NCBI GenBank assembly: GCA_017457155.1
Contig: JAFTHZ010000035.1
Coordinates: 1-52,600 of the forward strand
DNA length: 52,600 bases
From: Ruminococcus sp.
GTDB taxonomy: Bacteria; Bacillota; Clostridia; Oscillospirales; Acutalibacteraceae
Direction: 5' to 3'
The notes below the pieces were generated by a model. That model did not search any database. It was given only the letters and a program-made list of their open reading frames with translations, and was not told where the DNA came from. Numbering within the stretch: position 1 is the stretch's first letter; every line of letters starts with the position of its first letter. The position numbers and the translations under genes were made by a program. Below are positions 1 through 52,600 of the stretch, one piece after another.

Positions 1-240
1 CACTTGCGTGTTTACTTGATGTTTGTTGTGTCATCTTCACTGTAATTATTGAGTACTTATTTCCTCAAAAAAATTACGGGTTCTCTTTGTCTTTGTTGTT
101 CAATTTTCAATGTCCTTGTGCGACTATGAAAGCTCTGCGTGTTTGCGTCCCTTTCCGTAGCGCAAGAGTTATTCTACAACAAGCAAATCAAAAAGTCAAG
201 CATTTTTTTCAAAAAAATTAAAAAAATTTTTCATATCAAT
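1..240 (-). other. Probable rRNA operon leader, reading leftward off the window
   Basis: Read on the minus strand, this stretch has the look of a clostridial rRNA leader or spacer: a segment beginning CATTGAAAATTGAACAAC is followed by a run ending CCGTAATTTTTTTGAGG. It lies directly downstream of a consensus promoter with a long A/T tract. No mature rRNA sequence lies inside the window, so which rRNA comes first cannot be told. The assignment rests on resemblance to such leaders and on promoter strength. Confidence 0.55.
171..240 (-). promoter_or_regulatory. Strong sigma-A promoter with UP-like A/T tract
   Basis: On the minus strand, TTGACT (194-199) is separated by 17 bp from TAGAAT (171-176). 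Upstream, 203-240 is almost pure A/T with phased A and T runs, as in UP elements of rRNA promoters. It would drive leftward transcription from about position 164. Confidence 0.75.
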
Positions 241-496
241 CTCCACCTCCCATTATTACTGGATTTTTTCAATTAATTATTATATCCATACCACATTATA
301 TAGTATTTTTCATTCTTTTTACATATATATAGTATATACGGTTTTATACTATTTAATTAGACCCTTTTGATAAATTTTGAACATGTGATTTATCTATGTT
401 AAACAAAATTCAAAAAAACTTATTTTTAGTAGTGATTTTTTATTTTATTTCTGTTAATATATATATTGTAATCCTGTTTGAAGCGGAGGGATTCTT
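241..496. other. AT-rich intergenic region
   Basis: No gene or clear hairpin is seen. The region separates the leftward rRNA-type promoter from the rightward kinase-like gene. A good ribosome binding site (GCGGAGGG, about 483-490) closes it. No promoter for the downstream gene stands out from the very AT-rich background. Confidence 0.5.
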
Positions 497-1120
497 ATGA
501 ATCAGAAGTTTATTATTACTATTGCCAGACAATTCGGAAGCGGCGGACGAGAAATAGGTAAAGCTCTCGCAGATAAGCTTGGTATTCCTTTCTACGACAA
601 GGAGCTTATCTCTATGGCTGCAAAAGAAAGCGGAATGGACGCAGATGTATTTAATAATGTTGACGAAAAGGCAACCAACAGCCTTCTGTACTCTCTCTCT
701 CTTGGACTGTACAACTTCGGAAACAGCTTCTCAGCAATGGGAGATCTTCCTGTCAATGACAGGCTGTATATTCTTCAGCACAAGATAATCAAATCTCTCG
801 CAGAAGAAGGTCCCTGTGTCATCGTAGGAAGATGTGCAGACTATGTTCTTAAGGATAAAGAAAACTGTGTTAATGTTTTCTTCCACGCAAATATGGACTA
901 TCGCAAAAAGAGAGCCATTGAGATTCACGATGTAGATAAAGCACGAGCTGAGCAGATTGTCAACAAGACCGACAAAATCAGAGCTAACTACTACAGCTTT
1001 TACTCAGGTCAAAAATGGGGTCTTGCACAGAACTATGATCTGTGTATTGACAGTTCAAAGCTTACAACAGAGCAGGCTGTAGACCTGATAGAGTCATACA
1101 TCAATATCCGCTCCAAATAA
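497..1120 (+). CDS. Cytidylate kinase-like family protein
   Basis: A 207-residue cytoplasmic protein that looks like the cytidylate-kinase-like (Cytidylate_kin2) family of P-loop NMP kinases. The N-terminus reads ITIARQFGSGGREIGKALA, a glycine-rich nucleotide-binding loop of the form GSGGRxIG, followed by a helix and PFYDKELI, usual for this family. A later CVIVGRCADYVL strand-loop also matches. Members are widespread in Firmicutes, and many have no proven substrate, so CMP phosphorylation is only a family-based guess. The start is supported by GCGGAGGG just upstream. The gene stands alone and ends at a strong terminator. Confidence 0.8.
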   Translation: MNQKFIITIARQFGSGGREIGKALADKLGIPFYDKELISMAAKESGMDADVFNNVDEKATNSLLYSLSLGLYNFGNSFSAMGDLPVNDRLYILQHKIIKSLAEEGPCVIVGRCADYVLKDKENCVNVFFHANMDYRKKRAIEIHDVDKARAEQIVNKTDKIRANYYSFYSGQKWGLAQNYDLCIDSSKLTTEQAVDLIESYINIRSK

Positions 1121-1132
1121 TCCGGCAATTCC

Positions 1133-1161
1133 AGCAGCCACAGATTGTGGCTGCTTTTTTT
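1133..1161 (+). terminator. Intrinsic terminator
   Basis: A 9-bp stem (AGCAGCCAC / GTGGCTGCT) with a 5-base loop is followed by a run of T residues, just after the kinase-like gene. Confidence 0.9.
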
Positions 1162-1179
1162 CTGTGCATTTATTTCATA

Positions 1180-1208
1180 TAGACTTTTCTCTTCTGTTAT
1201 GATAAAAT
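1180..1208 (+). promoter_or_regulatory. Putative sigma-A promoter of glycosyltransferase cluster
   Basis: TAGACT (1180-1185), 17 bp, then TAAAAT (1203-1208). Moderate match; position about 45 bp before the GT2 start fits. Confidence 0.4.
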
Positions 1209-1253
1209 TATAATGTATAAAATTGTGCCTTCGGCATAGATAGGAAGAAATGT

Positions 1254-2243
1254 ATGAGCAACAAATCAGAACCCTTGATTTCCGTAATTATTGCTATATA
1301 TAATCCCGGCAAACACCTGTACAAATGTCTTGACAGCATTATCGGCCAAACCTATAGAAATCTCGAGATTATTCTTGTTGATGACGGGTCCACCGATGAC
1401 AGTCTCAGTATATGCAACGAATACGCTGCAAAGGACGAGCGTATAGTCGTTCATCACAAAGAAAACTCAGGTGTATCCGCAACCAGAAACCAGGGTATCC
1501 GTCTTGCTCACGGAGACTACTTCAGCTTTATTGACAGCGATGACATCCTGGAGCCTGACGCATATGAATATATGCTGGCCCTTATTAAAGAATACGACGC
1601 AGACGCAATAAACTATGAGCACTATATTACATATCCCTCCCGAGAGCGAACACATAAGCTATCCGAAGAAAACTACGGTCTTTTTGATAGAGAGGGCGCG
1701 ATTTACCAGCTGGTGCACAATGTAATGTTTGCTTGGAATAAACTCTTCTCAAAAAGAATCATTGAAGACATATGGTTTAACGAAGAAATATGCAGAGGAG
1801 AAGACTCTCTGTTTGCTATCGAAGCCTTTAACAAAGCAGACAAAGTTTATTTTGACTCCCGTCCCCTTTACCACTATATACAAAGTGAAAACAGTGCTGT
1901 CCGCGGAAAATTCCGCACAAGTCAGCTAACAGCAATAAAGCTGATAGACATTTACGAACCCTTCTTCAAATCAAATTATCCCTCCCTTTATGACAAACAA
2001 ATGGGTATGTTGATGAATCTTATGACAACTCTGTACTTTGACATGAGTATGGATAAGGAAAACTTCAAAAAAGAAAAATCCTTAGTCGTCGGAAGATTCA
2101 AAGAACTTTATAGCAAAACAAATATGAAGAAGCTTACAAAAAAGCAGCGCTTTTCTTTCTGTCTTTTCAGGATATCTCCTTCACTTAGTTTAGCTCAACG
2201 CAAAGCAAATATAGCAATAAGGAGACTTAAAAGTGGAAAATAA
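1254..2243 (+). CDS. Family 2 glycosyltransferase
   Basis: A 329-residue GT-A fold glycosyltransferase. The N-terminal domain opens with PLISVIIAIYNPGKHLYKCL, followed by VDDGSTDDS (near residue 42), NSGVSATRNQG, and FIDSDDILEP (near residue 92), the acidic metal/nucleotide-sugar site of GT2 enzymes. The C-terminal third is helical and not specific. It probably adds a sugar to a cell-surface polysaccharide or teichoic-acid-like polymer; donor and acceptor cannot be read from sequence. AGGAAG lies upstream of the ATG. Its 3' end overlaps the next gene by 11 bp, so the two are translationally coupled. Confidence 0.9.
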   Translation: MSNKSEPLISVIIAIYNPGKHLYKCLDSIIGQTYRNLEIILVDDGSTDDSLSICNEYAAKDERIVVHHKENSGVSATRNQGIRLAHGDYFSFIDSDDILEPDAYEYMLALIKEYDADAINYEHYITYPSRERTHKLSEENYGLFDREGAIYQLVHNVMFAWNKLFSKRIIEDIWFNEEICRGEDSLFAIEAFNKADKVYFDSRPLYHYIQSENSAVRGKFRTSQLTAIKLIDIYEPFFKSNYPSLYDKQMGMLMNLMTTLYFDMSMDKENFKKEKSLVVGRFKELYSKTNMKKLTKKQRFSFCLFRISPSLSLAQRKANIAIRRLKSGK

Positions 2244-3231
2244 AGATTTCAGATACAACTATATACTCTACAATATGGAGACTGCATACAAATGGCAGAT
2301 GTATCAGGATTTGTTGAAACTGGACAATGTAAGGATGTGCAGAGGCGCACTTCCCATGAACCAACCTCTACTTCACAAACTCCACAAATTGCACTGGTCT
2401 GCAAAAATCAACGGAAAAGTCAATTTGCCATTCAAAAAGCTATGGTTTAAAAAGATGACAGACGGAAAGTTCAACAACAACAAACCCACCTGTTTCATTC
2501 TTTTTGGAGGACAATATGGTGTACGGGAACCAAAGCTTCTGGACTACATAAAAAGAATTAACCCTGAAAACAAAATAGTTATTCACTACAGAGACATAAT
2601 CAAAAGTGAAGAAAAGCATATAGAGATGCTGAAGAAAAAAACTGATCTCATCTACACATATGATAAAGGTGAATCTGAAAAATACGATATTTACTATTAT
2701 GATGCCTATGTTTACTCCAGACTCGCTAAAACTACCGAACCGGACAAATTTGACTATGACCTGTTCTTTGTAGGATACGCAAAGGATCGGCTGCCCCTTA
2801 TCCACAGTGTCTACAAAAAAGCCACCGAAAGCGGACTGAAGTGCAAATTCCTTGTTGTCGAAGCTCCACAGAACAACAGAATCACCGCAGATGGAATTGA
2901 GTATCTTGACCATGTTATTCCCTACAAAGAGGTCATCAACTACGTCTGCAAAAGCAAGTGTATTTTAGAAATAACACAGGAAAACGCTGAAGGTGCTACT
3001 ATGCGTACAGCAGAAGCAATTCTATATAAAAGGAAACTTCTTTCAAACTGCAAAAGGGCTTCTGATCGCCCTTACTACAATCCGCTTCAGATGAAGGAAT
3101 TCTCAGATGCAAATGATATAGACATGGATTTTATAAAAGAAAAAATCCCATACGATAAGCTTGAATCTATTGACGCATTTTCTCCAATTAAAGAGTTAGA
3201 GTTCCTTGAAAACTTCTTTGAAAACAACTAA
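2233..3231 (+). CDS. Putative GT-B-like glycosyltransferase
   Basis: A 332-residue protein starting with GTG inside the end of the previous gene, with AAGGAG about 8 bases upstream. It has no signal peptide or membrane helix. FILFGGQYGVREPKLLDYIK and YDLFFVGYAKDRLPLI look like Rossmann strands of a GT-B fold, and the late ITQENAEGATMRTAEAILYK resembles the sugar-nucleotide-binding helix of CgeB-like or capsular glycosyltransferases. I do not recognise a named family with certainty. The overlap with the GT2 gene points to the same surface-glycan pathway. Confidence 0.6.
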   Translation: MENKDFRYNYILYNMETAYKWQMYQDLLKLDNVRMCRGALPMNQPLLHKLHKLHWSAKINGKVNLPFKKLWFKKMTDGKFNNNKPTCFILFGGQYGVREPKLLDYIKRINPENKIVIHYRDIIKSEEKHIEMLKKKTDLIYTYDKGESEKYDIYYYDAYVYSRLAKTTEPDKFDYDLFFVGYAKDRLPLIHSVYKKATESGLKCKFLVVEAPQNNRITADGIEYLDHVIPYKEVINYVCKSKCILEITQENAEGATMRTAEAILYKRKLLSNCKRASDRPYYNPLQMKEFSDANDIDMDFIKEKIPYDKLESIDAFSPIKELEFLENFFENN

Positions 3232-3244
3232 AAGTGATTACATT

Positions 3245-3751
3245 ATGAAACATAATTTTTACGACAGCTATGGAAAAATCGAACTAAGACCTATAGAAGC
3301 AAACGATATAGAGTCGCTCCGATTGCTCAGAAATAAACACAGAAACTGCTTTATTTATTCAGACATAATCACCTCAGAAGCACAGCAAAACTGGTTCACT
3401 AATTATCTGTCAAAGCCTGATGATTATGTGTTCTCAGTTTTTTTGAGGGATAAATGGATTGGCAGTGTATCGATATATAATATCGAGAAAAACCAGGCGG
3501 AATTCGGACGATTGCTGATAGATAGCGACACCGGTGAAAAGGGGTTAGGAGTATCTGTCACAATTTGTGTATGCAAACTTGCTTTTTCTAAAATGAATGT
3601 ATCCAGAATAGTCCTTCAGGTTTATGAGGACAACATCTCTGCATATAAAACCTACATAAGGGCAGGATTCAAAATCTTCGGTCACAGCTTCGATGTAAAT
3701 GGTAAAAAGCTGCTGGATATGGAGCTTTTCAGTTCTGACTTAAGCGAATAA
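3245..3751 (+). CDS. GNAT family N-acetyltransferase
   Basis: A GNAT acetyltransferase of about 168 residues, RimJ/RimL or PseH-like. It opens IELRPIEANDIESLRLLRNK and has the acetyl-CoA region RLLIDSDTGEKGLGVSV with the typical later VYEDNISAYKTYIRAGF motif (N-x-x-A-x-x-x-Y-x-x-x-G-F). It would acetylate an amino group, perhaps of an amino sugar given the two glycosyltransferase genes just upstream. I chose the ATG at 3245 because the family N-terminus begins there. An in-frame ATG at 3206 would add 13 residues and overlap the previous gene. No strong ribosome binding site separates the choices. A terminator follows. Confidence 0.85.
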   Translation: MKHNFYDSYGKIELRPIEANDIESLRLLRNKHRNCFIYSDIITSEAQQNWFTNYLSKPDDYVFSVFLRDKWIGSVSIYNIEKNQAEFGRLLIDSDTGEKGLGVSVTICVCKLAFSKMNVSRIVLQVYEDNISAYKTYIRAGFKIFGHSFDVNGKKLLDMELFSSDLSE

Positions 3752-3760
3752 AGAAAACAT

Positions 3761-3793
3761 AAAACGGCTACCAACAATGTTGGTAGCCGTTTT
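3761..3793. terminator. Bidirectional intrinsic terminator
   Basis: A perfect 15-bp stem (3761-3775 / 3779-3793) with a 3-base loop is flanked by A and T runs. It lies between the rightward acetyltransferase and the leftward M23 gene and can serve both. Confidence 0.9.
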
Positions 3794-3878
3794 CATTTTG
3801 CCCCTGAACGAAACGAGGGCAGGAAGAATTATTAAAGAGACAAATTATCAGTTATTTTATATGCAACGTAGTATAACG

Positions 3879-4667
3879 TTATTCATCGTTTGAGATAACA
3901 GTCAGCGGGTCAATGCTCTTATCTCCCACCCTGACCTCAATATGAATATGCATCGGATCTGCACTCTCACAGGGAATCTCCCCCACCTGTGCTATAACAT
4001 TCCCCACAGATACCTGTTCGCCTACTGCACAAAGCTGAGTATCGGAAACACCGCAGTACAGAACCGAGAAATTTCCGTTTCTCACCCTGATGACATTGCC
4101 ATAAAGGTCGTCTGTATAAATCTCCTCTACAACACCGTCAGACATAGCCATCACGTTTTCGCCAATGTTTGCTTCGATATCTATTCCTGTGTGGGCACGA
4201 TATTCCTGCATAGTTTTGTTCTGCACGGGCTCCTCGGAATACTCTCTGAGAATAGTCCTTGATACAACAGGATACTCCAGAGATGCAGCCACCTGAAGTA
4301 TAGTCTGCAGGCTGTTGTTGTCACCTGTATACGGATTTGACGGCATAGTTGCCTCAGTGACAGGCTCAGTAATATACACAGGCTCTGTCAGAGGTTCCGT
4401 TTCCGTAACTGTGGTGGTAACAATCTCTGTCACATATTCCTCCACAGTTACTCCCGTCATATCGCTGTCTACTCCCTGAGACCGATCTCCTGTCAGAGTA
4501 GCGATGTAGGTCGGGTCGGTAACGTTTTTGTTGTCAAAACCTCCGATGCTGGCATAAGCAGAACCTATGGCGAGTCCCACAGCGATTATACAAATCGAAA
4601 GAGCAGTGAAGAAACCAACCTTCTCCTTACGGCTTTTTCTGTTCTTCTCATAACTGTATCTTCTCAT
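3879..4667 (-). CDS. Membrane-anchored M23 (LytM) peptidase, SpoIIQ-like
   Basis: A 262-residue protein with a basic N-terminus, one membrane helix (about residues 18-40), a threonine/glutamate-rich spacer with TEP repeats, and a C-terminal M23 domain. The zinc-ligand motifs HTGIDI (H-x-x-x-D type) and HIHIEV (H-x-H) are both present, so it may be an active peptidoglycan endopeptidase acting outside the membrane. The layout (one helix, spacer, LytM domain) matches SpoIIQ of clostridia, which acts in engulfment, and spoIIP lies in the same window. The SpoIIQ identity is inference; a general cell-wall hydrolase is the alternative. Its ribosome binding site sits in a hairpin (4675-4705). Confidence 0.8.
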   Translation of the reverse strand: MRRYSYEKNRKSRKEKVGFFTALSICIIAVGLAIGSAYASIGGFDNKNVTDPTYIATLTGDRSQGVDSDMTGVTVEEYVTEIVTTTVTETEPLTEPVYITEPVTEATMPSNPYTGDNNSLQTILQVAASLEYPVVSRTILREYSEEPVQNKTMQEYRAHTGIDIEANIGENVMAMSDGVVEEIYTDDLYGNVIRVRNGNFSVLYCGVSDTQLCAVGEQVSVGNVIAQVGEIPCESADPMHIHIEVRVGDKSIDPLTVISNDE

Positions 4668-4674
4668 ACAGAAA

Positions 4675-4705
4675 ACACCTCCGACCTTATTATTGTCGGA
4701 GGTGT
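4675..4705 (-). promoter_or_regulatory. Hairpin enclosing the ribosome binding site of the M23 gene
   Basis: A perfect 11-bp inverted repeat (4675-4685 and 4695-4705, 9-base loop). On the minus strand the 3' arm contains GGAGGTG, eight bases before the ATG at 4667, so the Shine-Dalgarno sequence is fully paired when the hairpin forms. It could be a translational switch or thermosensor, or a leftover terminator. The T run after it is only four bases, and a separate better terminator (4728-4756) already ends the upstream gene. Confidence 0.7.
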
Positions 4706-4727
4706 GGAATGTTATTCAGATAAACAA

Positions 4728-4756
4728 AAACAGGAGCGCTATATGCACTCCTGTTT
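4728..4756 (-). terminator. Intrinsic terminator of acyltransferase gene
   Basis: A 9-bp stem AAACAGGAG / CTCCTGTTT with an 11-base loop, followed on the minus strand by TTTTTGTTT. Confidence 0.85.
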
Positions 4757-4767
4757 AATAAATCATA

Positions 4768-5805
4768 TCAACTTACAAGACTTCTGATAAACTTATTGTT
4801 ACACTTGCTGATGATGAATCCCAGCAGGAAGGTGATTGCTGCTGTAAGCACAAACAACAGGGTTCCTGTTACAGACACTCCCACAAACTTGTCTATCAGA
4901 TCGAATCCCACAAGAACCAGGGGATGCGAATAATAGGTAAAGTTCGCCTCTACCCTCATAAGTGCAGCGCAACCACTGAGCTTTGGCATAGGATGCCTGA
5001 GAAGAGTGAGAAGAACTGCACACAGAAGAACGTACAAACCTGCAGTGATAATGATATTGGTGGAGAGCTCGAATATATTGATAAGTGTTATCTCTCCCAC
5101 AAACATTACCAAGCCCGCTGCGAGCAGGCCATAGCTTGCTCCTGCACTGCTGATAACAGGCTCCAGTTTTCTTACAAAGTAACCGCTGACAAAGAAGGGG
5201 AATCCCATAAAGAGAATTCTGCGAAGAACATTAAAGTTCTCCCAGCTGTATAAATCTCCCAGCAACGGTATCTGCACTCCCACAGAATAGTATGACGTAC
5301 CAAACAGTCCGATTATGTACACAACTATACTGAGAGGAATAAGAAGCCTGATTCCTCCGAACTTATGTATCAGTGTCACCAGCATAACAGATATTATCAG
5401 CGCAGGGAAATACCAGAAATGATCAGCGCTGCCGGTAATCAGAAAACCTACCACTTTCTCTCTGACAAAGGCACCTATGCTGACTGATTCACCAGACACC
5501 ATATCAAGTAGCAGAAAGAAAACATCTTTCAGATAGTATATAGCAGTCCAGATTCCGTACAGGCGCACAAGACGCAGAACGTATTGTCCGAACACCTTCT
5601 TTCCGTCTGCCAGCTTGCCAATATAATAATATCCGGCTACCGCAAAGAAGAAGGGTACGGCTATTCTGGTAATCACACTATTGAAAATATATCCCAAATT
5701 CTCGTTTATGTCATAAAAAGGACTTGTATGAATTGCAACTACAAGTATAGCGCACAAATATCGAAAAACATCTATTGAACAATTACGTGTTTTTTTGTCA
5801 CTCAT
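4768..5805 (-). CDS. Membrane acyltransferase family 3 protein
   Basis: A 345-residue polytopic protein of the acyltransferase-3 family (OafA, NodX and VanT N-terminal type). It opens with CSIDVFRYLCAILVVAIHT, which carries the family R-x-x-A-x-x-x-V-x-x-x-H signature (here with RYLCAILVVAIH), followed by VPFFFAVAGYY and about ten hydrophobic segments. Such enzymes move acyl groups, often acetyl, across the membrane onto surface sugars. The neighbouring acyltransferase and teichoic-acid-type genes support a role in decorating a surface polymer. It ends at its own terminator. Substrate unknown. Confidence 0.85.
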   Translation of the reverse strand: MSDKKTRNCSIDVFRYLCAILVVAIHTSPFYDINENLGYIFNSVITRIAVPFFFAVAGYYYIGKLADGKKVFGQYVLRLVRLYGIWTAIYYLKDVFFLLLDMVSGESVSIGAFVREKVVGFLITGSADHFWYFPALIISVMLVTLIHKFGGIRLLIPLSIVVYIIGLFGTSYYSVGVQIPLLGDLYSWENFNVLRRILFMGFPFFVSGYFVRKLEPVISSAGASYGLLAAGLVMFVGEITLINIFELSTNIIITAGLYVLLCAVLLTLLRHPMPKLSGCAALMRVEANFTYYSHPLVLVGFDLIDKFVGVSVTGTLLFVLTAAITFLLGFIISKCNNKFIRSLVS

Positions 5806-5855
5806 ATCCGTAACAACCCCTGTCTATATCATCTGAAGGAATACACCAAGAAATC

Positions 5856-5884
5856 TTGATTTACACGCAAATATATGATATAAT
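5856..5884 (+). promoter_or_regulatory. Consensus promoter facing the 3' end of an antisense gene
   Basis: TTGATT (5856-5861), 17 bp, TATAAT (5879-5884) on the plus strand. No rightward gene follows. The transcript would start near 5891 and run antisense into the end of the second acyltransferase gene. A weak stem (about 5915-5920 / 5941-5946) before a T run at 5947-5952 could end it as a roughly 60-base RNA. Confidence 0.5.
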
Positions 5885-5937
5885 TATTTAGATATTGTGT
5901 TGAATCCTGTCGACCAAACCATATGATTCAATCAGGC

Positions 5938-7065
5938 TCAGGGTTGTTTTTTCAGCAGACCCTTCACCTTGATTTTTCCAAGCATCTGGAAGGGCCAGTA
6001 GCAGGGATACAGCGAAAGCACAACAGTAATACCAAAAGCAATAACTATCATCAGCAGTCTCAAACCGAAGGTATCAAAGTAGTTGCACCAGCCGAATCCG
6101 CCTTTCTCAAGATATGCAAGGTACAGGAAGCGATGGAGGATATACACAGCAAGAGTACGGGCACCGAAAACAGTAAAGATATTCTTCTTTCTGGGGACCC
6201 ATACAAGGAAACCAAAGCTGAGAGCTGCAGCGCAGGCATAGAACCAGACTCTGGGAAGCAACCAGAACACAGGGTTTATTCCCTTATCCTCAAATATTCT
6301 GAAGTAGGATGTATCGCAGGTTATAAACTTGTTGATATCAAAATCAAACACACCTGCATCGTAGCTGAACAGATACATGATAAGAGCCACTGAACCCAGT
6401 GCTGCTACAAGCACGGGAATTGAAATAAGACGTGCCTTCTTTGTGAAAAGCTTGTCCATCTTGTCCTGTGTGAGGTAATATCCGAAAAGGAAGAAGGGGA
6501 AGTGAGTAATCACTCTGGAGATTGCCATAAAGTTGCTTATCTTCTCATCATATCCGAACAGAAGTCCCGCAACAACAGCAATAACCATCATCTTCTTCGG
6601 GTCAATCTTATCGATAACAGGCAAAAGCAGATACCACCATATCAGACAAACCAAAAACCACAGAGAAGATCTTGGAGCAAGAAAGGACTTTGATATGGAA
6701 TACTTCAGCACAAACACCTCAAAGGCACCTACAGCAATCTGTGCTGCCACATAATAGACGATATATGTGAAGGGTCGCTGAACATTTATGCTTCCGTCAG
6801 GTCTGATATACTTCTTGGCAAAGAATCCTGAAATAAAAATCAGGCAGGGCATATGAAGGGTGTTGATGACTCTCCACAGATAATGGAAGAGAACGTGTCC
6901 ATCGCCCCCTGACTTAAAGGGAGATATAGCGTGTGCCAGAACAACCAGGAATATAAGGATGAATTTGGCGTTATCATAAAAATAAAGTCTGCCTTTTTCA
7001 TCTGCATACCTGTTGTCAAGCATAGAACCCACAGCGGGGCCAGAACTGTTTTTTGCAAGTGTCAA
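5938..7065 (-). CDS. Membrane acyltransferase family 3 protein, O-acetylase-like
   Basis: A 375-residue polytopic acyltransferase-3 protein. The conserved start is YDNAKFILIFLVVLAHAISP, with the catalytic-type histidine near the end of helix 1, followed by MPCLIFISGFFAKKYI and about ten more hydrophobic stretches. FYDNAKF plus the short loops resemble sugar O-acetylases such as the NolL group. The first in-frame start is TTG at 7065, with AAAGGA about 13 bases upstream; ATG 14 codons later (7023) is a real alternative and would keep the whole domain. A perfect -35 promoter sits upstream. It likely acetylates a surface glycan; the substrate is unknown. Confidence 0.85.
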   Translation of the reverse strand: MTLAKNSSGPAVGSMLDNRYADEKGRLYFYDNAKFILIFLVVLAHAISPFKSGGDGHVLFHYLWRVINTLHMPCLIFISGFFAKKYIRPDGSINVQRPFTYIVYYVAAQIAVGAFEVFVLKYSISKSFLAPRSSLWFLVCLIWWYLLLPVIDKIDPKKMMVIAVVAGLLFGYDEKISNFMAISRVITHFPFFLFGYYLTQDKMDKLFTKKARLISIPVLVAALGSVALIMYLFSYDAGVFDFDINKFITCDTSYFRIFEDKGINPVFWLLPRVWFYACAAALSFGFLVWVPRKKNIFTVFGARTLAVYILHRFLYLAYLEKGGFGWCNYFDTFGLRLLMIVIAFGITVVLSLYPCYWPFQMLGKIKVKGLLKKQP

Positions 7066-7108
7066 TCAACTCACTATCCTTTCTTTATACAAATATTAAG
7101 ACGCTATT

Positions 7109-7137
7109 AATTTATCAAATTTACATATCATTGTCAA
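7109..7137 (-). promoter_or_regulatory. Sigma-A promoter of acyltransferase gene
   Basis: Minus strand: TTGACA (7132-7137), 17 bp, TAAATT (7109-7114), about 45 bp before the TTG start. Confidence 0.6.
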
Positions 7138-7179
7138 TAATCAATGACAAAACAAACCATCACATTTTCGGAGGTAATT

Positions 7180-9921
7180 ATGAGCGAGTTCAATTTCTCA
7201 GTAATTGCAACATCTGCCCATGGCGATGGGTTCCAGAAAACCATTGACAGTATCATAAAATCCACATCGAATCTAAAAAACATCCAGCTTATACTCTGTG
7301 ATACCCTTTGCTCAGAAGAAAGCACTCAGGTAACAGAAAAAGCAAAGTCCATTAGCGCTGATGTGACAGTGCTGAAGCTTCAGGGACTCTCAGAGGCACA
7401 GGCTATGAATAAAGCTATCCCCCACATCAAGGGCAAATATACAGTCTTTGCTGAGGAAGGGGTTGTCTACACAAAGAAAGAATTCGCCACTGTCTCAAAA
7501 GAAGCAACCAAGCACCCCGGTGTCACCCTGACAATGGCTGCAACTTCCATGACAAAAGACGAGACCCTGAAAAAGTACGCTCGATTCCCTATTGAGAGAG
7601 ATGGGGTCATAAACCTCAAGGAGCTTGTATGGTACGGACACACTGCGCTGTCAACCTATTTCTTCCCCACGGAAACCATAAAAGGACTTGAATTTGACGA
7701 GTCAATTTATGATGAAAGTAAAAAGAAGTTTGTTTTGGAAGCACTACTTTGTAACCCTCAGGTAATGGTTCTTGAGAAATGCGCCTGCTTCTATACACAT
7801 GCGCTGGAGAATGATAACAATCTTTTCTCTCAGCAATACAATGAATGGTACTACACCCCTTCGCTGAGAAACTTCATTATTCCTTTCCTGAAGAACCTTC
7901 AGAACGAAAACGGCTCTGTACCCCGTTTTGTTCAGTATGCCATCACCCAGATAATACTGGCAAAGTATGCAAACAACTATTACGAGAATGACAAGGGTAT
8001 CCTCACTTCTGACCAGGCATACGAGTTCTATGATGTAACCTGTGAAGCACTTGGATATATAGAAAACTGCGTTTTCACCGAGGCGGCCATCCGTTGCAAA
8101 TACGTCCTTCGCTCACTCTGGATGCAGTTGCTTAGAGGAAAGCTGGAGAAAGCAGGCACCCCATACGAGATCGCACTGCAGGATGAAAAAGATTTTATCT
8201 CAAGCGGCACTGCTCCCGAGGACAGACAGATATACCTGAAAGTCAAAGGAGAAGAGGATGCAAGAATCTCCACCCTGAAGAGTGTTGCCCTCACAATAAA
8301 TGTTATCAACTATGATGACAACAAACTTGAATTTGACGCAGAGTTCTCAGGCAAGGACTTCTTAAACTCAGATGATATAGAACTGTTTGTTGAATACGCA
8401 GGCAAGAAAATCAGACTCTCTGAGTATCCTGTATATCCTCTGCTCAAATGCTTCGGTCTTTCCTATACAAAAAAGTACAACGTACATTTCTTTGTACCTG
8501 TTGACGATAAACTCAAGACCATCAAATTCGGATATAACCTGTGCGGCACCTACCAGACTCTGCCCATTCACTTTGCAAATCAGTTCTCACGTCTGAGACT
8601 ACGCTTTGGCAAGGCATACTGGAAGTTCTCTGATAAACTCGCACTGGCAATCAGGGACGGAAACACCCTCTACACCTTCCCTTGCACAGGTATGAGACAC
8701 TTCACCCGTGAGATAGGACTCTATCTCTCTATGCTGAAGAACACCCCCAATAAATTCTTTGCTCTCCAGTGCATCGGTCTGAGAACCATATTCAGACTCA
8801 CCAGACCCTTCTACAAAAACAGACGAATACTCATGACCTTTGACAAGCTTTACAAAGCAGGAGACAATGGTGAGTATTTTTGGAGATATGCAAACTCTGT
8901 TGACGATGGTGTGGAAACCTACTACGTAGTTTCTGACACATCTCTTGATTACAAACGTCTTAAAGAATATGACAAAAAACACACTGTTGTTCACAACAGC
9001 CTCAGATGCCGTCTTCTGGCTCTGAATATGGAGGCTATCCCTGCTACTCATACTCTGGTTATGCAGTACTGCGGATTCCCCAAGTATCTCCATCCCTATT
9101 TCCTGGACCTGTGGAATATCAAGGTCATCTGCATTCAGCATGGCCTGACTGTCCAGCAGCTTGCACAGTATCAGCGCAGAACCTACGACAATACCACACT
9201 GTACTGTCTTGCCTCCAAATATGAAAAAAAGAATCTTCTCCATCCTGTATACGGATACGAGGAGGATATGCTCAAGCTCAACGGTCTGGCAAGATATGAC
9301 GGACTTAAGAACAACGACAAAAAGGATATTCTCATCACTCCTACCTGGAGACGAAATGTTGTGTCACAGGGCATCGCATACAAGAAAAAGCCCTACAATG
9401 AGCTCTTCAAGTACACCGAGTACTTCAGACTATACAATGAGCTCATCCACGACGAAAAACTCATCGAAACAGCTAAGAAGTACGGCTATGGAATCACCTA
9501 TCTGCTTCATCCTGCCATGAGTCCCCAGCTGGAGGACTTTGATCAGAGCGGCTATGTTAAGGTTATTGCTGCCTCCGGTGATATGAACTACGAGCAGGTA
9601 CTCACCCAGTCCAGCCTTATGGTAACTGACTACTCTGGTGTACAATTTGACTTTGCATATATGCGCAAGCCCATTGTTTACTATCATCCTGCCACACTGC
9701 CTCCTCACTACGAAGCAGGAGGAATTGATTATCCCACCCAGGGATTCGGTCCTATTTGTGATAATCACAAGGATCTGGTTGACACAGTATGCAGCTTCAT
9801 TGAGAACAACTGCGGTGCCATGGATGAGTACAAGAAGAGAGCGGACGACTTCTTTGAGTTTGATGACTACAACAACTGTCAGCGAATCTACGACGAGATT
9901 CTCTCTTTTCTCAAAAAGTAA
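7180..9921 (+). CDS. Fused GT2 / CDP-glycerol glycerophosphotransferase (TagF/TagB-like)
   Basis: A 913-residue two-part enzyme. Residues 1-270 look like a GT2 glycosyltransferase (FNFSVIATSAHGDGFQKTID, then GKYTVFAEEGVVY). Residues from about 540 onward match the CDP-glycerol:poly(glycerophosphate) glycerophosphotransferase family: CIQHGLTVQQLAQY near residue 655, LLHPAMSP near 777, and VTDYSGVQFDFAYMRKP near 816, with the family His and Asp positions present. It probably builds a teichoic-acid-like phosphopolyol polymer at the inner membrane face. I chose the ATG at 7180 because GGAGGT lies five bases upstream; an earlier ATG at 7144 has no such site. The next gene (LicD) follows by 32 bp. 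Confidence 0.85.
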   Translation: MSEFNFSVIATSAHGDGFQKTIDSIIKSTSNLKNIQLILCDTLCSEESTQVTEKAKSISADVTVLKLQGLSEAQAMNKAIPHIKGKYTVFAEEGVVYTKKEFATVSKEATKHPGVTLTMAATSMTKDETLKKYARFPIERDGVINLKELVWYGHTALSTYFFPTETIKGLEFDESIYDESKKKFVLEALLCNPQVMVLEKCACFYTHALENDNNLFSQQYNEWYYTPSLRNFIIPFLKNLQNENGSVPRFVQYAITQIILAKYANNYYENDKGILTSDQAYEFYDVTCEALGYIENCVFTEAAIRCKYVLRSLWMQLLRGKLEKAGTPYEIALQDEKDFISSGTAPEDRQIYLKVKGEEDARISTLKSVALTINVINYDDNKLEFDAEFSGKDFLNSDDIELFVEYAGKKIRLSEYPVYPLLKCFGLSYTKKYNVHFFVPVDDKLKTIKFGYNLCGTYQTLPIHFANQFSRLRLRFGKAYWKFSDKLALAIRDGNTLYTFPCTGMRHFTREIGLYLSMLKNTPNKFFALQCIGLRTIFRLTRPFYKNRRILMTFDKLYKAGDNGEYFWRYANSVDDGVETYYVVSDTSLDYKRLKEYDKKHTVVHNSLRCRLLALNMEAIPATHTLVMQYCGFPKYLHPYFLDLWNIKVICIQHGLTVQQLAQYQRRTYDNTTLYCLASKYEKKNLLHPVYGYEEDMLKLNGLARYDGLKNNDKKDILITPTWRRNVVSQGIAYKKKPYNELFKYTEYFRLYNELIHDEKLIETAKKYGYGITYLLHPAMSPQLEDFDQSGYVKVIAASGDMNYEQVLTQSSLMVTDYSGVQFDFAYMRKPIVYYHPATLPPHYEAGGIDYPTQGFGPICDNHKDLVDTVCSFIENNCGAMDEYKKRADDFFEFDDYNNCQRIYDEILSFLKK

Positions 9922-9953
9922 CAATTAAGAACTACGGTATGGAGTTGACGATT

Positions 9954-11018
9954 ATGTCCCGTACAGAAAAACTCAACACAAAAGAACTCACAGATATAGC
10001 TGTGAGCACTATCACCGAGAAACTCTCTTGTGAAAGCTGTCAGGATGACTCTGCAGCTATGAGCAAAGAAATACAACTGGCTTTGGAAGAGAAGCTCTCT
10101 GCCTGCATAAAGGAGAAGGAAACCCTCCGAAAACTCCAGCTCACTGAGCTTGAGATTCTCAAGGAAGTTGACCGTATTTGTCGCAAGCACAACCTGCGAT
10201 ACTACATTGTTGGCGGCACCCTCATCGGAGCTGTCCGCCACAAAGGCTTCATTCCCTGGGATGATGATATCGACATCTCTATGCCCAGAGAAGACTTTGA
10301 TAAACTGTGTAGTCTGGCATCTGCTGAGCTTGGAGACGGATACTTCTTCCAGACTCAGAAAAGCGAGAAAGGTTGCTACTTCTATTACGGTAAAGTCCGC
10401 AAAGAAGGCACCTACTTCGGAGAAGAAAAGTTTGAACATCTCCCTCTGCACAAGGGTATTTTCATCGACGTTTTTCCCCTGGACTATATTCCTGACAACA
10501 CTATCCTGCAGAAAATAATATTCAGAGGTTTCAGCTGTCTCGGCGGCTTCATCTGCTCTAAGGAGAAGACAACAGAATTCCTGTACAAGAATATGAGCCT
10601 GCCCTTCATCCTGAGCTTCAGATTTTTACAGTGTCTGCTTCCAAAGAAATTTCTTCTTTGGCTCAGATCAGGACTCGGAAAGCTCTCAAACAAATTGTCA
10701 AAGAAGAATCTTTTGGCATCACTCAGCGGATTCCACGGATATCCAAACGAGATTGCACCCGCTCAGTGGTGGGGCGACGGCTGTGACATTGAGTTTGAGG
10801 GATACACTTTCAGAGCTCCCTCAGAATACCACACACTGCTGACCCATATGTTTGGCGACTATATGCAGCTTCCTCCTGAGGAAGAGAGAGTCAACCACTC
10901 TGTTGACAGCAGCAAGATAATCTTCTCGGGATGCACCCCACAGGACTATGCACCGAAGATAAAAAGAAAGCACAGCCACAGGTACTTCCCTGCTGAGTAT
11001 GACACAGAAAACATATAA
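9954..11018 (+). CDS. LicD family phosphotransferase
   Basis: A 354-residue LicD-family protein. An N-terminal helical extension of about 60 residues precedes the domain, which begins at LQLTELEILKEVDRICRKH. It carries YYIVGGTLIGAVRHKGFIPW near residue 85 and WDDDIDISMPREDF near residue 101, the nucleotidyltransferase-fold metal site. Known members transfer phosphocholine or other phospho-groups onto teichoic acids or glycans. Here it follows the CDP-glycerol transferase gene, so decoration of the same polymer is likely. GGAG at 9941-9944 favours ATG 9954 over ATG 9939. Confidence 0.9.
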   Translation: MSRTEKLNTKELTDIAVSTITEKLSCESCQDDSAAMSKEIQLALEEKLSACIKEKETLRKLQLTELEILKEVDRICRKHNLRYYIVGGTLIGAVRHKGFIPWDDDIDISMPREDFDKLCSLASAELGDGYFFQTQKSEKGCYFYYGKVRKEGTYFGEEKFEHLPLHKGIFIDVFPLDYIPDNTILQKIIFRGFSCLGGFICSKEKTTEFLYKNMSLPFILSFRFLQCLLPKKFLLWLRSGLGKLSNKLSKKNLLASLSGFHGYPNEIAPAQWWGDGCDIEFEGYTFRAPSEYHTLLTHMFGDYMQLPPEEERVNHSVDSSKIIFSGCTPQDYAPKIKRKHSHRYFPAEYDTENI

Positions 11019-11027
11019 TAAAAAAAC

Positions 11028-11056
11028 AAGCCTTCCGAAAATAATTCGGAAGGCTT
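11028..11056. terminator. Bidirectional intrinsic terminator
   Basis: A perfect 12-bp stem (11028-11039 / 11045-11056) with a 5-base loop and A/T runs on both sides, between two convergent genes. Confidence 0.92.
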
Positions 11057-11062
11057 TTATTA

Positions 11063-12574
11063 TTATGATTTATGAGTATCTGCAGGTAGAGGATTATCGA
11101 TGAAGATATCCCCTCTCTTGAAGATGTAACGTCGATAGGCATGCATATTGGTGAAGTCCCAACGCTCTCTGAATCCCAAGTCACTCAGTCTCTGAGCACA
11201 GGGGGTATAGTCGATGGTTTCGCTGACTATGACAAAGGGTCTTCTGCCGAAGGAACGCTTAATTCTGTCTGTACCGTACACAGGTTTTGAAAGACAAGTA
11301 GTACCCACAAGGCTTGGGTCATCACTAACAAAGAAATCCACATTCTCATAGAAGAAGTCCTTATTGAGTTTCTCAGACTCAAGGTTCGGAAGTCCCCAGC
11401 AAACAGTCTTTCTCTTGGAGATATCTGCACATCTCGCTTCATGAAGGTTGGTTGCAAAGGGGATTATAAAGTCAGCCACGCTTTTGTAGGCAGACTTCTT
11501 CTCTCTTTCCAAAGCACCCGAATCATAACCCTTGACCTGTGCATCAATCATGGTATCCACGATAAAATCCGCGTTATCCAGCATATCGTACTCCAGATAC
11601 CTGTGACTGCATCCGATGCTCTCTCCAAAGAATCTGAGCTTATCGTTCCACACAAAGGCAACAGAGGGAATTCCAAGGGAGAAAGCTATTATGTTTGCGT
11701 GCATTCTGACCGCTATAATTGAGGAAAATCCTGAAATAGTCTCCACCAGCTCGCGGGAAGTCTGAGGAGCCGGCACCGAAACTGACTCTCTGTCGTCAGC
11801 TTTTCCCAGACGCTCCAGAAGTTCTGTGAGAAACTCCTCGTCCTGTCGCAGTCCGTTTGTAAACAGCTTCCATCTGATGTTTCTACTGTCAAGAACTGAG
11901 ATAATATTCTCCCAGATATCCAGAAGCTGTTCTCCGCTCACGGGTATTCCATGGTCAGTAAACAACGCAGACCGAGCCACGCCAAGACCGACTACATCAG
12001 AGGATTCATCTCTGCTGATACCATATACATCCGCACAATGCACCGCAGGATCAGCAACTCTAACAGCAGATATGGAGTGATCCTTCAAGTATGTATTGTT
12101 CAACAAATCAGCAAAATCACGGGAGGTGATGTACCGGTTGGAGTATCGTCGAAGCATATCCCTGATTGCAAGACACCCTTCGTGGCTTCCATCATAGTCT
12201 TCAACACCCATGGCATTGTACATCACAGGAATTCCGTAGTGCTCTGCCCTGTCTGTAATGCGACCCATTTCCTTTGGAAAATTCTCCTGCTTGTACTTGA
12301 TAAAGCCTCCGCCGGGAAAAACAACCAGGTCGCTGTTACGCACGCGATTCAGGCTTGCCTTGTCCTTTTGTCTGCGGATATCAATGGTGGACAGCTTAAG
12401 CTTTCTGACCTTTGCCTGAGCAAAGGCTTTTCTCACCAGATAAGAGGTACAATCAGAAATAACAACATCACCAAAGTTTTTGCACTGCATAAGCCCTGCA
12501 ACGAGCACTCTGGTTTCCTCGTAATTCTCTTTTATATATTTTTCTCTTTGAAGTTCAGGGTTGTTTGGAAACAT
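11063..12574 (-). CDS. Polysaccharide pyruvyl transferase family protein
   Basis: A 503-residue protein of the PS_pyruv_trans family, which adds pyruvate ketals to surface sugars using phosphoenolpyruvate. Visible family features are GLMQCKNFGDVVISD near residue 27, LVVFPGGGFIKY, YGIPVMYNAMGV, and AVRMHANIIAFSLGIPSVAF, whose R-x-H-x-x-x-x-A core is the most conserved part. The C-terminal 120 residues (from about 385) are extra relative to short family members. It is the second gene of a leftward pair behind the epimerase gene, 62 bp apart, so both probably serve the same glycan. The exact acceptor is unknown. Confidence 0.85.
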   Translation of the reverse strand: MFPNNPELQREKYIKENYEETRVLVAGLMQCKNFGDVVISDCTSYLVRKAFAQAKVRKLKLSTIDIRRQKDKASLNRVRNSDLVVFPGGGFIKYKQENFPKEMGRITDRAEHYGIPVMYNAMGVEDYDGSHEGCLAIRDMLRRYSNRYITSRDFADLLNNTYLKDHSISAVRVADPAVHCADVYGISRDESSDVVGLGVARSALFTDHGIPVSGEQLLDIWENIISVLDSRNIRWKLFTNGLRQDEEFLTELLERLGKADDRESVSVPAPQTSRELVETISGFSSIIAVRMHANIIAFSLGIPSVAFVWNDKLRFFGESIGCSHRYLEYDMLDNADFIVDTMIDAQVKGYDSGALEREKKSAYKSVADFIIPFATNLHEARCADISKRKTVCWGLPNLESEKLNKDFFYENVDFFVSDDPSLVGTTCLSKPVYGTDRIKRSFGRRPFVIVSETIDYTPCAQRLSDLGFRERWDFTNMHAYRRYIFKRGDIFIDNPLPADTHKS

Positions 12575-12636
12575 CTTGTTTCTGACCCTTTTGTACAGGT
12601 TAATAGAACCACTCCCTCGTTTTTTTCGGGGATAAA

Positions 12637-13689
12637 TCAGTCGAAGCTGACAACAGTCCTCTTGAGACCATCACGAAGCTTGATTTCAGGTTTCCAGCCC
12701 AGGGCCTGCAGCTTGGCTGTGTCAAGGCCGACTCTGGTGTAATTGCAGTAACCGCTGGTATCACCGGATATCTCAAAGATAACATCGATATTTCTCTCAG
12801 GGAACAATTCTGAAAGCATCTTTGCCACATCGCGTATAGGTGTGGGCTCCGTTTCGTTTGCAAGGTTATATGCCTGACCGTTCTCGCCCTTGAGCATAGC
12901 AAGGAAGATTGCAGCCACAGCATCGGTTACATAGCAAAAAGCACGCTGTGCCATACCATCACTTTTGAGAACGATGTTTCTGGAATTGACAGCATCGCTG
13001 ATGAAATCAGACATTACTCTTCCGTCGTTATCGATAATCATACCGGGGCCATAGGAGTGTGCGATACGCAGTACTGTGAAAGGAACATTGTACTGTACAA
13101 GATAACTCTTCAGGATATTCTCTGCAATACGCTTGCTCTCAGGATAGCATGAGCGTGCATCAAGAGGATCAAAAACGCCCATATCGGTTTCCTTGATAAA
13201 CTCTACTCCCTCGACCTTGCCATAAATCTCACGGGTTGAGGGGTAGATGATATTTGTAACCTTCTTCTCTCTGGCAAGCTCCAGAACACTGACTGTGCCC
13301 TGTGTATTAGCTGCAATAATTCCAGTAGGATTATTCCTTATGAAATACGGACTGCAGGCACCTGCTGCATGAAAAATATAATGAATATCGCCATCGTAGT
13401 TTATGGGTTCGCATACATCCTGTGCCAGTATCTCAAATCTTTCGTCAGAGAGGAATCCCGCAAACTTTGCCTCTGCCTTTGCTTTGTTTCTTACAAGAGC
13501 AACAACCTTTATACCGTAGTCACGGGTCAGGTTCAGGTGCATAAGACCCATGGTGAAATAATACGCAAGCATACCTGTGGCACCTGTCACAAGGACAGTC
13601 TTGCCCTTAAGCATTTCGTAGGGAACATAGTCTCTGGAAACAAGTTCTTCCATATCCTCCAGAACAACTTTTTTATCATATAAAAACAT
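12637..13689 (-). CDS. NAD-dependent epimerase/dehydratase
   Basis: A 350-residue extended short-chain dehydrogenase. The Rossmann motif VLVTGATGMLAYYF starts near residue 31, and the catalytic Y-x-x-x-K is CYPESKRIAENIL with the upstream serine in IIYPSTREIYG. HAYGPGM-like HSYGPGM and RAFCYVTDAVAAI are typical of nucleotide-sugar enzymes such as dTDP-glucose dehydratases and UDP-glucuronate decarboxylases. The exact sugar reaction cannot be assigned. I placed the start at 13689, where AAAGGAAG sits seven bases upstream, rather than at 13752. It is first in a pair with the pyruvyl transferase gene. Confidence 0.88.
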   Translation of the reverse strand: MFLYDKKVVLEDMEELVSRDYVPYEMLKGKTVLVTGATGMLAYYFTMGLMHLNLTRDYGIKVVALVRNKAKAEAKFAGFLSDERFEILAQDVCEPINYDGDIHYIFHAAGACSPYFIRNNPTGIIAANTQGTVSVLELAREKKVTNIIYPSTREIYGKVEGVEFIKETDMGVFDPLDARSCYPESKRIAENILKSYLVQYNVPFTVLRIAHSYGPGMIIDNDGRVMSDFISDAVNSRNIVLKSDGMAQRAFCYVTDAVAAIFLAMLKGENGQAYNLANETEPTPIRDVAKMLSELFPERNIDVIFEISGDTSGYCNYTRVGLDTAKLQALGWKPEIKLRDGLKRTVVSFD

Positions 13690-13742
13690 ACAAAAACTTC
13701 CTTTCTGCAGGGAACATCCCCCTGTTTCTGTTATACATAAAT

Positions 13743-13771
13743 AGTATATCATGAAGCAAAAAAACTTTCAA
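13743..13771 (-). promoter_or_regulatory. Sigma-A promoter of epimerase/pyruvyl transferase pair
   Basis: Minus strand: TTGAAA (13766-13771), 17 bp, TATACT (13743-13748). Leader of about 47 bases. Confidence 0.75.
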
Positions 13772-13801
13772 TAAAATATACAAATATATTAGAAAAAACC
13801 A

Positions 13802-13830
13802 TTGTGCGCAACTAAAACATTTGATATAAT
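13802..13830 (+). promoter_or_regulatory. Sigma-A promoter of CotH-dockerin gene
   Basis: TTGTGC (13802-13807), 17 bp, TATAAT (13825-13830), followed by AAGGAGG and the ATG at 13862. Confidence 0.75.
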
Positions 13831-13861
13831 ATATATACCCTATAATTAAGGAGGAATTCTC

Positions 13862-15925
13862 ATGAAAAAAATTATTTCTCTACTACTTTGCACTCTGATT
13901 CTGATGAGTGCGGGAGCAGTATCCTTCGGAGTATCTGCAAAGGTACCCGACAATGCCCCCGACTACATCAAAGAAGACATGCTTTATGTCCACGCTGTTG
14001 ACGATATCAGCGAGACTGAGTCCTGGCACCACTGGCAGAACTCCGACGCGTATATCGGCTATGACGAAGAGGATATGGAGGAGCTGGGACTCAAACCCGG
14101 CGGCGGTATTTCTGACGAAAAATACTTCTTCCTCCCCTCCAGCGTATCCGACAACTCTGTCATTGTGATGAACACCTTCTCCAAGGATGCGGTTATCGGC
14201 GGCATTACTGTTCCTGCAGGCGGCACAGCTTCTGTTACTTACACCGCCAACACCCCCTGCACCGTTACAATCGGAAGCGAGTCATACGAGCTCATATTCA
14301 TGCACTCCACCGCAGAGGCATCCATCTTCGTAAACAACACCGACGCTGACGGAAACGGCACAGATCTTTACTCCTACCTTTGTGAAGACAAGGAAAACGA
14401 CGCAAAGGCAACAGGAGCTATTGTTGACGACGAAGGAAACGTAGACAACACCCCCATCAAGAAAATCAAGGGCAGAGGTAACACCACATGGCTGAAAACC
14501 AAGAAGCCCTTCAACATTAACTACGACAGCGCTGTATCCGTAGATGGTATGGAAAAGACAAAGAAGCTCTCTCTTCTTGCCAACTATCAGGATGCATCCC
14601 TTGTGCGCAACCGTCTGCTTCAGGACCTGTCCGATGCCGTGGGAATGCCCTATGCCTCCGACTCCAGATTCGTAGACCTCTATATGAACGGCACATATCT
14701 CGGCTCATATCAGCTCACCCAGAAGGTTGACATCGGTAAAAACAACCTTGTCCCCGAGATTGACGACGACACACATCTCAACGATGACGGAACCCTCAAG
14801 GATGAATTCCCCTTTATCTGTGAGGTTGATGCATCTGCCGGAGACAGCGACTACTGGGTACAGACAAGCTCAGCAAAATGCAAGCTCACTCTGAAGGGAC
14901 CCGAAATCGACGAGGGCGACCCTTACTACGATGAGGTTCTTGATATTGCAAAAGTCAAGTTCGATAATATGTACAATGCTATCCGCCAGAACTCCTCCAA
15001 TATGCAGGAACTGGTAGATCTTGATTCTCTGACAAAGATAATGCTCATCAATGAGCTGGGCAAGAACTGGGACGTAGGCGTATCCTCTCTGTACTTTGTA
15101 TACAAGCAGGCTGAGGACGGAACATGGAAGTTCTTTGCCTCTCCTGTATGGGACTATGACAACTCACTGGGTAATGCCACAGGCGTTGTCAGAGACCTGC
15201 AGAACATGGGCGTTGAAGACTACGAGGAGCCCACAGGCTGGTGGGTACAGTACAAGCCCGGTGCCCGTCCCTCCAACAAATCCTCAAAGTACACCATTCT
15301 CGGCTGGGCAGCAAGAAACTCAACAGTTATGTACAACGCTGCTCAGGTATGGTTCAATGACTTTGTGCCTGCTCTGGAGACTTTCAACAGCACAGGCATA
15401 AACTCCGGAGAAATATACTCGAGGGATGTATACTATAACATCCTCGAGGGTACAGCTGCCATGAACTACGGCATGGGCTGGCAGCTCAACACAGGCAGCT
15501 GGATCTGTGACCACTCAAATCTGCTCACCGGCACATTTGACCCACAGAGCGGCACCTATGTTCAGGCAACAAAGAGCACAACCTACGATATCTCAACCTT
15601 CAAGGGAGAGTATGACTATACCATCGACTGGCTCAACTCCCGTGCAGCATGGCTGAGCGCGCAGTTTATCGCAGACTACGAACCCGGCCTGACAGAGAAG
15701 GATGCAATCATCGGAGACACAGACCTGAACCTGCAGGTCAATGTCAAGGATGCTACCCTCATCCAGAAGTATCTGGTTGACCTGGATACCATAGAGGACC
15801 TGGGAATGAGATGTGCTGATGTAAACAAGGACGAGAAGGTGAACATCACAGACGCCACCGCCATCCAGAAATTCCTTGCAGACATCGACAAATCTTATCC
15901 TATCAACGAAAAACTTGTTAAGTAA
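13862..15925 (+). CDS. Secreted CotH-type kinase with C-terminal dockerin
   Basis: A 687-residue secreted protein: signal peptide (1-26), a short N-terminal beta region, a CotH kinase domain (about 190-590), and a type I dockerin (about 617-680). Kinase-type residues are visible: KGRGNTTWLKTKKPFNI, the helix NYQDASLVRNRLLQDL, and the metal site PVWDYDNSLGNATG. The dockerin has two calcium loops, each ending in a helix with DATLIQK and DATAIQK. CotH proteins are atypical protein kinases of spore coats; many anaerobes carry secreted forms on cellulosome-like systems with unknown substrates. It should dock onto one of the cohesin proteins of this window (inference). Start is fixed by AAGGAGG. 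Confidence 0.9.
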   Translation: MKKIISLLLCTLILMSAGAVSFGVSAKVPDNAPDYIKEDMLYVHAVDDISETESWHHWQNSDAYIGYDEEDMEELGLKPGGGISDEKYFFLPSSVSDNSVIVMNTFSKDAVIGGITVPAGGTASVTYTANTPCTVTIGSESYELIFMHSTAEASIFVNNTDADGNGTDLYSYLCEDKENDAKATGAIVDDEGNVDNTPIKKIKGRGNTTWLKTKKPFNINYDSAVSVDGMEKTKKLSLLANYQDASLVRNRLLQDLSDAVGMPYASDSRFVDLYMNGTYLGSYQLTQKVDIGKNNLVPEIDDDTHLNDDGTLKDEFPFICEVDASAGDSDYWVQTSSAKCKLTLKGPEIDEGDPYYDEVLDIAKVKFDNMYNAIRQNSSNMQELVDLDSLTKIMLINELGKNWDVGVSSLYFVYKQAEDGTWKFFASPVWDYDNSLGNATGVVRDLQNMGVEDYEEPTGWWVQYKPGARPSNKSSKYTILGWAARNSTVMYNAAQVWFNDFVPALETFNSTGINSGEIYSRDVYYNILEGTAAMNYGMGWQLNTGSWICDHSNLLTGTFDPQSGTYVQATKSTTYDISTFKGEYDYTIDWLNSRAAWLSAQFIADYEPGLTEKDAIIGDTDLNLQVNVKDATLIQKYLVDLDTIEDLGMRCADVNKDEKVNITDATAIQKFLADIDKSYPINEKLVK

Positions 15926-15940
15926 TCAAAGCGTACTATC

Positions 15941-15976
15941 GAATCCCTGTCCCACGGGCAGGGATTCACTTTTTTT
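15941..15976 (+). terminator. Intrinsic terminator
   Basis: Stem GAATCCCTG / CAGGGATTC (15941-15949 / 15959-15967), extendable by CCC/GGG inside the loop, then AC and a seven-T run. Confidence 0.9.
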
Positions 15977-15987
15977 AACATAATTTA

Positions 15988-16016
15988 TTGATTTTTTTCC
16001 ACTATTATGCTATACT
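15988..16016 (+). promoter_or_regulatory. Sigma-A promoter very close to the start codon
   Basis: TTGATT (15988-15993), 17 bp, TATACT (16011-16016). Transcription should start near 16023, only about seven bases before the ATG at 16030. Confidence 0.7.
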
Positions 16017-16029
16017 TTAGGGTGGTTGA

Positions 16030-17226
16030 ATGGCGGTGATTTTTCTGACAAATTCTCCTGACAGCAAGATAATTGAATATGGAAGATATATTGCAAAGCT
16101 CATTGCAAGCAGTGTAAACAACTCAACTCCTCCTGAGGCCTTTGATGGTATTGACTGGGAGGTGTTGTATCAGTGCGCCACTTTCCACAATGTATCCGCT
16201 CTTATCTTCCCCTCTGTTTCAAAGCTTTCTGTCCCTGCTGAGGTTATGGACAAGTTTAAATACGACAACTATCGTATGGTAGCCCGCGAAGCACGTCAGG
16301 AGCTGGAGTCACGCCGTATCTTCAAGCTTATCGGCGACAATGGAATCCCCTTCATAAAACTCAAGGGCATCACTATCAAGAACATCTACCCCCTGCCCTA
16401 TATGCGAACCCACTCTGATATCGACATCTGCGTCAGCCCCTCAGACAGAGAGCGTTGCAAGCAGATTATGAAGGATGCGGGATACAAGCTTGACAGCTCT
16501 ATTGACTATCACGACGAGTACAGCAAGGATAACTTCTTTATCTATGAGATACACTCATCTGTTATGTCTCTCAGATCCCCCTTCTACTCAATGTTTGACG
16601 ATCCATTCAGCAAAACAAAAAAGGACTCTGACAACACAGGATACGTTTTCACCGACGAGTACTTTTATCTGAGTCTTTTCATACATCTTTACAAACACTT
16701 CATATCCGAAGGCTGCGGTATCAGGCTCTTCAGCGACCTGTATGTTTTCAGTAAGAATCACCCCGACCTCGATATGGGATTCATCAGAGATATCCTTAAG
16801 AATTACGGACTCATTGACTTCTATGGCCATATCACCCGCCTGTGCGAGCTTCTTTTTGATGGTGGAGATCTTGACGGAAGATACGCCGCAATCTCTGAGT
16901 TCATCTTCAGGAGCGGCGAATACGGAAGTCCCGAGCTTAAGAGAATCTCCTGGATCAGTTCCGACAAATCGGCCAACATCAGCTTCTCTGACAAAACAAG
17001 ATACTTCCTCGGCAACTGGTTCCCCGGGGTCAAGGTTATGAGCAAGCGTCATCCTGTTCTCAACAAAGCTCCGTTCCTCCTGCCTTTCTTCTGGATTTAT
17101 CGTGGATTCTACACTCTGGTCAGAAGACCCCATTCCCTGAGAAAGCAGAGAGATGAAATCAAAAAAATGAATTCCGACGAGATTAAGACAGCCAAGCATG
17201 TCCGTAATCTTGCCGGAATAAAATAA
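16030..17226 (+). CDS. Nucleotidyltransferase family protein (NTP_transf_5-like)
   Basis: A 398-residue cytoplasmic protein like the uncharacterised nucleotidyltransferase family (NTP_transf_5). The core is IPFIKLKGITIKNIYP followed by MRTHSDIDICVSPSDRERC, where the D-I-D pair is the metal site of the nucleotidyltransferase fold. HLYKHFISEGCGIRLFSDLY is the second conserved block. Members often occur in polysaccharide or teichoic acid loci, which agrees with the region to the left, but their reaction is not known. The promoter leaves almost no 5' leader. The gene ends 4 bp from a convergent gene with no terminator between them. Confidence 0.75.
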   Translation: MAVIFLTNSPDSKIIEYGRYIAKLIASSVNNSTPPEAFDGIDWEVLYQCATFHNVSALIFPSVSKLSVPAEVMDKFKYDNYRMVAREARQELESRRIFKLIGDNGIPFIKLKGITIKNIYPLPYMRTHSDIDICVSPSDRERCKQIMKDAGYKLDSSIDYHDEYSKDNFFIYEIHSSVMSLRSPFYSMFDDPFSKTKKDSDNTGYVFTDEYFYLSLFIHLYKHFISEGCGIRLFSDLYVFSKNHPDLDMGFIRDILKNYGLIDFYGHITRLCELLFDGGDLDGRYAAISEFIFRSGEYGSPELKRISWISSDKSANISFSDKTRYFLGNWFPGVKVMSKRHPVLNKAPFLLPFFWIYRGFYTLVRRPHSLRKQRDEIKKMNSDEIKTAKHVRNLAGIK

Positions 17227-17230
17227 AATA

Positions 17231-18919
17231 TTATCGGTCAGAAATGTTATCTTCTGACTCCAGTTCTTTGTAATCAACCTTTCCTACACCTGTAACAGGC
17301 AGAGAAGATCTGAACTCTATCTCTTTAGGAAGAGCAAAGGAGGCTATATTCCTGCGACAATGCTCAATGAGTATGTCGCAGGTTTTTTTATCTCTCGGCA
17401 CTCCTTCAGAAAGCACAACAAAAGCCTTGATTCTTCTCATACGATAGGAATCCCTGACTCCGATCACACAGCTTTGTCTGACAAACTTGTGCTCCTCCAG
17501 TATCCGCTCAATCCGCTCGGGATAGATATTATATCCGCTGGCTACTATGATACGCTTGAGCCTGTATCTGAAGTATACAAAGCCATCACTATCCATCATG
17601 CCCACATCTCCTGAATGTAGCCATACCCGACCGTCAGCGTGCACCTTCAGGGTTGCTTCTGTTTCTTCCTGATTATTCAGGTACCCCATCATAACCGAAG
17701 GTCCGCTTATACATATCTCTCCCTCTTCTTCATACGGCACAGCCTCACAAGTGCCAACCCTGCATATCTTGTAGAGCATATCAGGCATGGGAACACCAAT
17801 GCTCCCTTCTCTATCTGTGTTATAAGGAGTCAGACAGCTGGCCGTAACGCACTCTGTGGCACCATAGCCTTCTCTGATTTTCACAGGCGAACCCTGTGCT
17901 AAGAGAAAATCATCAAACCTCTTCTTGAGCATCAGTGGCAACGCATCGCCTCCGGAGAACACTCCCCTGAGAAAACTCAGGTCTTTACCTTTGAGATATG
18001 AACTTCTTAGTATTGCCTCAAAAAGAGTCGGTACTCCTGCAATAAATTCTGCTTTGTACTTATAAATCAGCTTTGCATATTCTGTCACGGTGAATCTGGG
18101 CACAAGAATACTGCATGCACCACCTATCAGGGCTGTATGCACACACACACCCAATCCGAATCCGTGGAACATGGGCATAGCCGCCAGCATAGACTTTCCC
18201 AAAACATCACAGTGACACATAGCTATGGTCTGAAGTCCCATGGAGTTGAGGTTTTGGTCAGAGAGCATTACTCCTTTGGGAACACCTGTTGTCCCCCCTG
18301 AGAAAAGAACAACAGCCATATTGTCGATCTCGCCGCTTACACCTGAGGGCAGGATGCATTCATGCTTCATCAGGTCTTTCCAGAAAACAATGTTCTTATT
18401 ATCAGGCACCTCTGCTGGATGAGTGGTATTGTACATCCATCGTCTGACAGGAGATAACTCATCTGCAGGAGAAGTGAGTATGAGTTTTCTGTTGCTCTCA
18501 ATTCCTCTGACCTGAGAAAACACAGGATACAGTGAATCCAAGGTCACAACATACCTGCTGTCCAGTTCCTTGAGGTAGTGTTCAAGCTCACCCACAGCGG
18601 ACAGAGGATGCAGAAAAGACGAAACCGCACCCATACGATTCAAGGCATACAAACAATACACAGCCTGAGGAATATTGGGAAGACAAACAGCCACCCTGTC
18701 TCCTCTTCTCACACCTGCATAATACAACCCACTCTGCACTCTGAGTATATTTTTCTTCAGCTGTTCGTATGTGACTCGTTCTCCCATATATCTGAGAGCT
18801 GTATACTTCGGATACTTGTCAGCATTATCAAAAACCATCTCCCACATCATCTTGTGTGGGTATCGTAGGGTTTTGGGGATATCATCGTAAAACCTATACC
18901 AAGGTGCAAAATCTTCCAT
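17231..18919 (-). CDS. AMP-dependent acyl-CoA synthetase/ligase
   Basis: A 562-residue adenylate-forming enzyme of the fatty acyl-CoA synthetase type. Motifs in order: LFSGGTTGVPKGVMLSDQN (ATP loop, near residue 210), REGYGATECV (adenine pocket), WLHSGDVGMMDSDG, the hinge region RLKRIIVASGYNIYPERIE, and GVGKVDYKEL with the C-terminal catalytic lysine. It should join a carboxylic acid to CoA via an acyl-AMP. Length and motifs fit medium- or long-chain substrates; which acid is not evident. It is a single gene with its own promoter, convergent with the nucleotidyltransferase gene. Confidence 0.9.
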   Translation of the reverse strand: MEDFAPWYRFYDDIPKTLRYPHKMMWEMVFDNADKYPKYTALRYMGERVTYEQLKKNILRVQSGLYYAGVRRGDRVAVCLPNIPQAVYCLYALNRMGAVSSFLHPLSAVGELEHYLKELDSRYVVTLDSLYPVFSQVRGIESNRKLILTSPADELSPVRRWMYNTTHPAEVPDNKNIVFWKDLMKHECILPSGVSGEIDNMAVVLFSGGTTGVPKGVMLSDQNLNSMGLQTIAMCHCDVLGKSMLAAMPMFHGFGLGVCVHTALIGGACSILVPRFTVTEYAKLIYKYKAEFIAGVPTLFEAILRSSYLKGKDLSFLRGVFSGGDALPLMLKKRFDDFLLAQGSPVKIREGYGATECVTASCLTPYNTDREGSIGVPMPDMLYKICRVGTCEAVPYEEEGEICISGPSVMMGYLNNQEETEATLKVHADGRVWLHSGDVGMMDSDGFVYFRYRLKRIIVASGYNIYPERIERILEEHKFVRQSCVIGVRDSYRMRRIKAFVVLSEGVPRDKKTCDILIEHCRRNIASFALPKEIEFRSSLPVTGVGKVDYKELESEDNISDR

Positions 18920-18948
18920 AGTCCGCCTCTTTTTTCAATATACAATAT

Positions 18949-18977
18949 ATTATAGTTAAGATGTATTTGAGGGTCAA
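18949..18977 (-). promoter_or_regulatory. Sigma-A promoter of acyl-CoA synthetase gene
   Basis: Minus strand: TTGACC (18972-18977), 17 bp, TATAAT (18949-18954). Confidence 0.8.
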
Positions 18978-19045
18978 CAGAATTTTGTCGCTGAGAAAAC
19001 TTCTGTCAGGTCTCTGACCGGCTCGGTGATTTTTTCGGCAAATGA

Positions 19046-19074
19046 TTGATTCAGAAAAAAATATGTGATATTAT
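19046..19074 (+). promoter_or_regulatory. Sigma-A promoter of ZnuA-like gene
   Basis: TTGATT (19046-19051), 17 bp, TATTAT (19069-19074). No convincing Zur-type operator was recognised next to it. Confidence 0.65.
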
Positions 19075-19119
19075 TATTTGAAACAACAATTAACCTTACA
19101 CCCCTTCGGAGAGAAAATA

Positions 19120-20046
19120 ATGAAGAGATTTATCTGTATAATGATTATGCTTTGTCTTGTCCTCGGAACATGCGGATGCTCACTATCCTCTGAAAAAGAC
19201 AACGGCAAACTCAGTATTATAGCAACAATATTTCCCCAATACGATTTTGCCCGCCATATTGCAGGCGACAAGGCAAACGTCAGTATGCTCATCACCCCGG
19301 GAACAGAAAGTCACAGCTTTGAGCCTACAACATCTGATATGCTGGATATAAGCAAATGCGATATCTTTATATATACAGGCGGCGAATCTGACAGCTGGAT
19401 TGAGGACCTGCTGAAGAACATAGATAATCCTGATATGAGGATTATATCGCTGATGGACTGTATAGACACTGATCAGTCCGACCATGACCACGACGACCAT
19501 CAGGGTCATAACCACGGAACCGTTGATGAGCATGTGTGGACATCCCCCGTTAATGCTATTGAAATTTCAAAACAGATTGCAGCAGCAATGTGCGAAAAAG
19601 ACAGCACAAACGCCGACACCTACAACGCGAATCTTGAGGACTATATTGCTCAGCTGAGCTCCCTTGACACAAGCATCAGAGATGTAGTAGATACCGCCGA
19701 GAGAAACACCCTTGTATTTGGCGACAGGTTCCCTCTGAAGCACTTTACTGACGAATACGGGCTCAACTACCACGCTGCTTTCTCCGGCTGCTCAGACGAT
19801 ACAGAGGCAAGTGCTTCAACCATCGCTGACCTGATAGATATAGTTAAAGAGCAGAATATCCCTGTTGTACTGAAAATCGAGCTCAGCTCTGATGCTACCG
19901 CAAGAACTATCTGCGACGAAACAGATGCACAAATGATGACCTTCTACTCCTGTCACAATATATCAAAAGAAGACTTTGATGCAGGAGCAACATATATTTC
20001 CTTGATGGAATTAAATGTTGACACGCTCAGCGCTGCCCTGAACTGA
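19120..20046 (+). CDS. Metal (zinc) ABC transporter substrate-binding lipoprotein, ZnuA-like
   Basis: A 308-residue lipoprotein of the cluster A-I metal-binding family. A short signal peptide ends at a cysteine pair (LVLGTCGCS), then IIATIFPQYDFARHIAGDK, the ligand region PGTESHSFEPTTSD, a histidine/aspartate-rich loop (HDHDDHQGHNHG near residue 130) typical of zinc-binding members, DEHVWTSP, and FPLKHFTDEYGLNYHAAF. It should capture Zn(II) outside the membrane for an ABC importer. No permease or ATPase gene lies nearby, which is unusual. Start chosen at 19120, with CGGAGAG upstream; an ATG at 19078 lacks a signal-peptide-like start. Confidence 0.88.
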   Translation: MKRFICIMIMLCLVLGTCGCSLSSEKDNGKLSIIATIFPQYDFARHIAGDKANVSMLITPGTESHSFEPTTSDMLDISKCDIFIYTGGESDSWIEDLLKNIDNPDMRIISLMDCIDTDQSDHDHDDHQGHNHGTVDEHVWTSPVNAIEISKQIAAAMCEKDSTNADTYNANLEDYIAQLSSLDTSIRDVVDTAERNTLVFGDRFPLKHFTDEYGLNYHAAFSGCSDDTEASASTIADLIDIVKEQNIPVVLKIELSSDATARTICDETDAQMMTFYSCHNISKEDFDAGATYISLMELNVDTLSAALN

Positions 20047-20056
20047 TATAAACTAA

Positions 20057-20092
20057 AAAAGCCTTTCTCCTGAAACTCGGAGAAAGGCTTTT
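20057..20092. terminator. Bidirectional intrinsic terminator
   Basis: A perfect 14-bp stem (20057-20070 / 20079-20092) with A/T tails on both sides, between the convergent znuA-like and degV genes. Confidence 0.92.
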
Positions 20093-20104
20093 ATTTATCT
20101 TTTA

Positions 20105-20968
20105 TCAGCTGTTTGTCATGAACAGAACGCCCAGAGTATTGGGACCGCAATGGCTGGAGATAGTGCCACTGGCTGTTGTGATGAATATCTCTTTGAAGAT
20201 ACCTTTCTGTTCTACATAGTCATAGACCTTCTTCACCAGGTCCGCATCCATAGTAGAGTATGTAACAAATGCACGGTCTGTCTTGATGTTGTCATACTCA
20301 GCAAGAGTGTCATCTATATATTCAAAAATAACCTTCTCCAGCTTGCCGCGGTACTTCTTGCCAACACCCATAGCACCATTCTGGTCATTGAACACCTTGA
20401 TAGAAGGCTTGAGTCCAAGAAGATTTGCACCGAATGCTGCCAGCGCAGAGCAACGTCCGCCTGCGCGCAGGAACTCCAGAGTATCCAGCACAAAGCTTGC
20501 ATGATTGTACTGATTCAGCGCTGTGACCTCCTCGGCAACCTGCTTGGCAGACATACCCTGTGCGATACGCTCTGCAGCCTCAATAGCCAGCAGACCTGCT
20601 CCTGTGGAGAGCGAGCATGAATCAACAGGATAAACCTTGCCATCAAGCTCCTCAGAAGCAAGACAGCTGTTGCGGAAACTGCTGGAAAGACCTGAACCCA
20701 AGCTGATGTAAACTATCTCATATCCATCATCCACATAGGGCTTCAGTGCTGTAACGATGTCGTTGATATTGATAGCAGCTGTCTTGGGGAGCTGCTTGGT
20801 CTGGCGATAATGGTCAAAAACCTGCTGAGATGTAATATCCACTCCGTCCTCGTAGGTTTTCTCATCCAGAATAACATGGATGGGAACAGTATGAACATTA
20901 TACCTCTCACGCAGTTCAGGGGACAAGTCAATAGAACTATCAGCAAATAAAATAACCTTGTTTTCCAT
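20105..20968 (-). CDS. DegV family fatty-acid-binding protein
   Basis: A 287-residue DegV-family protein. It begins VILFADSSIDLSPELRERYN and has the conserved VPIHVILDEKTYEDGVDIT, PKTAAININD, YISLGSGLSSSFRN, and DTLEFLRAGGRCS blocks. Characterised members (FakB) bind a fatty acid and present it to the kinase FakA for phosphorylation before phospholipid synthesis. No fakA is in the window, and bacteria often hold several DegV paralogues, so the bound lipid is unknown. The gene has its own promoter, interleaved with that of the GH31 gene. Confidence 0.92.
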   Translation of the reverse strand: MENKVILFADSSIDLSPELRERYNVHTVPIHVILDEKTYEDGVDITSQQVFDHYRQTKQLPKTAAININDIVTALKPYVDDGYEIVYISLGSGLSSSFRNSCLASEELDGKVYPVDSCSLSTGAGLLAIEAAERIAQGMSAKQVAEEVTALNQYNHASFVLDTLEFLRAGGRCSALAAFGANLLGLKPSIKVFNDQNGAMGVGKKYRGKLEKVIFEYIDDTLAEYDNIKTDRAFVTYSTMDADLVKKVYDYVEQKGIFKEIFITTASGTISSHCGPNTLGVLFMTNS

Positions 20969-20999
20969 AAATCTGATCTCCTTTTCGTTGTGTTTTATG

Positions 21000-21028
21000 T
21001 TGTAAACACGATATGAATATGGTATACT
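21000..21028 (+). promoter_or_regulatory. Sigma-A promoter of GH31 gene
   Basis: TTGTAA (21000-21005), 17 bp, TATACT (21023-21028). Start site about 21035, leaving a leader of roughly 64 bases. Confidence 0.75.
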
Positions 21029-21043
21029 TTTTTATATGAGATA

Positions 21044-21072
21044 ATTATATAACATAATAATCTTTTTTTCAA
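21044..21072 (-). promoter_or_regulatory. Sigma-A promoter of degV-like gene
   Basis: Minus strand: TTGAAA (21067-21072), 17 bp, TATAAT (21044-21049). It faces the GH31 promoter, and the two predicted start sites nearly coincide. Confidence 0.75.
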
Positions 21073-21098
21073 GCATATATAGAAAGGGTTGATTTTTT

Positions 21099-23087
21099 AT
21101 GATTAAAAAATATGTATTCGGAACACCTTTCGTGACCGATTCGGTGGTTGCTGATATTCCTGCTGATAAATCAGCACTTCCTTACTTCAGCATTACATCA
21201 TCATCTCCTCTGGTTCTTGAACTTGAGCTTTCCGAGGAGGATGCAATATATGGACTGGGTGAGTCTGTCCGCGGAATCAACAAGCGAGGTTTCATCTACA
21301 AGACCTACTGCTCAGATGATCCTAACCATACAGAGACAACAGCATCTCTCTATGGAGCACATAACTTCATTATCATTGAGCAGGGAGAGAGAATGTTCGG
21401 AGCATTCTTTGATGTTCCCTCGGTTATCACCTACGATGTTGCGTCCACATACAAGGACAAGCTCATTATCACATCCGATAACACAGATATGAACATCTTT
21501 ATCATCGACGGAAGCTCCGCCTATGATATAGTCAGAACCTTCCGCAAGGCCATCGGAACAAGCTATATTCCTCCTATGTGGGCATTCGGATATACTCAGA
21601 GCCGCTGGAGCTACGCCACCGCCGACTCCGTACGTAATGTTGTCAAGAACTACCGTGGAAACAACATCCCTCTGGATGCGGTCTATATGGATATTGACTA
21701 TATGGAGAGATACAAAGATTTCACCGTTGATTCAGAGGCTTTCGGAGACCTGAGTGAATTTGCAAAAGAGATGAAGGAGCAGGGTATCCGCCTTGTGCCC
21801 ATAATCGACGCAGGTGTAAAGATAGAGGAGGGCTACAACGTCTATGAAGAAGGAGTCAAAAACGGATACTTCTGTACTGACGAAGAAGGTAAACCCTTCG
21901 AGGCTTGTGTATGGCCCGGTATGACTCACTTCCCTGATTTTCTCAATCCCGAGGCCAGACTCTGGTTCGGCGAGAAATACAAAATCCTCACAGATATGGG
22001 CATCGAGGGATTCTGGAACGATATGAACGAACCTGCTATTTTCCACACCCGCAGAGGTATGGACAAAGCACAGGAAAAGATCAAGGAATATTCCACAGGA
22101 GAATTTACAATCGACAGACTCAATGAGCTCAAGGATCTTTTCGGTGGACTTCAGAACTCACAGGAGGACTACAACAGCTTCTATCACAACACTCCCCAGG
22201 GCAGATTCCGCCACAATGACTTGCACAACCTCTATGGATACAATATGACCCGTAGTGCTGCTGAGGAACTGGAGAAAACAGACCCAAACAAGCGATACCT
22301 GCTCTTCTCCAGAGCCTCCTGTATCGGAATGCACAGATACAGCGGAATTTGGACAGGCGACAACCATGCATGGTGGTCACATATTCTGGCAGAGCTCAAG
22401 GTAATGCCTGGACTCAACATGTGCGGTTTCCTGTACTCAGGCGCCGACATCGGAGGATTCAACTTTGACTGCAGCCGTGACTTGCTTTTGCGTTGGCTCT
22501 CACTGGGAATTTTCACTCCTCTTATGCGCAACCACGCAGCCTGTGGAACACGCAACCAAGAGTGCTATCAGTATGAAAACACAGAGGACTTTAGACATAT
22601 TATCGAACTGCGTTATCGCCTTATCCCCTACCTCTACAGCGAGTATATGAAGGCGGCACTTAGCGGAGATATGTACTTTAAGCCCCTGGCCTTTGAGTAT
22701 CCTGACGACAAGGTCGCACGTCACACCGAGGATCAGCTCCTCATTGGAAACGAGATTATGATTGCTCCCGTATACACTCAGAACGCTATTGGAAGATATG
22801 TGTATCTGCCTGAGGATATGACCGCTGTGCGTATGAGTTGCGGAGAGCTCACATTTGAGGATATGAAGTCAGGCCATCACTTCGTCGAGATTCCTGAGAA
22901 CGAGATCGTCTTCTTCATAAGATGCGGCAAAGCCATACCTCTGTGCAAGAGTGCTCAGAATACAGACAGCCTCAACAGAGATGACCTTGAGCTTATCGGC
23001 ACAGGCAACGAATATGAGCTTTATACAGACGACGGAATCAGCAAGGATTACAACAATCCTTCAAATATCAGAACAATCAGAAAATAA
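21099..23087 (+). CDS. Glycoside hydrolase family 31 alpha-glucosidase
   Basis: A 662-residue GH31 enzyme without a signal peptide, so cytoplasmic. The N-terminal beta domain contains YGLGESVRGINKRG; the barrel carries AVYMDIDYMERYKDFT, the nucleophile motif GFWNDMNEPAIF (Asp near residue 308), and the acid/base region GIWTGDNHAWW (Asp near residue 421). It should release glucose from the non-reducing end of alpha-glucans or maltose-type oligosaccharides, the natural last step for starch fragments taken up after the surface amylases. Strict substrate linkage (alpha-1,4 or alpha-1,6) cannot be told. It is slightly short at the C-terminus compared with many GH31 enzymes. Confidence 0.93.
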   Translation: MIKKYVFGTPFVTDSVVADIPADKSALPYFSITSSSPLVLELELSEEDAIYGLGESVRGINKRGFIYKTYCSDDPNHTETTASLYGAHNFIIIEQGERMFGAFFDVPSVITYDVASTYKDKLIITSDNTDMNIFIIDGSSAYDIVRTFRKAIGTSYIPPMWAFGYTQSRWSYATADSVRNVVKNYRGNNIPLDAVYMDIDYMERYKDFTVDSEAFGDLSEFAKEMKEQGIRLVPIIDAGVKIEEGYNVYEEGVKNGYFCTDEEGKPFEACVWPGMTHFPDFLNPEARLWFGEKYKILTDMGIEGFWNDMNEPAIFHTRRGMDKAQEKIKEYSTGEFTIDRLNELKDLFGGLQNSQEDYNSFYHNTPQGRFRHNDLHNLYGYNMTRSAAEELEKTDPNKRYLLFSRASCIGMHRYSGIWTGDNHAWWSHILAELKVMPGLNMCGFLYSGADIGGFNFDCSRDLLLRWLSLGIFTPLMRNHAACGTRNQECYQYENTEDFRHIIELRYRLIPYLYSEYMKAALSGDMYFKPLAFEYPDDKVARHTEDQLLIGNEIMIAPVYTQNAIGRYVYLPEDMTAVRMSCGELTFEDMKSGHHFVEIPENEIVFFIRCGKAIPLCKSAQNTDSLNRDDLELIGTGNEYELYTDDGISKDYNNPSNIRTIRK

Positions 23088-23106
23088 AACACACAAAAAA
23101 ACAAAA

Positions 23107-23140
23107 AGAGCAGACATTACTGCCTGCTCTAATGTTTTTT
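23107..23140. terminator. Intrinsic terminator between convergent genes
   Basis: Stem AGAGCAG / CTGCTCT (23107-23113 / 23124-23130). A T run follows on the plus strand at 23135-23141, and A-rich sequence on the other side gives a T run for the leftward gene. Confidence 0.8.
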
Positions 23141-23148
23141 TGTTTTTA

Positions 23149-23718
23149 TCAGAGGATAATCTCACCGTCAACAGTACCTGACAGACCTGCTGCGTTGGAC
23201 TCATCTGTATCGATGTGCATTGCGGGGAAGAACTTGTCACTTACCCTGACAACAACATCACCGAAGATTGTCTCACGGCTACCGGGCTCGCCAACCTTAA
23301 CAGATACGATCTGCTTGTCCTCAACGCCGAACTCTGCAGCTGCCTCGGGAGTCAGATGGATGTGGCGCTTTGCAACGATAACGCAATCAGAAGCCTCTAC
23401 CTCACCCTTGGGGCCTACCAGCTTGCAACCGGGAGCGCCTGCAACATCGCCTGACTCACGTACAGGAGGAGCGATACCAAGCTTTCTTGCGTCAGTAAAT
23501 GCGATCTCAACCTGATTTGCAGGACGAACAGGACCAAGGATAGACATTGTGAGTTCACCCTTGGGACCTACAACTGTAACCTTCTCTGTGCATGCGAACT
23601 GGCCGGGCTGAGAAAGATCCTTCTTGTTTGTGAGCTGTGCGTCTTTTCCAAAAAGGGCCTCAAGAGTCTCCTGAGTGATATGGATATGACGTGCAGATGT
23701 TTCTACCATTACTTTCAT
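23149..23718 (-). CDS. pduL: Phosphate propanoyl/acetyl transferase PduL
   Basis: A 189-residue PduL-type phosphotransacylase. It has the tandem half-repeats of the family, each with histidine motifs that bind catalytic zinc: SARHIHITQE near residue 7 and AKRHIHLTPEAAAEFG near residue 118. The middle contains ILGPVRPANQVEI and GIAPPVRESGDVAGAPGC, both characteristic. It converts acyl-CoA and phosphate to acyl phosphate; here, with no microcompartment genes nearby, it probably serves as the phosphotransacetylase of acetate formation. No N-terminal microcompartment-targeting extension is present. It is a single gene with its own promoter. Confidence 0.93.
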   Translation of the reverse strand: MKVMVETSARHIHITQETLEALFGKDAQLTNKKDLSQPGQFACTEKVTVVGPKGELTMSILGPVRPANQVEIAFTDARKLGIAPPVRESGDVAGAPGCKLVGPKGEVEASDCVIVAKRHIHLTPEAAAEFGVEDKQIVSVKVGEPGSRETIFGDVVVRVSDKFFPAMHIDTDESNAAGLSGTVDGEIIL

Positions 23719-23753
23719 GATTTATACCACCATTCCTATAAATTTACCTTATT

Positions 23754-23782
23754 ATTGTACACCCAGTTTCCCTAAATTTCAA
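23754..23782 (-). promoter_or_regulatory. Sigma-A promoter of pduL
   Basis: Minus strand: TTGAAA (23777-23782), 17 bp, TACAAT (23754-23759). Confidence 0.75.
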
Positions 23783-23839
23783 CTGTTTTGTACTTTATTG
23801 TAGTTTTTTACGGAAAAGCAAAAAAAGGAGGCCGATATT

Positions 23840-24424
23840 ATGTACGAAAATTGGAGTGACCTAGAACAGGAATGTCTCTGCTGTCAGAAATGCGACTTGT
23901 GCAAGGAGAGAACTAACGTTGTTTTTGGCACAGGAAACAAAAACGCAGAGGTTCTCTTCATTGGGGAAGGTCCCGGGGAGAACGAGGATTTGCTGGCAAA
24001 ACCATTTGTGGGCAGAGCCGGTCAGCTCCTTGACAAAATGCTTGCTGCAGTGGACCTGGACCGAAACAAAAACATATACATTGCAAATATGGTCAAGTGT
24101 CGCCCTCCCAAAAACAGAGATCCAAAGCCCGAGGAAGTCTCCTGCTGTCTCGACTGGCTTAGAAATCAGGTGTCACTGATGAGACCCAAGATAATCGTTT
24201 GTCTTGGAAGAATTGCTGCCGCAAGACTCATCAAAGAGGATATTAAAATCACCAAGGAACATGGCATATTCATTGAGAAAAACGGCGTCCTCATGATGGC
24301 TATGCTCCACCCGGCTGCTATCCTGCGCGATCCAAGACGCAAGCCCGAGGCTTTCAACGATTTTCTGATTCTCAGAGATAAGATCAACGAAATCTGCGAC
24401 CATACATACGATTCAAAGGAATAA
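23840..24424 (+). CDS. Type-4 (Fe-S) uracil-DNA glycosylase
   Basis: A 194-residue family-4 uracil-DNA glycosylase. The N-terminal C-x-x-C-x-x-C cluster (CCQKCDLCKERT, residues 14-25) plus later cysteines should bind a [4Fe-4S] cluster. VLFIGEGPGENEDLLAKPFV is the active-site loop with the GEGPG motif, followed by VGRAGQLLDKML, IANMVKCRPPKNRDP and the late HPAAILRDPRRKPEAF motif. It removes uracil from DNA at the start of base excision repair. AAGGAGG lies 11 bases upstream of the ATG. The gene is monocistronic and ends at a bidirectional terminator shared with the noncoding unit to the right. Confidence 0.93.
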   Translation: MYENWSDLEQECLCCQKCDLCKERTNVVFGTGNKNAEVLFIGEGPGENEDLLAKPFVGRAGQLLDKMLAAVDLDRNKNIYIANMVKCRPPKNRDPKPEEVSCCLDWLRNQVSLMRPKIIVCLGRIAAARLIKEDIKITKEHGIFIEKNGVLMMAMLHPAAILRDPRRKPEAFNDFLILRDKINEICDHTYDSKE

Positions 24425-24439
24425 TCAAAAACACATAAA

Positions 24440-24469
24440 AAACCTCCCGCATGACTTAGCGGGAGGTTT
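24440..24469. terminator. Bidirectional intrinsic terminator
   Basis: An 11-bp stem (24440-24450 / 24459-24469). The better T run (TTTTTT then TTTTT) is on the minus strand, so it is strongest for the leftward noncoding transcription unit; it also follows the glycosylase gene. Confidence 0.88.
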
Positions 24470-24495
24470 ATTCTTTGAATAGAGCTAAATTATCT

Positions 24496-24978
24496 TTTGG
24501 CCTATACCTCGTATTTCTTAGACTCTTAAGTTAGAATTTAATTACCACATTGGTTTATCCTCTGTAAGTTGGTTTATATTCTTACTTTTGTTTTTTGAAA
24601 TCACTTGTACATTGGTCCGTACCTTTTTTATCTATAAGGTTTATATTCCTTCTTAGTTTATTATAAGTAGAACTTTGGCCTATACCTCGTATTTCTTAGA
24701 CTCTTAAGTAGAATTTAATTACCACATTGGTTTATCCTCTGTAAGTTGGTTTATATTCTTACTTTTGTTTTTTGAAATTACTTGTACATTGGTCCGTACC
24801 TTTTTGTCTATAAGGTTTATATTCCTTCTTAGTTTATTATAAGTAGAACTTTGGCCTATACCTCGTATTTCTTAGAATCTTAAGTAGAATTTAATTACCA
24901 CATTGGCTTATCCTCTGTAAGTTTGTTTATATTCTTACTTTTGTTTTTAAATTACTTGTACATTGGTCCGTACCTTTT
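24496..24978 (-). repeat. Tandem 176-178 bp repeat, about 2.7 copies
   Basis: On the plus strand, copies begin with TTTGGCCTATACCTCG at 24496, 24674 and 24850; the last is partial, ending at 24978. Copies differ by only a few bases and small indels. On the transcribed minus strand each unit holds five related short motifs built around RRCCAA (for example GGATAAACCAA, GGTATAGGCCAA, GGTACGGACCAA), several inside small hairpins. No open reading frame runs through the units. This is not a CRISPR array: there are no short repeats with unique spacers. Confidence 0.92.
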
Positions 24979-25363
24979 GGTTGCCTGCTTTATGCAGATT
25001 GTTTTCTTTCTTCTATATGTGATTAGTGAATACTTCTGTTTGCAAGTTATTTTTCATTCCGATTTTGGAAGTTCTTTAGTCGATTAATTGTCGTATTCCG
25101 ATAATTCCTGAACAGCTTCTGTAGGGTTATCGAACATGAACCGCCGGATTATACTTTGAAACGAAATTCAGCAGTCCAAAGAATCTGTATCTCAGATGCT
25201 GGAGCGGAGAAGGCTACCGCACAGGACAGCTGATATGCAACAGGGGTTATGATTACTGCCGGACTTGCTGTCACTATTCAGCAGTTCCGGACAGGATATA
25301 TGACTGTACACCGGTATCTCCTCCTTCTGATTTTAGATTAGGTATCTCCTTTTGTCACTTAAA

Positions 25364-25392
25364 GTATACTATATTATTTTAACATTTGCAAT
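25364..25392 (-). promoter_or_regulatory. Sigma-A promoter of the noncoding unit
   Basis: Minus strand: TTGCAA (25387-25392), exactly 17 bp, TATACT (25364-25369). It is in an otherwise empty AT-rich gap and fires toward the structured head and repeat array. Confidence 0.75.
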
Positions 25393-25461
25393 AGTTTTTG
25401 TATATTTTTACCATATATTTTTGCACAATCTTTTCTCTACTATATCGTATATAATGCACAA

Positions 25462-25489
25462 AAGCCTCCCGACAAATGTCGGGAGGCTT
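25462..25489 (-). terminator. Intrinsic terminator of surface protein gene
   Basis: A 12-bp stem (25462-25473 / 25478-25489) with loop AAAT, then TTTT on the minus strand. Confidence 0.88.
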
Positions 25490-25519
25490 CGTTTGGCTAA
25501 ATATTACGTGGAGTAAGAA

Positions 25520-26416
25520 TTACTCTGTAACTCTCTTTCTACGTGCGAAGAATACAACGCCTGCAGATGCAATCATCATTGCGATAGCAATGTAAACGAT
25601 TGTCATCTCCTGACCGGTCTTGATAGAACCGGAGTTTGCAGAATTGCCAGCGTTGCCGCCACCGCCGTTGTTTGTAACGGGGTTGTCAACTACGGGAGCC
25701 TTGGACTCTGCCTTCTTCCAGTCAACAGTTATGCCAGACTCCTTGATAAGGGTCTCAACTGTATCCTGAGAAAGACCGAGTGCGCTAGCCATATCGTCGA
25801 TAATAGCCTGATCTGTCTTACCGGAGTAAGTTCTTGCGTTGTCCAGGTTGTCTGTGAGGAACTTGTTGAACAGACCTGTTGCTGTCTCACCGGGAGCCAG
25901 ACATGTACCAACCAGGTTACCGATAGAAGTGATCTGCATCAGAGGACCGTACTCAGAAGCATTGTGGTTCTTCCAGAATGCTGCACGGCTTGTCTTGTTG
26001 CTGTCAACGGGGTTCTCATACTTTGTGTCGTTGCAGTAGAGAGTGTCACCGAGGCAAGCTGTGGACATCAGAGTCTGATAAGTCTCCATACCTGTATCCA
26101 GAGAGAAGATGATGCAGTAGGTTGTGCTTGCATCGAGGCCGCCAACCTTAGCTGAGGGATCGTAGGAGTAAGTTCTGTCCTCAACGAGTGTGCACTTCTC
26201 CTTCTTGGACTGCCACTGTGCGAGGGGATCTCCGCCATAGGGGAAGATGTGGCAGAATACGCTCTTGTAGTTGTTCCAATCGGAAGGAACTTCAAAGTAG
26301 AACTTTGTATCTGCAGCAACCTCAGCTGTCTCCTCAGTAGCAGCAGAAACACCGATAACTGCCATGCCAGCAATCATGATGAGAGCAATAGCAAGGCTTA
26401 CGATTTTCTTGAACAT
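25520..26416 (-). CDS. Anchored surface protein with starch-binding-like module
   Basis: A 298-residue exported protein: signal peptide (1-25), a beta-rich N-terminal module (about 37-150) beginning TKFYFEVPSDWNNYKSVFCH that resembles CBM26-like starch modules of ruminococci, a helical segment (160-235), a glycine/asparagine linker, and a C-terminal anchor SIKTGQEM - membrane helix - RRKR. The anchor looks like a sortase signal with xxTG rather than LPxTG. Binding of starch is inference from the module and from the amylase genes just upstream. It may present starch at the cell surface. It has its own promoter and terminator. Confidence 0.75.
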   Translation of the reverse strand: MFKKIVSLAIALIMIAGMAVIGVSAATEETAEVAADTKFYFEVPSDWNNYKSVFCHIFPYGGDPLAQWQSKKEKCTLVEDRTYSYDPSAKVGGLDASTTYCIIFSLDTGMETYQTLMSTACLGDTLYCNDTKYENPVDSNKTSRAAFWKNHNASEYGPLMQITSIGNLVGTCLAPGETATGLFNKFLTDNLDNARTYSGKTDQAIIDDMASALGLSQDTVETLIKESGITVDWKKAESKAPVVDNPVTNNGGGGNAGNSANSGSIKTGQEMTIVYIAIAMMIASAGVVFFARRKRVTE

Positions 26417-26468
26417 TGGGATTTCCTCCTTAAAAAATTTTCTGTTCGAGATTTTTCTCGCCTAAGTA

Positions 26469-26497
26469 ATTATACATCAAATGTTTCAAAACTGCAA
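26469..26497 (-). promoter_or_regulatory. Sigma-A promoter of anchored surface protein gene
   Basis: Minus strand: TTGCAG (26492-26497), 17 bp, TATAAT (26469-26474). Confidence 0.75.
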
Positions 26498-26621
26498 TAC
26501 TTTTTACAAATTATAGTTTTTACTTTTTGCACAAATTTTGGGGTCAGTTTTTGATAACAACATCACAATAACACAATCCCCTATTTTACGTATTACATCT
26601 TAGGCGAAAATACAGAGAAAA

Positions 26622-26651
26622 ATCGGCACACCTCAGATGAAGTGTGCCGAT
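26622..26651 (-). terminator. Intrinsic terminator of amylase gene
   Basis: A 10-bp stem ATCGGCACAC / GTGTGCCGAT (26622-26631 / 26642-26651) followed on the minus strand by TTTTTC. Confidence 0.88.
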
Positions 26652-26665
26652 GAAATACAAGTAGA

Positions 26666-28942
26666 TTACTTGAGGTAAGACTGGCCGGAGGGTCCGATTG
26701 CACCGGAGATACCCTGGAAGCCTGATGCACAGCAAACATATACTCTCATGTTACCCTTACCTGTAGAGGAAACGGTGAGTGTACCATTTGTGACGTTCTT
26801 GACATCACCTGTTACTGCGTCGATGTACTTACCATTGGGGAGATTCTTGAATGTTGCGCCATCTGTAACAGCTACACATGCAAGGCTGTCGATGCCCTCT
26901 CCTGTATAGCGACGGATGTAGCTCATCTCTCCGCCGGAAACATAAGCTCCGTCATGAGTGTACTGACCCTTCTGCAGAGCAGGGATAGCACGGCGGATAG
27001 CGTTAAGCTTCTGGAGATGCTTTGAAAGGGGTGAGTTCAGAGTGTTTGCAACAGTACCTGATGCAGTATACTTGCTGAAGTCAGTTGCTGTAACAGTACC
27101 CTGGAGCTGATCACCAAAGTATGCACGACCTGTGTTTGCAAGAGGTGCGTTAGGACCAACATCGATCTGAAGGTTCTTAGCAAACTCTGTCTCTGTTCCG
27201 TAATAGATGCAGGGGATACCACGGAATGTGAAGATAAGGTTCAGGTTCTCTGCCCATGCCTGTGTACCAAGGCTGTAACGAGTCTTCTCCATACCGTCGG
27301 GACCGTAGTCGTGAGAGTCAACGTACATTACGTTCCATGTGGAGTCGTTGATGTACTGATCCTCTGCATATCCTGCGCGAACTGCACTATTTGCATTCTC
27401 GAAGTTCCAGTGCATTGTAAAGTCGATTATGCCTGTGCCGTTTGACTTGGAATAGTCAGGTGTATGATATGTGATACCATTGAGGAATGCGTTCTTTGAT
27501 GTGGGTAAGCCACTGGGATCTCTGTGAGCATCGTAGTGGTTGATAGAGGTCTGGATGTTAGCTGTGGGGCTGGTTGTGTTCCAGTTGCCGATCCATGCGC
27601 TCTCTGTCTCTGCCCATGTAAAGAAGGCAGGTGAACTGGAGGGGATGTTATGGTTCCATGTCTCACGTACACGAGAACAAACCTCTCCGAAGATGTAGAA
27701 GTTCTCAATACCCTTGAACTTGGGGAAGTAAGCGTTGTTCAGAGTCCAACGGTTGATGTGCTTCTCTGTATCCAGACGGAAGGCGTCAACGCCCATATTA
27801 ACATAGTCGAGATATGTATCTGTCAGATACTTTGCAACTGCGGGGTTCTCTGTGTTGAGGTCAACGCAGTCACCGGCCATTGAGCCCTGCTGCTCAATAG
27901 AGGACTCGTAGCCCATGTTCTTCTCACGATGGTAGTAATTGTTGGGGTCATGGCTGCCGTTGGACAGGTTCTTCAGGATGTCAAGACGAGCCTGGAACTG
28001 TGCACCTGCCTCCATGTTTACATAGTTGGGATAGGATTTGTCCAGATCGGAACCGGGAACTACAACGAGAGAATCGGGATCCTCAAGATCCTTCAGGGAG
28101 TCATACTCCTTTGTGAACATCTCGCCGAGGAAAGCCTCACCGAAGTTACCTGTGTGGTTCCAAACAACGTCCTGAACGATCTTCATATCCTTCTCGTGTG
28201 CAGCGTTGATGAGATCCTGATATGTAAAGTCAGAGGACTCATATCTTGCATCAACTGTAGCAAAGTCAAAAGCATGATAACCGTGATAGTCATAGCCGGA
28301 AGCGTTGCTTACTACGGGAGTAATCCAGATTGCGGAGAATCCGAGAGCCTTGATATAATCAAGCTTTTCTGCAAGACCCTTGAAATCACCTCTCCAAGCG
28401 GGATCGGAGTCGGGGTTGCCGGCTTTGCCGTCATCCCAGCAATGTACGTTATTGCCGGTATCTCCATCGTAGAAACGGGTTGTGATGATAAAGTAAATGG
28501 ATTCCTCTCTGAAATCGCCTCTGTCAGGAACGGGATTATCAAAGGGATTGTCCTTTGTCCACTTGTTCTTGTAGTACCACCAGTCACCTGCTGTATTACG
28601 AGTCAGCTCGCCTGAGAGCTGGCCGTCCAGTGTAGTAGTACCGTTTGTGAACATAAGATTAACCTTGGTAGAACTGGGGAAGTTGTATGTATACCACTTG
28701 CCGCCTGTTGCATTCTCCTTGGTCATCTTAACACCGGGGTATGATGTCTCAAGGTTCTGGGGAAGAGTGTTCCAGTAGTAGATGCTGGGGGTACCACTCT
28801 CACAGTAGTAATGAATTTTGATGCCTGTTGAAGCTGCGGTCTCTGCCACTTCTTCTTCAGCAGAAAAAGCTGAGTACACGCCCACAGACATGCACATCAC
28901 AAGGCAAAGAACCAGAGCCACAATGGACTTCAGAGTCTTCAT
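26666..28942 (-). CDS. Secreted GH13 alpha-amylase with N-terminal CBM26
   Basis: A 758-residue secreted amylase: signal peptide (1-28), a CBM26-like starch module (about 40-130: IKIHYYCESG, then YPGVKMTKE), a GH13 barrel (about 145-650) and a short C-terminal beta domain. Barrel motifs: DVVWNHTG (258-265), VDAFRLDTEKH with nucleophile Asp391, FYIFGEVCSR with acid/base Glu420, and VDSHDYGPDG with Asp545. It should cut alpha-1,4 links in starch outside the cell. There is no dockerin and no anchor, so it is free or held only by its CBM. It is a close paralogue of the next amylase gene and has its own promoter and terminator. Confidence 0.95.
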   Translation of the reverse strand: MKTLKSIVALVLCLVMCMSVGVYSAFSAEEEVAETAASTGIKIHYYCESGTPSIYYWNTLPQNLETSYPGVKMTKENATGGKWYTYNFPSSTKVNLMFTNGTTTLDGQLSGELTRNTAGDWWYYKNKWTKDNPFDNPVPDRGDFREESIYFIITTRFYDGDTGNNVHCWDDGKAGNPDSDPAWRGDFKGLAEKLDYIKALGFSAIWITPVVSNASGYDYHGYHAFDFATVDARYESSDFTYQDLINAAHEKDMKIVQDVVWNHTGNFGEAFLGEMFTKEYDSLKDLEDPDSLVVVPGSDLDKSYPNYVNMEAGAQFQARLDILKNLSNGSHDPNNYYHREKNMGYESSIEQQGSMAGDCVDLNTENPAVAKYLTDTYLDYVNMGVDAFRLDTEKHINRWTLNNAYFPKFKGIENFYIFGEVCSRVRETWNHNIPSSSPAFFTWAETESAWIGNWNTTSPTANIQTSINHYDAHRDPSGLPTSKNAFLNGITYHTPDYSKSNGTGIIDFTMHWNFENANSAVRAGYAEDQYINDSTWNVMYVDSHDYGPDGMEKTRYSLGTQAWAENLNLIFTFRGIPCIYYGTETEFAKNLQIDVGPNAPLANTGRAYFGDQLQGTVTATDFSKYTASGTVANTLNSPLSKHLQKLNAIRRAIPALQKGQYTHDGAYVSGGEMSYIRRYTGEGIDSLACVAVTDGATFKNLPNGKYIDAVTGDVKNVTNGTLTVSSTGKGNMRVYVCCASGFQGISGAIGPSGQSYLK

Positions 28943-29235
28943 TTTTCATTCCTCCTTAGTTTGAAAAAATCGCATTTTGGTACATATTAATGTTCATGTT
29001 AAAGTATATCAAAAACATACATAATTAAATTTCTAAAACAGAATTATAATGCTTTTCTCTATTGTATACAAGCCACATATACACCTTTTGTTAATAATGT
29101 ATACCCTTTTTTTATCCTTCTATCACAAGTCCCTTTATCACTGAAAACTTTGATATATCGAAGTATTATTTACGGCTTTAATATGGATATTTTTTGTTCA
29201 TAAACCTATGCAACAAAACGCTTTTCAAAAAAAAG
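28943..29235. other. Intergenic region upstream of amylase gene
   Basis: It holds the amylase promoter (29043-29071), a leader of about 95 bases with a good ribosome binding site, and one copy of an A-rich motif GGATAAAAAAAG (minus strand, 29106-29117) that also occurs three times upstream of the other amylase transcription unit. No gene is visible. Confidence 0.6.
29043..29071 (-). promoter_or_regulatory. Sigma-A promoter of amylase gene
   Basis: Minus strand: TTGTAT (29066-29071), 17 bp, TATAAT (29043-29048). The -35 box is part of a perfect palindrome TTGTATACAA (29062-29071), a possible operator. Confidence 0.75.
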
Positions 29236-29266
29236 GCATCGCTTCGGATATTATCCAAAGCGATGC
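29236..29266 (-). terminator. Intrinsic terminator of CBM-dockerin/amylase operon
   Basis: Stem GCATCGCTT / AAGCGATGC with inner GGAT/ATCC pairing, followed on the minus strand by eight T residues. Confidence 0.9.
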
Positions 29267-29302
29267 AGTAAAAATCAAAGAAGTTTATCTGTTTTTTGGG
29301 GA

Positions 29303-31711
29303 TTACTTCAGATATGTAAGTCCTGTCTCTCCGATTGCTCCGTCAATGCCGGTAAATCCGGATGCACAGCATACATATACTCTGGCGTTTGCGGTTCCGA
29401 TGCTGGGAACTGTGAGTGTGCCGCTTGTAACATTCTGGACATCACCTGTGATAGCATCGATGTACTTTCCGTTGGGGATACCCTTGAATGTTGCGCCACC
29501 GGAAACTGTGCACAGTGCAAGGCTATCTACGCCTTCCTTAGCATCAGTGAAGCGGCGGATGTATGCCATATTGCCGGAAACATAGTTGCCGGATGTTGTG
29601 TACTGACCCTTCTGAAGTGCAGGGATTGCACGACGAACAGCGTTGAGCTTTGTCAGGTGCTTTGCAAGTGCAGAATCCAGTGTCTGAGCAACCTTACCGG
29701 ATGCTGTGTACTCGCTGAAGTCTGTGGTAGAAACGCTACCCTCCAGATAATCACCGAAGTATGCACGACCTGTCTCTGCAAGAGGAGCGTTGGGACCAAC
29801 GTCAATTACGACACCCTTCTGGAACTCTACCTCGCCACCATAATAGAGACAAGGAATTCCGCGGAATGTAAACATAAGAGAGAGGTTCTCTGCCCAAGTC
29901 TGTGTGCCGCCGGCAAAACGGTTAGACTGTCCGCCGTCGGGACTGTAGTCGTGAGACTCAACGTATACAACGTTCCATGTAGAATCGTTAAAGTACTTAT
30001 CCTCTGATTTTGCGATGTTAAATGCACCGCCTGCGCTGTTGAAGAGCCAATGCATCTGGAAGTCAATGGCACCCATACCTGAGCTCTGGCTGTAGTCAGG
30101 AGTGTGGTATGTGATACCGTCGAGGAATGCATTATCGGATGTGGGCTGTTTGCTTATGCTATCAAACTGCTTGTAGTGGTCAAATGTGAGGTTCATGTTT
30201 TCATTGATTTCCTCAGCAGTTGCGTCTGTGTCAAAGTTCCAGTTCTGCTTGTAGGAAGGATCGCTCTCATCCCATGTGTAGAACTGAACAGACTCACAAG
30301 CGTGGTCACGATACCAGATCTGGCTGTAACGGCAGCAGATCTCACCGAACATATAGAAGTTGGAATTACCCAGTGCTGCTGCAGCCTCGTTGATCTGATC
30401 GTTGTACATCATATTCAGAGAAAGTCTGGAGATATGACGCACTGTATCAACTCGGAAGCCGTCAACACCCATTCCGATATAATCAGCATAGGTATCTGTG
30501 ATATACTTTGCCACCGCAGGGTTCTCTGTGTTCAGGTCAACACAGTCGCCTGCGATCTGGCAATACTTACATGTCCAGTCGTCCCAGTTAAGGCTCTGGA
30601 AATATCCTGTATGATAGTAGTTGTGGGGATTGTCCTTTGAATCGGTTGAAACCTTATTCATTCCATAGTCTACATCGTCAGGATGTGTGCCTGTGGAGTT
30701 GTTGCCGTTGGCAGCAGACGCAGTATTCTTCATCAGATTAAGTCTCTGATCATACTGAGTCTGAGGTTTCTGTGACCAATACTCCTCGGGAGAAGACAGA
30801 CCATAAGAAGAAAGCAGGTACTCTGTGGGAACCATTGACTCCTCAAGGTTTGCCAGATCTGCGTTCAGGTCCTTCTCGAAGAGAGGACAGAAGAAGCTTT
30901 CACCGAAGTTACCTGTGTGCTGCCAAACAACGTCCTGGATAATCTTCATATCCTTGTCGTGTGCAGCCTGGATAAGATCCTGATAGGTAAATCCGTCTGA
31001 CTCATAACGTGAGTCTACTGATGCGAAATCCATAGCATGGTAGCCATGGTAGTCGTATCCTGAAGCGTTGGTAACAACGGGAGTAATCCAGATTGCGGAG
31101 AAGCCCAGAGCTTTGATGTAATCAAGCTTGTCAGCAAGTCCCTTGAAATCGCCTCGCCATGCGGGGTCGCTATCGGGGTTGCCTGCTTTGCCGTCGTCCC
31201 AGCAATGCACGTTGTTGCCTGTATCACCATCGTAGAAACGAGTTGTGATTACAAAGTATATTGTTTCCTCACGCATATCGTTTGTATCGAACTCGCGGGG
31301 AATGTCAGGATTGTAGTTGGTCCATCTTCCGTTGTACCACCACTCACCTGATGTACGGGTAAGCTCGGGAGTAAGCTGTCCCTCAAGCTCATCTGTACCA
31401 TCTGTGAAAATCATATTTACTTTTGTGGAAGTACCGAAGGTAAACTTGTACCAGTTTCCGCCTTCCTGGGATGCATCCAGGGTCATCTTAACTCCGGGAT
31501 AGTCAGTCTCCAGGTTCTTGGGAAGAGCATTCCAGTAGTAGATGTAAGGAACAACGTCCTCACTCTTAAAATAAACTGTGATGCCTGCCTGCTGTGTATC
31601 AGCGGCAACATCAGCCGTTTCAGTCTCTGCTGCGGAGATGCCAACAATACCAATGGAAATTGCGAGGAGAAAAACAAGTACAAGAGCGATTAATCTCTTA
31701 AACTTACGCAT
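29303..31711 (-). CDS. Secreted GH13 alpha-amylase with N-terminal CBM26 (paralogue)
   Basis: An 802-residue secreted amylase with the same plan as its neighbour: signal peptide (1-27), CBM26-like module (about 43-130), GH13 barrel with DVVWQHTG, VDGFRVDTVRH (Asp422), FYMFGEICCR (Glu457) and VESHDYSPDG (Asp588), and a C-terminal beta domain. It has an insertion of about 40 residues after the second barrel region (about 290-370) compared with its paralogue, with a C-x-x-C (CKYC) in it, so substrate preference may differ. No dockerin. It starts 12 bp after the CBM26-dockerin gene, with AAGGAGG in the gap, and is surely co-transcribed with it. Confidence 0.95.
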   Translation of the reverse strand: MRKFKRLIALVLVFLLAISIGIVGISAAETETADVAADTQQAGITVYFKSEDVVPYIYYWNALPKNLETDYPGVKMTLDASQEGGNWYKFTFGTSTKVNMIFTDGTDELEGQLTPELTRTSGEWWYNGRWTNYNPDIPREFDTNDMREETIYFVITTRFYDGDTGNNVHCWDDGKAGNPDSDPAWRGDFKGLADKLDYIKALGFSAIWITPVVTNASGYDYHGYHAMDFASVDSRYESDGFTYQDLIQAAHDKDMKIIQDVVWQHTGNFGESFFCPLFEKDLNADLANLEESMVPTEYLLSSYGLSSPEEYWSQKPQTQYDQRLNLMKNTASAANGNNSTGTHPDDVDYGMNKVSTDSKDNPHNYYHTGYFQSLNWDDWTCKYCQIAGDCVDLNTENPAVAKYITDTYADYIGMGVDGFRVDTVRHISRLSLNMMYNDQINEAAAALGNSNFYMFGEICCRYSQIWYRDHACESVQFYTWDESDPSYKQNWNFDTDATAEEINENMNLTFDHYKQFDSISKQPTSDNAFLDGITYHTPDYSQSSGMGAIDFQMHWLFNSAGGAFNIAKSEDKYFNDSTWNVVYVESHDYSPDGGQSNRFAGGTQTWAENLSLMFTFRGIPCLYYGGEVEFQKGVVIDVGPNAPLAETGRAYFGDYLEGSVSTTDFSEYTASGKVAQTLDSALAKHLTKLNAVRRAIPALQKGQYTTSGNYVSGNMAYIRRFTDAKEGVDSLALCTVSGGATFKGIPNGKYIDAITGDVQNVTSGTLTVPSIGTANARVYVCCASGFTGIDGAIGETGLTYLK

Positions 31712-31723
31712 AAATATGCCTCC

Positions 31724-33493
31724 TTACCAGTTAACATCCATTCCTGCTATGCGCTTCTGGATCATAGTAGCATCCTTTATAGTAATTGAACCGCTACCGT
31801 CAACCTCAGCATTAGCCTCGCCCTGTGCGGACATAGTAAGAATTTCTGCAATATGCTTCTGAATAGTTGTTGCGTCCTTGATGTTTACAACACCGTTGCA
31901 GTCAGCGTCTCCCTTGAGAGTTGCGGGATCTGAAGGATCACTGGCTGTGGGAACGATTGTCTTCTTGGCAACAGAACCTGTGCTATCCATAATGGAAATC
32001 TCGACCTGATAGGTCTCGCCGGCCTTCACCTGGAATGCGTATGTATCATCTGATGAATATGCCTGAACAATCTGTCCGTTGATAGAGAACTGATACTTGT
32101 AGGGAGCTACACCGCCGGAAGCCTTAGCTGTGATGGTGATTGTAGAGCCCTGCTGAACTGTACCAGAAGTTGTGCCGTCAGCTGCGAGCTTGCCGCCCTC
32201 TGAAAGTTCGTTAACACAGTTGTACTCATAAGTTCTGGAAACAGTGCTGTTGTCCGAACCCTGTACAAACACCTCGATAGTGTACTTACCGAGAGTTGCG
32301 GGTGTGAACTTGTATGTATTGCCTGTGGTGTAGTAGGGAACGTTCACTGTCTTGCCGGAGGGATCTGTGATCTCTACCTTGTAGAACAGAAGCTTTGTTC
32401 CTGTGTTACCGCCACCTGCTGAGATACCGATTGTAGCCTGTGTGCCCTTCTTGATCTCGCCCTTATCGCTGTTACCAGGAGTAACGGATACGGTCTTGAT
32501 TACGGGCTTAACCTCTGCAGCGATATCCTTTACTGTGTAGGACATAGTCTTGGTGAGAGTCTCACCTGCCTCATCCTTTACATAAGCTGTCAGGGTGTAT
32601 GTACCTGCAGTTGAGGGTGTCCATACAACAGAGTTATCTGCGCTGTAGTCAGAGATAACAGTGTTGCCTGCTACGAACTTGTAGCTGAGCTCGCCCTCTC
32701 CGCCGCCGGCGGTAAGGGTCAGAGTTACGTCAACGCCTGTATACTGAGGAGAAGCTACATCAGAAGTGAAGGTCTTGATGTGAAGCTTGCTGGTATCGTA
32801 CATTGTCCACTGACCTGTGGAGTTGTTGTAGCAGTAGCCTGTGCCGGGGTGGCTAAGGTCGCCTGTCTGAGATGAGCCATCGTTGAAGATAACGTTAGCA
32901 TACTCACCTGTGTACTCAAGCATCCATACGCCGTCGCCGGTGTTGGTCATTGTCTGACCGGGCCAGTCTGCATTCTTCTGCTCGCCACTGCCGTTCCACA
33001 TGTAAACATTAACCTTGCTCCAGTTTGCAGCGTTCTGACAGAAAATTGTGTTAGAACCTGAAGGAGTGATAGGTGTTGGGGGAGTTGTGGGAGTTGTGGG
33101 AGTTGTGGGGGTTGTGGGGGTTGTGGGAACATCAACAGTGGACCAGGAATTGGTAGCGTTGTTGTAGCAGCTGCCGTTGCCCTGATAGGACATATCACCT
33201 GTCTGTGTACCGCTGTTGTTGTTGAAGATGATCATATCCCAGTCACCTGTAACGGAATAAGACCAAAGTCCGTTGGAGCCCTTTGTCATCTGAACACCGG
33301 GCCATGCAGCGTTGTCGCCGGAGCCGCTCTTCCACATATAGCAGTAAACCGAACTCCAGTTCGCAGCGTTGTCGCAGTAGACTGTGTCGCCTGATGCAGC
33401 GCCGACGGTTGCTGTCATAGCAACGGAAGCTATACCCAGCATCATCAGAACGGTCAGCACAAGAGACAGAAATCTATGCTTTCTTCTAATCAT
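31724..33493 (-). CDS. Secreted double-CBM26 protein with Ig-like modules and dockerin
   Basis: A 589-residue non-catalytic protein: signal peptide (1-33), CBM26-like module (36-118), PTTP-repeat linker (about 122-145), second CBM26-like module (147-236), three Ig-like beta modules with tyrosine-rich ends (about 240-525), and a dockerin (about 530-587) with the two helices reading IKDATTIQKHIA and IKDATMIQKRIA. The aromatic pairs of CBM26 (YMWKSG, WPGVQM; YMWNGSG, WPGQTM) are visible. It should bind starch and dock on a cohesin protein. It leads an operon with a dockerin-less amylase, suggesting the two work together on the same starch surface. Confidence 0.93.
   Translation of the reverse strand: MIRRKHRFLSLVLTVLMMLGIASVAMTATVGAASGDTVYCDNAANWSSVYCYMWKSGSGDNAAWPGVQMTKGSNGLWSYSVTGDWDMIIFNNNSGTQTGDMSYQGNGSCYNNATNSWSTVDVPTTPTTPTTPTTPTTPPTPITPSGSNTIFCQNAANWSKVNVYMWNGSGEQKNADWPGQTMTNTGDGVWMLEYTGEYANVIFNDGSSQTGDLSHPGTGYCYNNSTGQWTMYDTSKLHIKTFTSDVASPQYTGVDVTLTLTAGGGEGELSYKFVAGNTVISDYSADNSVVWTPSTAGTYTLTAYVKDEAGETLTKTMSYTVKDIAAEVKPVIKTVSVTPGNSDKGEIKKGTQATIGISAGGGNTGTKLLFYKVEITDPSGKTVNVPYYTTGNTYKFTPATLGKYTIEVFVQGSDNSTVSRTYEYNCVNELSEGGKLAADGTTSGTVQQGSTITITAKASGGVAPYKYQFSINGQIVQAYSSDDTYAFQVKAGETYQVEISIMDSTGSVAKKTIVPTASDPSDPATLKGDADCNGVVNIKDATTIQKHIAEILTMSAQGEANAEVDGSGSITIKDATMIQKRIAGMDVNW
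33062..33134 (-). repeat. Nine-base repeats encoding a PTT linker
   Basis: Near-identical 9-base units (on the minus strand CCCACAACT variants) encode PTTPTTPTTPTTP between the two CBM26 modules. Confidence 0.85.
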
Positions 33494-33916
33494 GATAAAT
33501 TCCTCCTTTGATAGAAGTATATAATTTGAAGTATGGAAAAGATATTATTTCGCATACTACTCATCATAATAAATTATACATTATTACCCTTATGTTTATA
33601 TTTCTTTAATAGAACATTTCTCACTTATTAATCACCAATCTTTGTGTTCCTTTTTTATCTAAAATATATAGCACTTTTTTATCCTGCTTTTATTTGATGT
33701 TTTAAGTGTGTTATTTTTTGCCACATAGCTCAAACGCACTCATACAGCAGGATTGAAGCATGCTGATAATTTTAGATATCCTATATATTCTTTTTTTATC
33801 CTATGTAAATCTGCCTGTGATAAGTATTGATTAACAGCAAAAACAGGCAGGAATATCCCTGCCTGTTTCACCTGTTCTCTATATAGATTTCCGGTTGATT
33901 ATTATACGTATTTTTA
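33494..33916. other. Regulatory-looking intergenic region upstream of CBM-dockerin/amylase operon
   Basis: No gene is visible. It contains a good -10 box TATAAT on the minus strand (33573-33578) with a weak -35, three copies of the minus-strand motif GGATAAAAAAG or a one-base variant (33650-33660, 33674-33684, 33790-33801), and the terminator of the LRR-dockerin gene (33841-33868). Confidence 0.6.
33841..33868 (-). terminator. Intrinsic terminator of LRR-dockerin gene
   Basis: A perfect 11-bp stem AAACAGGCAGG / CCTGCCTGTTT with a 6-base loop, then TTTTTG on the minus strand. Confidence 0.9.
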
Positions 33917-36235
33917 TCAATAATCAAGCCCTACGAGAGTCTTCTGAATTGCAGTTGCATCTCTGACAGAAACAGCTCCATCCCCATCGTAATCCATCAG
34001 CAATTCCACTACATCCTGCTGATATTCTTCTACCTGTGCGACAGACTTCTGTATTGCGGTTGCATCCTTGACAGAGAGTCTCTCATCCATATCCACATCA
34101 CCTGTATTATACGCAGAGGCCTGCCTTAATCCCAAAGCATACAAGCTGAAGTGGTCGGTATAAAAGACCAGATATCCGCCTATATATTCCGCATTCATAT
34201 CTGTGAGGGTTCCGTCTTCTTCCATTCTGTAGACTCTGGCAAATCTGTTGTTCGTGGGGATTTTGACCATTACCATATCCACAGGCTGGACATCTTCCCC
34301 TTCAGCACTCAGGTTTATCTCATACACAGCCTCTACCTTTGCTTTAGGCAGGAGCTCATCCACAGAGGCAACTATCTCCTCGCCGGTGATATTGGTGGCA
34401 TTGAGATCTGCCACAGTATCCGTCGAAACAGAAATTCCCCACTCCTCGTCTGTATATGTATGCTGATACATATCTTCCGGGATAACAGGATTCACATATT
34501 CATTACCTTCACTGCCAAAATGTATGACAGTATATTCAGAAATTCCAATTTCCTGTATATTATCTATGCTGTTCCACTGCTCTTCAGTTCCGCCGTAATA
34601 AATATCATACAGAGATGAACAATGAATAAAACAATTATCTCCCATATATCTGATACCTTCGGGTATGTATACAGACTGAAGATTGCTACAACTTGCGAAT
34701 GCATATGAACTAATAATCCGAGTCTCATCAGGAAGAGACACGCCCCATATATCAGACGCCCAGAAAGCATAACAACCGATTATACGTGTAGAAACGGGAA
34801 CATTGACATTACCATAGTGGTTGCTGTAGTTACTATTATACTCAAGCAAACAATCATCCACATAAACAAAGCCGTCTTCACTGAGGTCATCCCAGTAATT
34901 TTCCTGATCATTGAAGGTGTTGTATGTTATTTCTCTGACTGTTGAAGGAATGTTATAGTCGCTCATAGACAGCCCCCCGGGGAAAGCTATCAGCCTTGTA
35001 ATGTCCTTGTCATACAAAATACCGTCAACAGAACTATACCACTGATTCTCAATGTCCACCTCGATAGAAGTCAGCACCGCGCAGTTGCGGAAGGTAGAAT
35101 ACTCTTCTATATTGCTTACATTCTTACCTATATACACTCTCTCAAGTGAATCACAGTCCATCAGAATATATCCCATATATGTGACGCTTGATGGAATTTC
35201 AAAGCTTCTGAGGGCTTTGCAGTTCTTAAATGCCTCATCCTCAATAGTTTGAAGTCCCTCGGACAGGAAAATATTCTCTGTATATTCAACCGCGCTGAAA
35301 CTGTCACTTTTGATAGTCTTCACCGTAGAAGGAACAGTGTATGTCAAATCGGCCTTTTGGGATGGATACTTATACAGTACGGTTTTGTTCTTGTCAAAAA
35401 GCACTCCCTCATCAGCACAGAAATGCTGATTATCAGAAGATACTGTAATTGTCTCCAAAGAATATGTTCCTGAGAACAACGTCTGTCCAACAGACTGTAC
35501 ACTCTGTCCAATGTGAACACTTCTGAGAGATCCGCACGAATCAAACACTCTGCTTTCCAGCGTTGTGACCGAGTCGGGAATAACAACATCTGTCAGCGAC
35601 TCACATCCGTAAAACGCATCGGACCCAATAATCTCAAGTCCTTCAGGAAGCTGAATAGCCTTAAGGCCGTTGCAAGAGTAAAAAGCACGTTCACAAATCT
35701 TCTTCAGCCCTTCAGGAAAACTGATTGTCTCAAGATCAAAGGCATAATGAAAGCTGTACGGACTCAAATCCCGAACACCATCAACAATCTGATAGGACAC
35801 CCCGCTCTTGCCCTCAGGATACTGTACCAGACAGGTAACATCTTTGGTATAAATAACTCCATCAATATCACAGTAATACGGATTATCATCATCTACGCTG
35901 AAACGCTCAACACTTCCGTTACAGGTCAGCGCATTGGGACAGATCTTGCTGATTGTCTCAGGAATCACTACCTCAACTGTTCTATTCATACTATTGTATA
36001 AGGAATATCCTGCCAACTCTGTCACAGCTATACCATCAATATACGCAGGAACAGTAACTATCTCTTCATCTCCATCATAACCGGTGATAGTATAGGTTCC
36101 CTCGTAGTTCAGTCTATAGCTGAACTGCTCCCCTGCCACAACAAAGGAGTCCGCAAGAACTCCAACCATCGAAGCAGAAATAAACACCATAACCAAAAGT
36201 ATAAAAGACAGAATCCGTAAGAATAATTTGTTCAT
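33917..36235 (-). CDS. Secreted BspA-like leucine-rich repeat protein with dockerin
   Basis: A 772-residue exported protein: signal peptide (1-28), about ten BspA/LRR_5-type repeats (about 50-590; units such as GLKKICERAFYSCNGLKAI and LEIIGSDAFYGCESLTDVVI), a beta-rich segment (about 600-700) and a C-terminal dockerin (about 705-770) with VKDATAIQKSVA and VRDATAIQKTLV. LRR_5 proteins bind host or glycan surfaces; no enzymatic motif is present. The dockerin ties it to the same scaffold system as the CBM26 and CotH proteins. It has its own promoter and terminator. Ligand unknown. Confidence 0.92.
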   Translation of the reverse strand: MNKLFLRILSFILLVMVFISASMVGVLADSFVVAGEQFSYRLNYEGTYTITGYDGDEEIVTVPAYIDGIAVTELAGYSLYNSMNRTVEVVIPETISKICPNALTCNGSVERFSVDDDNPYYCDIDGVIYTKDVTCLVQYPEGKSGVSYQIVDGVRDLSPYSFHYAFDLETISFPEGLKKICERAFYSCNGLKAIQLPEGLEIIGSDAFYGCESLTDVVIPDSVTTLESRVFDSCGSLRSVHIGQSVQSVGQTLFSGTYSLETITVSSDNQHFCADEGVLFDKNKTVLYKYPSQKADLTYTVPSTVKTIKSDSFSAVEYTENIFLSEGLQTIEDEAFKNCKALRSFEIPSSVTYMGYILMDCDSLERVYIGKNVSNIEEYSTFRNCAVLTSIEVDIENQWYSSVDGILYDKDITRLIAFPGGLSMSDYNIPSTVREITYNTFNDQENYWDDLSEDGFVYVDDCLLEYNSNYSNHYGNVNVPVSTRIIGCYAFWASDIWGVSLPDETRIISSYAFASCSNLQSVYIPEGIRYMGDNCFIHCSSLYDIYYGGTEEQWNSIDNIQEIGISEYTVIHFGSEGNEYVNPVIPEDMYQHTYTDEEWGISVSTDTVADLNATNITGEEIVASVDELLPKAKVEAVYEINLSAEGEDVQPVDMVMVKIPTNNRFARVYRMEEDGTLTDMNAEYIGGYLVFYTDHFSLYALGLRQASAYNTGDVDMDERLSVKDATAIQKSVAQVEEYQQDVVELLMDYDGDGAVSVRDATAIQKTLVGLDY

Positions 36236-36258
36236 ATTATCCGCCTCCTTATAGTTTC

Positions 36259-36287
36259 ATCATACTAAAGCGTCAGATCGTTGTCAA
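36259..36287 (-). promoter_or_regulatory. Sigma-A promoter of LRR-dockerin gene
   Basis: Minus strand: TTGACA (36282-36287), 17 bp, TATGAT (36259-36264). The ribosome binding site AAGGAGG lies just downstream. Confidence 0.8.
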
Positions 36288-36317
36288 GAAATCAGCTTCA
36301 GAAATTCTCCCAAAAAA

Positions 36318-36343
36318 AGCAGACAGAAAACTCTCTGTCTGCT
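36318..36343 (-). terminator. Intrinsic terminator of the dus-glyA-rarA operon
   Basis: A 10-bp stem AGCAGACAGA / TCTGTCTGCT, six-base loop, then seven T residues on the minus strand. Confidence 0.9.
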
Positions 36344-36353
36344 AAAATCCTTT

Positions 36354-37628
36354 TCAGTTGCCGTACTTTCCTTTTATTCTGTCCCAGTAAGCTTTGAAAG
36401 CCTGCTCGTTCTTATTATCTCCATACTCGTAGTACTTTGTGTTTTTGAGAACATCAGGAAGATACTGCTGATCAACATAATGATCCGGGAACACATGGGG
36501 ATACTGATAAAACTGACCGGGATTGTTATTATCTGCTCCGTCAAAATGCTTGTTCTGAAGCGTTCTCGGGATGGGGCCTGCCTTGCCCGACTCTACATCA
36601 GCCATAGCAGCCATAATCGCATCATGTCCTGAATTTGACTTGGGCGCAAGGCACACAAGGATAACTGCATCCGCAAGAGGAAGCCTTGCCTCGGGCATAC
36701 CAACTGCCTGAGCAATATCCACACAAGACTTGACGATTGGGATTATCTGTGGATAAGCAAGTCCCACATCCTCACAGGCACACACCATAAGTCTTCTGCA
36801 TGCAGAGGGCATATCTCCTGCCTGCAAAAGTCGTGCAAGATAATGAAGTGCCGCATCAGGGTCGGAGCCTCGCATACTCTTCTGATATGCAGAGATAATA
36901 TCGTAATGCTCGTCGCCATCTCTGTCATAGCGGAATGCACTTTTCTGAGACAGCTCGCGGGCATGCTCAATGCTAAGTGTCTTGACCCCATTCTCTTGAG
37001 CCGCAGACAGCACACACAAATCAACCGCATTCAGCGCTTTGCGTACATCTCCGCCGCTGGAGGATGCAATATGTTTGACCACATCATCAGATGCGGATAT
37101 CTCTACTCCCTGCTCCTCAGAAAGAATTCTTATTGCGCGCCTGACAGCATACTCCAGATCCTCAGTCTCCACAGGCTTGAACTCAAACACAGTACATCTG
37201 GACAGAATTGCATTGTATACATAGAAATATGGATTCTCTGTTGTAGATGCTATGAGGGTTATTCGTCCATCCTCAATAAACTCCAGCAGGGTCTGCTGCT
37301 GTTTCTTGTTAAAATACTGAATCTCGTCCAGATACAACAGTATGCCGCTCATACCCGAGAAAGTATTCAGCTCCTCTACCACCGCACGAATATCGGCAGT
37401 AGAAGCGGTTGTGCCATTGAGCTTCTTCAGGGTCTTGTTGGTTTTTCTGGCAATATAAGTCGCCAGCGTGGTTTTACCCACGCCGGACGGACCGTAAAAT
37501 ATCAAATTGGGGATCTCTCCGCTTTCGATTATCTTCCTGAGAGGCTTGCCGTCGCCCAGCAGATGTCTCTGCCCGACGATATCCTCAAGGGAAGCAGGTC
37601 GAATACGGTCAGCAAGAGGTGATGACAC
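36354..37628 (-). CDS. rarA: Replication-associated recombination protein RarA (MgsA)
   Basis: A 424-residue AAA+ ATPase related to clamp loaders. It begins PLADRIRPASLEDIVGQRHL, followed by Walker A GPSGVGKTT (residues 46-54), Walker B LLYLDEIQYF (Asp101-Glu102), the sensor segment LIASTTENPYF, and the C-terminal MgsA tetramerisation domain (DPDAALHYLARLLQAGD). It acts at stalled replication forks and binds single-strand-binding protein. The start is GTG, 24 bp after glyA, with AGGGGTAGGA upstream. It is the last gene of a four-gene leftward operon. Confidence 0.95.
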   Translation of the reverse strand: MSSPLADRIRPASLEDIVGQRHLLGDGKPLRKIIESGEIPNLIFYGPSGVGKTTLATYIARKTNKTLKKLNGTTASTADIRAVVEELNTFSGMSGILLYLDEIQYFNKKQQQTLLEFIEDGRITLIASTTENPYFYVYNAILSRCTVFEFKPVETEDLEYAVRRAIRILSEEQGVEISASDDVVKHIASSSGGDVRKALNAVDLCVLSAAQENGVKTLSIEHARELSQKSAFRYDRDGDEHYDIISAYQKSMRGSDPDAALHYLARLLQAGDMPSACRRLMVCACEDVGLAYPQIIPIVKSCVDIAQAVGMPEARLPLADAVILVCLAPKSNSGHDAIMAAMADVESGKAGPIPRTLQNKHFDGADNNNPGQFYQYPHVFPDHYVDQQYLPDVLKNTKYYEYGDNKNEQAFKAYWDRIKGKYGN

Positions 37629-37652
37629 TCCTACCCCTTCTCTCTGAATAAA

Positions 37653-38900
37653 TTATGCGTACAGGGGGAACTTGTCGCAGATTGCCTTAACCTCTGCGAT
37701 GCACTTCTCCTTGTTGCCCTCAAAGTCATCGATAACCATAGTGATAAGATCTGCGATTTTCAGCATCTCTTCCTCACCGAAGCCACGTGTAGTAACAGCA
37801 GCTGTACCGATACGGATACCGCTGGTAACAAAGGGACTTCTGGGCTCGTTGGGAACTGTGTTCTTGTTAACGGTGATATTAACCTCATCAAGACGAGCCT
37901 CCAGCTCTTTTCCTGTGATATCACTGTCACGAAGATCAAGCAGAAGCAGGTGGTTGTCTGTACCGCCGCTTACCAGCTTGTGACCCTTTGCAACAAGAGC
38001 ATCAGCCAGAACCTTACAATTTTTCACGATATTCTCGCCGTAAGTCTTGAAGGAGGGATCAAGTGCCTCACCGAAGCAAACTGCCTTGGCTGCAATGATA
38101 TGCTCCAGAGGACCACCTTGTGATCCGGGGAAGATAGCCTTATCGATTGCCTTGGCATACTCCTCCTTGCAGAGGATAAGTCCGCCTCTGGGACCACGGA
38201 GAGTTTTGTGGGTAGTTGTAGTAACAAAATCACAGTAAGGAACAGGACTGGGATGAACACCTGCTGCGACAAGGCCTGCGATGTGAGCCATATCTACCAT
38301 CAGATATGCGCCAACCTCGTCTGCGATCTCTCTGAATTTTGCGAAATCAATTACTCTGGGATATGCAGAAGCACCTGCAACGATGAGCTTGGGCTTGCAC
38401 TCCTTGGCAATCTCCAGAACCTTATCATAATCAATAACATGAGTCTCAGGATCTACACCATAGGGAACGAAGTTGTAGATCTTGCCGGACATATTTACGG
38501 GTGAACCGTGGGTAAGATGGCCGCCTTCTGCAAGACTCATACCCATAACAGTGTCCCCTGCCTCAAGCATAGCAAAATAAACAGCAAGGTTTGCCTGTGC
38601 ACCTGAGTGGGGCTGTACGTTTGCGTGCTCTGCACCGAAAAGCTTACATGCACGATCTCTGGCAATATCCTCTACGATATCTACACACTGACATCCGCCG
38701 TAGTAACGCTTGCCGGGGTAGCCCTCTGCATATTTATTGGTGAGAACTGTACCCATAGCAGCCATAACTGCGGGAGAAGCGATATTCTCGCTGGCAATAA
38801 GCTCAATATTGCGACACTGTCTCTGATACTCCAGATCCATTGCCTTTGCTACTTCGCTGTCAAACTGTGACACAAATTCGATGTTTGTTCTAACGTCCAT
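37653..38900 (-). CDS. glyA: Serine hydroxymethyltransferase
   Basis: A 415-residue PLP enzyme of full family length. [20 protein letters not shown] and [17 protein letters not shown] are the N-terminal signatures. The PLP lysine is Lys232 in [13 protein letters not shown], preceded by [14 protein letters not shown]. It interconverts serine and glycine while charging tetrahydrofolate with a one-carbon unit, in the cytoplasm. It lies between dus and rarA, 16 bp from the former, in one operon. Confidence 0.97.
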
Positions 38901-38916
38901 TTTGTTTCTCCAATCC

Positions 38917-39885
38917 TTATATTTCCTGAGTTTTTACAACTCGTTTTAACAATGTATAAAAATCCTCCAGAGTGCGGAGGGTTCCTGCCTCATTACGAAG
39001 GGATGCTGCACTGTGAAAACCTTTTATATACCAGGCAACGTGCTTTCTGGCTTCTCTCATACCAACGTTCTCTCCCTTGTATCTGCACAGAGCCTCAATA
39101 TGTCTGCGCATAACGTCCAGCTTCTGAGCCATTGTGGGAGCGGGAGGTAACACCTCCCCCTTCAGGTATGCGTTTATCTCGCTGAAGATCCATGGATTTC
39201 CCATAGCTCCTCTGCCTACCATAACCATGTCACAGCCTGTCTCTTCATACATCCTCACAGCATCCTGTGCTGTAAAAATATCGCCGTTGCCAATAACAGG
39301 AACGCTGACTGTATTCTTCACTTGTTTAATAATATCAAGATCAGCGTAGGGCTTGTACATCTGAGCGCGGGTCCTGCCATGAACAGCAATTGCAGATGCA
39401 CCTGCTTGCTCACAACACAAAGCCACCTGGGTCGCATTCACATGGTCATCGTCGATACCTTTGCGTATTTTGACGGTAACAGGAATATCCACGGCCTTGC
39501 TGACAGATTCAACAATTCTACCGCAAAGCTGCGGATCTGTCATCAGCTGACATCCGCAACCGATGGAATTGACCTTGGGCACGGGACAACCCATATTAAT
39601 ATCCAGAAAATCAGGTTTATACCTGAGAGAAAACTCTGCAGCAAAAGCCATGGTATCAGGTTCGCAACCAAAAAGCTGTACTCCACAGGGACGCTCCTCA
39701 TCTGATATCTCCATAAGAGATGCACTCTTCTTGCTGTTATAGGAGATACCCTTGGCGCTGACCATCTCGGTCACACACATAGCCGCCCCAAAGGAAACAC
39801 AAAGTTCTCTGAATGCTCTGTCTGCTACTCCAGCCATAGGTGCCAAAGTAGCAAGACCATCTATATTTAGATTACCTATATTCAT
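38917..39885 (-). CDS. tRNA-dihydrouridine synthase (DusB-like)
   Basis: A 322-residue flavoenzyme of the Dus family that reduces uridine in the tRNA D-loop. It shows [19 protein letters not shown], the FMN region [10 protein letters not shown], the catalytic cysteine in [24 protein letters not shown], and [14 protein letters not shown] with [13 protein letters not shown]. DusB-like is the best guess among bacterial types. I moved the start from 40020 to the ATG at 39885, where the family N-terminus begins. That ATG lies one base after the stop codon of the upstream small membrane protein gene, so translation is probably coupled; its own ribosome binding site is weak. Confidence 0.93.
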
Positions 39886-39886
39886 A

Positions 39887-40456
39887 TTATCTTCGTTTAT
39901 TGTTTGTATAGTACTTATCATTGAGCAGGCGCTGCTTGCCTGAAATCTTGTCACCTGATGAGTAACGCTTCTTGCCGCTGTTGCGGAAAGCGCGGGTTTT
40001 GGTAGTAAGGAGCACTGCAAAGATAACCGCTATGCCCACACCGATACATATCCATGCCACAAAACCCCAGAAAAGGTCTGACTCGTTCTCCTCAAGGTTG
40101 CCGCCAATGGCAGAGGGAATATCCACATCCTCAGAAGCAATCTCGGGCAGAGAGTAATAATCGTCATCCCCGTTATCGTCATCATCTGCAGGAGGATTTG
40201 TACTCTGCTCAGTTGTGGGAGCAGTAGAGGACTGCTGAGCCTGAGTATCCGCCTCAGCAGGGTCTGTTACCATCTCGGTTGTATACTGAGGTTCTGTAAC
40301 ATCCTCATAATATACGGTAGTCTCTGTATAGACCTCGTTGGCGTAAGTTTCATCGTCGTAGTCCTGATAACCTGTAGTGGGCTCTGCATAGACAGCACCC
40401 ATTCCCCACAGGGCAAATAATATAAATATCATTAAGAACAATGCAGGTTTTTTCAT
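39887..40456 (-). CDS. Small exported single-pass membrane protein, unknown function
   Basis: A 189-residue protein I do not recognise. It has a signal peptide (1-24), a low-complexity acidic/threonine-rich outside region (25-125, many YxET, TTE and DDD runs), one membrane helix (about 129-150: FWGFVAWICIGVGIAVIFAV) and a basic cytoplasmic tail of about 35 residues rich in lysine, arginine and serine. It is first in the operon with dus, glyA and rarA and is tightly coupled to dus. No catalytic motif is seen. A structural or signalling role at the envelope is possible, but nothing in the sequence fixes it. Confidence 0.75.
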   Translation of the reverse strand: MKKPALFLMIFILFALWGMGAVYAEPTTGYQDYDDETYANEVYTETTVYYEDVTEPQYTTEMVTDPAEADTQAQQSSTAPTTEQSTNPPADDDDNGDDDYYSLPEIASEDVDIPSAIGGNLEENESDLFWGFVAWICIGVGIAVIFAVLLTTKTRAFRNSGKKRYSSGDKISGKQRLLNDKYYTNNKRR

Positions 40457-40510
40457 GGTTTATCGTTCCTTTATTCTCAAAACTCCAAATTCTTCCCTAT
40501 TATTAGTCTT

Positions 40511-40539
40511 ATTATAGCAAAACCGCCTCAGCTTTGCAA
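40511..40539 (-). promoter_or_regulatory. Sigma-A promoter of small membrane protein-dus-glyA-rarA operon
   Basis: Minus strand: TTGCAA (40534-40539, inside the last codons of spoIIP), 17 bp, TATAAT (40511-40516). It gives the housekeeping genes vegetative expression independent of spoIIP. Confidence 0.8.
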
Positions 40540-41610
40540 TACCTTGGCAAGTACATTTGCCAACAATTGTCCTGTATAGACCGCCTCAGAAAGCGTATTA
40601 ACGTCTGTGCCCACCTCTATAAGCAGAGAACCGCTGCAAACATCCATATTATATGTAAAATTTCCAAGGTACAATGGACGGGTCATCCCCGGATACATGG
40701 ACTCGGCAGTGCTCTGAAGCTTCAACGCAAAGGCCAGATTATCCTGCCAGTGAGAAAAGCCCTCTGAGTTCTCACCTGGGTATCCTGACATAATCATAAT
40801 CTGGGCTGCTTTCTTTCCATTGTATGTGAAAGTGGGCTTTACCTTCCCACCCTCATCCCCAAAGCTTATGGAATCCCTGTGTATATCCAGCACTACCTTG
40901 ATATCGGGATACAGAGTCATATACTCCTCTATGGTCGCACGACTTCTGGAGTAAGCTCCTGTATACTGGGGGTCATCATGAATCTCTGTGGCCTGAACAG
41001 CTCCTATCCCAAGGCTATTGAGAGTCTGAACAACAGCCTCCCCTACTCTGAGCATATTTCTCTGGGGATCAGTACTTCTGGGATAAAAGTCCTGATGATA
41101 GTACCCCGCATCATAAGTAAGATAGCTCTCGCTGGTATGGGTATGGTAAATAAGCACCTGAACTTCGTCGTCATCAGTAACATCAAAGCTCAGCGGTTCA
41201 GACAACAGGGAGCTTATATCAGGAACATAAGAGGTGGTATTCTTCAGAGAAAAGGTATCATACTCTGAATCTCCCTCTGAATACTCTCTCTCGTACACGG
41301 GCAAATGTACCCTGTCATCATAAACAGAGGGATCTTCGCTGAAAACGTCCTCTTGCACAATAATATGAGAATTCTCAGGGGCAGAATCTGCCGGAGCCGT
41401 GGGAGACGGGATGTTTGGAGCTACAGTAGGTTCCGAAGCATAGGACACAGGATAGTCTCCGTCGGGCATAGTAAGGGCGGCGGCCGCAAGAACAGCGGTG
41501 GTCTTCCCAACAGGAAAGCTCGAGGAACGCTCCCATAAGCATAACCCTGCCACAAAAACAAGACACAGGCCTAACAAACCACAGAAAATGCAACGAAGCT
41601 TATCAATCAT
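40528..41610 (-). CDS. spoIIP: Stage II sporulation protein P
   Basis: A 360-residue SpoIIP: an N-terminal membrane segment (about 8-27), a low-complexity spacer rich in proline and alanine, and the conserved C-terminal amidase/endopeptidase domain starting VQVLIYHTHTSESYL (catalytic-type histidines), with VVLDIHRDSISF, NGKKAAQIMIMSG, and the late GSLLIEVGTDVNTLSEA carrying the conserved glutamate. It degrades peptidoglycan in the septum during engulfment of the forespore, with SpoIID and SpoIIM. The promoter region (41642-41670) matches the mother-cell sigma-E type, as expected for this gene. It shows the organism can sporulate or descends from a spore-former. Confidence 0.95.
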   Translation of the reverse strand: MIDKLRCIFCGLLGLCLVFVAGLCLWERSSSFPVGKTTAVLAAAALTMPDGDYPVSYASEPTVAPNIPSPTAPADSAPENSHIIVQEDVFSEDPSVYDDRVHLPVYEREYSEGDSEYDTFSLKNTTSYVPDISSLLSEPLSFDVTDDDEVQVLIYHTHTSESYLTYDAGYYHQDFYPRSTDPQRNMLRVGEAVVQTLNSLGIGAVQATEIHDDPQYTGAYSRSRATIEEYMTLYPDIKVVLDIHRDSISFGDEGGKVKPTFTYNGKKAAQIMIMSGYPGENSEGFSHWQDNLAFALKLQSTAESMYPGMTRPLYLGNFTYNMDVCSGSLLIEVGTDVNTLSEAVYTGQLLANVLAKVLQS

Positions 41611-41641
41611 ACATGTCCCTCCCGCCTGTTATCTACAAATA

Positions 41642-41670
41642 AGTATATGACAAGGCTTGCAGGGATATGC
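41642..41670 (-). promoter_or_regulatory. Sigma-E-like sporulation promoter of spoIIP
   Basis: Minus strand: GCATATC (41664-41670), 14 bp, CATATACT (41642-41649). This matches the sigma-E pattern (KMATATT, 14 bp, CATACAMT) with one or two mismatches per box, 32 bp before the start codon. Confidence 0.65.
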
Positions 41671-41710
41671 CCGACTTGCTTGCACAAGAAAACTCAAGGC
41701 ATAGAAAAAC

Positions 41711-41734
41711 GCCCCTCCGTTGCCGGAGGGGCGA
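41711..41734 (-). terminator. Intrinsic terminator of scaffold gene
   Basis: A perfect 10-bp GC-rich stem CGCCCCTCCG / CGGAGGGGCG with loop TTGC and TTTTT after it on the minus strand. The same stem ends the paralogous gene at 45884-45909. Confidence 0.92.
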
Positions 41735-41789
41735 AAAAGCATAAATAATTAATCGTTGAAAATTAATTATCCAAATTCACTTTTAAAAA

Positions 41790-43520
41790 TTAGCCGTTAA
41801 CCTTCTTGCGAAGAACAACAACTGCACATGCTGCCATTGTCAGGATTGCGATTGCAACATAGATGTATGCTGCTGCACCTGTGTCAACTGCATCACCAGC
41901 TGTGCCAGCGTTACCTGTTGCACCTGTTGCGTCAGTTGTGTTGGGAGCAGGTACGGAAGTTGTAGCTGCAGGCTCTGTTACTACAGGCTCATCTGCACCA
42001 GGCTCAGTAGCCTTGGGCTCTGTCTCCTTAGGCTCAGTTACCTTAGGCTCTGTCTCCTTAGGCTCAGTTACCTTAGGCTCTGTCTCCTTGGGCTCAGTTA
42101 CCTTGGGCTCTGTCTCCTTGGGCTCAGTTACCTTAGGCTCTGTCTCCTTGGGCTCAGTAACCTTGGGCTCTGTCTCCTTGGGCTCAGTTACCTTGGGCTC
42201 TGTCTCCTTGGGCTCTGTCTCCTTAGGCTCTGTCTCCTTGGGCTCGGTTGTGCCGGGCTCTGCCTTCTCAGCGGTGACAGACTCGATGAGAGAGAGACCC
42301 TCTGTTACGGAAGGCTTACCATCTGTGAAGTAGGACTCCTCGCCACCCTTGATTGTCATCTCGTCGATAACGCTGTCAATGGATGTCTGGCCAGCTGCTA
42401 CAACTGTGAACTGGAGAGTTACGAGAACCTTCTCCTGCTTGAAGTTGAAGCCGGAAACGTTAGTTGCGTTGAACTTAACTACGTTCTGAACACCAGCGTT
42501 GAAGATAAGGCCGGATGTCAGGTTGGGACATGCGATGGGTCCCTCAATCTCCCAGTCAGCGATGTCGGGATCGTCGGACAGGTAACGTGTCAGCTCAAGA
42601 ACTGTGCCGTCATAGCTAACCTGACCCTGGATATCCTCGAACAGTCTTGCTGCTGTAAGATCCATTGTGTAAGTGAAAACTTCGCCGATGTTTGCGCCGT
42701 AGGATACGCCATCAACTGTGATGTATGTATCGTAGGATGTGCCGGGCTCTGTCTCCTTGGGCTCAGTTACCTTAGGCTCTGTCTCCTTGGGCTCTGTCTC
42801 CTTAGGCTCTGTTACCTTAGGCTCAGTCTCCTTGGGCTCAGTCTCCTTGGGCTCTGTCTCTGTGGGAGTTACATCGGAAGAAACAGGAGCTGTTGTAGAA
42901 CCTGAATCGTCGGGAAGTGTCTCCTGACCTGTGTGGCTACCGGTGAAGATCTCGCCCTCACCCTTAACAGGTGCAAAGCCATACTCGCCGTTGCCGTAGT
43001 AGTAGTACCACTCGCCGCCAACAGTCATCTTACCGCTGTAGGGGTTGACGTCGATCTTGTCAAAGTCAGTAACATAGATCATGCCATCAAAGCTGTCTGT
43101 ACCCTCGGGATAGTTGTCACTCTCACCGGGATCGTAGTACTCAGTACCGATGTTAACGGTCTGAATAGCTGCTGTGTAGATGGGGAGTGTGGGGTCTGTA
43201 CCGCCATCAAGGAAGTTGTTCCAGATAATGGAAGTAACATCCTGGGGTACATCGTAGTAGTAGACGCCGTCGATGTCGCCGGGCACTGCCTCGATTCCGG
43301 GCCATGCACCGTGAGCGTCTGTGCCCTCCCACCAGTAAATACCGGCGGTGTAAGCGTAGTCGTTCTTCCAGTTCTCGGGAAGGTAGAAGTAGTATCTGTT
43401 GCAACCGTCAGCAACCTCAGGAAGGTCAGCCAGATCAGCAGAAACAGAAACCAGAGCTACAGTACCCATTGCGAGTACCATAACGACTGCCAAAAGAACA
43501 CTGATGATTTTTTTGGACAT
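41790..43520 (-). CDS. Anchored starch-binding protein with one cohesin-like module
   Basis: A 576-residue surface protein: signal peptide (1-28), a starch-binding-like module (about 39-185: NRYYFYLPENWKNDY, IYWWEG, AWPGIEA), TEPKE/TEPKV linker (217-260), a cohesin-like module (262-415) with LFEDIQGQVSYDGTVLEL and IEGPIACPNLTSGLIF, a second long TEPK linker (420-510), and an anchor VDTGAAA - membrane helix (551-570) - RKKVNG. It probably binds starch and displays a docking site for dockerin proteins on the cell. The cohesin assignment is by fold-like pattern, not a firm family match. The linker is 15-base DNA repeats that may vary in length. Own promoter and terminator. Confidence 0.8.
   Translation of the reverse strand: MSKKIISVLLAVVMVLAMGTVALVSVSADLADLPEVADGCNRYYFYLPENWKNDYAYTAGIYWWEGTDAHGAWPGIEAVPGDIDGVYYYDVPQDVTSIIWNNFLDGGTDPTLPIYTAAIQTVNIGTEYYDPGESDNYPEGTDSFDGMIYVTDFDKIDVNPYSGKMTVGGEWYYYYGNGEYGFAPVKGEGEIFTGSHTGQETLPDDSGSTTAPVSSDVTPTETEPKETEPKETEPKVTEPKETEPKETEPKVTEPKETEPGTSYDTYITVDGVSYGANIGEVFTYTMDLTAARLFEDIQGQVSYDGTVLELTRYLSDDPDIADWEIEGPIACPNLTSGLIFNAGVQNVVKFNATNVSGFNFKQEKVLVTLQFTVVAAGQTSIDSVIDEMTIKGGEESYFTDGKPSVTEGLSLIESVTAEKAEPGTTEPKETEPKETEPKETEPKVTEPKETEPKVTEPKETEPKVTEPKETEPKVTEPKETEPKVTEPKETEPKVTEPKETEPKATEPGADEPVVTEPAATTSVPAPNTTDATGATGNAGTAGDAVDTGAAAYIYVAIAILTMAACAVVVLRKKVNG
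42000..42250 (-). repeat. 15-base repeats encoding TEPKE/TEPKV linker
   Basis: About seventeen in-frame 15-base units (minus strand, ACNGAGCCCAAGGAG-type) encode the long C-terminal linker. A shorter run of the same units lies at 42737-42862 before the cohesin-like module. Synonymous variation is limited to a few third positions. Confidence 0.9.
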
Positions 43521-43576
43521 TTCAATTCCTCCTAATAAAATAGTACTATTCTACCGAATGAATTTTCGGCAAAAAC

Positions 43577-43605
43577 ATTATATAACAATAAGTGCAAAAA
43601 ATCAA
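43577..43605 (-). promoter_or_regulatory. Sigma-A promoter of 576-residue scaffold gene
   Basis: Minus strand: TTGATT (43600-43605), 17 bp, TATAAT (43577-43582). The -35 lies in the arm of an imperfect inverted repeat (AGTGCAAAAA / TTTTTGCACT, 43591-43630) that could hold an operator. Confidence 0.8.
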
Positions 43606-43711
43606 GGACTTAATTTGACTTTTTGCACTTTTTTGCTTTTTTACGATAGCATATTTGCTACCGCACTATATTCAGTTGTGTAATATACTATCCTATACTA
43701 TATAAAAATAA

Positions 43712-44620
43712 TTACTCTTCTTCCTTTTTATCGGAAGCTTTCTTCTCTGAGGATTCTTTCTTCTCTGCAGACTTCTTCTTATCCTCTGCCTCATCAGAAT
43801 CAGCCTTCTTGTCGTTGATCACCTTCATTGCAATCAGAGCGCCGATTGCAACGACAACGACTCCGCCACAGACAATAGCCACGATGGTACCACTGCTGAG
43901 GCTCTTGTCTGTTCCGGGAGTAACACCAATGATATTGCCCTGAGCATCTGTGACAGGCTGTCCCTGAACCACGTTGCCGTTGGAATCAAGAATCTCACCT
44001 GCGGCGTTTGTAGAAATCACCGCCTGGGGCTCGCCTGAGCCTGTGCCCTGTGGGTTGTTTGCAAAGTCGCCCTTGTCGGTAACATCGTCACGCTTTGACA
44101 CATCCTCAAGAATAGGAGCCTCATCTGCTGTGGCAACAACACCGTCAATTGTAAGGTCGGTTGTGAATGTGTACTCGTACAAGTTCACCATGTCTATATC
44201 GTAGAGGTAAGGTACATAGTAGGTGATGTTGGTGTCGCCCTTGGCAGCTACCTCAAAGGTAAGAGTAACGAGAGCAGTCTTCTCTGTACATGCGAGACCT
44301 GATGTGCCGTTCACAAGGGAATTGATAACAAGGATACGGCCTGTCTGGTTCACGTCATTGTTGATAGTGGAGTTTGCCATATTGTCAGCTGTTACTGACT
44401 GAAGTGTAAGGTAGTCTCTGTCATAATAAAACTCAAGGTGTGCACCAGCAATTTTCTGACTTGCATCAGAAATATTCAGGGTATATGTAACGGTGCTTCC
44501 GACAGGAGCAGAGAAACCGTTGACCATAGCCGCCTCATCCGCAGATGCTGTCACAAGTGACAGACAAAGCATAAGCAGACAGAGAGCAGTTACAAGGATT
44601 TTTTTCATAGTATTTTTCAT
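43712..44620 (-). CDS. Membrane-anchored cohesin domain protein
   Basis: A 302-residue protein: signal peptide (1-27), a cohesin module (about 33-160: SAPVGSTVTYTLNISD, AGAHLEFYYDRDYLTLQSV, QTGRILVINSLVNGTSG, LVTLTFEVAAKGD), a conserved segment LEDVSKRDDVTDKGDF (about 171-186), a spacer, one membrane helix (about 245-267), and a 38-residue cytoplasmic tail of alternating lysine, glutamate and serine. It is the likely cell-surface receptor for dockerins (inference). Its neighbour at 44740 is a tandem paralogue. Start is set by GGGAGG upstream. Own promoter; no clear terminator found. Confidence 0.85.
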   Translation of the reverse strand: MKNTMKKILVTALCLLMLCLSLVTASADEAAMVNGFSAPVGSTVTYTLNISDASQKIAGAHLEFYYDRDYLTLQSVTADNMANSTINNDVNQTGRILVINSLVNGTSGLACTEKTALVTLTFEVAAKGDTNITYYVPYLYDIDMVNLYEYTFTTDLTIDGVVATADEAPILEDVSKRDDVTDKGDFANNPQGTGSGEPQAVISTNAAGEILDSNGNVVQGQPVTDAQGNIIGVTPGTDKSLSSGTIVAIVCGGVVVVAIGALIAMKVINDKKADSDEAEDKKKSAEKKESSEKKASDKKEEE

Positions 44621-44684
44621 GATAAACCTCCCATGAATACATTAGTAGAATTGCGAATCATGGAAATAAGTCCGCAATATAAAC

Positions 44685-44713
44685 ATTATACAACATATAA
44701 TGTGTAAATACAA
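44685..44713 (-). promoter_or_regulatory. Sigma-A promoter of cohesin protein gene
   Basis: Minus strand: TTGTAT (44708-44713), 17 bp, TATAAT (44685-44690). Confidence 0.75.
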
Positions 44714-44739
44714 TGATGATTTTCAGAAATTTAAGGTAA

Positions 44740-45666
44740 TTAGTTCTTATTCTTCCTAATAATATAAACAGTCAGAATAACACATCCAACAACAAGGATA
44801 ACAACTAAAAGACTCAGGAACACAATCAGCAGAGTACTGCCAGAAAAACCACTCTCATCTTTTTCTTCATCCGAATCTTTATCCCTGTTTGTTTCCTCAT
44901 TTTCTTCCTTGTCTGCATCTGTTTCATCTGTTACTGTTTCAGAAGGCAGCTCTGTGACTTCGGTTGTTGTAGAAGTTACCTGTTCGGAATTTGGCTCGGT
45001 AGTTTTGGCCTGTGTATCGTCAGAATCAGGTTCTGTGTTTGTGTACAGAGTGTCTCCGAAATGTGGTTTCGAAGGCACAGAAGCAGAGTTGGGTTTTCCG
45101 CTGGTTGTGTTTTCAAAATCACCCACATCAGTTACATCATCCCTCAGAGAAACATCTTCCAGAACAGGGGTCTGCCCCTCAAGGACTACTTCATCGTCAA
45201 CTAAAATATCAGCGCTGAAAGTATATTCATTCAGATTCTCCAGATTAGCGTCATAGAGATAAGGAATATAATATGTGATATTGGAAGTCAGAGGCGCATC
45301 TACGGTGAAAGTTATAGAAACAAGCTTTTTTTTGCTGCTGCAATTAAGGCCACTGCCGCCATTGATAAGGGAATTGAGAACAATAATACGACCCGTCTGG
45401 TTTACGTCCTCGTTAACGGTGGAGTTCTTCATATTATCGGTAACGCTCTCGAGGGTGAGAGAATCTCTGTCATAGTAAAATTCAAGGTGAGCACCCATGA
45501 TTTTCTGCTGAGCATCGGAGACACAGAAGTTGTATATAACGGTACTGCCTACAGGAACCGAAGCCCCGCAGATAGTCGCCTTCTCCACAGCATAAGCACA
45601 GATGAAAGACGAGGATATTAAAACAAGAGCAAGTATAGACACACAAAGCGATCTGAATATTTTCAT
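44740..45666 (-). CDS. Membrane-anchored cohesin domain protein (paralogue)
   Basis: A 308-residue paralogue of the adjacent gene: signal peptide (1-27), cohesin module (about 30-155: SVPVGSTVIYNFCVSD, MGAHLEFYYDRDSLTLESV, QTGRIIVLNSLINGGSG), the same juxtaposed motif LEDVSLRDDVTDVGDF, a longer threonine/glutamate/serine spacer, and a C-terminal membrane helix (about 280-303) ending RKNKN. Unlike the paralogue, it has no long cytoplasmic tail. I set the start at 45666, where AAGGAGAGG lies upstream, not at 45699. Two cohesins of different sequence may select different dockerins. Own promoter with an inverted repeat at the start site. Confidence 0.85.
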   Translation of the reverse strand: MKIFRSLCVSILALVLISSSFICAYAVEKATICGASVPVGSTVIYNFCVSDAQQKIMGAHLEFYYDRDSLTLESVTDNMKNSTVNEDVNQTGRIIVLNSLINGGSGLNCSSKKKLVSITFTVDAPLTSNITYYIPYLYDANLENLNEYTFSADILVDDEVVLEGQTPVLEDVSLRDDVTDVGDFENTTSGKPNSASVPSKPHFGDTLYTNTEPDSDDTQAKTTEPNSEQVTSTTTEVTELPSETVTDETDADKEENEETNRDKDSDEEKDESGFSGSTLLIVFLSLLVVILVVGCVILTVYIIRKNKN

Positions 45667-45722
45667 TGAAGCCTCTCCTTCTGTTTTTAATAATAACAAC
45701 TCACATTATCAGACTATTATGT

Positions 45723-45741
45723 AAACTTGTATTTCAAGTTT
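45723..45741. promoter_or_regulatory. Inverted repeat at the transcription start of a cohesin gene
   Basis: AAACTTG - TATTT - CAAGTTT, a perfect 7-bp inverted repeat directly downstream of the -10 box (45742-45747) on the minus strand. It is placed like an operator, or it forms a 5' stem-loop in the mRNA. Confidence 0.5.
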
Positions 45742-45770
45742 ATTATATCTCAATTATCAGGAAAACACAA
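45742..45770 (-). promoter_or_regulatory. Sigma-A promoter of cohesin paralogue gene
   Basis: Minus strand: TTGTGT (45765-45770), 17 bp, TATAAT (45742-45747). Confidence 0.7.
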
Positions 45771-45883
45771 CGAAATATTACATAATAAATCTACGGACGA
45801 CAACAACAGAGTTAAAAACAAATATCTCATTAATTGTGTGTATCTTTGAGCTTTCCCTCAAAAAAATACCAATGGACAAAAAA

Positions 45884-45909
45884 CGCCCCTCCGAAAAATC
45901 GGAGGGGCG
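45884..45909 (-). terminator. Intrinsic terminator of 828-residue scaffold gene
   Basis: A perfect 11-bp stem CGCCCCTCCGA / TCGGAGGGGCG with loop AAAA, then TTTTTT on the minus strand. Confidence 0.92.
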
Positions 45910-45952
45910 AAAAAGCATAATAATTAAAATTAACTATTTGTTGTTTTTAGGA

Positions 45953-48439
45953 TTAGCCGTTAACTCTCTTGCGGAGAACAACTACTGCGAATGCTGCCAT
46001 TGTCAGGATAGCGATTGCAACATAGATGTATGCTGCTGCACCAGTGTCAACTGCATCACCGTTTGTACCGGGTGTGCCTGTTGCGCCTGTTGCATCACTT
46101 GTGTTGGGAGCAGGAGCAGTTGTTGTAGCTGCGGGATCAGTAACCTTGGGCTCTGTCTCCTTAGGCTCTGTTACCTTGGGCTCAGTCTCCTTAGGCTCTG
46201 TTACCTTGGGCTCAGTCTCCTTGGGCTCTGTTACCTTAGGCTCAGTCTCCTTAGGCTCTGTTACCTTAGGCTCAGTCTCCTTAGGCTCAGTCTCCTTAGG
46301 CTCAGTCTCCTTAGGCTCTGTCTCCTTAGGCTCTGTCTCCTTAGGCTCAGTCTCCTTAGGCTCAGTCTCCTTAGGCTCTGTCTCCTTGGGCTCAGTCTCC
46401 TTGGGCTCTGTTACCTTAGGCTCTGTCTCCTTGGGCTCTGTCTCCTTGGGCTCTGTTACAGTTGTGCCAGGAACAACAGGATGATCAGGAACATCGAGAT
46501 ACTCGTCACGAACGAGACCCTCTGTGATAGCGGGCTCACCGTCTGTGTAGTAAGAATCCTCGCCGCCCTTAATTGTCATCTCCTCAACCAGAGTGGAGAT
46601 TGTTGTCTCACCAGTACCAGCTACGATGAACTCGAGAGTGATGAGAGTCTTCTCCTGCTTGAAGTTGAAGCCGGAAACGTTAGTTGCGTTGAAGTTTACG
46701 ATACCCTCGATACCAGCATTGAAGATAAGGCCGGATGTGAGGTTGGGACATGCGATGGGACCCTCGATCTCCCAATCTGCTACGTCGGGATCATCGGAGA
46801 GGTGACGAACAAGCTCAAGCTTTGCTGCGTCGTAAGTAACCTTACCCTGGATATCCTCGAACAGTCTTGCTGCCTCGAGATCGAATGTGTAAGTTACCTT
46901 ATCGCCAACATATGCTGTATAAACCTTGTCTGTACCAGCAATGTAGATTGTGAGTGTATCCTCACCAACAACAGGTGTGGACTCAGTTACCTTAGGCTCA
47001 GTCTCCTTAGGCTCAGTCTCCTTGGGCTCAGTCTCCTTGGGCTCAGTCTCAGTAGGCTCTGTTATGATGGGGCCATTACCGTCGAGAGTCTCAACAGTTG
47101 TGAGACCATCTGTGATAACCTGCTGGCCGCCTGTGAAGTAAGACTCCTCGCCACCCTTGATTGTCATCTCTTCGATAACAGTGTCGATTGTGGAGAGTGT
47201 ATCGTCAAGAACCTTGAACTCCAGAGTGATGAGAACCTTCTCCTCCTTGAAGTTGAAGCCGGAAACGTTAGTTGCGTTGAACTTAACGAGACCCTCGATA
47301 CCAGCGTTGTAGATGAGGCCGGATGTCAGGTTGGGGCAAGCGATGGGGCCCTCAACCTCCCAGTCAGCTACGTCGGGATCATCGGACAGGTGACGAACCA
47401 GCTCAAGCTTAGTTGCGTCGTATGTAACTGTACCCTGGATATCCTCGAACAGTCTTGCTGCCTGGAGCTCGAATGTGTAAGTGATTGTCTTGCCAACTGT
47501 TACATCGTACTTTGTGCCATCAACGATAACACCCTTCTCTGTAACAACGGGATCTGTACCCTTAGGCTCAGTCTCTGTAACCTTGGGCTCAGTCTCTGTA
47601 ACCTTGGGCTCAGTCTCCTTGGGCTCTGTCTCCTTAGGCTCTGTTCCGATGGGAGCATACTCATAGGATGCGCAGGGCTTTGTATTTGTAGCCTCATCAT
47701 ATGTCATGTAGAAGCATACGCCGTCATACCAACCCTCTGTAACGTCAGCAGACTGGTCAAGACCATATCCGCCTGTACCGCTGAATACGATACCGGTGAT
47801 ATCAGTGGGAAGCTCGATGGAGTATCTATCGTAGCCATCAGCTGTTGTATCAACGTAGGTCATATCTACGCCGGGCCACTCCATAGCAGGAGCAGAACCG
47901 CCCCATACATAGATCTTAGCGTCAGGCCACATCCAGTTGTTCTCGAAGTAAACTGTCATTGTCTCGCCGGGAACTACAGGAGTTGTGGGGATAGGATCAA
48001 CGGGAGTTGTGGGGATGGGATCAACAGATCCGCCGCCAGCTGTAATCTCGAGGAGAGCCTTAGTACCATCGAAACCGATAGTAACTGTGGAACCATCCTG
48101 AGTTACCTCTGCTGTTGCGTTAGGACCGCCGTACTTTGCATCACCAGTGAGATTAAAGTCAGCGATGTCCCATGAACCGCCTGTGGTAACCTTGAAATCA
48201 TAGGTACCAGCAGCAACGTTTGTATATACCTTCTCGTATATACCCTTGTCTGCATTCCATGTCATCTGGTTGTTTGTGTCTGAGGGATCCCAATTAGAAC
48301 CACACAGCTCAGCAGCACCAGCAACAACATGGAACTCGCCCTCTGAAAGTGCAAAAGAAGAGATGATACCAACGCTTGCTACGCTGAATACCATAACGAT
48401 TGCCAGAATCAGAGAGAGAATCTTCTTGTTTTTGGACAT
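45953..48439 (-). CDS. Anchored scaffold: X25-like and CBM26-like modules plus two cohesin-like modules
   Basis: An 828-residue surface protein: signal peptide (1-31), an X25/amylopullulanase-type module (about 35-134: FHVVAGAAELCGSNWDPSD, AGTYDFKVTTGGSWD), a CBM26-like module (159-262: IYVWGG, MEWPGVDMTYV), TEPK linker, cohesin-like module 1 (302-448), TEPK linker, cohesin-like module 2 (494-642), a TEPK linker of about 110 residues, and the anchor VDTGAAA - helix - RKRVNG. Both cohesin-like modules share LFEDIQGxVTYDAxKLELVRHLSDDPDVADW and EGPIACPNLTSGLI. By inference it holds starch and two dockerin proteins at the cell. It is a longer paralogue of the 576-residue gene. Confidence 0.82.
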   Translation of the reverse strand: MSKNKKILSLILAIVMVFSVASVGIISSFALSEGEFHVVAGAAELCGSNWDPSDTNNQMTWNADKGIYEKVYTNVAAGTYDFKVTTGGSWDIADFNLTGDAKYGGPNATAEVTQDGSTVTIGFDGTKALLEITAGGGSVDPIPTTPVDPIPTTPVVPGETMTVYFENNWMWPDAKIYVWGGSAPAMEWPGVDMTYVDTTADGYDRYSIELPTDITGIVFSGTGGYGLDQSADVTEGWYDGVCFYMTYDEATNTKPCASYEYAPIGTEPKETEPKETEPKVTETEPKVTETEPKGTDPVVTEKGVIVDGTKYDVTVGKTITYTFELQAARLFEDIQGTVTYDATKLELVRHLSDDPDVADWEVEGPIACPNLTSGLIYNAGIEGLVKFNATNVSGFNFKEEKVLITLEFKVLDDTLSTIDTVIEEMTIKGGEESYFTGGQQVITDGLTTVETLDGNGPIITEPTETEPKETEPKETEPKETEPKVTESTPVVGEDTLTIYIAGTDKVYTAYVGDKVTYTFDLEAARLFEDIQGKVTYDAAKLELVRHLSDDPDVADWEIEGPIACPNLTSGLIFNAGIEGIVNFNATNVSGFNFKQEKTLITLEFIVAGTGETTISTLVEEMTIKGGEDSYYTDGEPAITEGLVRDEYLDVPDHPVVPGTTVTEPKETEPKETEPKVTEPKETEPKETEPKETEPKETEPKETEPKETEPKETEPKETEPKETEPKVTEPKETEPKVTEPKETEPKVTEPKETEPKVTEPKETEPKVTDPAATTTAPAPNTSDATGATGTPGTNGDAVDTGAAAYIYVAIAILTMAAFAVVVLRKRVNG
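46139..46462 (-). repeat. 15-base repeats encoding TEPKE/TEPKV linker
   Basis: About twenty-one in-frame 15-base units encode the stalk before the anchor. Shorter runs of related units occur at 46980-47065 and 47560-47645 between modules. The array keeps long frames open on both strands. Confidence 0.9.
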
Positions 48440-48481
48440 TTGATTTTCCTCCTTTTAATTTTATGCTTTTTAGGCATTATC

Positions 48482-48510
48482 ATTATAATCTATATAAAAA
48501 CAAAAATCAA
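48482..48510 (-). promoter_or_regulatory. Sigma-A promoter of 828-residue scaffold gene
   Basis: Minus strand: TTGATT (48505-48510), 17 bp, TATAAT (48482-48487). Nearly the same core boxes and spacing as the promoter of the 576-residue paralogue. Confidence 0.8.
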
Positions 48511-48650
48511 GTATTTTATTCACAAAATAGTGTGCGTTTATTTATGTTTTTTCTCCAAACATTGTCATTTTTTTGTTTATTGTCACAAAAACCTAAATAA
48601 AGGTAAATTTTCGTATGTTTTATGAATTTATTTTGCTTATATATAGTATA

Positions 48651-49280
48651 TCATTCCTGAATGTCAACCTGTGATATACGATATCTGCCCTGTGAATACA
48701 CTATGTCAAAGGTGCAGTCCTTGGGTTCTGCTCCAACAAAGAGAGCTTTGCTCTCGACCGAAACAGCTTCTTCTGAGAAAGATGTAACCGAGAGCCCTGT
48801 TGCTATATCAAAGGTGACCCAATCCTGCTCCATCCCCACACACAGTACACCATCCGCAAGAAACAACTTGTCATCAAAGCTGTATTCATCCGCAAGCGCC
48901 TGCTCTATGTATAGATTTCTGTGGGCAGATGCATCCTCTTCAGATAGACAACAGCTGATTTCTCTGTAGGATTTCCACCCATCAGTTCCATCCGGGACAA
49001 ACTCCGAAAGGTCTCCGCTGCCCTGTGTGCTGACGCAACAGGTGCCTGTGTTGTAGAATATGTCCCACATACTTACAAGCTCTATGGCAACATTGAGTGC
49101 AGATTCTTCGTCGGTGATCTTCTCCTGCACAGGCAGAGTCTGCACAGGTGTTGTGGTCGACACAGGCTCAGTTGCAGGCAGAGTTTCCTCTTTGTTCTCT
49201 GTGCAGGCTGTCACGCTCAGCACCATCAGAATAATCAGTATAAATATGTATATTTTCAAAGTCAGAGGTTTACAGGACAT
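48651..49280 (-). CDS. Predicted lipoprotein, unknown function
   Basis: A 209-residue exported protein with an N-terminal hydrophobic segment ending in the lipobox LSVTAC (Cys26), then a threonine/proline-rich stretch and a soluble domain of about 155 residues with the pattern ESALNVAIELVSMWDIFYNTG and C-terminal DIVYSQGRYRISQVDI, which looks like a small alpha+beta domain. I do not recognise a family. It lies 15 bp after queH and is the last gene of the cyclase-phosphatase-queH operon. No clear terminator follows; only a 4-bp stem before a T run near 48585-48600. Confidence 0.7.
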   Translation of the reverse strand: MSCKPLTLKIYIFILIILMVLSVTACTENKEETLPATEPVSTTTPVQTLPVQEKITDEESALNVAIELVSMWDIFYNTGTCCVSTQGSGDLSEFVPDGTDGWKSYREISCCLSEEDASAHRNLYIEQALADEYSFDDKLFLADGVLCVGMEQDWVTFDIATGLSVTSFSEEAVSVESKALFVGAEPKDCTFDIVYSQGRYRISQVDIQE

Positions 49281-49295
49281 AATAAAAAACTCCTC

Positions 49296-49931
49296 TCAAA
49301 GAGTCTTGTCGGATGTTTGTCTTTTGGAATATACGCATCCACAGAAGTCTTGTCTGTAAAGATTATACTCACGTGACAATTCGATAGAACGCTTATATCC
49401 GTTTTTCTTCTTGAAGTCTGTGCTAAGATACCTGACACCATACTCCTGTGACAGACTCTCGCCAATACTATTGAGTGCCGAGGCATCCTTCAGAGGGCTC
49501 AGGGTCAGGGTGGTAGCGAAGAAATCTGAGCCATCCCTTACGGCTTGCTGAGCTGCATACTCTAACCGAAGTCGGTAACACGCAAGACACCTCTCGCCTC
49601 TTTCGGGGCATTTCTCAAGTCCTTTTGCAATTTCATAAAACTCAGAGGGCTCATAGTCACAACCAGTAAGAGTCACAGGATGCTTGAACTCCATAGTATG
49701 GATGAGTCTCCTCTGTTCAGACAGTCTGAGGTCATATTCCTCACGGGAGGATATGTTCGGATTATAATACACAACATTGATGCGAAAGTACTCGGACAGA
49801 TACTCCAGGCAATAACTGGAACAAGGCGCACAACAACTGTGAAGTGTCAGTGTGGGCACCTTATTCTCTATACATAGTCTGTCTATAAGCTCATCCAACT
49901 CTCGCTGGTAGTTTCTTTTAATCATATTCAA
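49296..49931 (-). CDS. queH: Epoxyqueuosine reductase QueH
   Basis: A 211-residue QueH, the non-cobalamin enzyme that makes queuosine from epoxyqueuosine in tRNA. The cysteine pairs expected for its Fe-S cluster are visible: HSCCAPCSSYCLEYL near residue 32 and GERCLACYRLRLEYAA near residue 111, with FFATTLTLSPLKDA and FCGCVYSKRQ at the C-terminus. YYNPNISSREEYDLRLSEQ is typical of the family. It follows the phosphatase gene by 7 bp and is co-transcribed. No other queuosine gene is in the window. Confidence 0.93.
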   Translation of the reverse strand: MNMIKRNYQRELDELIDRLCIENKVPTLTLHSCCAPCSSYCLEYLSEYFRINVVYYNPNISSREEYDLRLSEQRRLIHTMEFKHPVTLTGCDYEPSEFYEIAKGLEKCPERGERCLACYRLRLEYAAQQAVRDGSDFFATTLTLSPLKDASALNSIGESLSQEYGVRYLSTDFKKKNGYKRSIELSREYNLYRQDFCGCVYSKRQTSDKTL

Positions 49932-49938
49932 CTCACTA

Positions 49939-50595
49939 TTATAATGTAATAATCATATTATATAATTGCTCGGGTGTACTGACGATATTGTGAGCACCGT
50001 ACTCCCGAAGCTCCTCCTCGGAGCGGAATCCCCAGAGCACACCGATAACATCAACTCCTGCATTCTGAGCAGTAAGCACATCTACGTTGCTGTCACCTAT
50101 ATATACGCAGTCACTCTGATCATATCCCAAAGCATCCAGCATACGCAGAACACCCTCACCATCAGGCTTGCGTTTTATGCCATCCTGCTGACCCCATGCC
50201 AGAGAAAAAGCATGGTGAGGAAAATTCTTTTTAAGAATATCTCCTACATAAACATGAGCCTTGTTGGACAGCACAGCCGTATCAACACCTGCGCTTTCAA
50301 GCTTGCTGAGAACATCTTCCAACCCATCATAGGCGCATGTCTTGTCGTTGCAATGCTCCGCATATATTCTGTCAAAGTCAGCTCTGACCTGAGAATAAAG
50401 TGCATCATCCGATCCTTTGTCACCCATTGCGGTACGCACCAGATGCTCCATACCATTGCCGACAAAAGTATAGTAGGAATCTGTACTGTGGCAGGGCAGA
50501 TCCCACATCCTGAGAGCAGCATTCACACTGTCCGCCAGATCATATATAGAATTTACCAGAGTTCCGTCCAGATCAAAAATCGCAATTTTCTTCAA
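49939..50595 (-). CDS. HAD family phosphatase, phosphoglycolate phosphatase-like
   Basis: A 218-residue HAD hydrolase. Motif I is IFDLDGTLVNS (nucleophile Asp8, Asp10); the cap domain covers about 15-80; motif II is TAVLSNKAH; the lysine of motif III is in IKRKPDGEGVLRML; motif IV is VYIGDSNVDVLTAQNAG. The pattern fits phosphoglycolate phosphatase and related sugar-phosphate phosphatases. Substrate cannot be assigned with confidence. It sits 38 bp after the cyclase gene and 7 bp before queH. Confidence 0.9.
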   Translation of the reverse strand: MKKIAIFDLDGTLVNSIYDLADSVNAALRMWDLPCHSTDSYYTFVGNGMEHLVRTAMGDKGSDDALYSQVRADFDRIYAEHCNDKTCAYDGLEDVLSKLESAGVDTAVLSNKAHVYVGDILKKNFPHHAFSLAWGQQDGIKRKPDGEGVLRMLDALGYDQSDCVYIGDSNVDVLTAQNAGVDVIGVLWGFRSEEELREYGAHNIVSTPEQLYNMIITL

Positions 50596-50633
50596 ATAAT
50601 TCCACTCCGTAACGTGTTAATGATAATAAAAAA

Positions 50634-51224
50634 TCAGAATCCTTTTTCCTGCTCCAGAAGGATTGCTCGGCAGGGCGCCGCCTCAGAGTCAGACAGCTTG
50701 AGCGGGAACGCACAAAGAGTATACTCTCCGTCCTTTATTCCCTCCAGATCTAGCCCCTCAAGCACAGCTATGCCCTTTCTGGCAAGTTCCATGTGCACAC
50801 GCATCTCGTCAAAAGCAGTTGACAGACACAATCCGTCTGTTCCCACCAGAACAATATCGCTATCTGCAATAACCACAGCGGCGCTGTTGGATATATATGC
50901 CTCGCCATCTCCATGCAGAATGAGACGTTTTTTACAATATGGCAGAAGCTTCTCCATATCCTGTCCTGTCAGAACACCTTTTATGGTAACTACAGTACAC
51001 TGTCCGTAAAATGTGGACAACCTCATATCACCTATCTTCTGTCCGTCAGGATCGAAATGATAGGGAGCGTCAATGTGAGTTGCGTTATGACTGCACATAG
51101 AAAACTCTGACAGATTATAGTCATCTCCCGCCTCTATGCTTTTTATGTAATTGTGTACGGGAACAGGATCTCCCTCGTAAACCTTGGCGGTCATAATATC
51201 TCCTGTTATATCATAAAGCAACAT
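50634..51224 (-). CDS. Cyclase family protein (kynurenine formamidase-like)
   Basis: A 196-residue metal-dependent hydrolase of the cyclase/kynurenine formamidase family. The metal motif is HNATHIDAPYHF near residue 47, matching H-x-x-T-H-x-D-x-P-x-H, preceded by YNLSEFSMCS. LVGTDGLCLS and a late YTLCAFPLKLSDSEAAPCRA are also typical. True kynurenine pathway genes are absent, so the natural substrate is open. It heads a four-gene leftward operon with its own promoter. Confidence 0.88.
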   Translation of the reverse strand: MLLYDITGDIMTAKVYEGDPVPVHNYIKSIEAGDDYNLSEFSMCSHNATHIDAPYHFDPDGQKIGDMRLSTFYGQCTVVTIKGVLTGQDMEKLLPYCKKRLILHGDGEAYISNSAAVVIADSDIVLVGTDGLCLSTAFDEMRVHMELARKGIAVLEGLDLEGIKDGEYTLCAFPLKLSDSEAAPCRAILLEQEKGF

Positions 51225-51247
51225 AATACCACACCTTTCTACAATAC

Positions 51248-51275
51248 ATTATATCACGAAAAGGCAAAAGAGCAA
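51248..51275 (-). promoter_or_regulatory. Sigma-A promoter of cyclase operon
   Basis: Minus strand: TTGCTC (51270-51275), 16 bp, TATAAT (51248-51253). Confidence 0.65.
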
Positions 51276-51296
51276 TAGTTACGCAAACATAAAAAA

Positions 51297-51322
51297 GAGG
51301 CTGACTCCGAAGAGTCAGCCTC
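51297..51322 (-). terminator. Intrinsic terminator of partial starch-binding gene
   Basis: A perfect 11-bp stem GAGGCTGACTC / GAGTCAGCCTC with a 4-base loop, then TTTTTT on the minus strand. Confidence 0.92.
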
Positions 51323-51357
51323 CCGTATTAATTAAGGAAACTGCCGGTAAGAAGTAA

Positions 51358-52600
51358 TCAGCCTGCGAATTTACTCCAGGTACCTGCACCATTGTCCCAT
51401 CCTGTAACAGAATACATATTGTTTCCGTCGGTGGGAATCTTCAGGTCAGATGTCTGATTCCACTTATTTGTCCAGTTGTTTGTTGTAGCTGAGGGATTCA
51501 TACGACAGAAGATAACGTTGACCCAATTGCCAGCTGGGATCTCTGCCTCATAAATCCCATCACCATTTGTGTCCTTCATGTCAACCCAGACAGTTGCACC
51601 GCCATCATCCCACAGATACATTGCGAATCTGGCGTTGTCTTTCTTCCAGTTGCTGTTGGGCTTCATGTAAAGAACTGTTGAGTCGTCAGGCTCCTCAGGA
51701 GCAGGCTCTGTTGCTGCGGGGGTTGTAGTCTCGGGAGCATCTGTTGCGGGCTCCTTGGGCTGAATTGTGAAGTAGAAGTAAGACCAGCTCTCGTTACCCT
51801 CAGGCATGAAGTATACTGTACCCTCGCCTACCTTGGGCTCGCCGATCTTGTAATTGTCGCCGCCGTCGTTGTACCAAGTCTCGATCTCTGTACCATTGAA
51901 GTATACAACCTTAACCTCGTCGTTGAGATAGAAGGTGTAGTCCAGCATGTACTCGCCGTCAACCTTGGAGTTCTCCTTGAGCTTTCTGTCTGCTGTGAGT
52001 GTGTCTGCTGACCAGTAGTCCTCACCATTGAGGGAACCTACCAGATAGTAACCTGCCTCGATTTTCTCAGGAGCATCTGTAACAGCGGGAGCTGTTGTTG
52101 CAGGAGCATCTGTTACTACGGGTGCTGCTGTTGTTGCAGGAGCGTCTGTAACCACGGGTGCTGCTGTTGTTGCAGGAGCATCTGTAACTACGGGTGCTGC
52201 TGTTGTTGCAGGAGCGTCTGTAACTACGGGTGCTGCTGTTGTTGCAGGAGCATCTGTAACTACGGGTACTGTTGTGAGCACTGCTGCAGTAGTTACTACT
52301 GTTGTAACTACGGGAACTGCGGTTGTCTCATCAGGTGTATCAGTCTTGTATGTGTATGTACCAACTGTCCACTTGCCGTCTGTACCCTGCTCGTCAGGAT
52401 AGAAACCTGCATTGTTCTCAATACCCTCAGTAACGTCTACTGTCTGGTTTGTGTTGCCGTCGATGCCGTTGTTGAATACGATGCCTGTTACATCTGCAGG
52501 AACATCATAGCTATATACGTCCTGACCATACTCGTTGGTCTCAACGAAATTCATCTCTACACCGGACCACTCAACAGAAGCGCCTGTGCCGCCCCAGTAG
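51358..52600 (-). CDS. Partial multi-module starch-binding protein (5' end beyond window)
   Basis: The reading frame is open to the right edge, so the N-terminus is missing; an ATG at 52554 lies inside a module and is not the start. The visible 413 residues hold the end of a CBM26-like module (YWGGTGASVEWSGVEMNFV, then DVTGIVFNNG), a linker of TDAPATTAAPVV repeats, a beta module (GYYLVGSLNGEDYWSADTL) and a C-terminal module with NARFAMYLWDDGGATVWVDM and VNVIFCRMNPSATTNNW, a pattern seen at the C-terminus of many starch-active proteins. No anchor or dockerin is present at the C-terminus. It probably binds starch; a catalytic domain could lie beyond the edge. Confidence 0.8.
   Translation of the reverse strand, partial: YWGGTGASVEWSGVEMNFVETNEYGQDVYSYDVPADVTGIVFNNGIDGNTNQTVDVTEGIENNAGFYPDEQGTDGKWTVGTYTYKTDTPDETTAVPVVTTVVTTAAVLTTVPVVTDAPATTAAPVVTDAPATTAAPVVTDAPATTAAPVVTDAPATTAAPVVTDAPATTAPAVTDAPEKIEAGYYLVGSLNGEDYWSADTLTADRKLKENSKVDGEYMLDYTFYLNDEVKVVYFNGTEIETWYNDGGDNYKIGEPKVGEGTVYFMPEGNESWSYFYFTIQPKEPATDAPETTTPAATEPAPEEPDDSTVLYMKPNSNWKKDNARFAMYLWDDGGATVWVDMKDTNGDGIYEAEIPAGNWVNVIFCRMNPSATTNNWTNKWNQTSDLKIPTDGNNMYSVTGWDNGAGTWSKFAG
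52075..52270 (-). repeat. 36-base repeats encoding TDAPATTAAPVV linker
   Basis: About five in-frame, near-identical 36-base units encode a 12-residue proline/threonine/alanine linker between two modules of the partial starch-binding protein. Confidence 0.88.

Follow-up and report, generated by a model that had tools for sequence, protein, structure and literature searches.

A predicted RNA gene of Ruminococcus sp. with a tail of translation-initiation-like sites and start-stop minigenes, and similar RNAs in other Clostridia

The window analyzed in this study is a stretch of 52,600 nucleotides from a Ruminococcus sp. genome, and the unit described here occupies the minus strand of the gap between a uracil-DNA glycosylase (UDG) gene and a surface-protein gene. 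The original prediction placed in this gap a dedicated RNA with its own promoter, a folded head, a repeat tail and a terminator. The features of the locus are as follows (window coordinates).

23840-24424, plus strand: UDG gene, the neighbor on one side of the unit
25520-26416, minus strand: surface-protein gene, the neighbor on the other side
25386-25391, minus strand: -35 box TTGCAA, from the sequence; TTGCAA or TTGCAC in 8/8 syntenic relatives
25363-25368, minus strand: -10 box TATACT, 17 nt past the -35 box, kept in relatives
25341-25353, minus strand: SD-like AAAAGGAGATACC with no start codon after it, at the presumed extreme 5′ end, from sequence only
24496-24978, minus strand: tail, a tandem array of A and B sites, from a repeat search (period 176)
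about 24437-24469, minus strand: intrinsic terminator hairpin with TTTTTT, from a scan; a terminator lies at the matching place in eight relatives

The predicted minus-strand promoter with 17-bp spacing was found at 25391-25363 (TTGCAA-17-TATACT), as was the terminator said to have its better T run leftward; the minus-strand side of this hairpin (about 24437-24469) ends in TTTTTT, with a poor run of T on the plus side. If the start is taken from the -10 box (near 25356) and the end is placed near 24437, the predicted transcript would measure ~920 nt, the length originally expected. The promoter assignment takes its weight from conservation in relatives rather than from match quality, since the promoter scan ranks GTGACA-17-TAAAAT (25358-25330) above TTGCAA-17-TATACT (10 vs 9 of 12), and the interval 24000-25800 holds eight promoter-like sites compared with 4.9 (sd 2.1) in shuffles. 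The element AAAAGGAGATACC at the presumed extreme 5′ end of the transcript is a possible ribosome-docking site. Because the surface-protein gene has a terminator-like hairpin of its own at its 3′ side (about 25462-25489, seen in the sequence and not picked by the terminator scan), the unit is probably not merely the 3′ end of that gene. The start of the surface-protein gene is preceded by AGGAGGAAATCCCAATG (26414-26430, minus), which is close to the head site described below. Further repeats with 15-, 30-, 36- and 45-bp units lie in the window at 42001-42249, 42744-42860, 46144-46456, 46982-47059 and 52068-52275 and are presumably low-complexity parts of surface proteins.

The 177-bp tandem array of the original prediction was recovered at 24496-24978 with a period of 176, 2.7 head-to-tail copies, 96% matches and 29% GC. 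Within it lie nine AGG-N4-7-CCA sites. Six of these (A sites) lead into an AUG whose frame stops after two or three codons, the remaining three (B sites) have no start codon, and the 176-bp repeat corresponds to an A-A-B block. A PSSM finds six of the nine sites and the pattern derived from a six-genome comparison finds all nine.

24952-24978, minus strand: A site 1, AAAAGGTACGGACCA; minigene ATG TAC AAG TAA at 24952-24963
24895-24918, minus strand: A site 2, ACAGAGGATAAGCCA; minigene ATG TGG TAA at 24895-24903
24851-24866, minus strand: B site 1, ACGAGGTATAGGCCAA; no start codon
24778-24804, minus strand: A site 3; minigene ATG TAC AAG TAA at 24778-24789
24719-24742, minus strand: A site 4; minigene ATG TGG TAA at 24719-24727
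24675-24690, minus strand: B site 2; no start codon
24601-24627, minus strand: A site 5; minigene ATG TAC AAG TGA at 24601-24612, with TAA changed to TGA and the frame kept
24542-24565, minus strand: A site 6; minigene ATG TGG TAA at 24542-24550
24497-24512, minus strand: B site 3; the final site ahead of the terminator

By its sequence, the tail is a string of translation-initiation-like sites, and the 176-bp repeat is a recent duplication of a shorter A/B unit. A conserved protein-coding frame had been named as evidence that would speak against an RNA gene, and no long coding frame was found. The statement that no reading frame runs through the gap holds for long frames; it does not extend to the six ORFs of two to three codons behind SD-like sites or to a 39-codon GUG frame in the head. 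The description as noncoding needs qualifying, as the repeat tail consists of initiation-like sites with start-stop mini-ORFs, and the same series gives a reading of a tail that had been left unexplained.

To place the unit among its relatives, UDG was located in 147 of 161 same-genus genomes and the best 30 loci, window included, were fetched. All eight genomes with the most similar UDG (G000, which is the window's own, G079, G069, G020, G076, G078, G102 and G088) have a promoter of the TTGCA[AC] type next to this gene, together with an SD-rich 5′ region and a terminator. No such unit was seen in the two further UDG gaps (L033 and L034) inspected among the other 22 loci. The array is present in six of the 161 genus genomes, with 3-8 exact GAGGTAYRGNCCAA matches each; eleven other genus genomes have 12 matches in total, compared with 12 in a backward control, and no second copy of a looser motif, tested in the sense direction, was detected in the fetched loci of those eleven. 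In G020 and G102 there is the promoter with one 5′ site and no array. These same-locus sequences lend good support to a dedicated RNA gene that has a promoter, head, tail and terminator of its own.

In the six tails, the A sites take the form [G]AGG-N4-7-CCA-AUG and the B sites are like AAGAAANNNGAGGUAYRGNCCA followed by ACA, AAG or AAA. An in-frame stop follows 2-4 sense codons at 27/27 A sites from the six species, and at all 27 the features by which we define a minigene (a start, one to six codons and a stop, with the frame conserved) are present. Minigenes in the six genomes include AUG UAC NNN UAA, AUG UGG UAA and AUG AGA UAA, and those of G079 read AUG UAC AGU UUA UGA and AUG UGG AGU UUU UGA. 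The variation falls on codons 2 and 3, with start, stop and frame constant. Tail copy number and unit length vary between species, and the promoter, the shorter A/B unit, the terminator and the mini-ORFs recur in five other species in which the spacers have diverged. A consensus fold was sought for the segments of the six tails; none was found for A and a 3-bp stem was found for B. The B sites were rejected as coding frames, which by eye are open in some copies only. A blastn search of the region in 59 relatives recovered the syntenic RNA of G020 (L002), and three further matches (L003, L004 and L007) were judged by eye to be chance, coding or promoter likeness. At another of the matches, L005/L075 (G009:C6, about 5.2-5.9 kb, minus), an AT-rich gap has a promoter-like start, AAAAGGAGATATCC and a terminator-like hairpin and may be a diverged relative of the array unit.

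The head was compared across the relatives for conserved pairings, and the elements discussed are the following.

25192-25328, minus strand: folded head with SD, hairpin P2, anti-SD and GUG frame, from the pairing comparison across relatives
25313-25328, minus strand: strong head SD, pairing with the anti-SD
25256-25294, minus strand: hairpin P2, between head SD and anti-SD
25206-25218, minus strand: head anti-SD, pairing with the head SD
25192-25311, minus strand: 39-codon GUG frame behind the head SD

The head is GC-richer, as described originally, with 44% GC at 25080-25340 vs 29% in the array; the whole window has 45%. Its overall folding energy is ordinary (z -1.34, with 11 of 100 shuffles folding as well), but it contains one hairpin and one long-range pairing that recur in six relatives. 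Pairing of the head SD AAGGAGGAGAU with an anti-SD that lies 104-110 nt downstream reaches -16.5 to -19.5 kcal/mol across the six array relatives, which beats all 479-728 windows further downstream in the same RNA. The hairpin has 93.3% of 60 cells paired and 4/10 pairs changed on both sides in these six sequences. None of 500 shuffles reaches its covariation score and sliding the partner destroys the signal, while 5/500 reach the count of pairs changed on both sides and 70/500 the count of pair types, all with a bias in favor of the hairpin since its structure was derived from the same sequences. The search for homologues in related Ruminococcus returned eight same-locus units, six of them with the covarying head hairpin, and a head that is conserved in relatives, the absence of which had been put forward as an argument against the unit. 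The frame behind the head SD is 37-39 codons long in relatives; as its length is kept and its peptide is not, we do not call it a protein gene.

The window has no match to an Rfam family at gathering score, including the raiA motif (RF03072), which had been proposed for the head, and a lax search of the region (E up to 10) returned no raiA and nothing credible, with matches mostly on the two terminators. In the related loci, the families above gathering score were tRNA, skipping-rope, Gut-1 and the glycine riboswitch, all outside the units, and the best sub-threshold hint was RT-2 on the syntenic RNA of G020 (18.1 bits vs a gathering score of 40). Other origins were also considered and rejected. 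ARAGORN finds no tmRNA in six loci, the window region (L001) included. The repeats run head-to-tail with a period of 176 and 96% matches and have no unique spacers, in contrast to a CRISPR array with its 24-48-nt repeats. The region has no blastn match in either the phage or the plasmid collection, and a scan of viral contigs gave three single, chance-like matches.

Similar sites occur elsewhere in Clostridia. When the species-genome collection was scanned with one exact pattern, 30 stretches were returned: five known arrays, 18 that we regard as similar freestanding units (four of them, L088, L096, L099 and L103, seen only as sites and not as whole units) and seven stretches dropped as chance or coding, judged from context. 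Ten of the 18 units come from genomes labeled Lachnospiraceae, and the others we assign to other Clostridia. With strict patterns, units were found sparsely, in 5/250 and 3/21 genomes of family f51 (presumably Lachnospiraceae). A 35-locus set was then assembled from the six array loci, the 18 scan units, five family-f51 loci and six of 18 loci with GAGGTAYRGDCCAATG. Because those six were picked by eye, partly on architecture, with 12 dropped, the unselected GAGGTAYRGDCCAATG count is the cleaner test. In 391 class genomes there are 18 GAGGTAYRGDCCAATG sites vs three in a backward control, with no selection for ORF length; in 12 of the 18 the ORF is no longer than five codons (L110, one of these, resembles coding sequence), in four the frame runs for 185-389 codons and two are apparently within coding sequence. 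That the same start region opens real genes supports its reading as a translation-initiation site.

In the 35 loci, a perfect TTGACA-(16/17)-TATAAT lies upstream in seven, and a PSSM built from exact copies finds 103 copies, its own 77 seeds included, vs four in reversed sequence. Among the 65 copies with AUG or UUG, 55 stop within five sense codons and 62 within eight. For the same 65 copies the +1 and +2 frames have 15/20 and 29/31 stops within 5/8 codons, where 14 copies with UGA at once in +1 (inside AUGA) are excluded from the control counts, and among the 128 AUGs found elsewhere in these transcripts, 31 stop at 2-5 codons and 62 by eight. For B sites, the stops that follow are spread over the three frames with little preference (25, 21 and 14 of 38 within five codons by frame). 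Neighboring copies are at least 45 nt apart and 41 of 68 spacings measure 51-66 nt, which would leave room for one ribosome per site. Pairing of motif copies with the 16S tail has a mean of -13.1 kcal/mol vs -4.8 kcal/mol for the rest of the RNAs, calculated with a tail that is exact in two of ten genomes, both one-contig, and was not found in the eight array-clade genomes searched. The motif is not predicted to be more open than other purine stretches (0.45 vs 0.52). An extended pairing of the spacer with the 16S tail, which the energies suggest, was rejected, as the constant G faces U when the alignment is read.

Some of the loci have further features. In family f66, GAGGTACRGACCA and a three-codon ORF lie just 3′ of apparent secreted-peptide genes (L118 and L126 in G473, L119 in G440). 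The minigenes AUG GUU UAA and AUG GCU UAA, each with a strong SD, open the leaders of apparent secreted-peptide genes at L195 and L196 (G030:C44 and C60), where the 5′ module may serve mRNAs too. Six Lachnospiraceae-type loci (L079, L091, L096, L099, L129 and L131) share a GACGAGAAAG loop in mid-unit hairpins with differing stems, a region that can be read as a candidate structured core between two ribosome sites.

A looser 5′-site pattern applied to the genus found mostly ordinary genes. Of eight stretches fetched from it, four had a long frame, two a minigene before another gene and two were RNAs of a second type, referred to here as sister RNAs, to which the pattern led by way of G011 and G077. 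These are about 0.2-0.5 kb long; the G077 RNA is matched in 17/161 genus genomes at E <=1e-8, and related RNAs are found in 9/16 genomes of family f42. Of 27 sister RNAs examined, the script found a 5′ site in all except two. The site lies 17-25 nt past the -10 box in 24/25 and 37 nt past it in one, and in 25/25 it opens an ORF of two to three codons, of which there are 17 different ones, some identical to those of the array (AUG UAC AAG UAA and AUG UAC AAU UAA). Early stops in the other two frames number 1/25 and 1/25, with 15/25 minigenes that have UGA at once in +1 (AUGA) excluded from these control counts.

At their 3′ end, the sister RNAs have an ORF of 9-10 codons with an MLDxKxEQK-like (MLD[IN]KSEQK-like) peptide, which the script did not find in L212 and L214. 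In the 27 RNAs, K6 is always AAG or AAA, 25 have TTA or CTA for L, and D is always GAT or GAC, a constancy of D that is partly built in since peptides were kept only with an LD, DxK or DIK pattern. The last codons and the stop of this ORF are also the 5′ arm of the terminator stem. Sequences with UGA in place of UAA as the stop (9/25) also have a changed partner base, and 11/18 pairs of the stem are changed on both sides. A single covariance model of the sister 3′ end (R1) reaches nine families of the class, sparsely (22/391 genomes, of which nine gave training sequences, one is a near-copy and 12 are independent); its match in family f78 is weak and without the ORF. One of the 12 independent matches is in the window's own genome (L246, G000:C19:43360-43462, minus, E = 3.9e-12), in an RNA with the 5′ minigene AUG AAG AGG UAA and a 3′ MLDNKSEQK whose stop lies within the terminator stem. 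Across 14 places outside the R1 training set the script found the 3′ ORF in ten and the 5′ minigene in 7/10, and 7/7 of these minigenes stop after two to three codons.

As for the 5′ minigene of the sister RNAs, the relatives with the array possess A sites along with a site in the 5′ head; in the window, the head frame has 39 codons, the extreme 5′ SD is without a start codon and the RNA is without a 3′ ORF of the sister type. R1 has no match in the window array RNA and matches weakly at the last site and terminator of three array relatives (L072, E 0.0097; L070, 0.046; L071, 0.15), hence common descent of the two 3′ ends is only a suggestion. The sister RNAs L204-L213 have AAGTAAATCTCACTTACGAGAA-like stretches ahead of their 3′ ORF, where GUAA/UUAC interleaves with UCUC/GAGA (with UCCC/GGGA in L204); by eye, this is a possible pseudoknot.

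The features that are constant (the SD-like element, its distance to the AUG, the start and the early stop) face the ribosome and the peptides vary; a ribosome-bound RNA is the simplest reading. We put at roughly 45% the probability that the array RNA is an RNA gene with a tail of ribosome-docking sites, which holds ribosomes and is guarded from nucleases, perhaps titrating the ribosomes. The sites, their spacings, the conservation of start, stop and frame, and the recurring promoter, head hairpin and terminator are read directly from the genomes, and from them we infer transcription, ribosome occupancy, stability, an effect on translation and a purpose. An A site would be a translation-initiation region with a minigene of 2-4 codons; a B site, which has this region but no start codon, would be able to bind a 30S subunit and not to initiate. 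The head fold would mask the strong SD of the head itself. Ribosomes would settle along the tail, with spacings that allow neighboring sites to be filled simultaneously, and once bound would shield the RNA from nucleases. The long-lived RNA would then hold ribosomes or 30S subunits with a capacity that scales with copy number, with the peptides arising as by-products. Its purpose could lie in stability, in titration or in delivery of the head to ribosomes. What speaks against docking sites is that the UAYRGNCCA spacer is more conserved than an ordinary SD-to-AUG spacer needs and that the B sites are conserved too, both of which could be due to an RNA-binding protein. The unremarkable predicted openness of the motif and the rarity of the array (6/161 genus genomes) and of the strict-pattern units count against docking as well.

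Sponge RNAs such as CsrB and RsmZ are freestanding and repeat an SD-like motif many times, a property shared by the array RNA. It could accordingly be argued that the repeated motif mimics mRNA start regions and titrates a repressor protein, as CsrB does CsrA, the more so as the motif is kept beyond the SD, spacer UAYRGNCCA included, even in B sites unable to initiate. We consider this improbable. CsrA (PF02599) was found in 0/10 genomes searched, several of them incomplete, with positive controls in E. coli, B. subtilis and T. maritima; the motif lacks a constant GGA, most copies have a start and a stop, and a sponge for another protein, while possible, would not need start codon, stop and frame to be kept. 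The keeping of start and stop and not of the SD alone would instead fit minigenes that act by being translated, either through formyl-peptides or through peptidyl-tRNA drop-off that slows translation, like over-expressed two-codon ORFs. UAA is frequent here, and two-codon ORFs with a strong SD and UAA are reported to be the most toxic (PMC8708949). Given that the peptides differ between and within RNAs, that UGA and UAG stops occur too and that B sites have no start, such an action is unlikely, if somewhat less so than the sponge.

Function could also reside in the head, with the tail serving passively as a spacer that can expand or as a 3′ stabilizer. The covarying hairpin and the SD:anti-SD pairing are kept in the head, tail copy number and unit length change with species, and G020 and G102 do without the array; yet diverged tail copies keep frame, start, stop and spacing, and sites of the tail type are present in RNAs of other families that lack this head, which makes a passive tail rather unlikely, its standing between that of the sponge and that of the translated minigenes. 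Very improbable, finally, is an untranscribed or decaying tandem repeat without function. The 176-bp unit was indeed recently duplicated (96% matches) and its transcription is a prediction, but promoter, A/B unit, terminator and mini-ORFs are all present again in five other species, whose spacers have diverged.

The usual view of start-stop ORFs is that they arise by chance or, at best, act as leader cis elements. Here, they are conserved units of freestanding RNAs, with several per RNA. A Shine-Dalgarno sequence with or without a start codon lets a ribosome block decay from the 5′ end, as in STAB-SD. Such ribosome-protected 5′ ends are known in Bacillus from the cry leader and the hbs mRNA, and the subject is touched on in PMC3997798. 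The B sites and the 5′-terminal sites of the RNAs described here would resemble STAB-SD by sequence, with the difference that STAB-SD is one site on an mRNA and these form an array in a separate RNA gene. The leader minigenes of axe-txe and LEE4 (PMC8708949) are like the array in having ORFs of two to six codons behind a strong SD; they are single cis elements before a gene, whereas the array sites are freestanding, often in tandem, with no gene behind. According to that source, a ribosome bound at a strong-SD mini-ORF protects the transcript (the LEE4 case), and in its own system minigene translation is needed and not just SD binding (PMC8708949).

The array RNA is like raiA/ModT, OLE, ROOL and GOLLD in being a large freestanding Bacillota RNA with its own promoter, the function of that group being mostly unknown, and differs in having no Rfam match and an AU-rich tail for which no consensus fold was found. 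Dual-function small RNAs also encode a peptide. The sister RNAs, with their conserved ORF of 9-10 codons, are similar to these except that the ORF ends inside the terminator stem and a minigene lies at the 5′ end. Since similar RNAs are seen in other Clostridia and gave no match to a catalogued family, they may on sequence grounds be a new kind of ribosome-binding RNA. A wider proposal, which is tentative and which we regard with some doubt, is that Clostridia have a class of freestanding ribosome-binding RNAs capped at the 5′ end by a minigene of 2-3 codons and often closed by an ORF of 9-10 codons that ends in the terminator stem, and that some lineages, the present one included, have expanded the minigene into arrays that accommodate several ribosomes together and thereby buffer or report the supply of free ribosomes. 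Minigenes and ribosome-guarded 5′ ends are already known, and a tandem freestanding RNA made of them is apparently new; among the matches listed from the open-access literature, as partly available and with subscription journals mostly outside it, no description was found of tandem minigenes in freestanding RNAs or of MLDxKxEQK-like peptides. Should ribosomes in fact occupy these sites, the ribosome would itself be the partner of this kind of RNA, and two questions would become testable, namely the means by which untranslated RNAs of bacteria avoid decay and the possible use of RNA by cells to hold or count ribosomes. Genes of this kind are overlooked both by ORF-length cut-offs and by Rfam searches.
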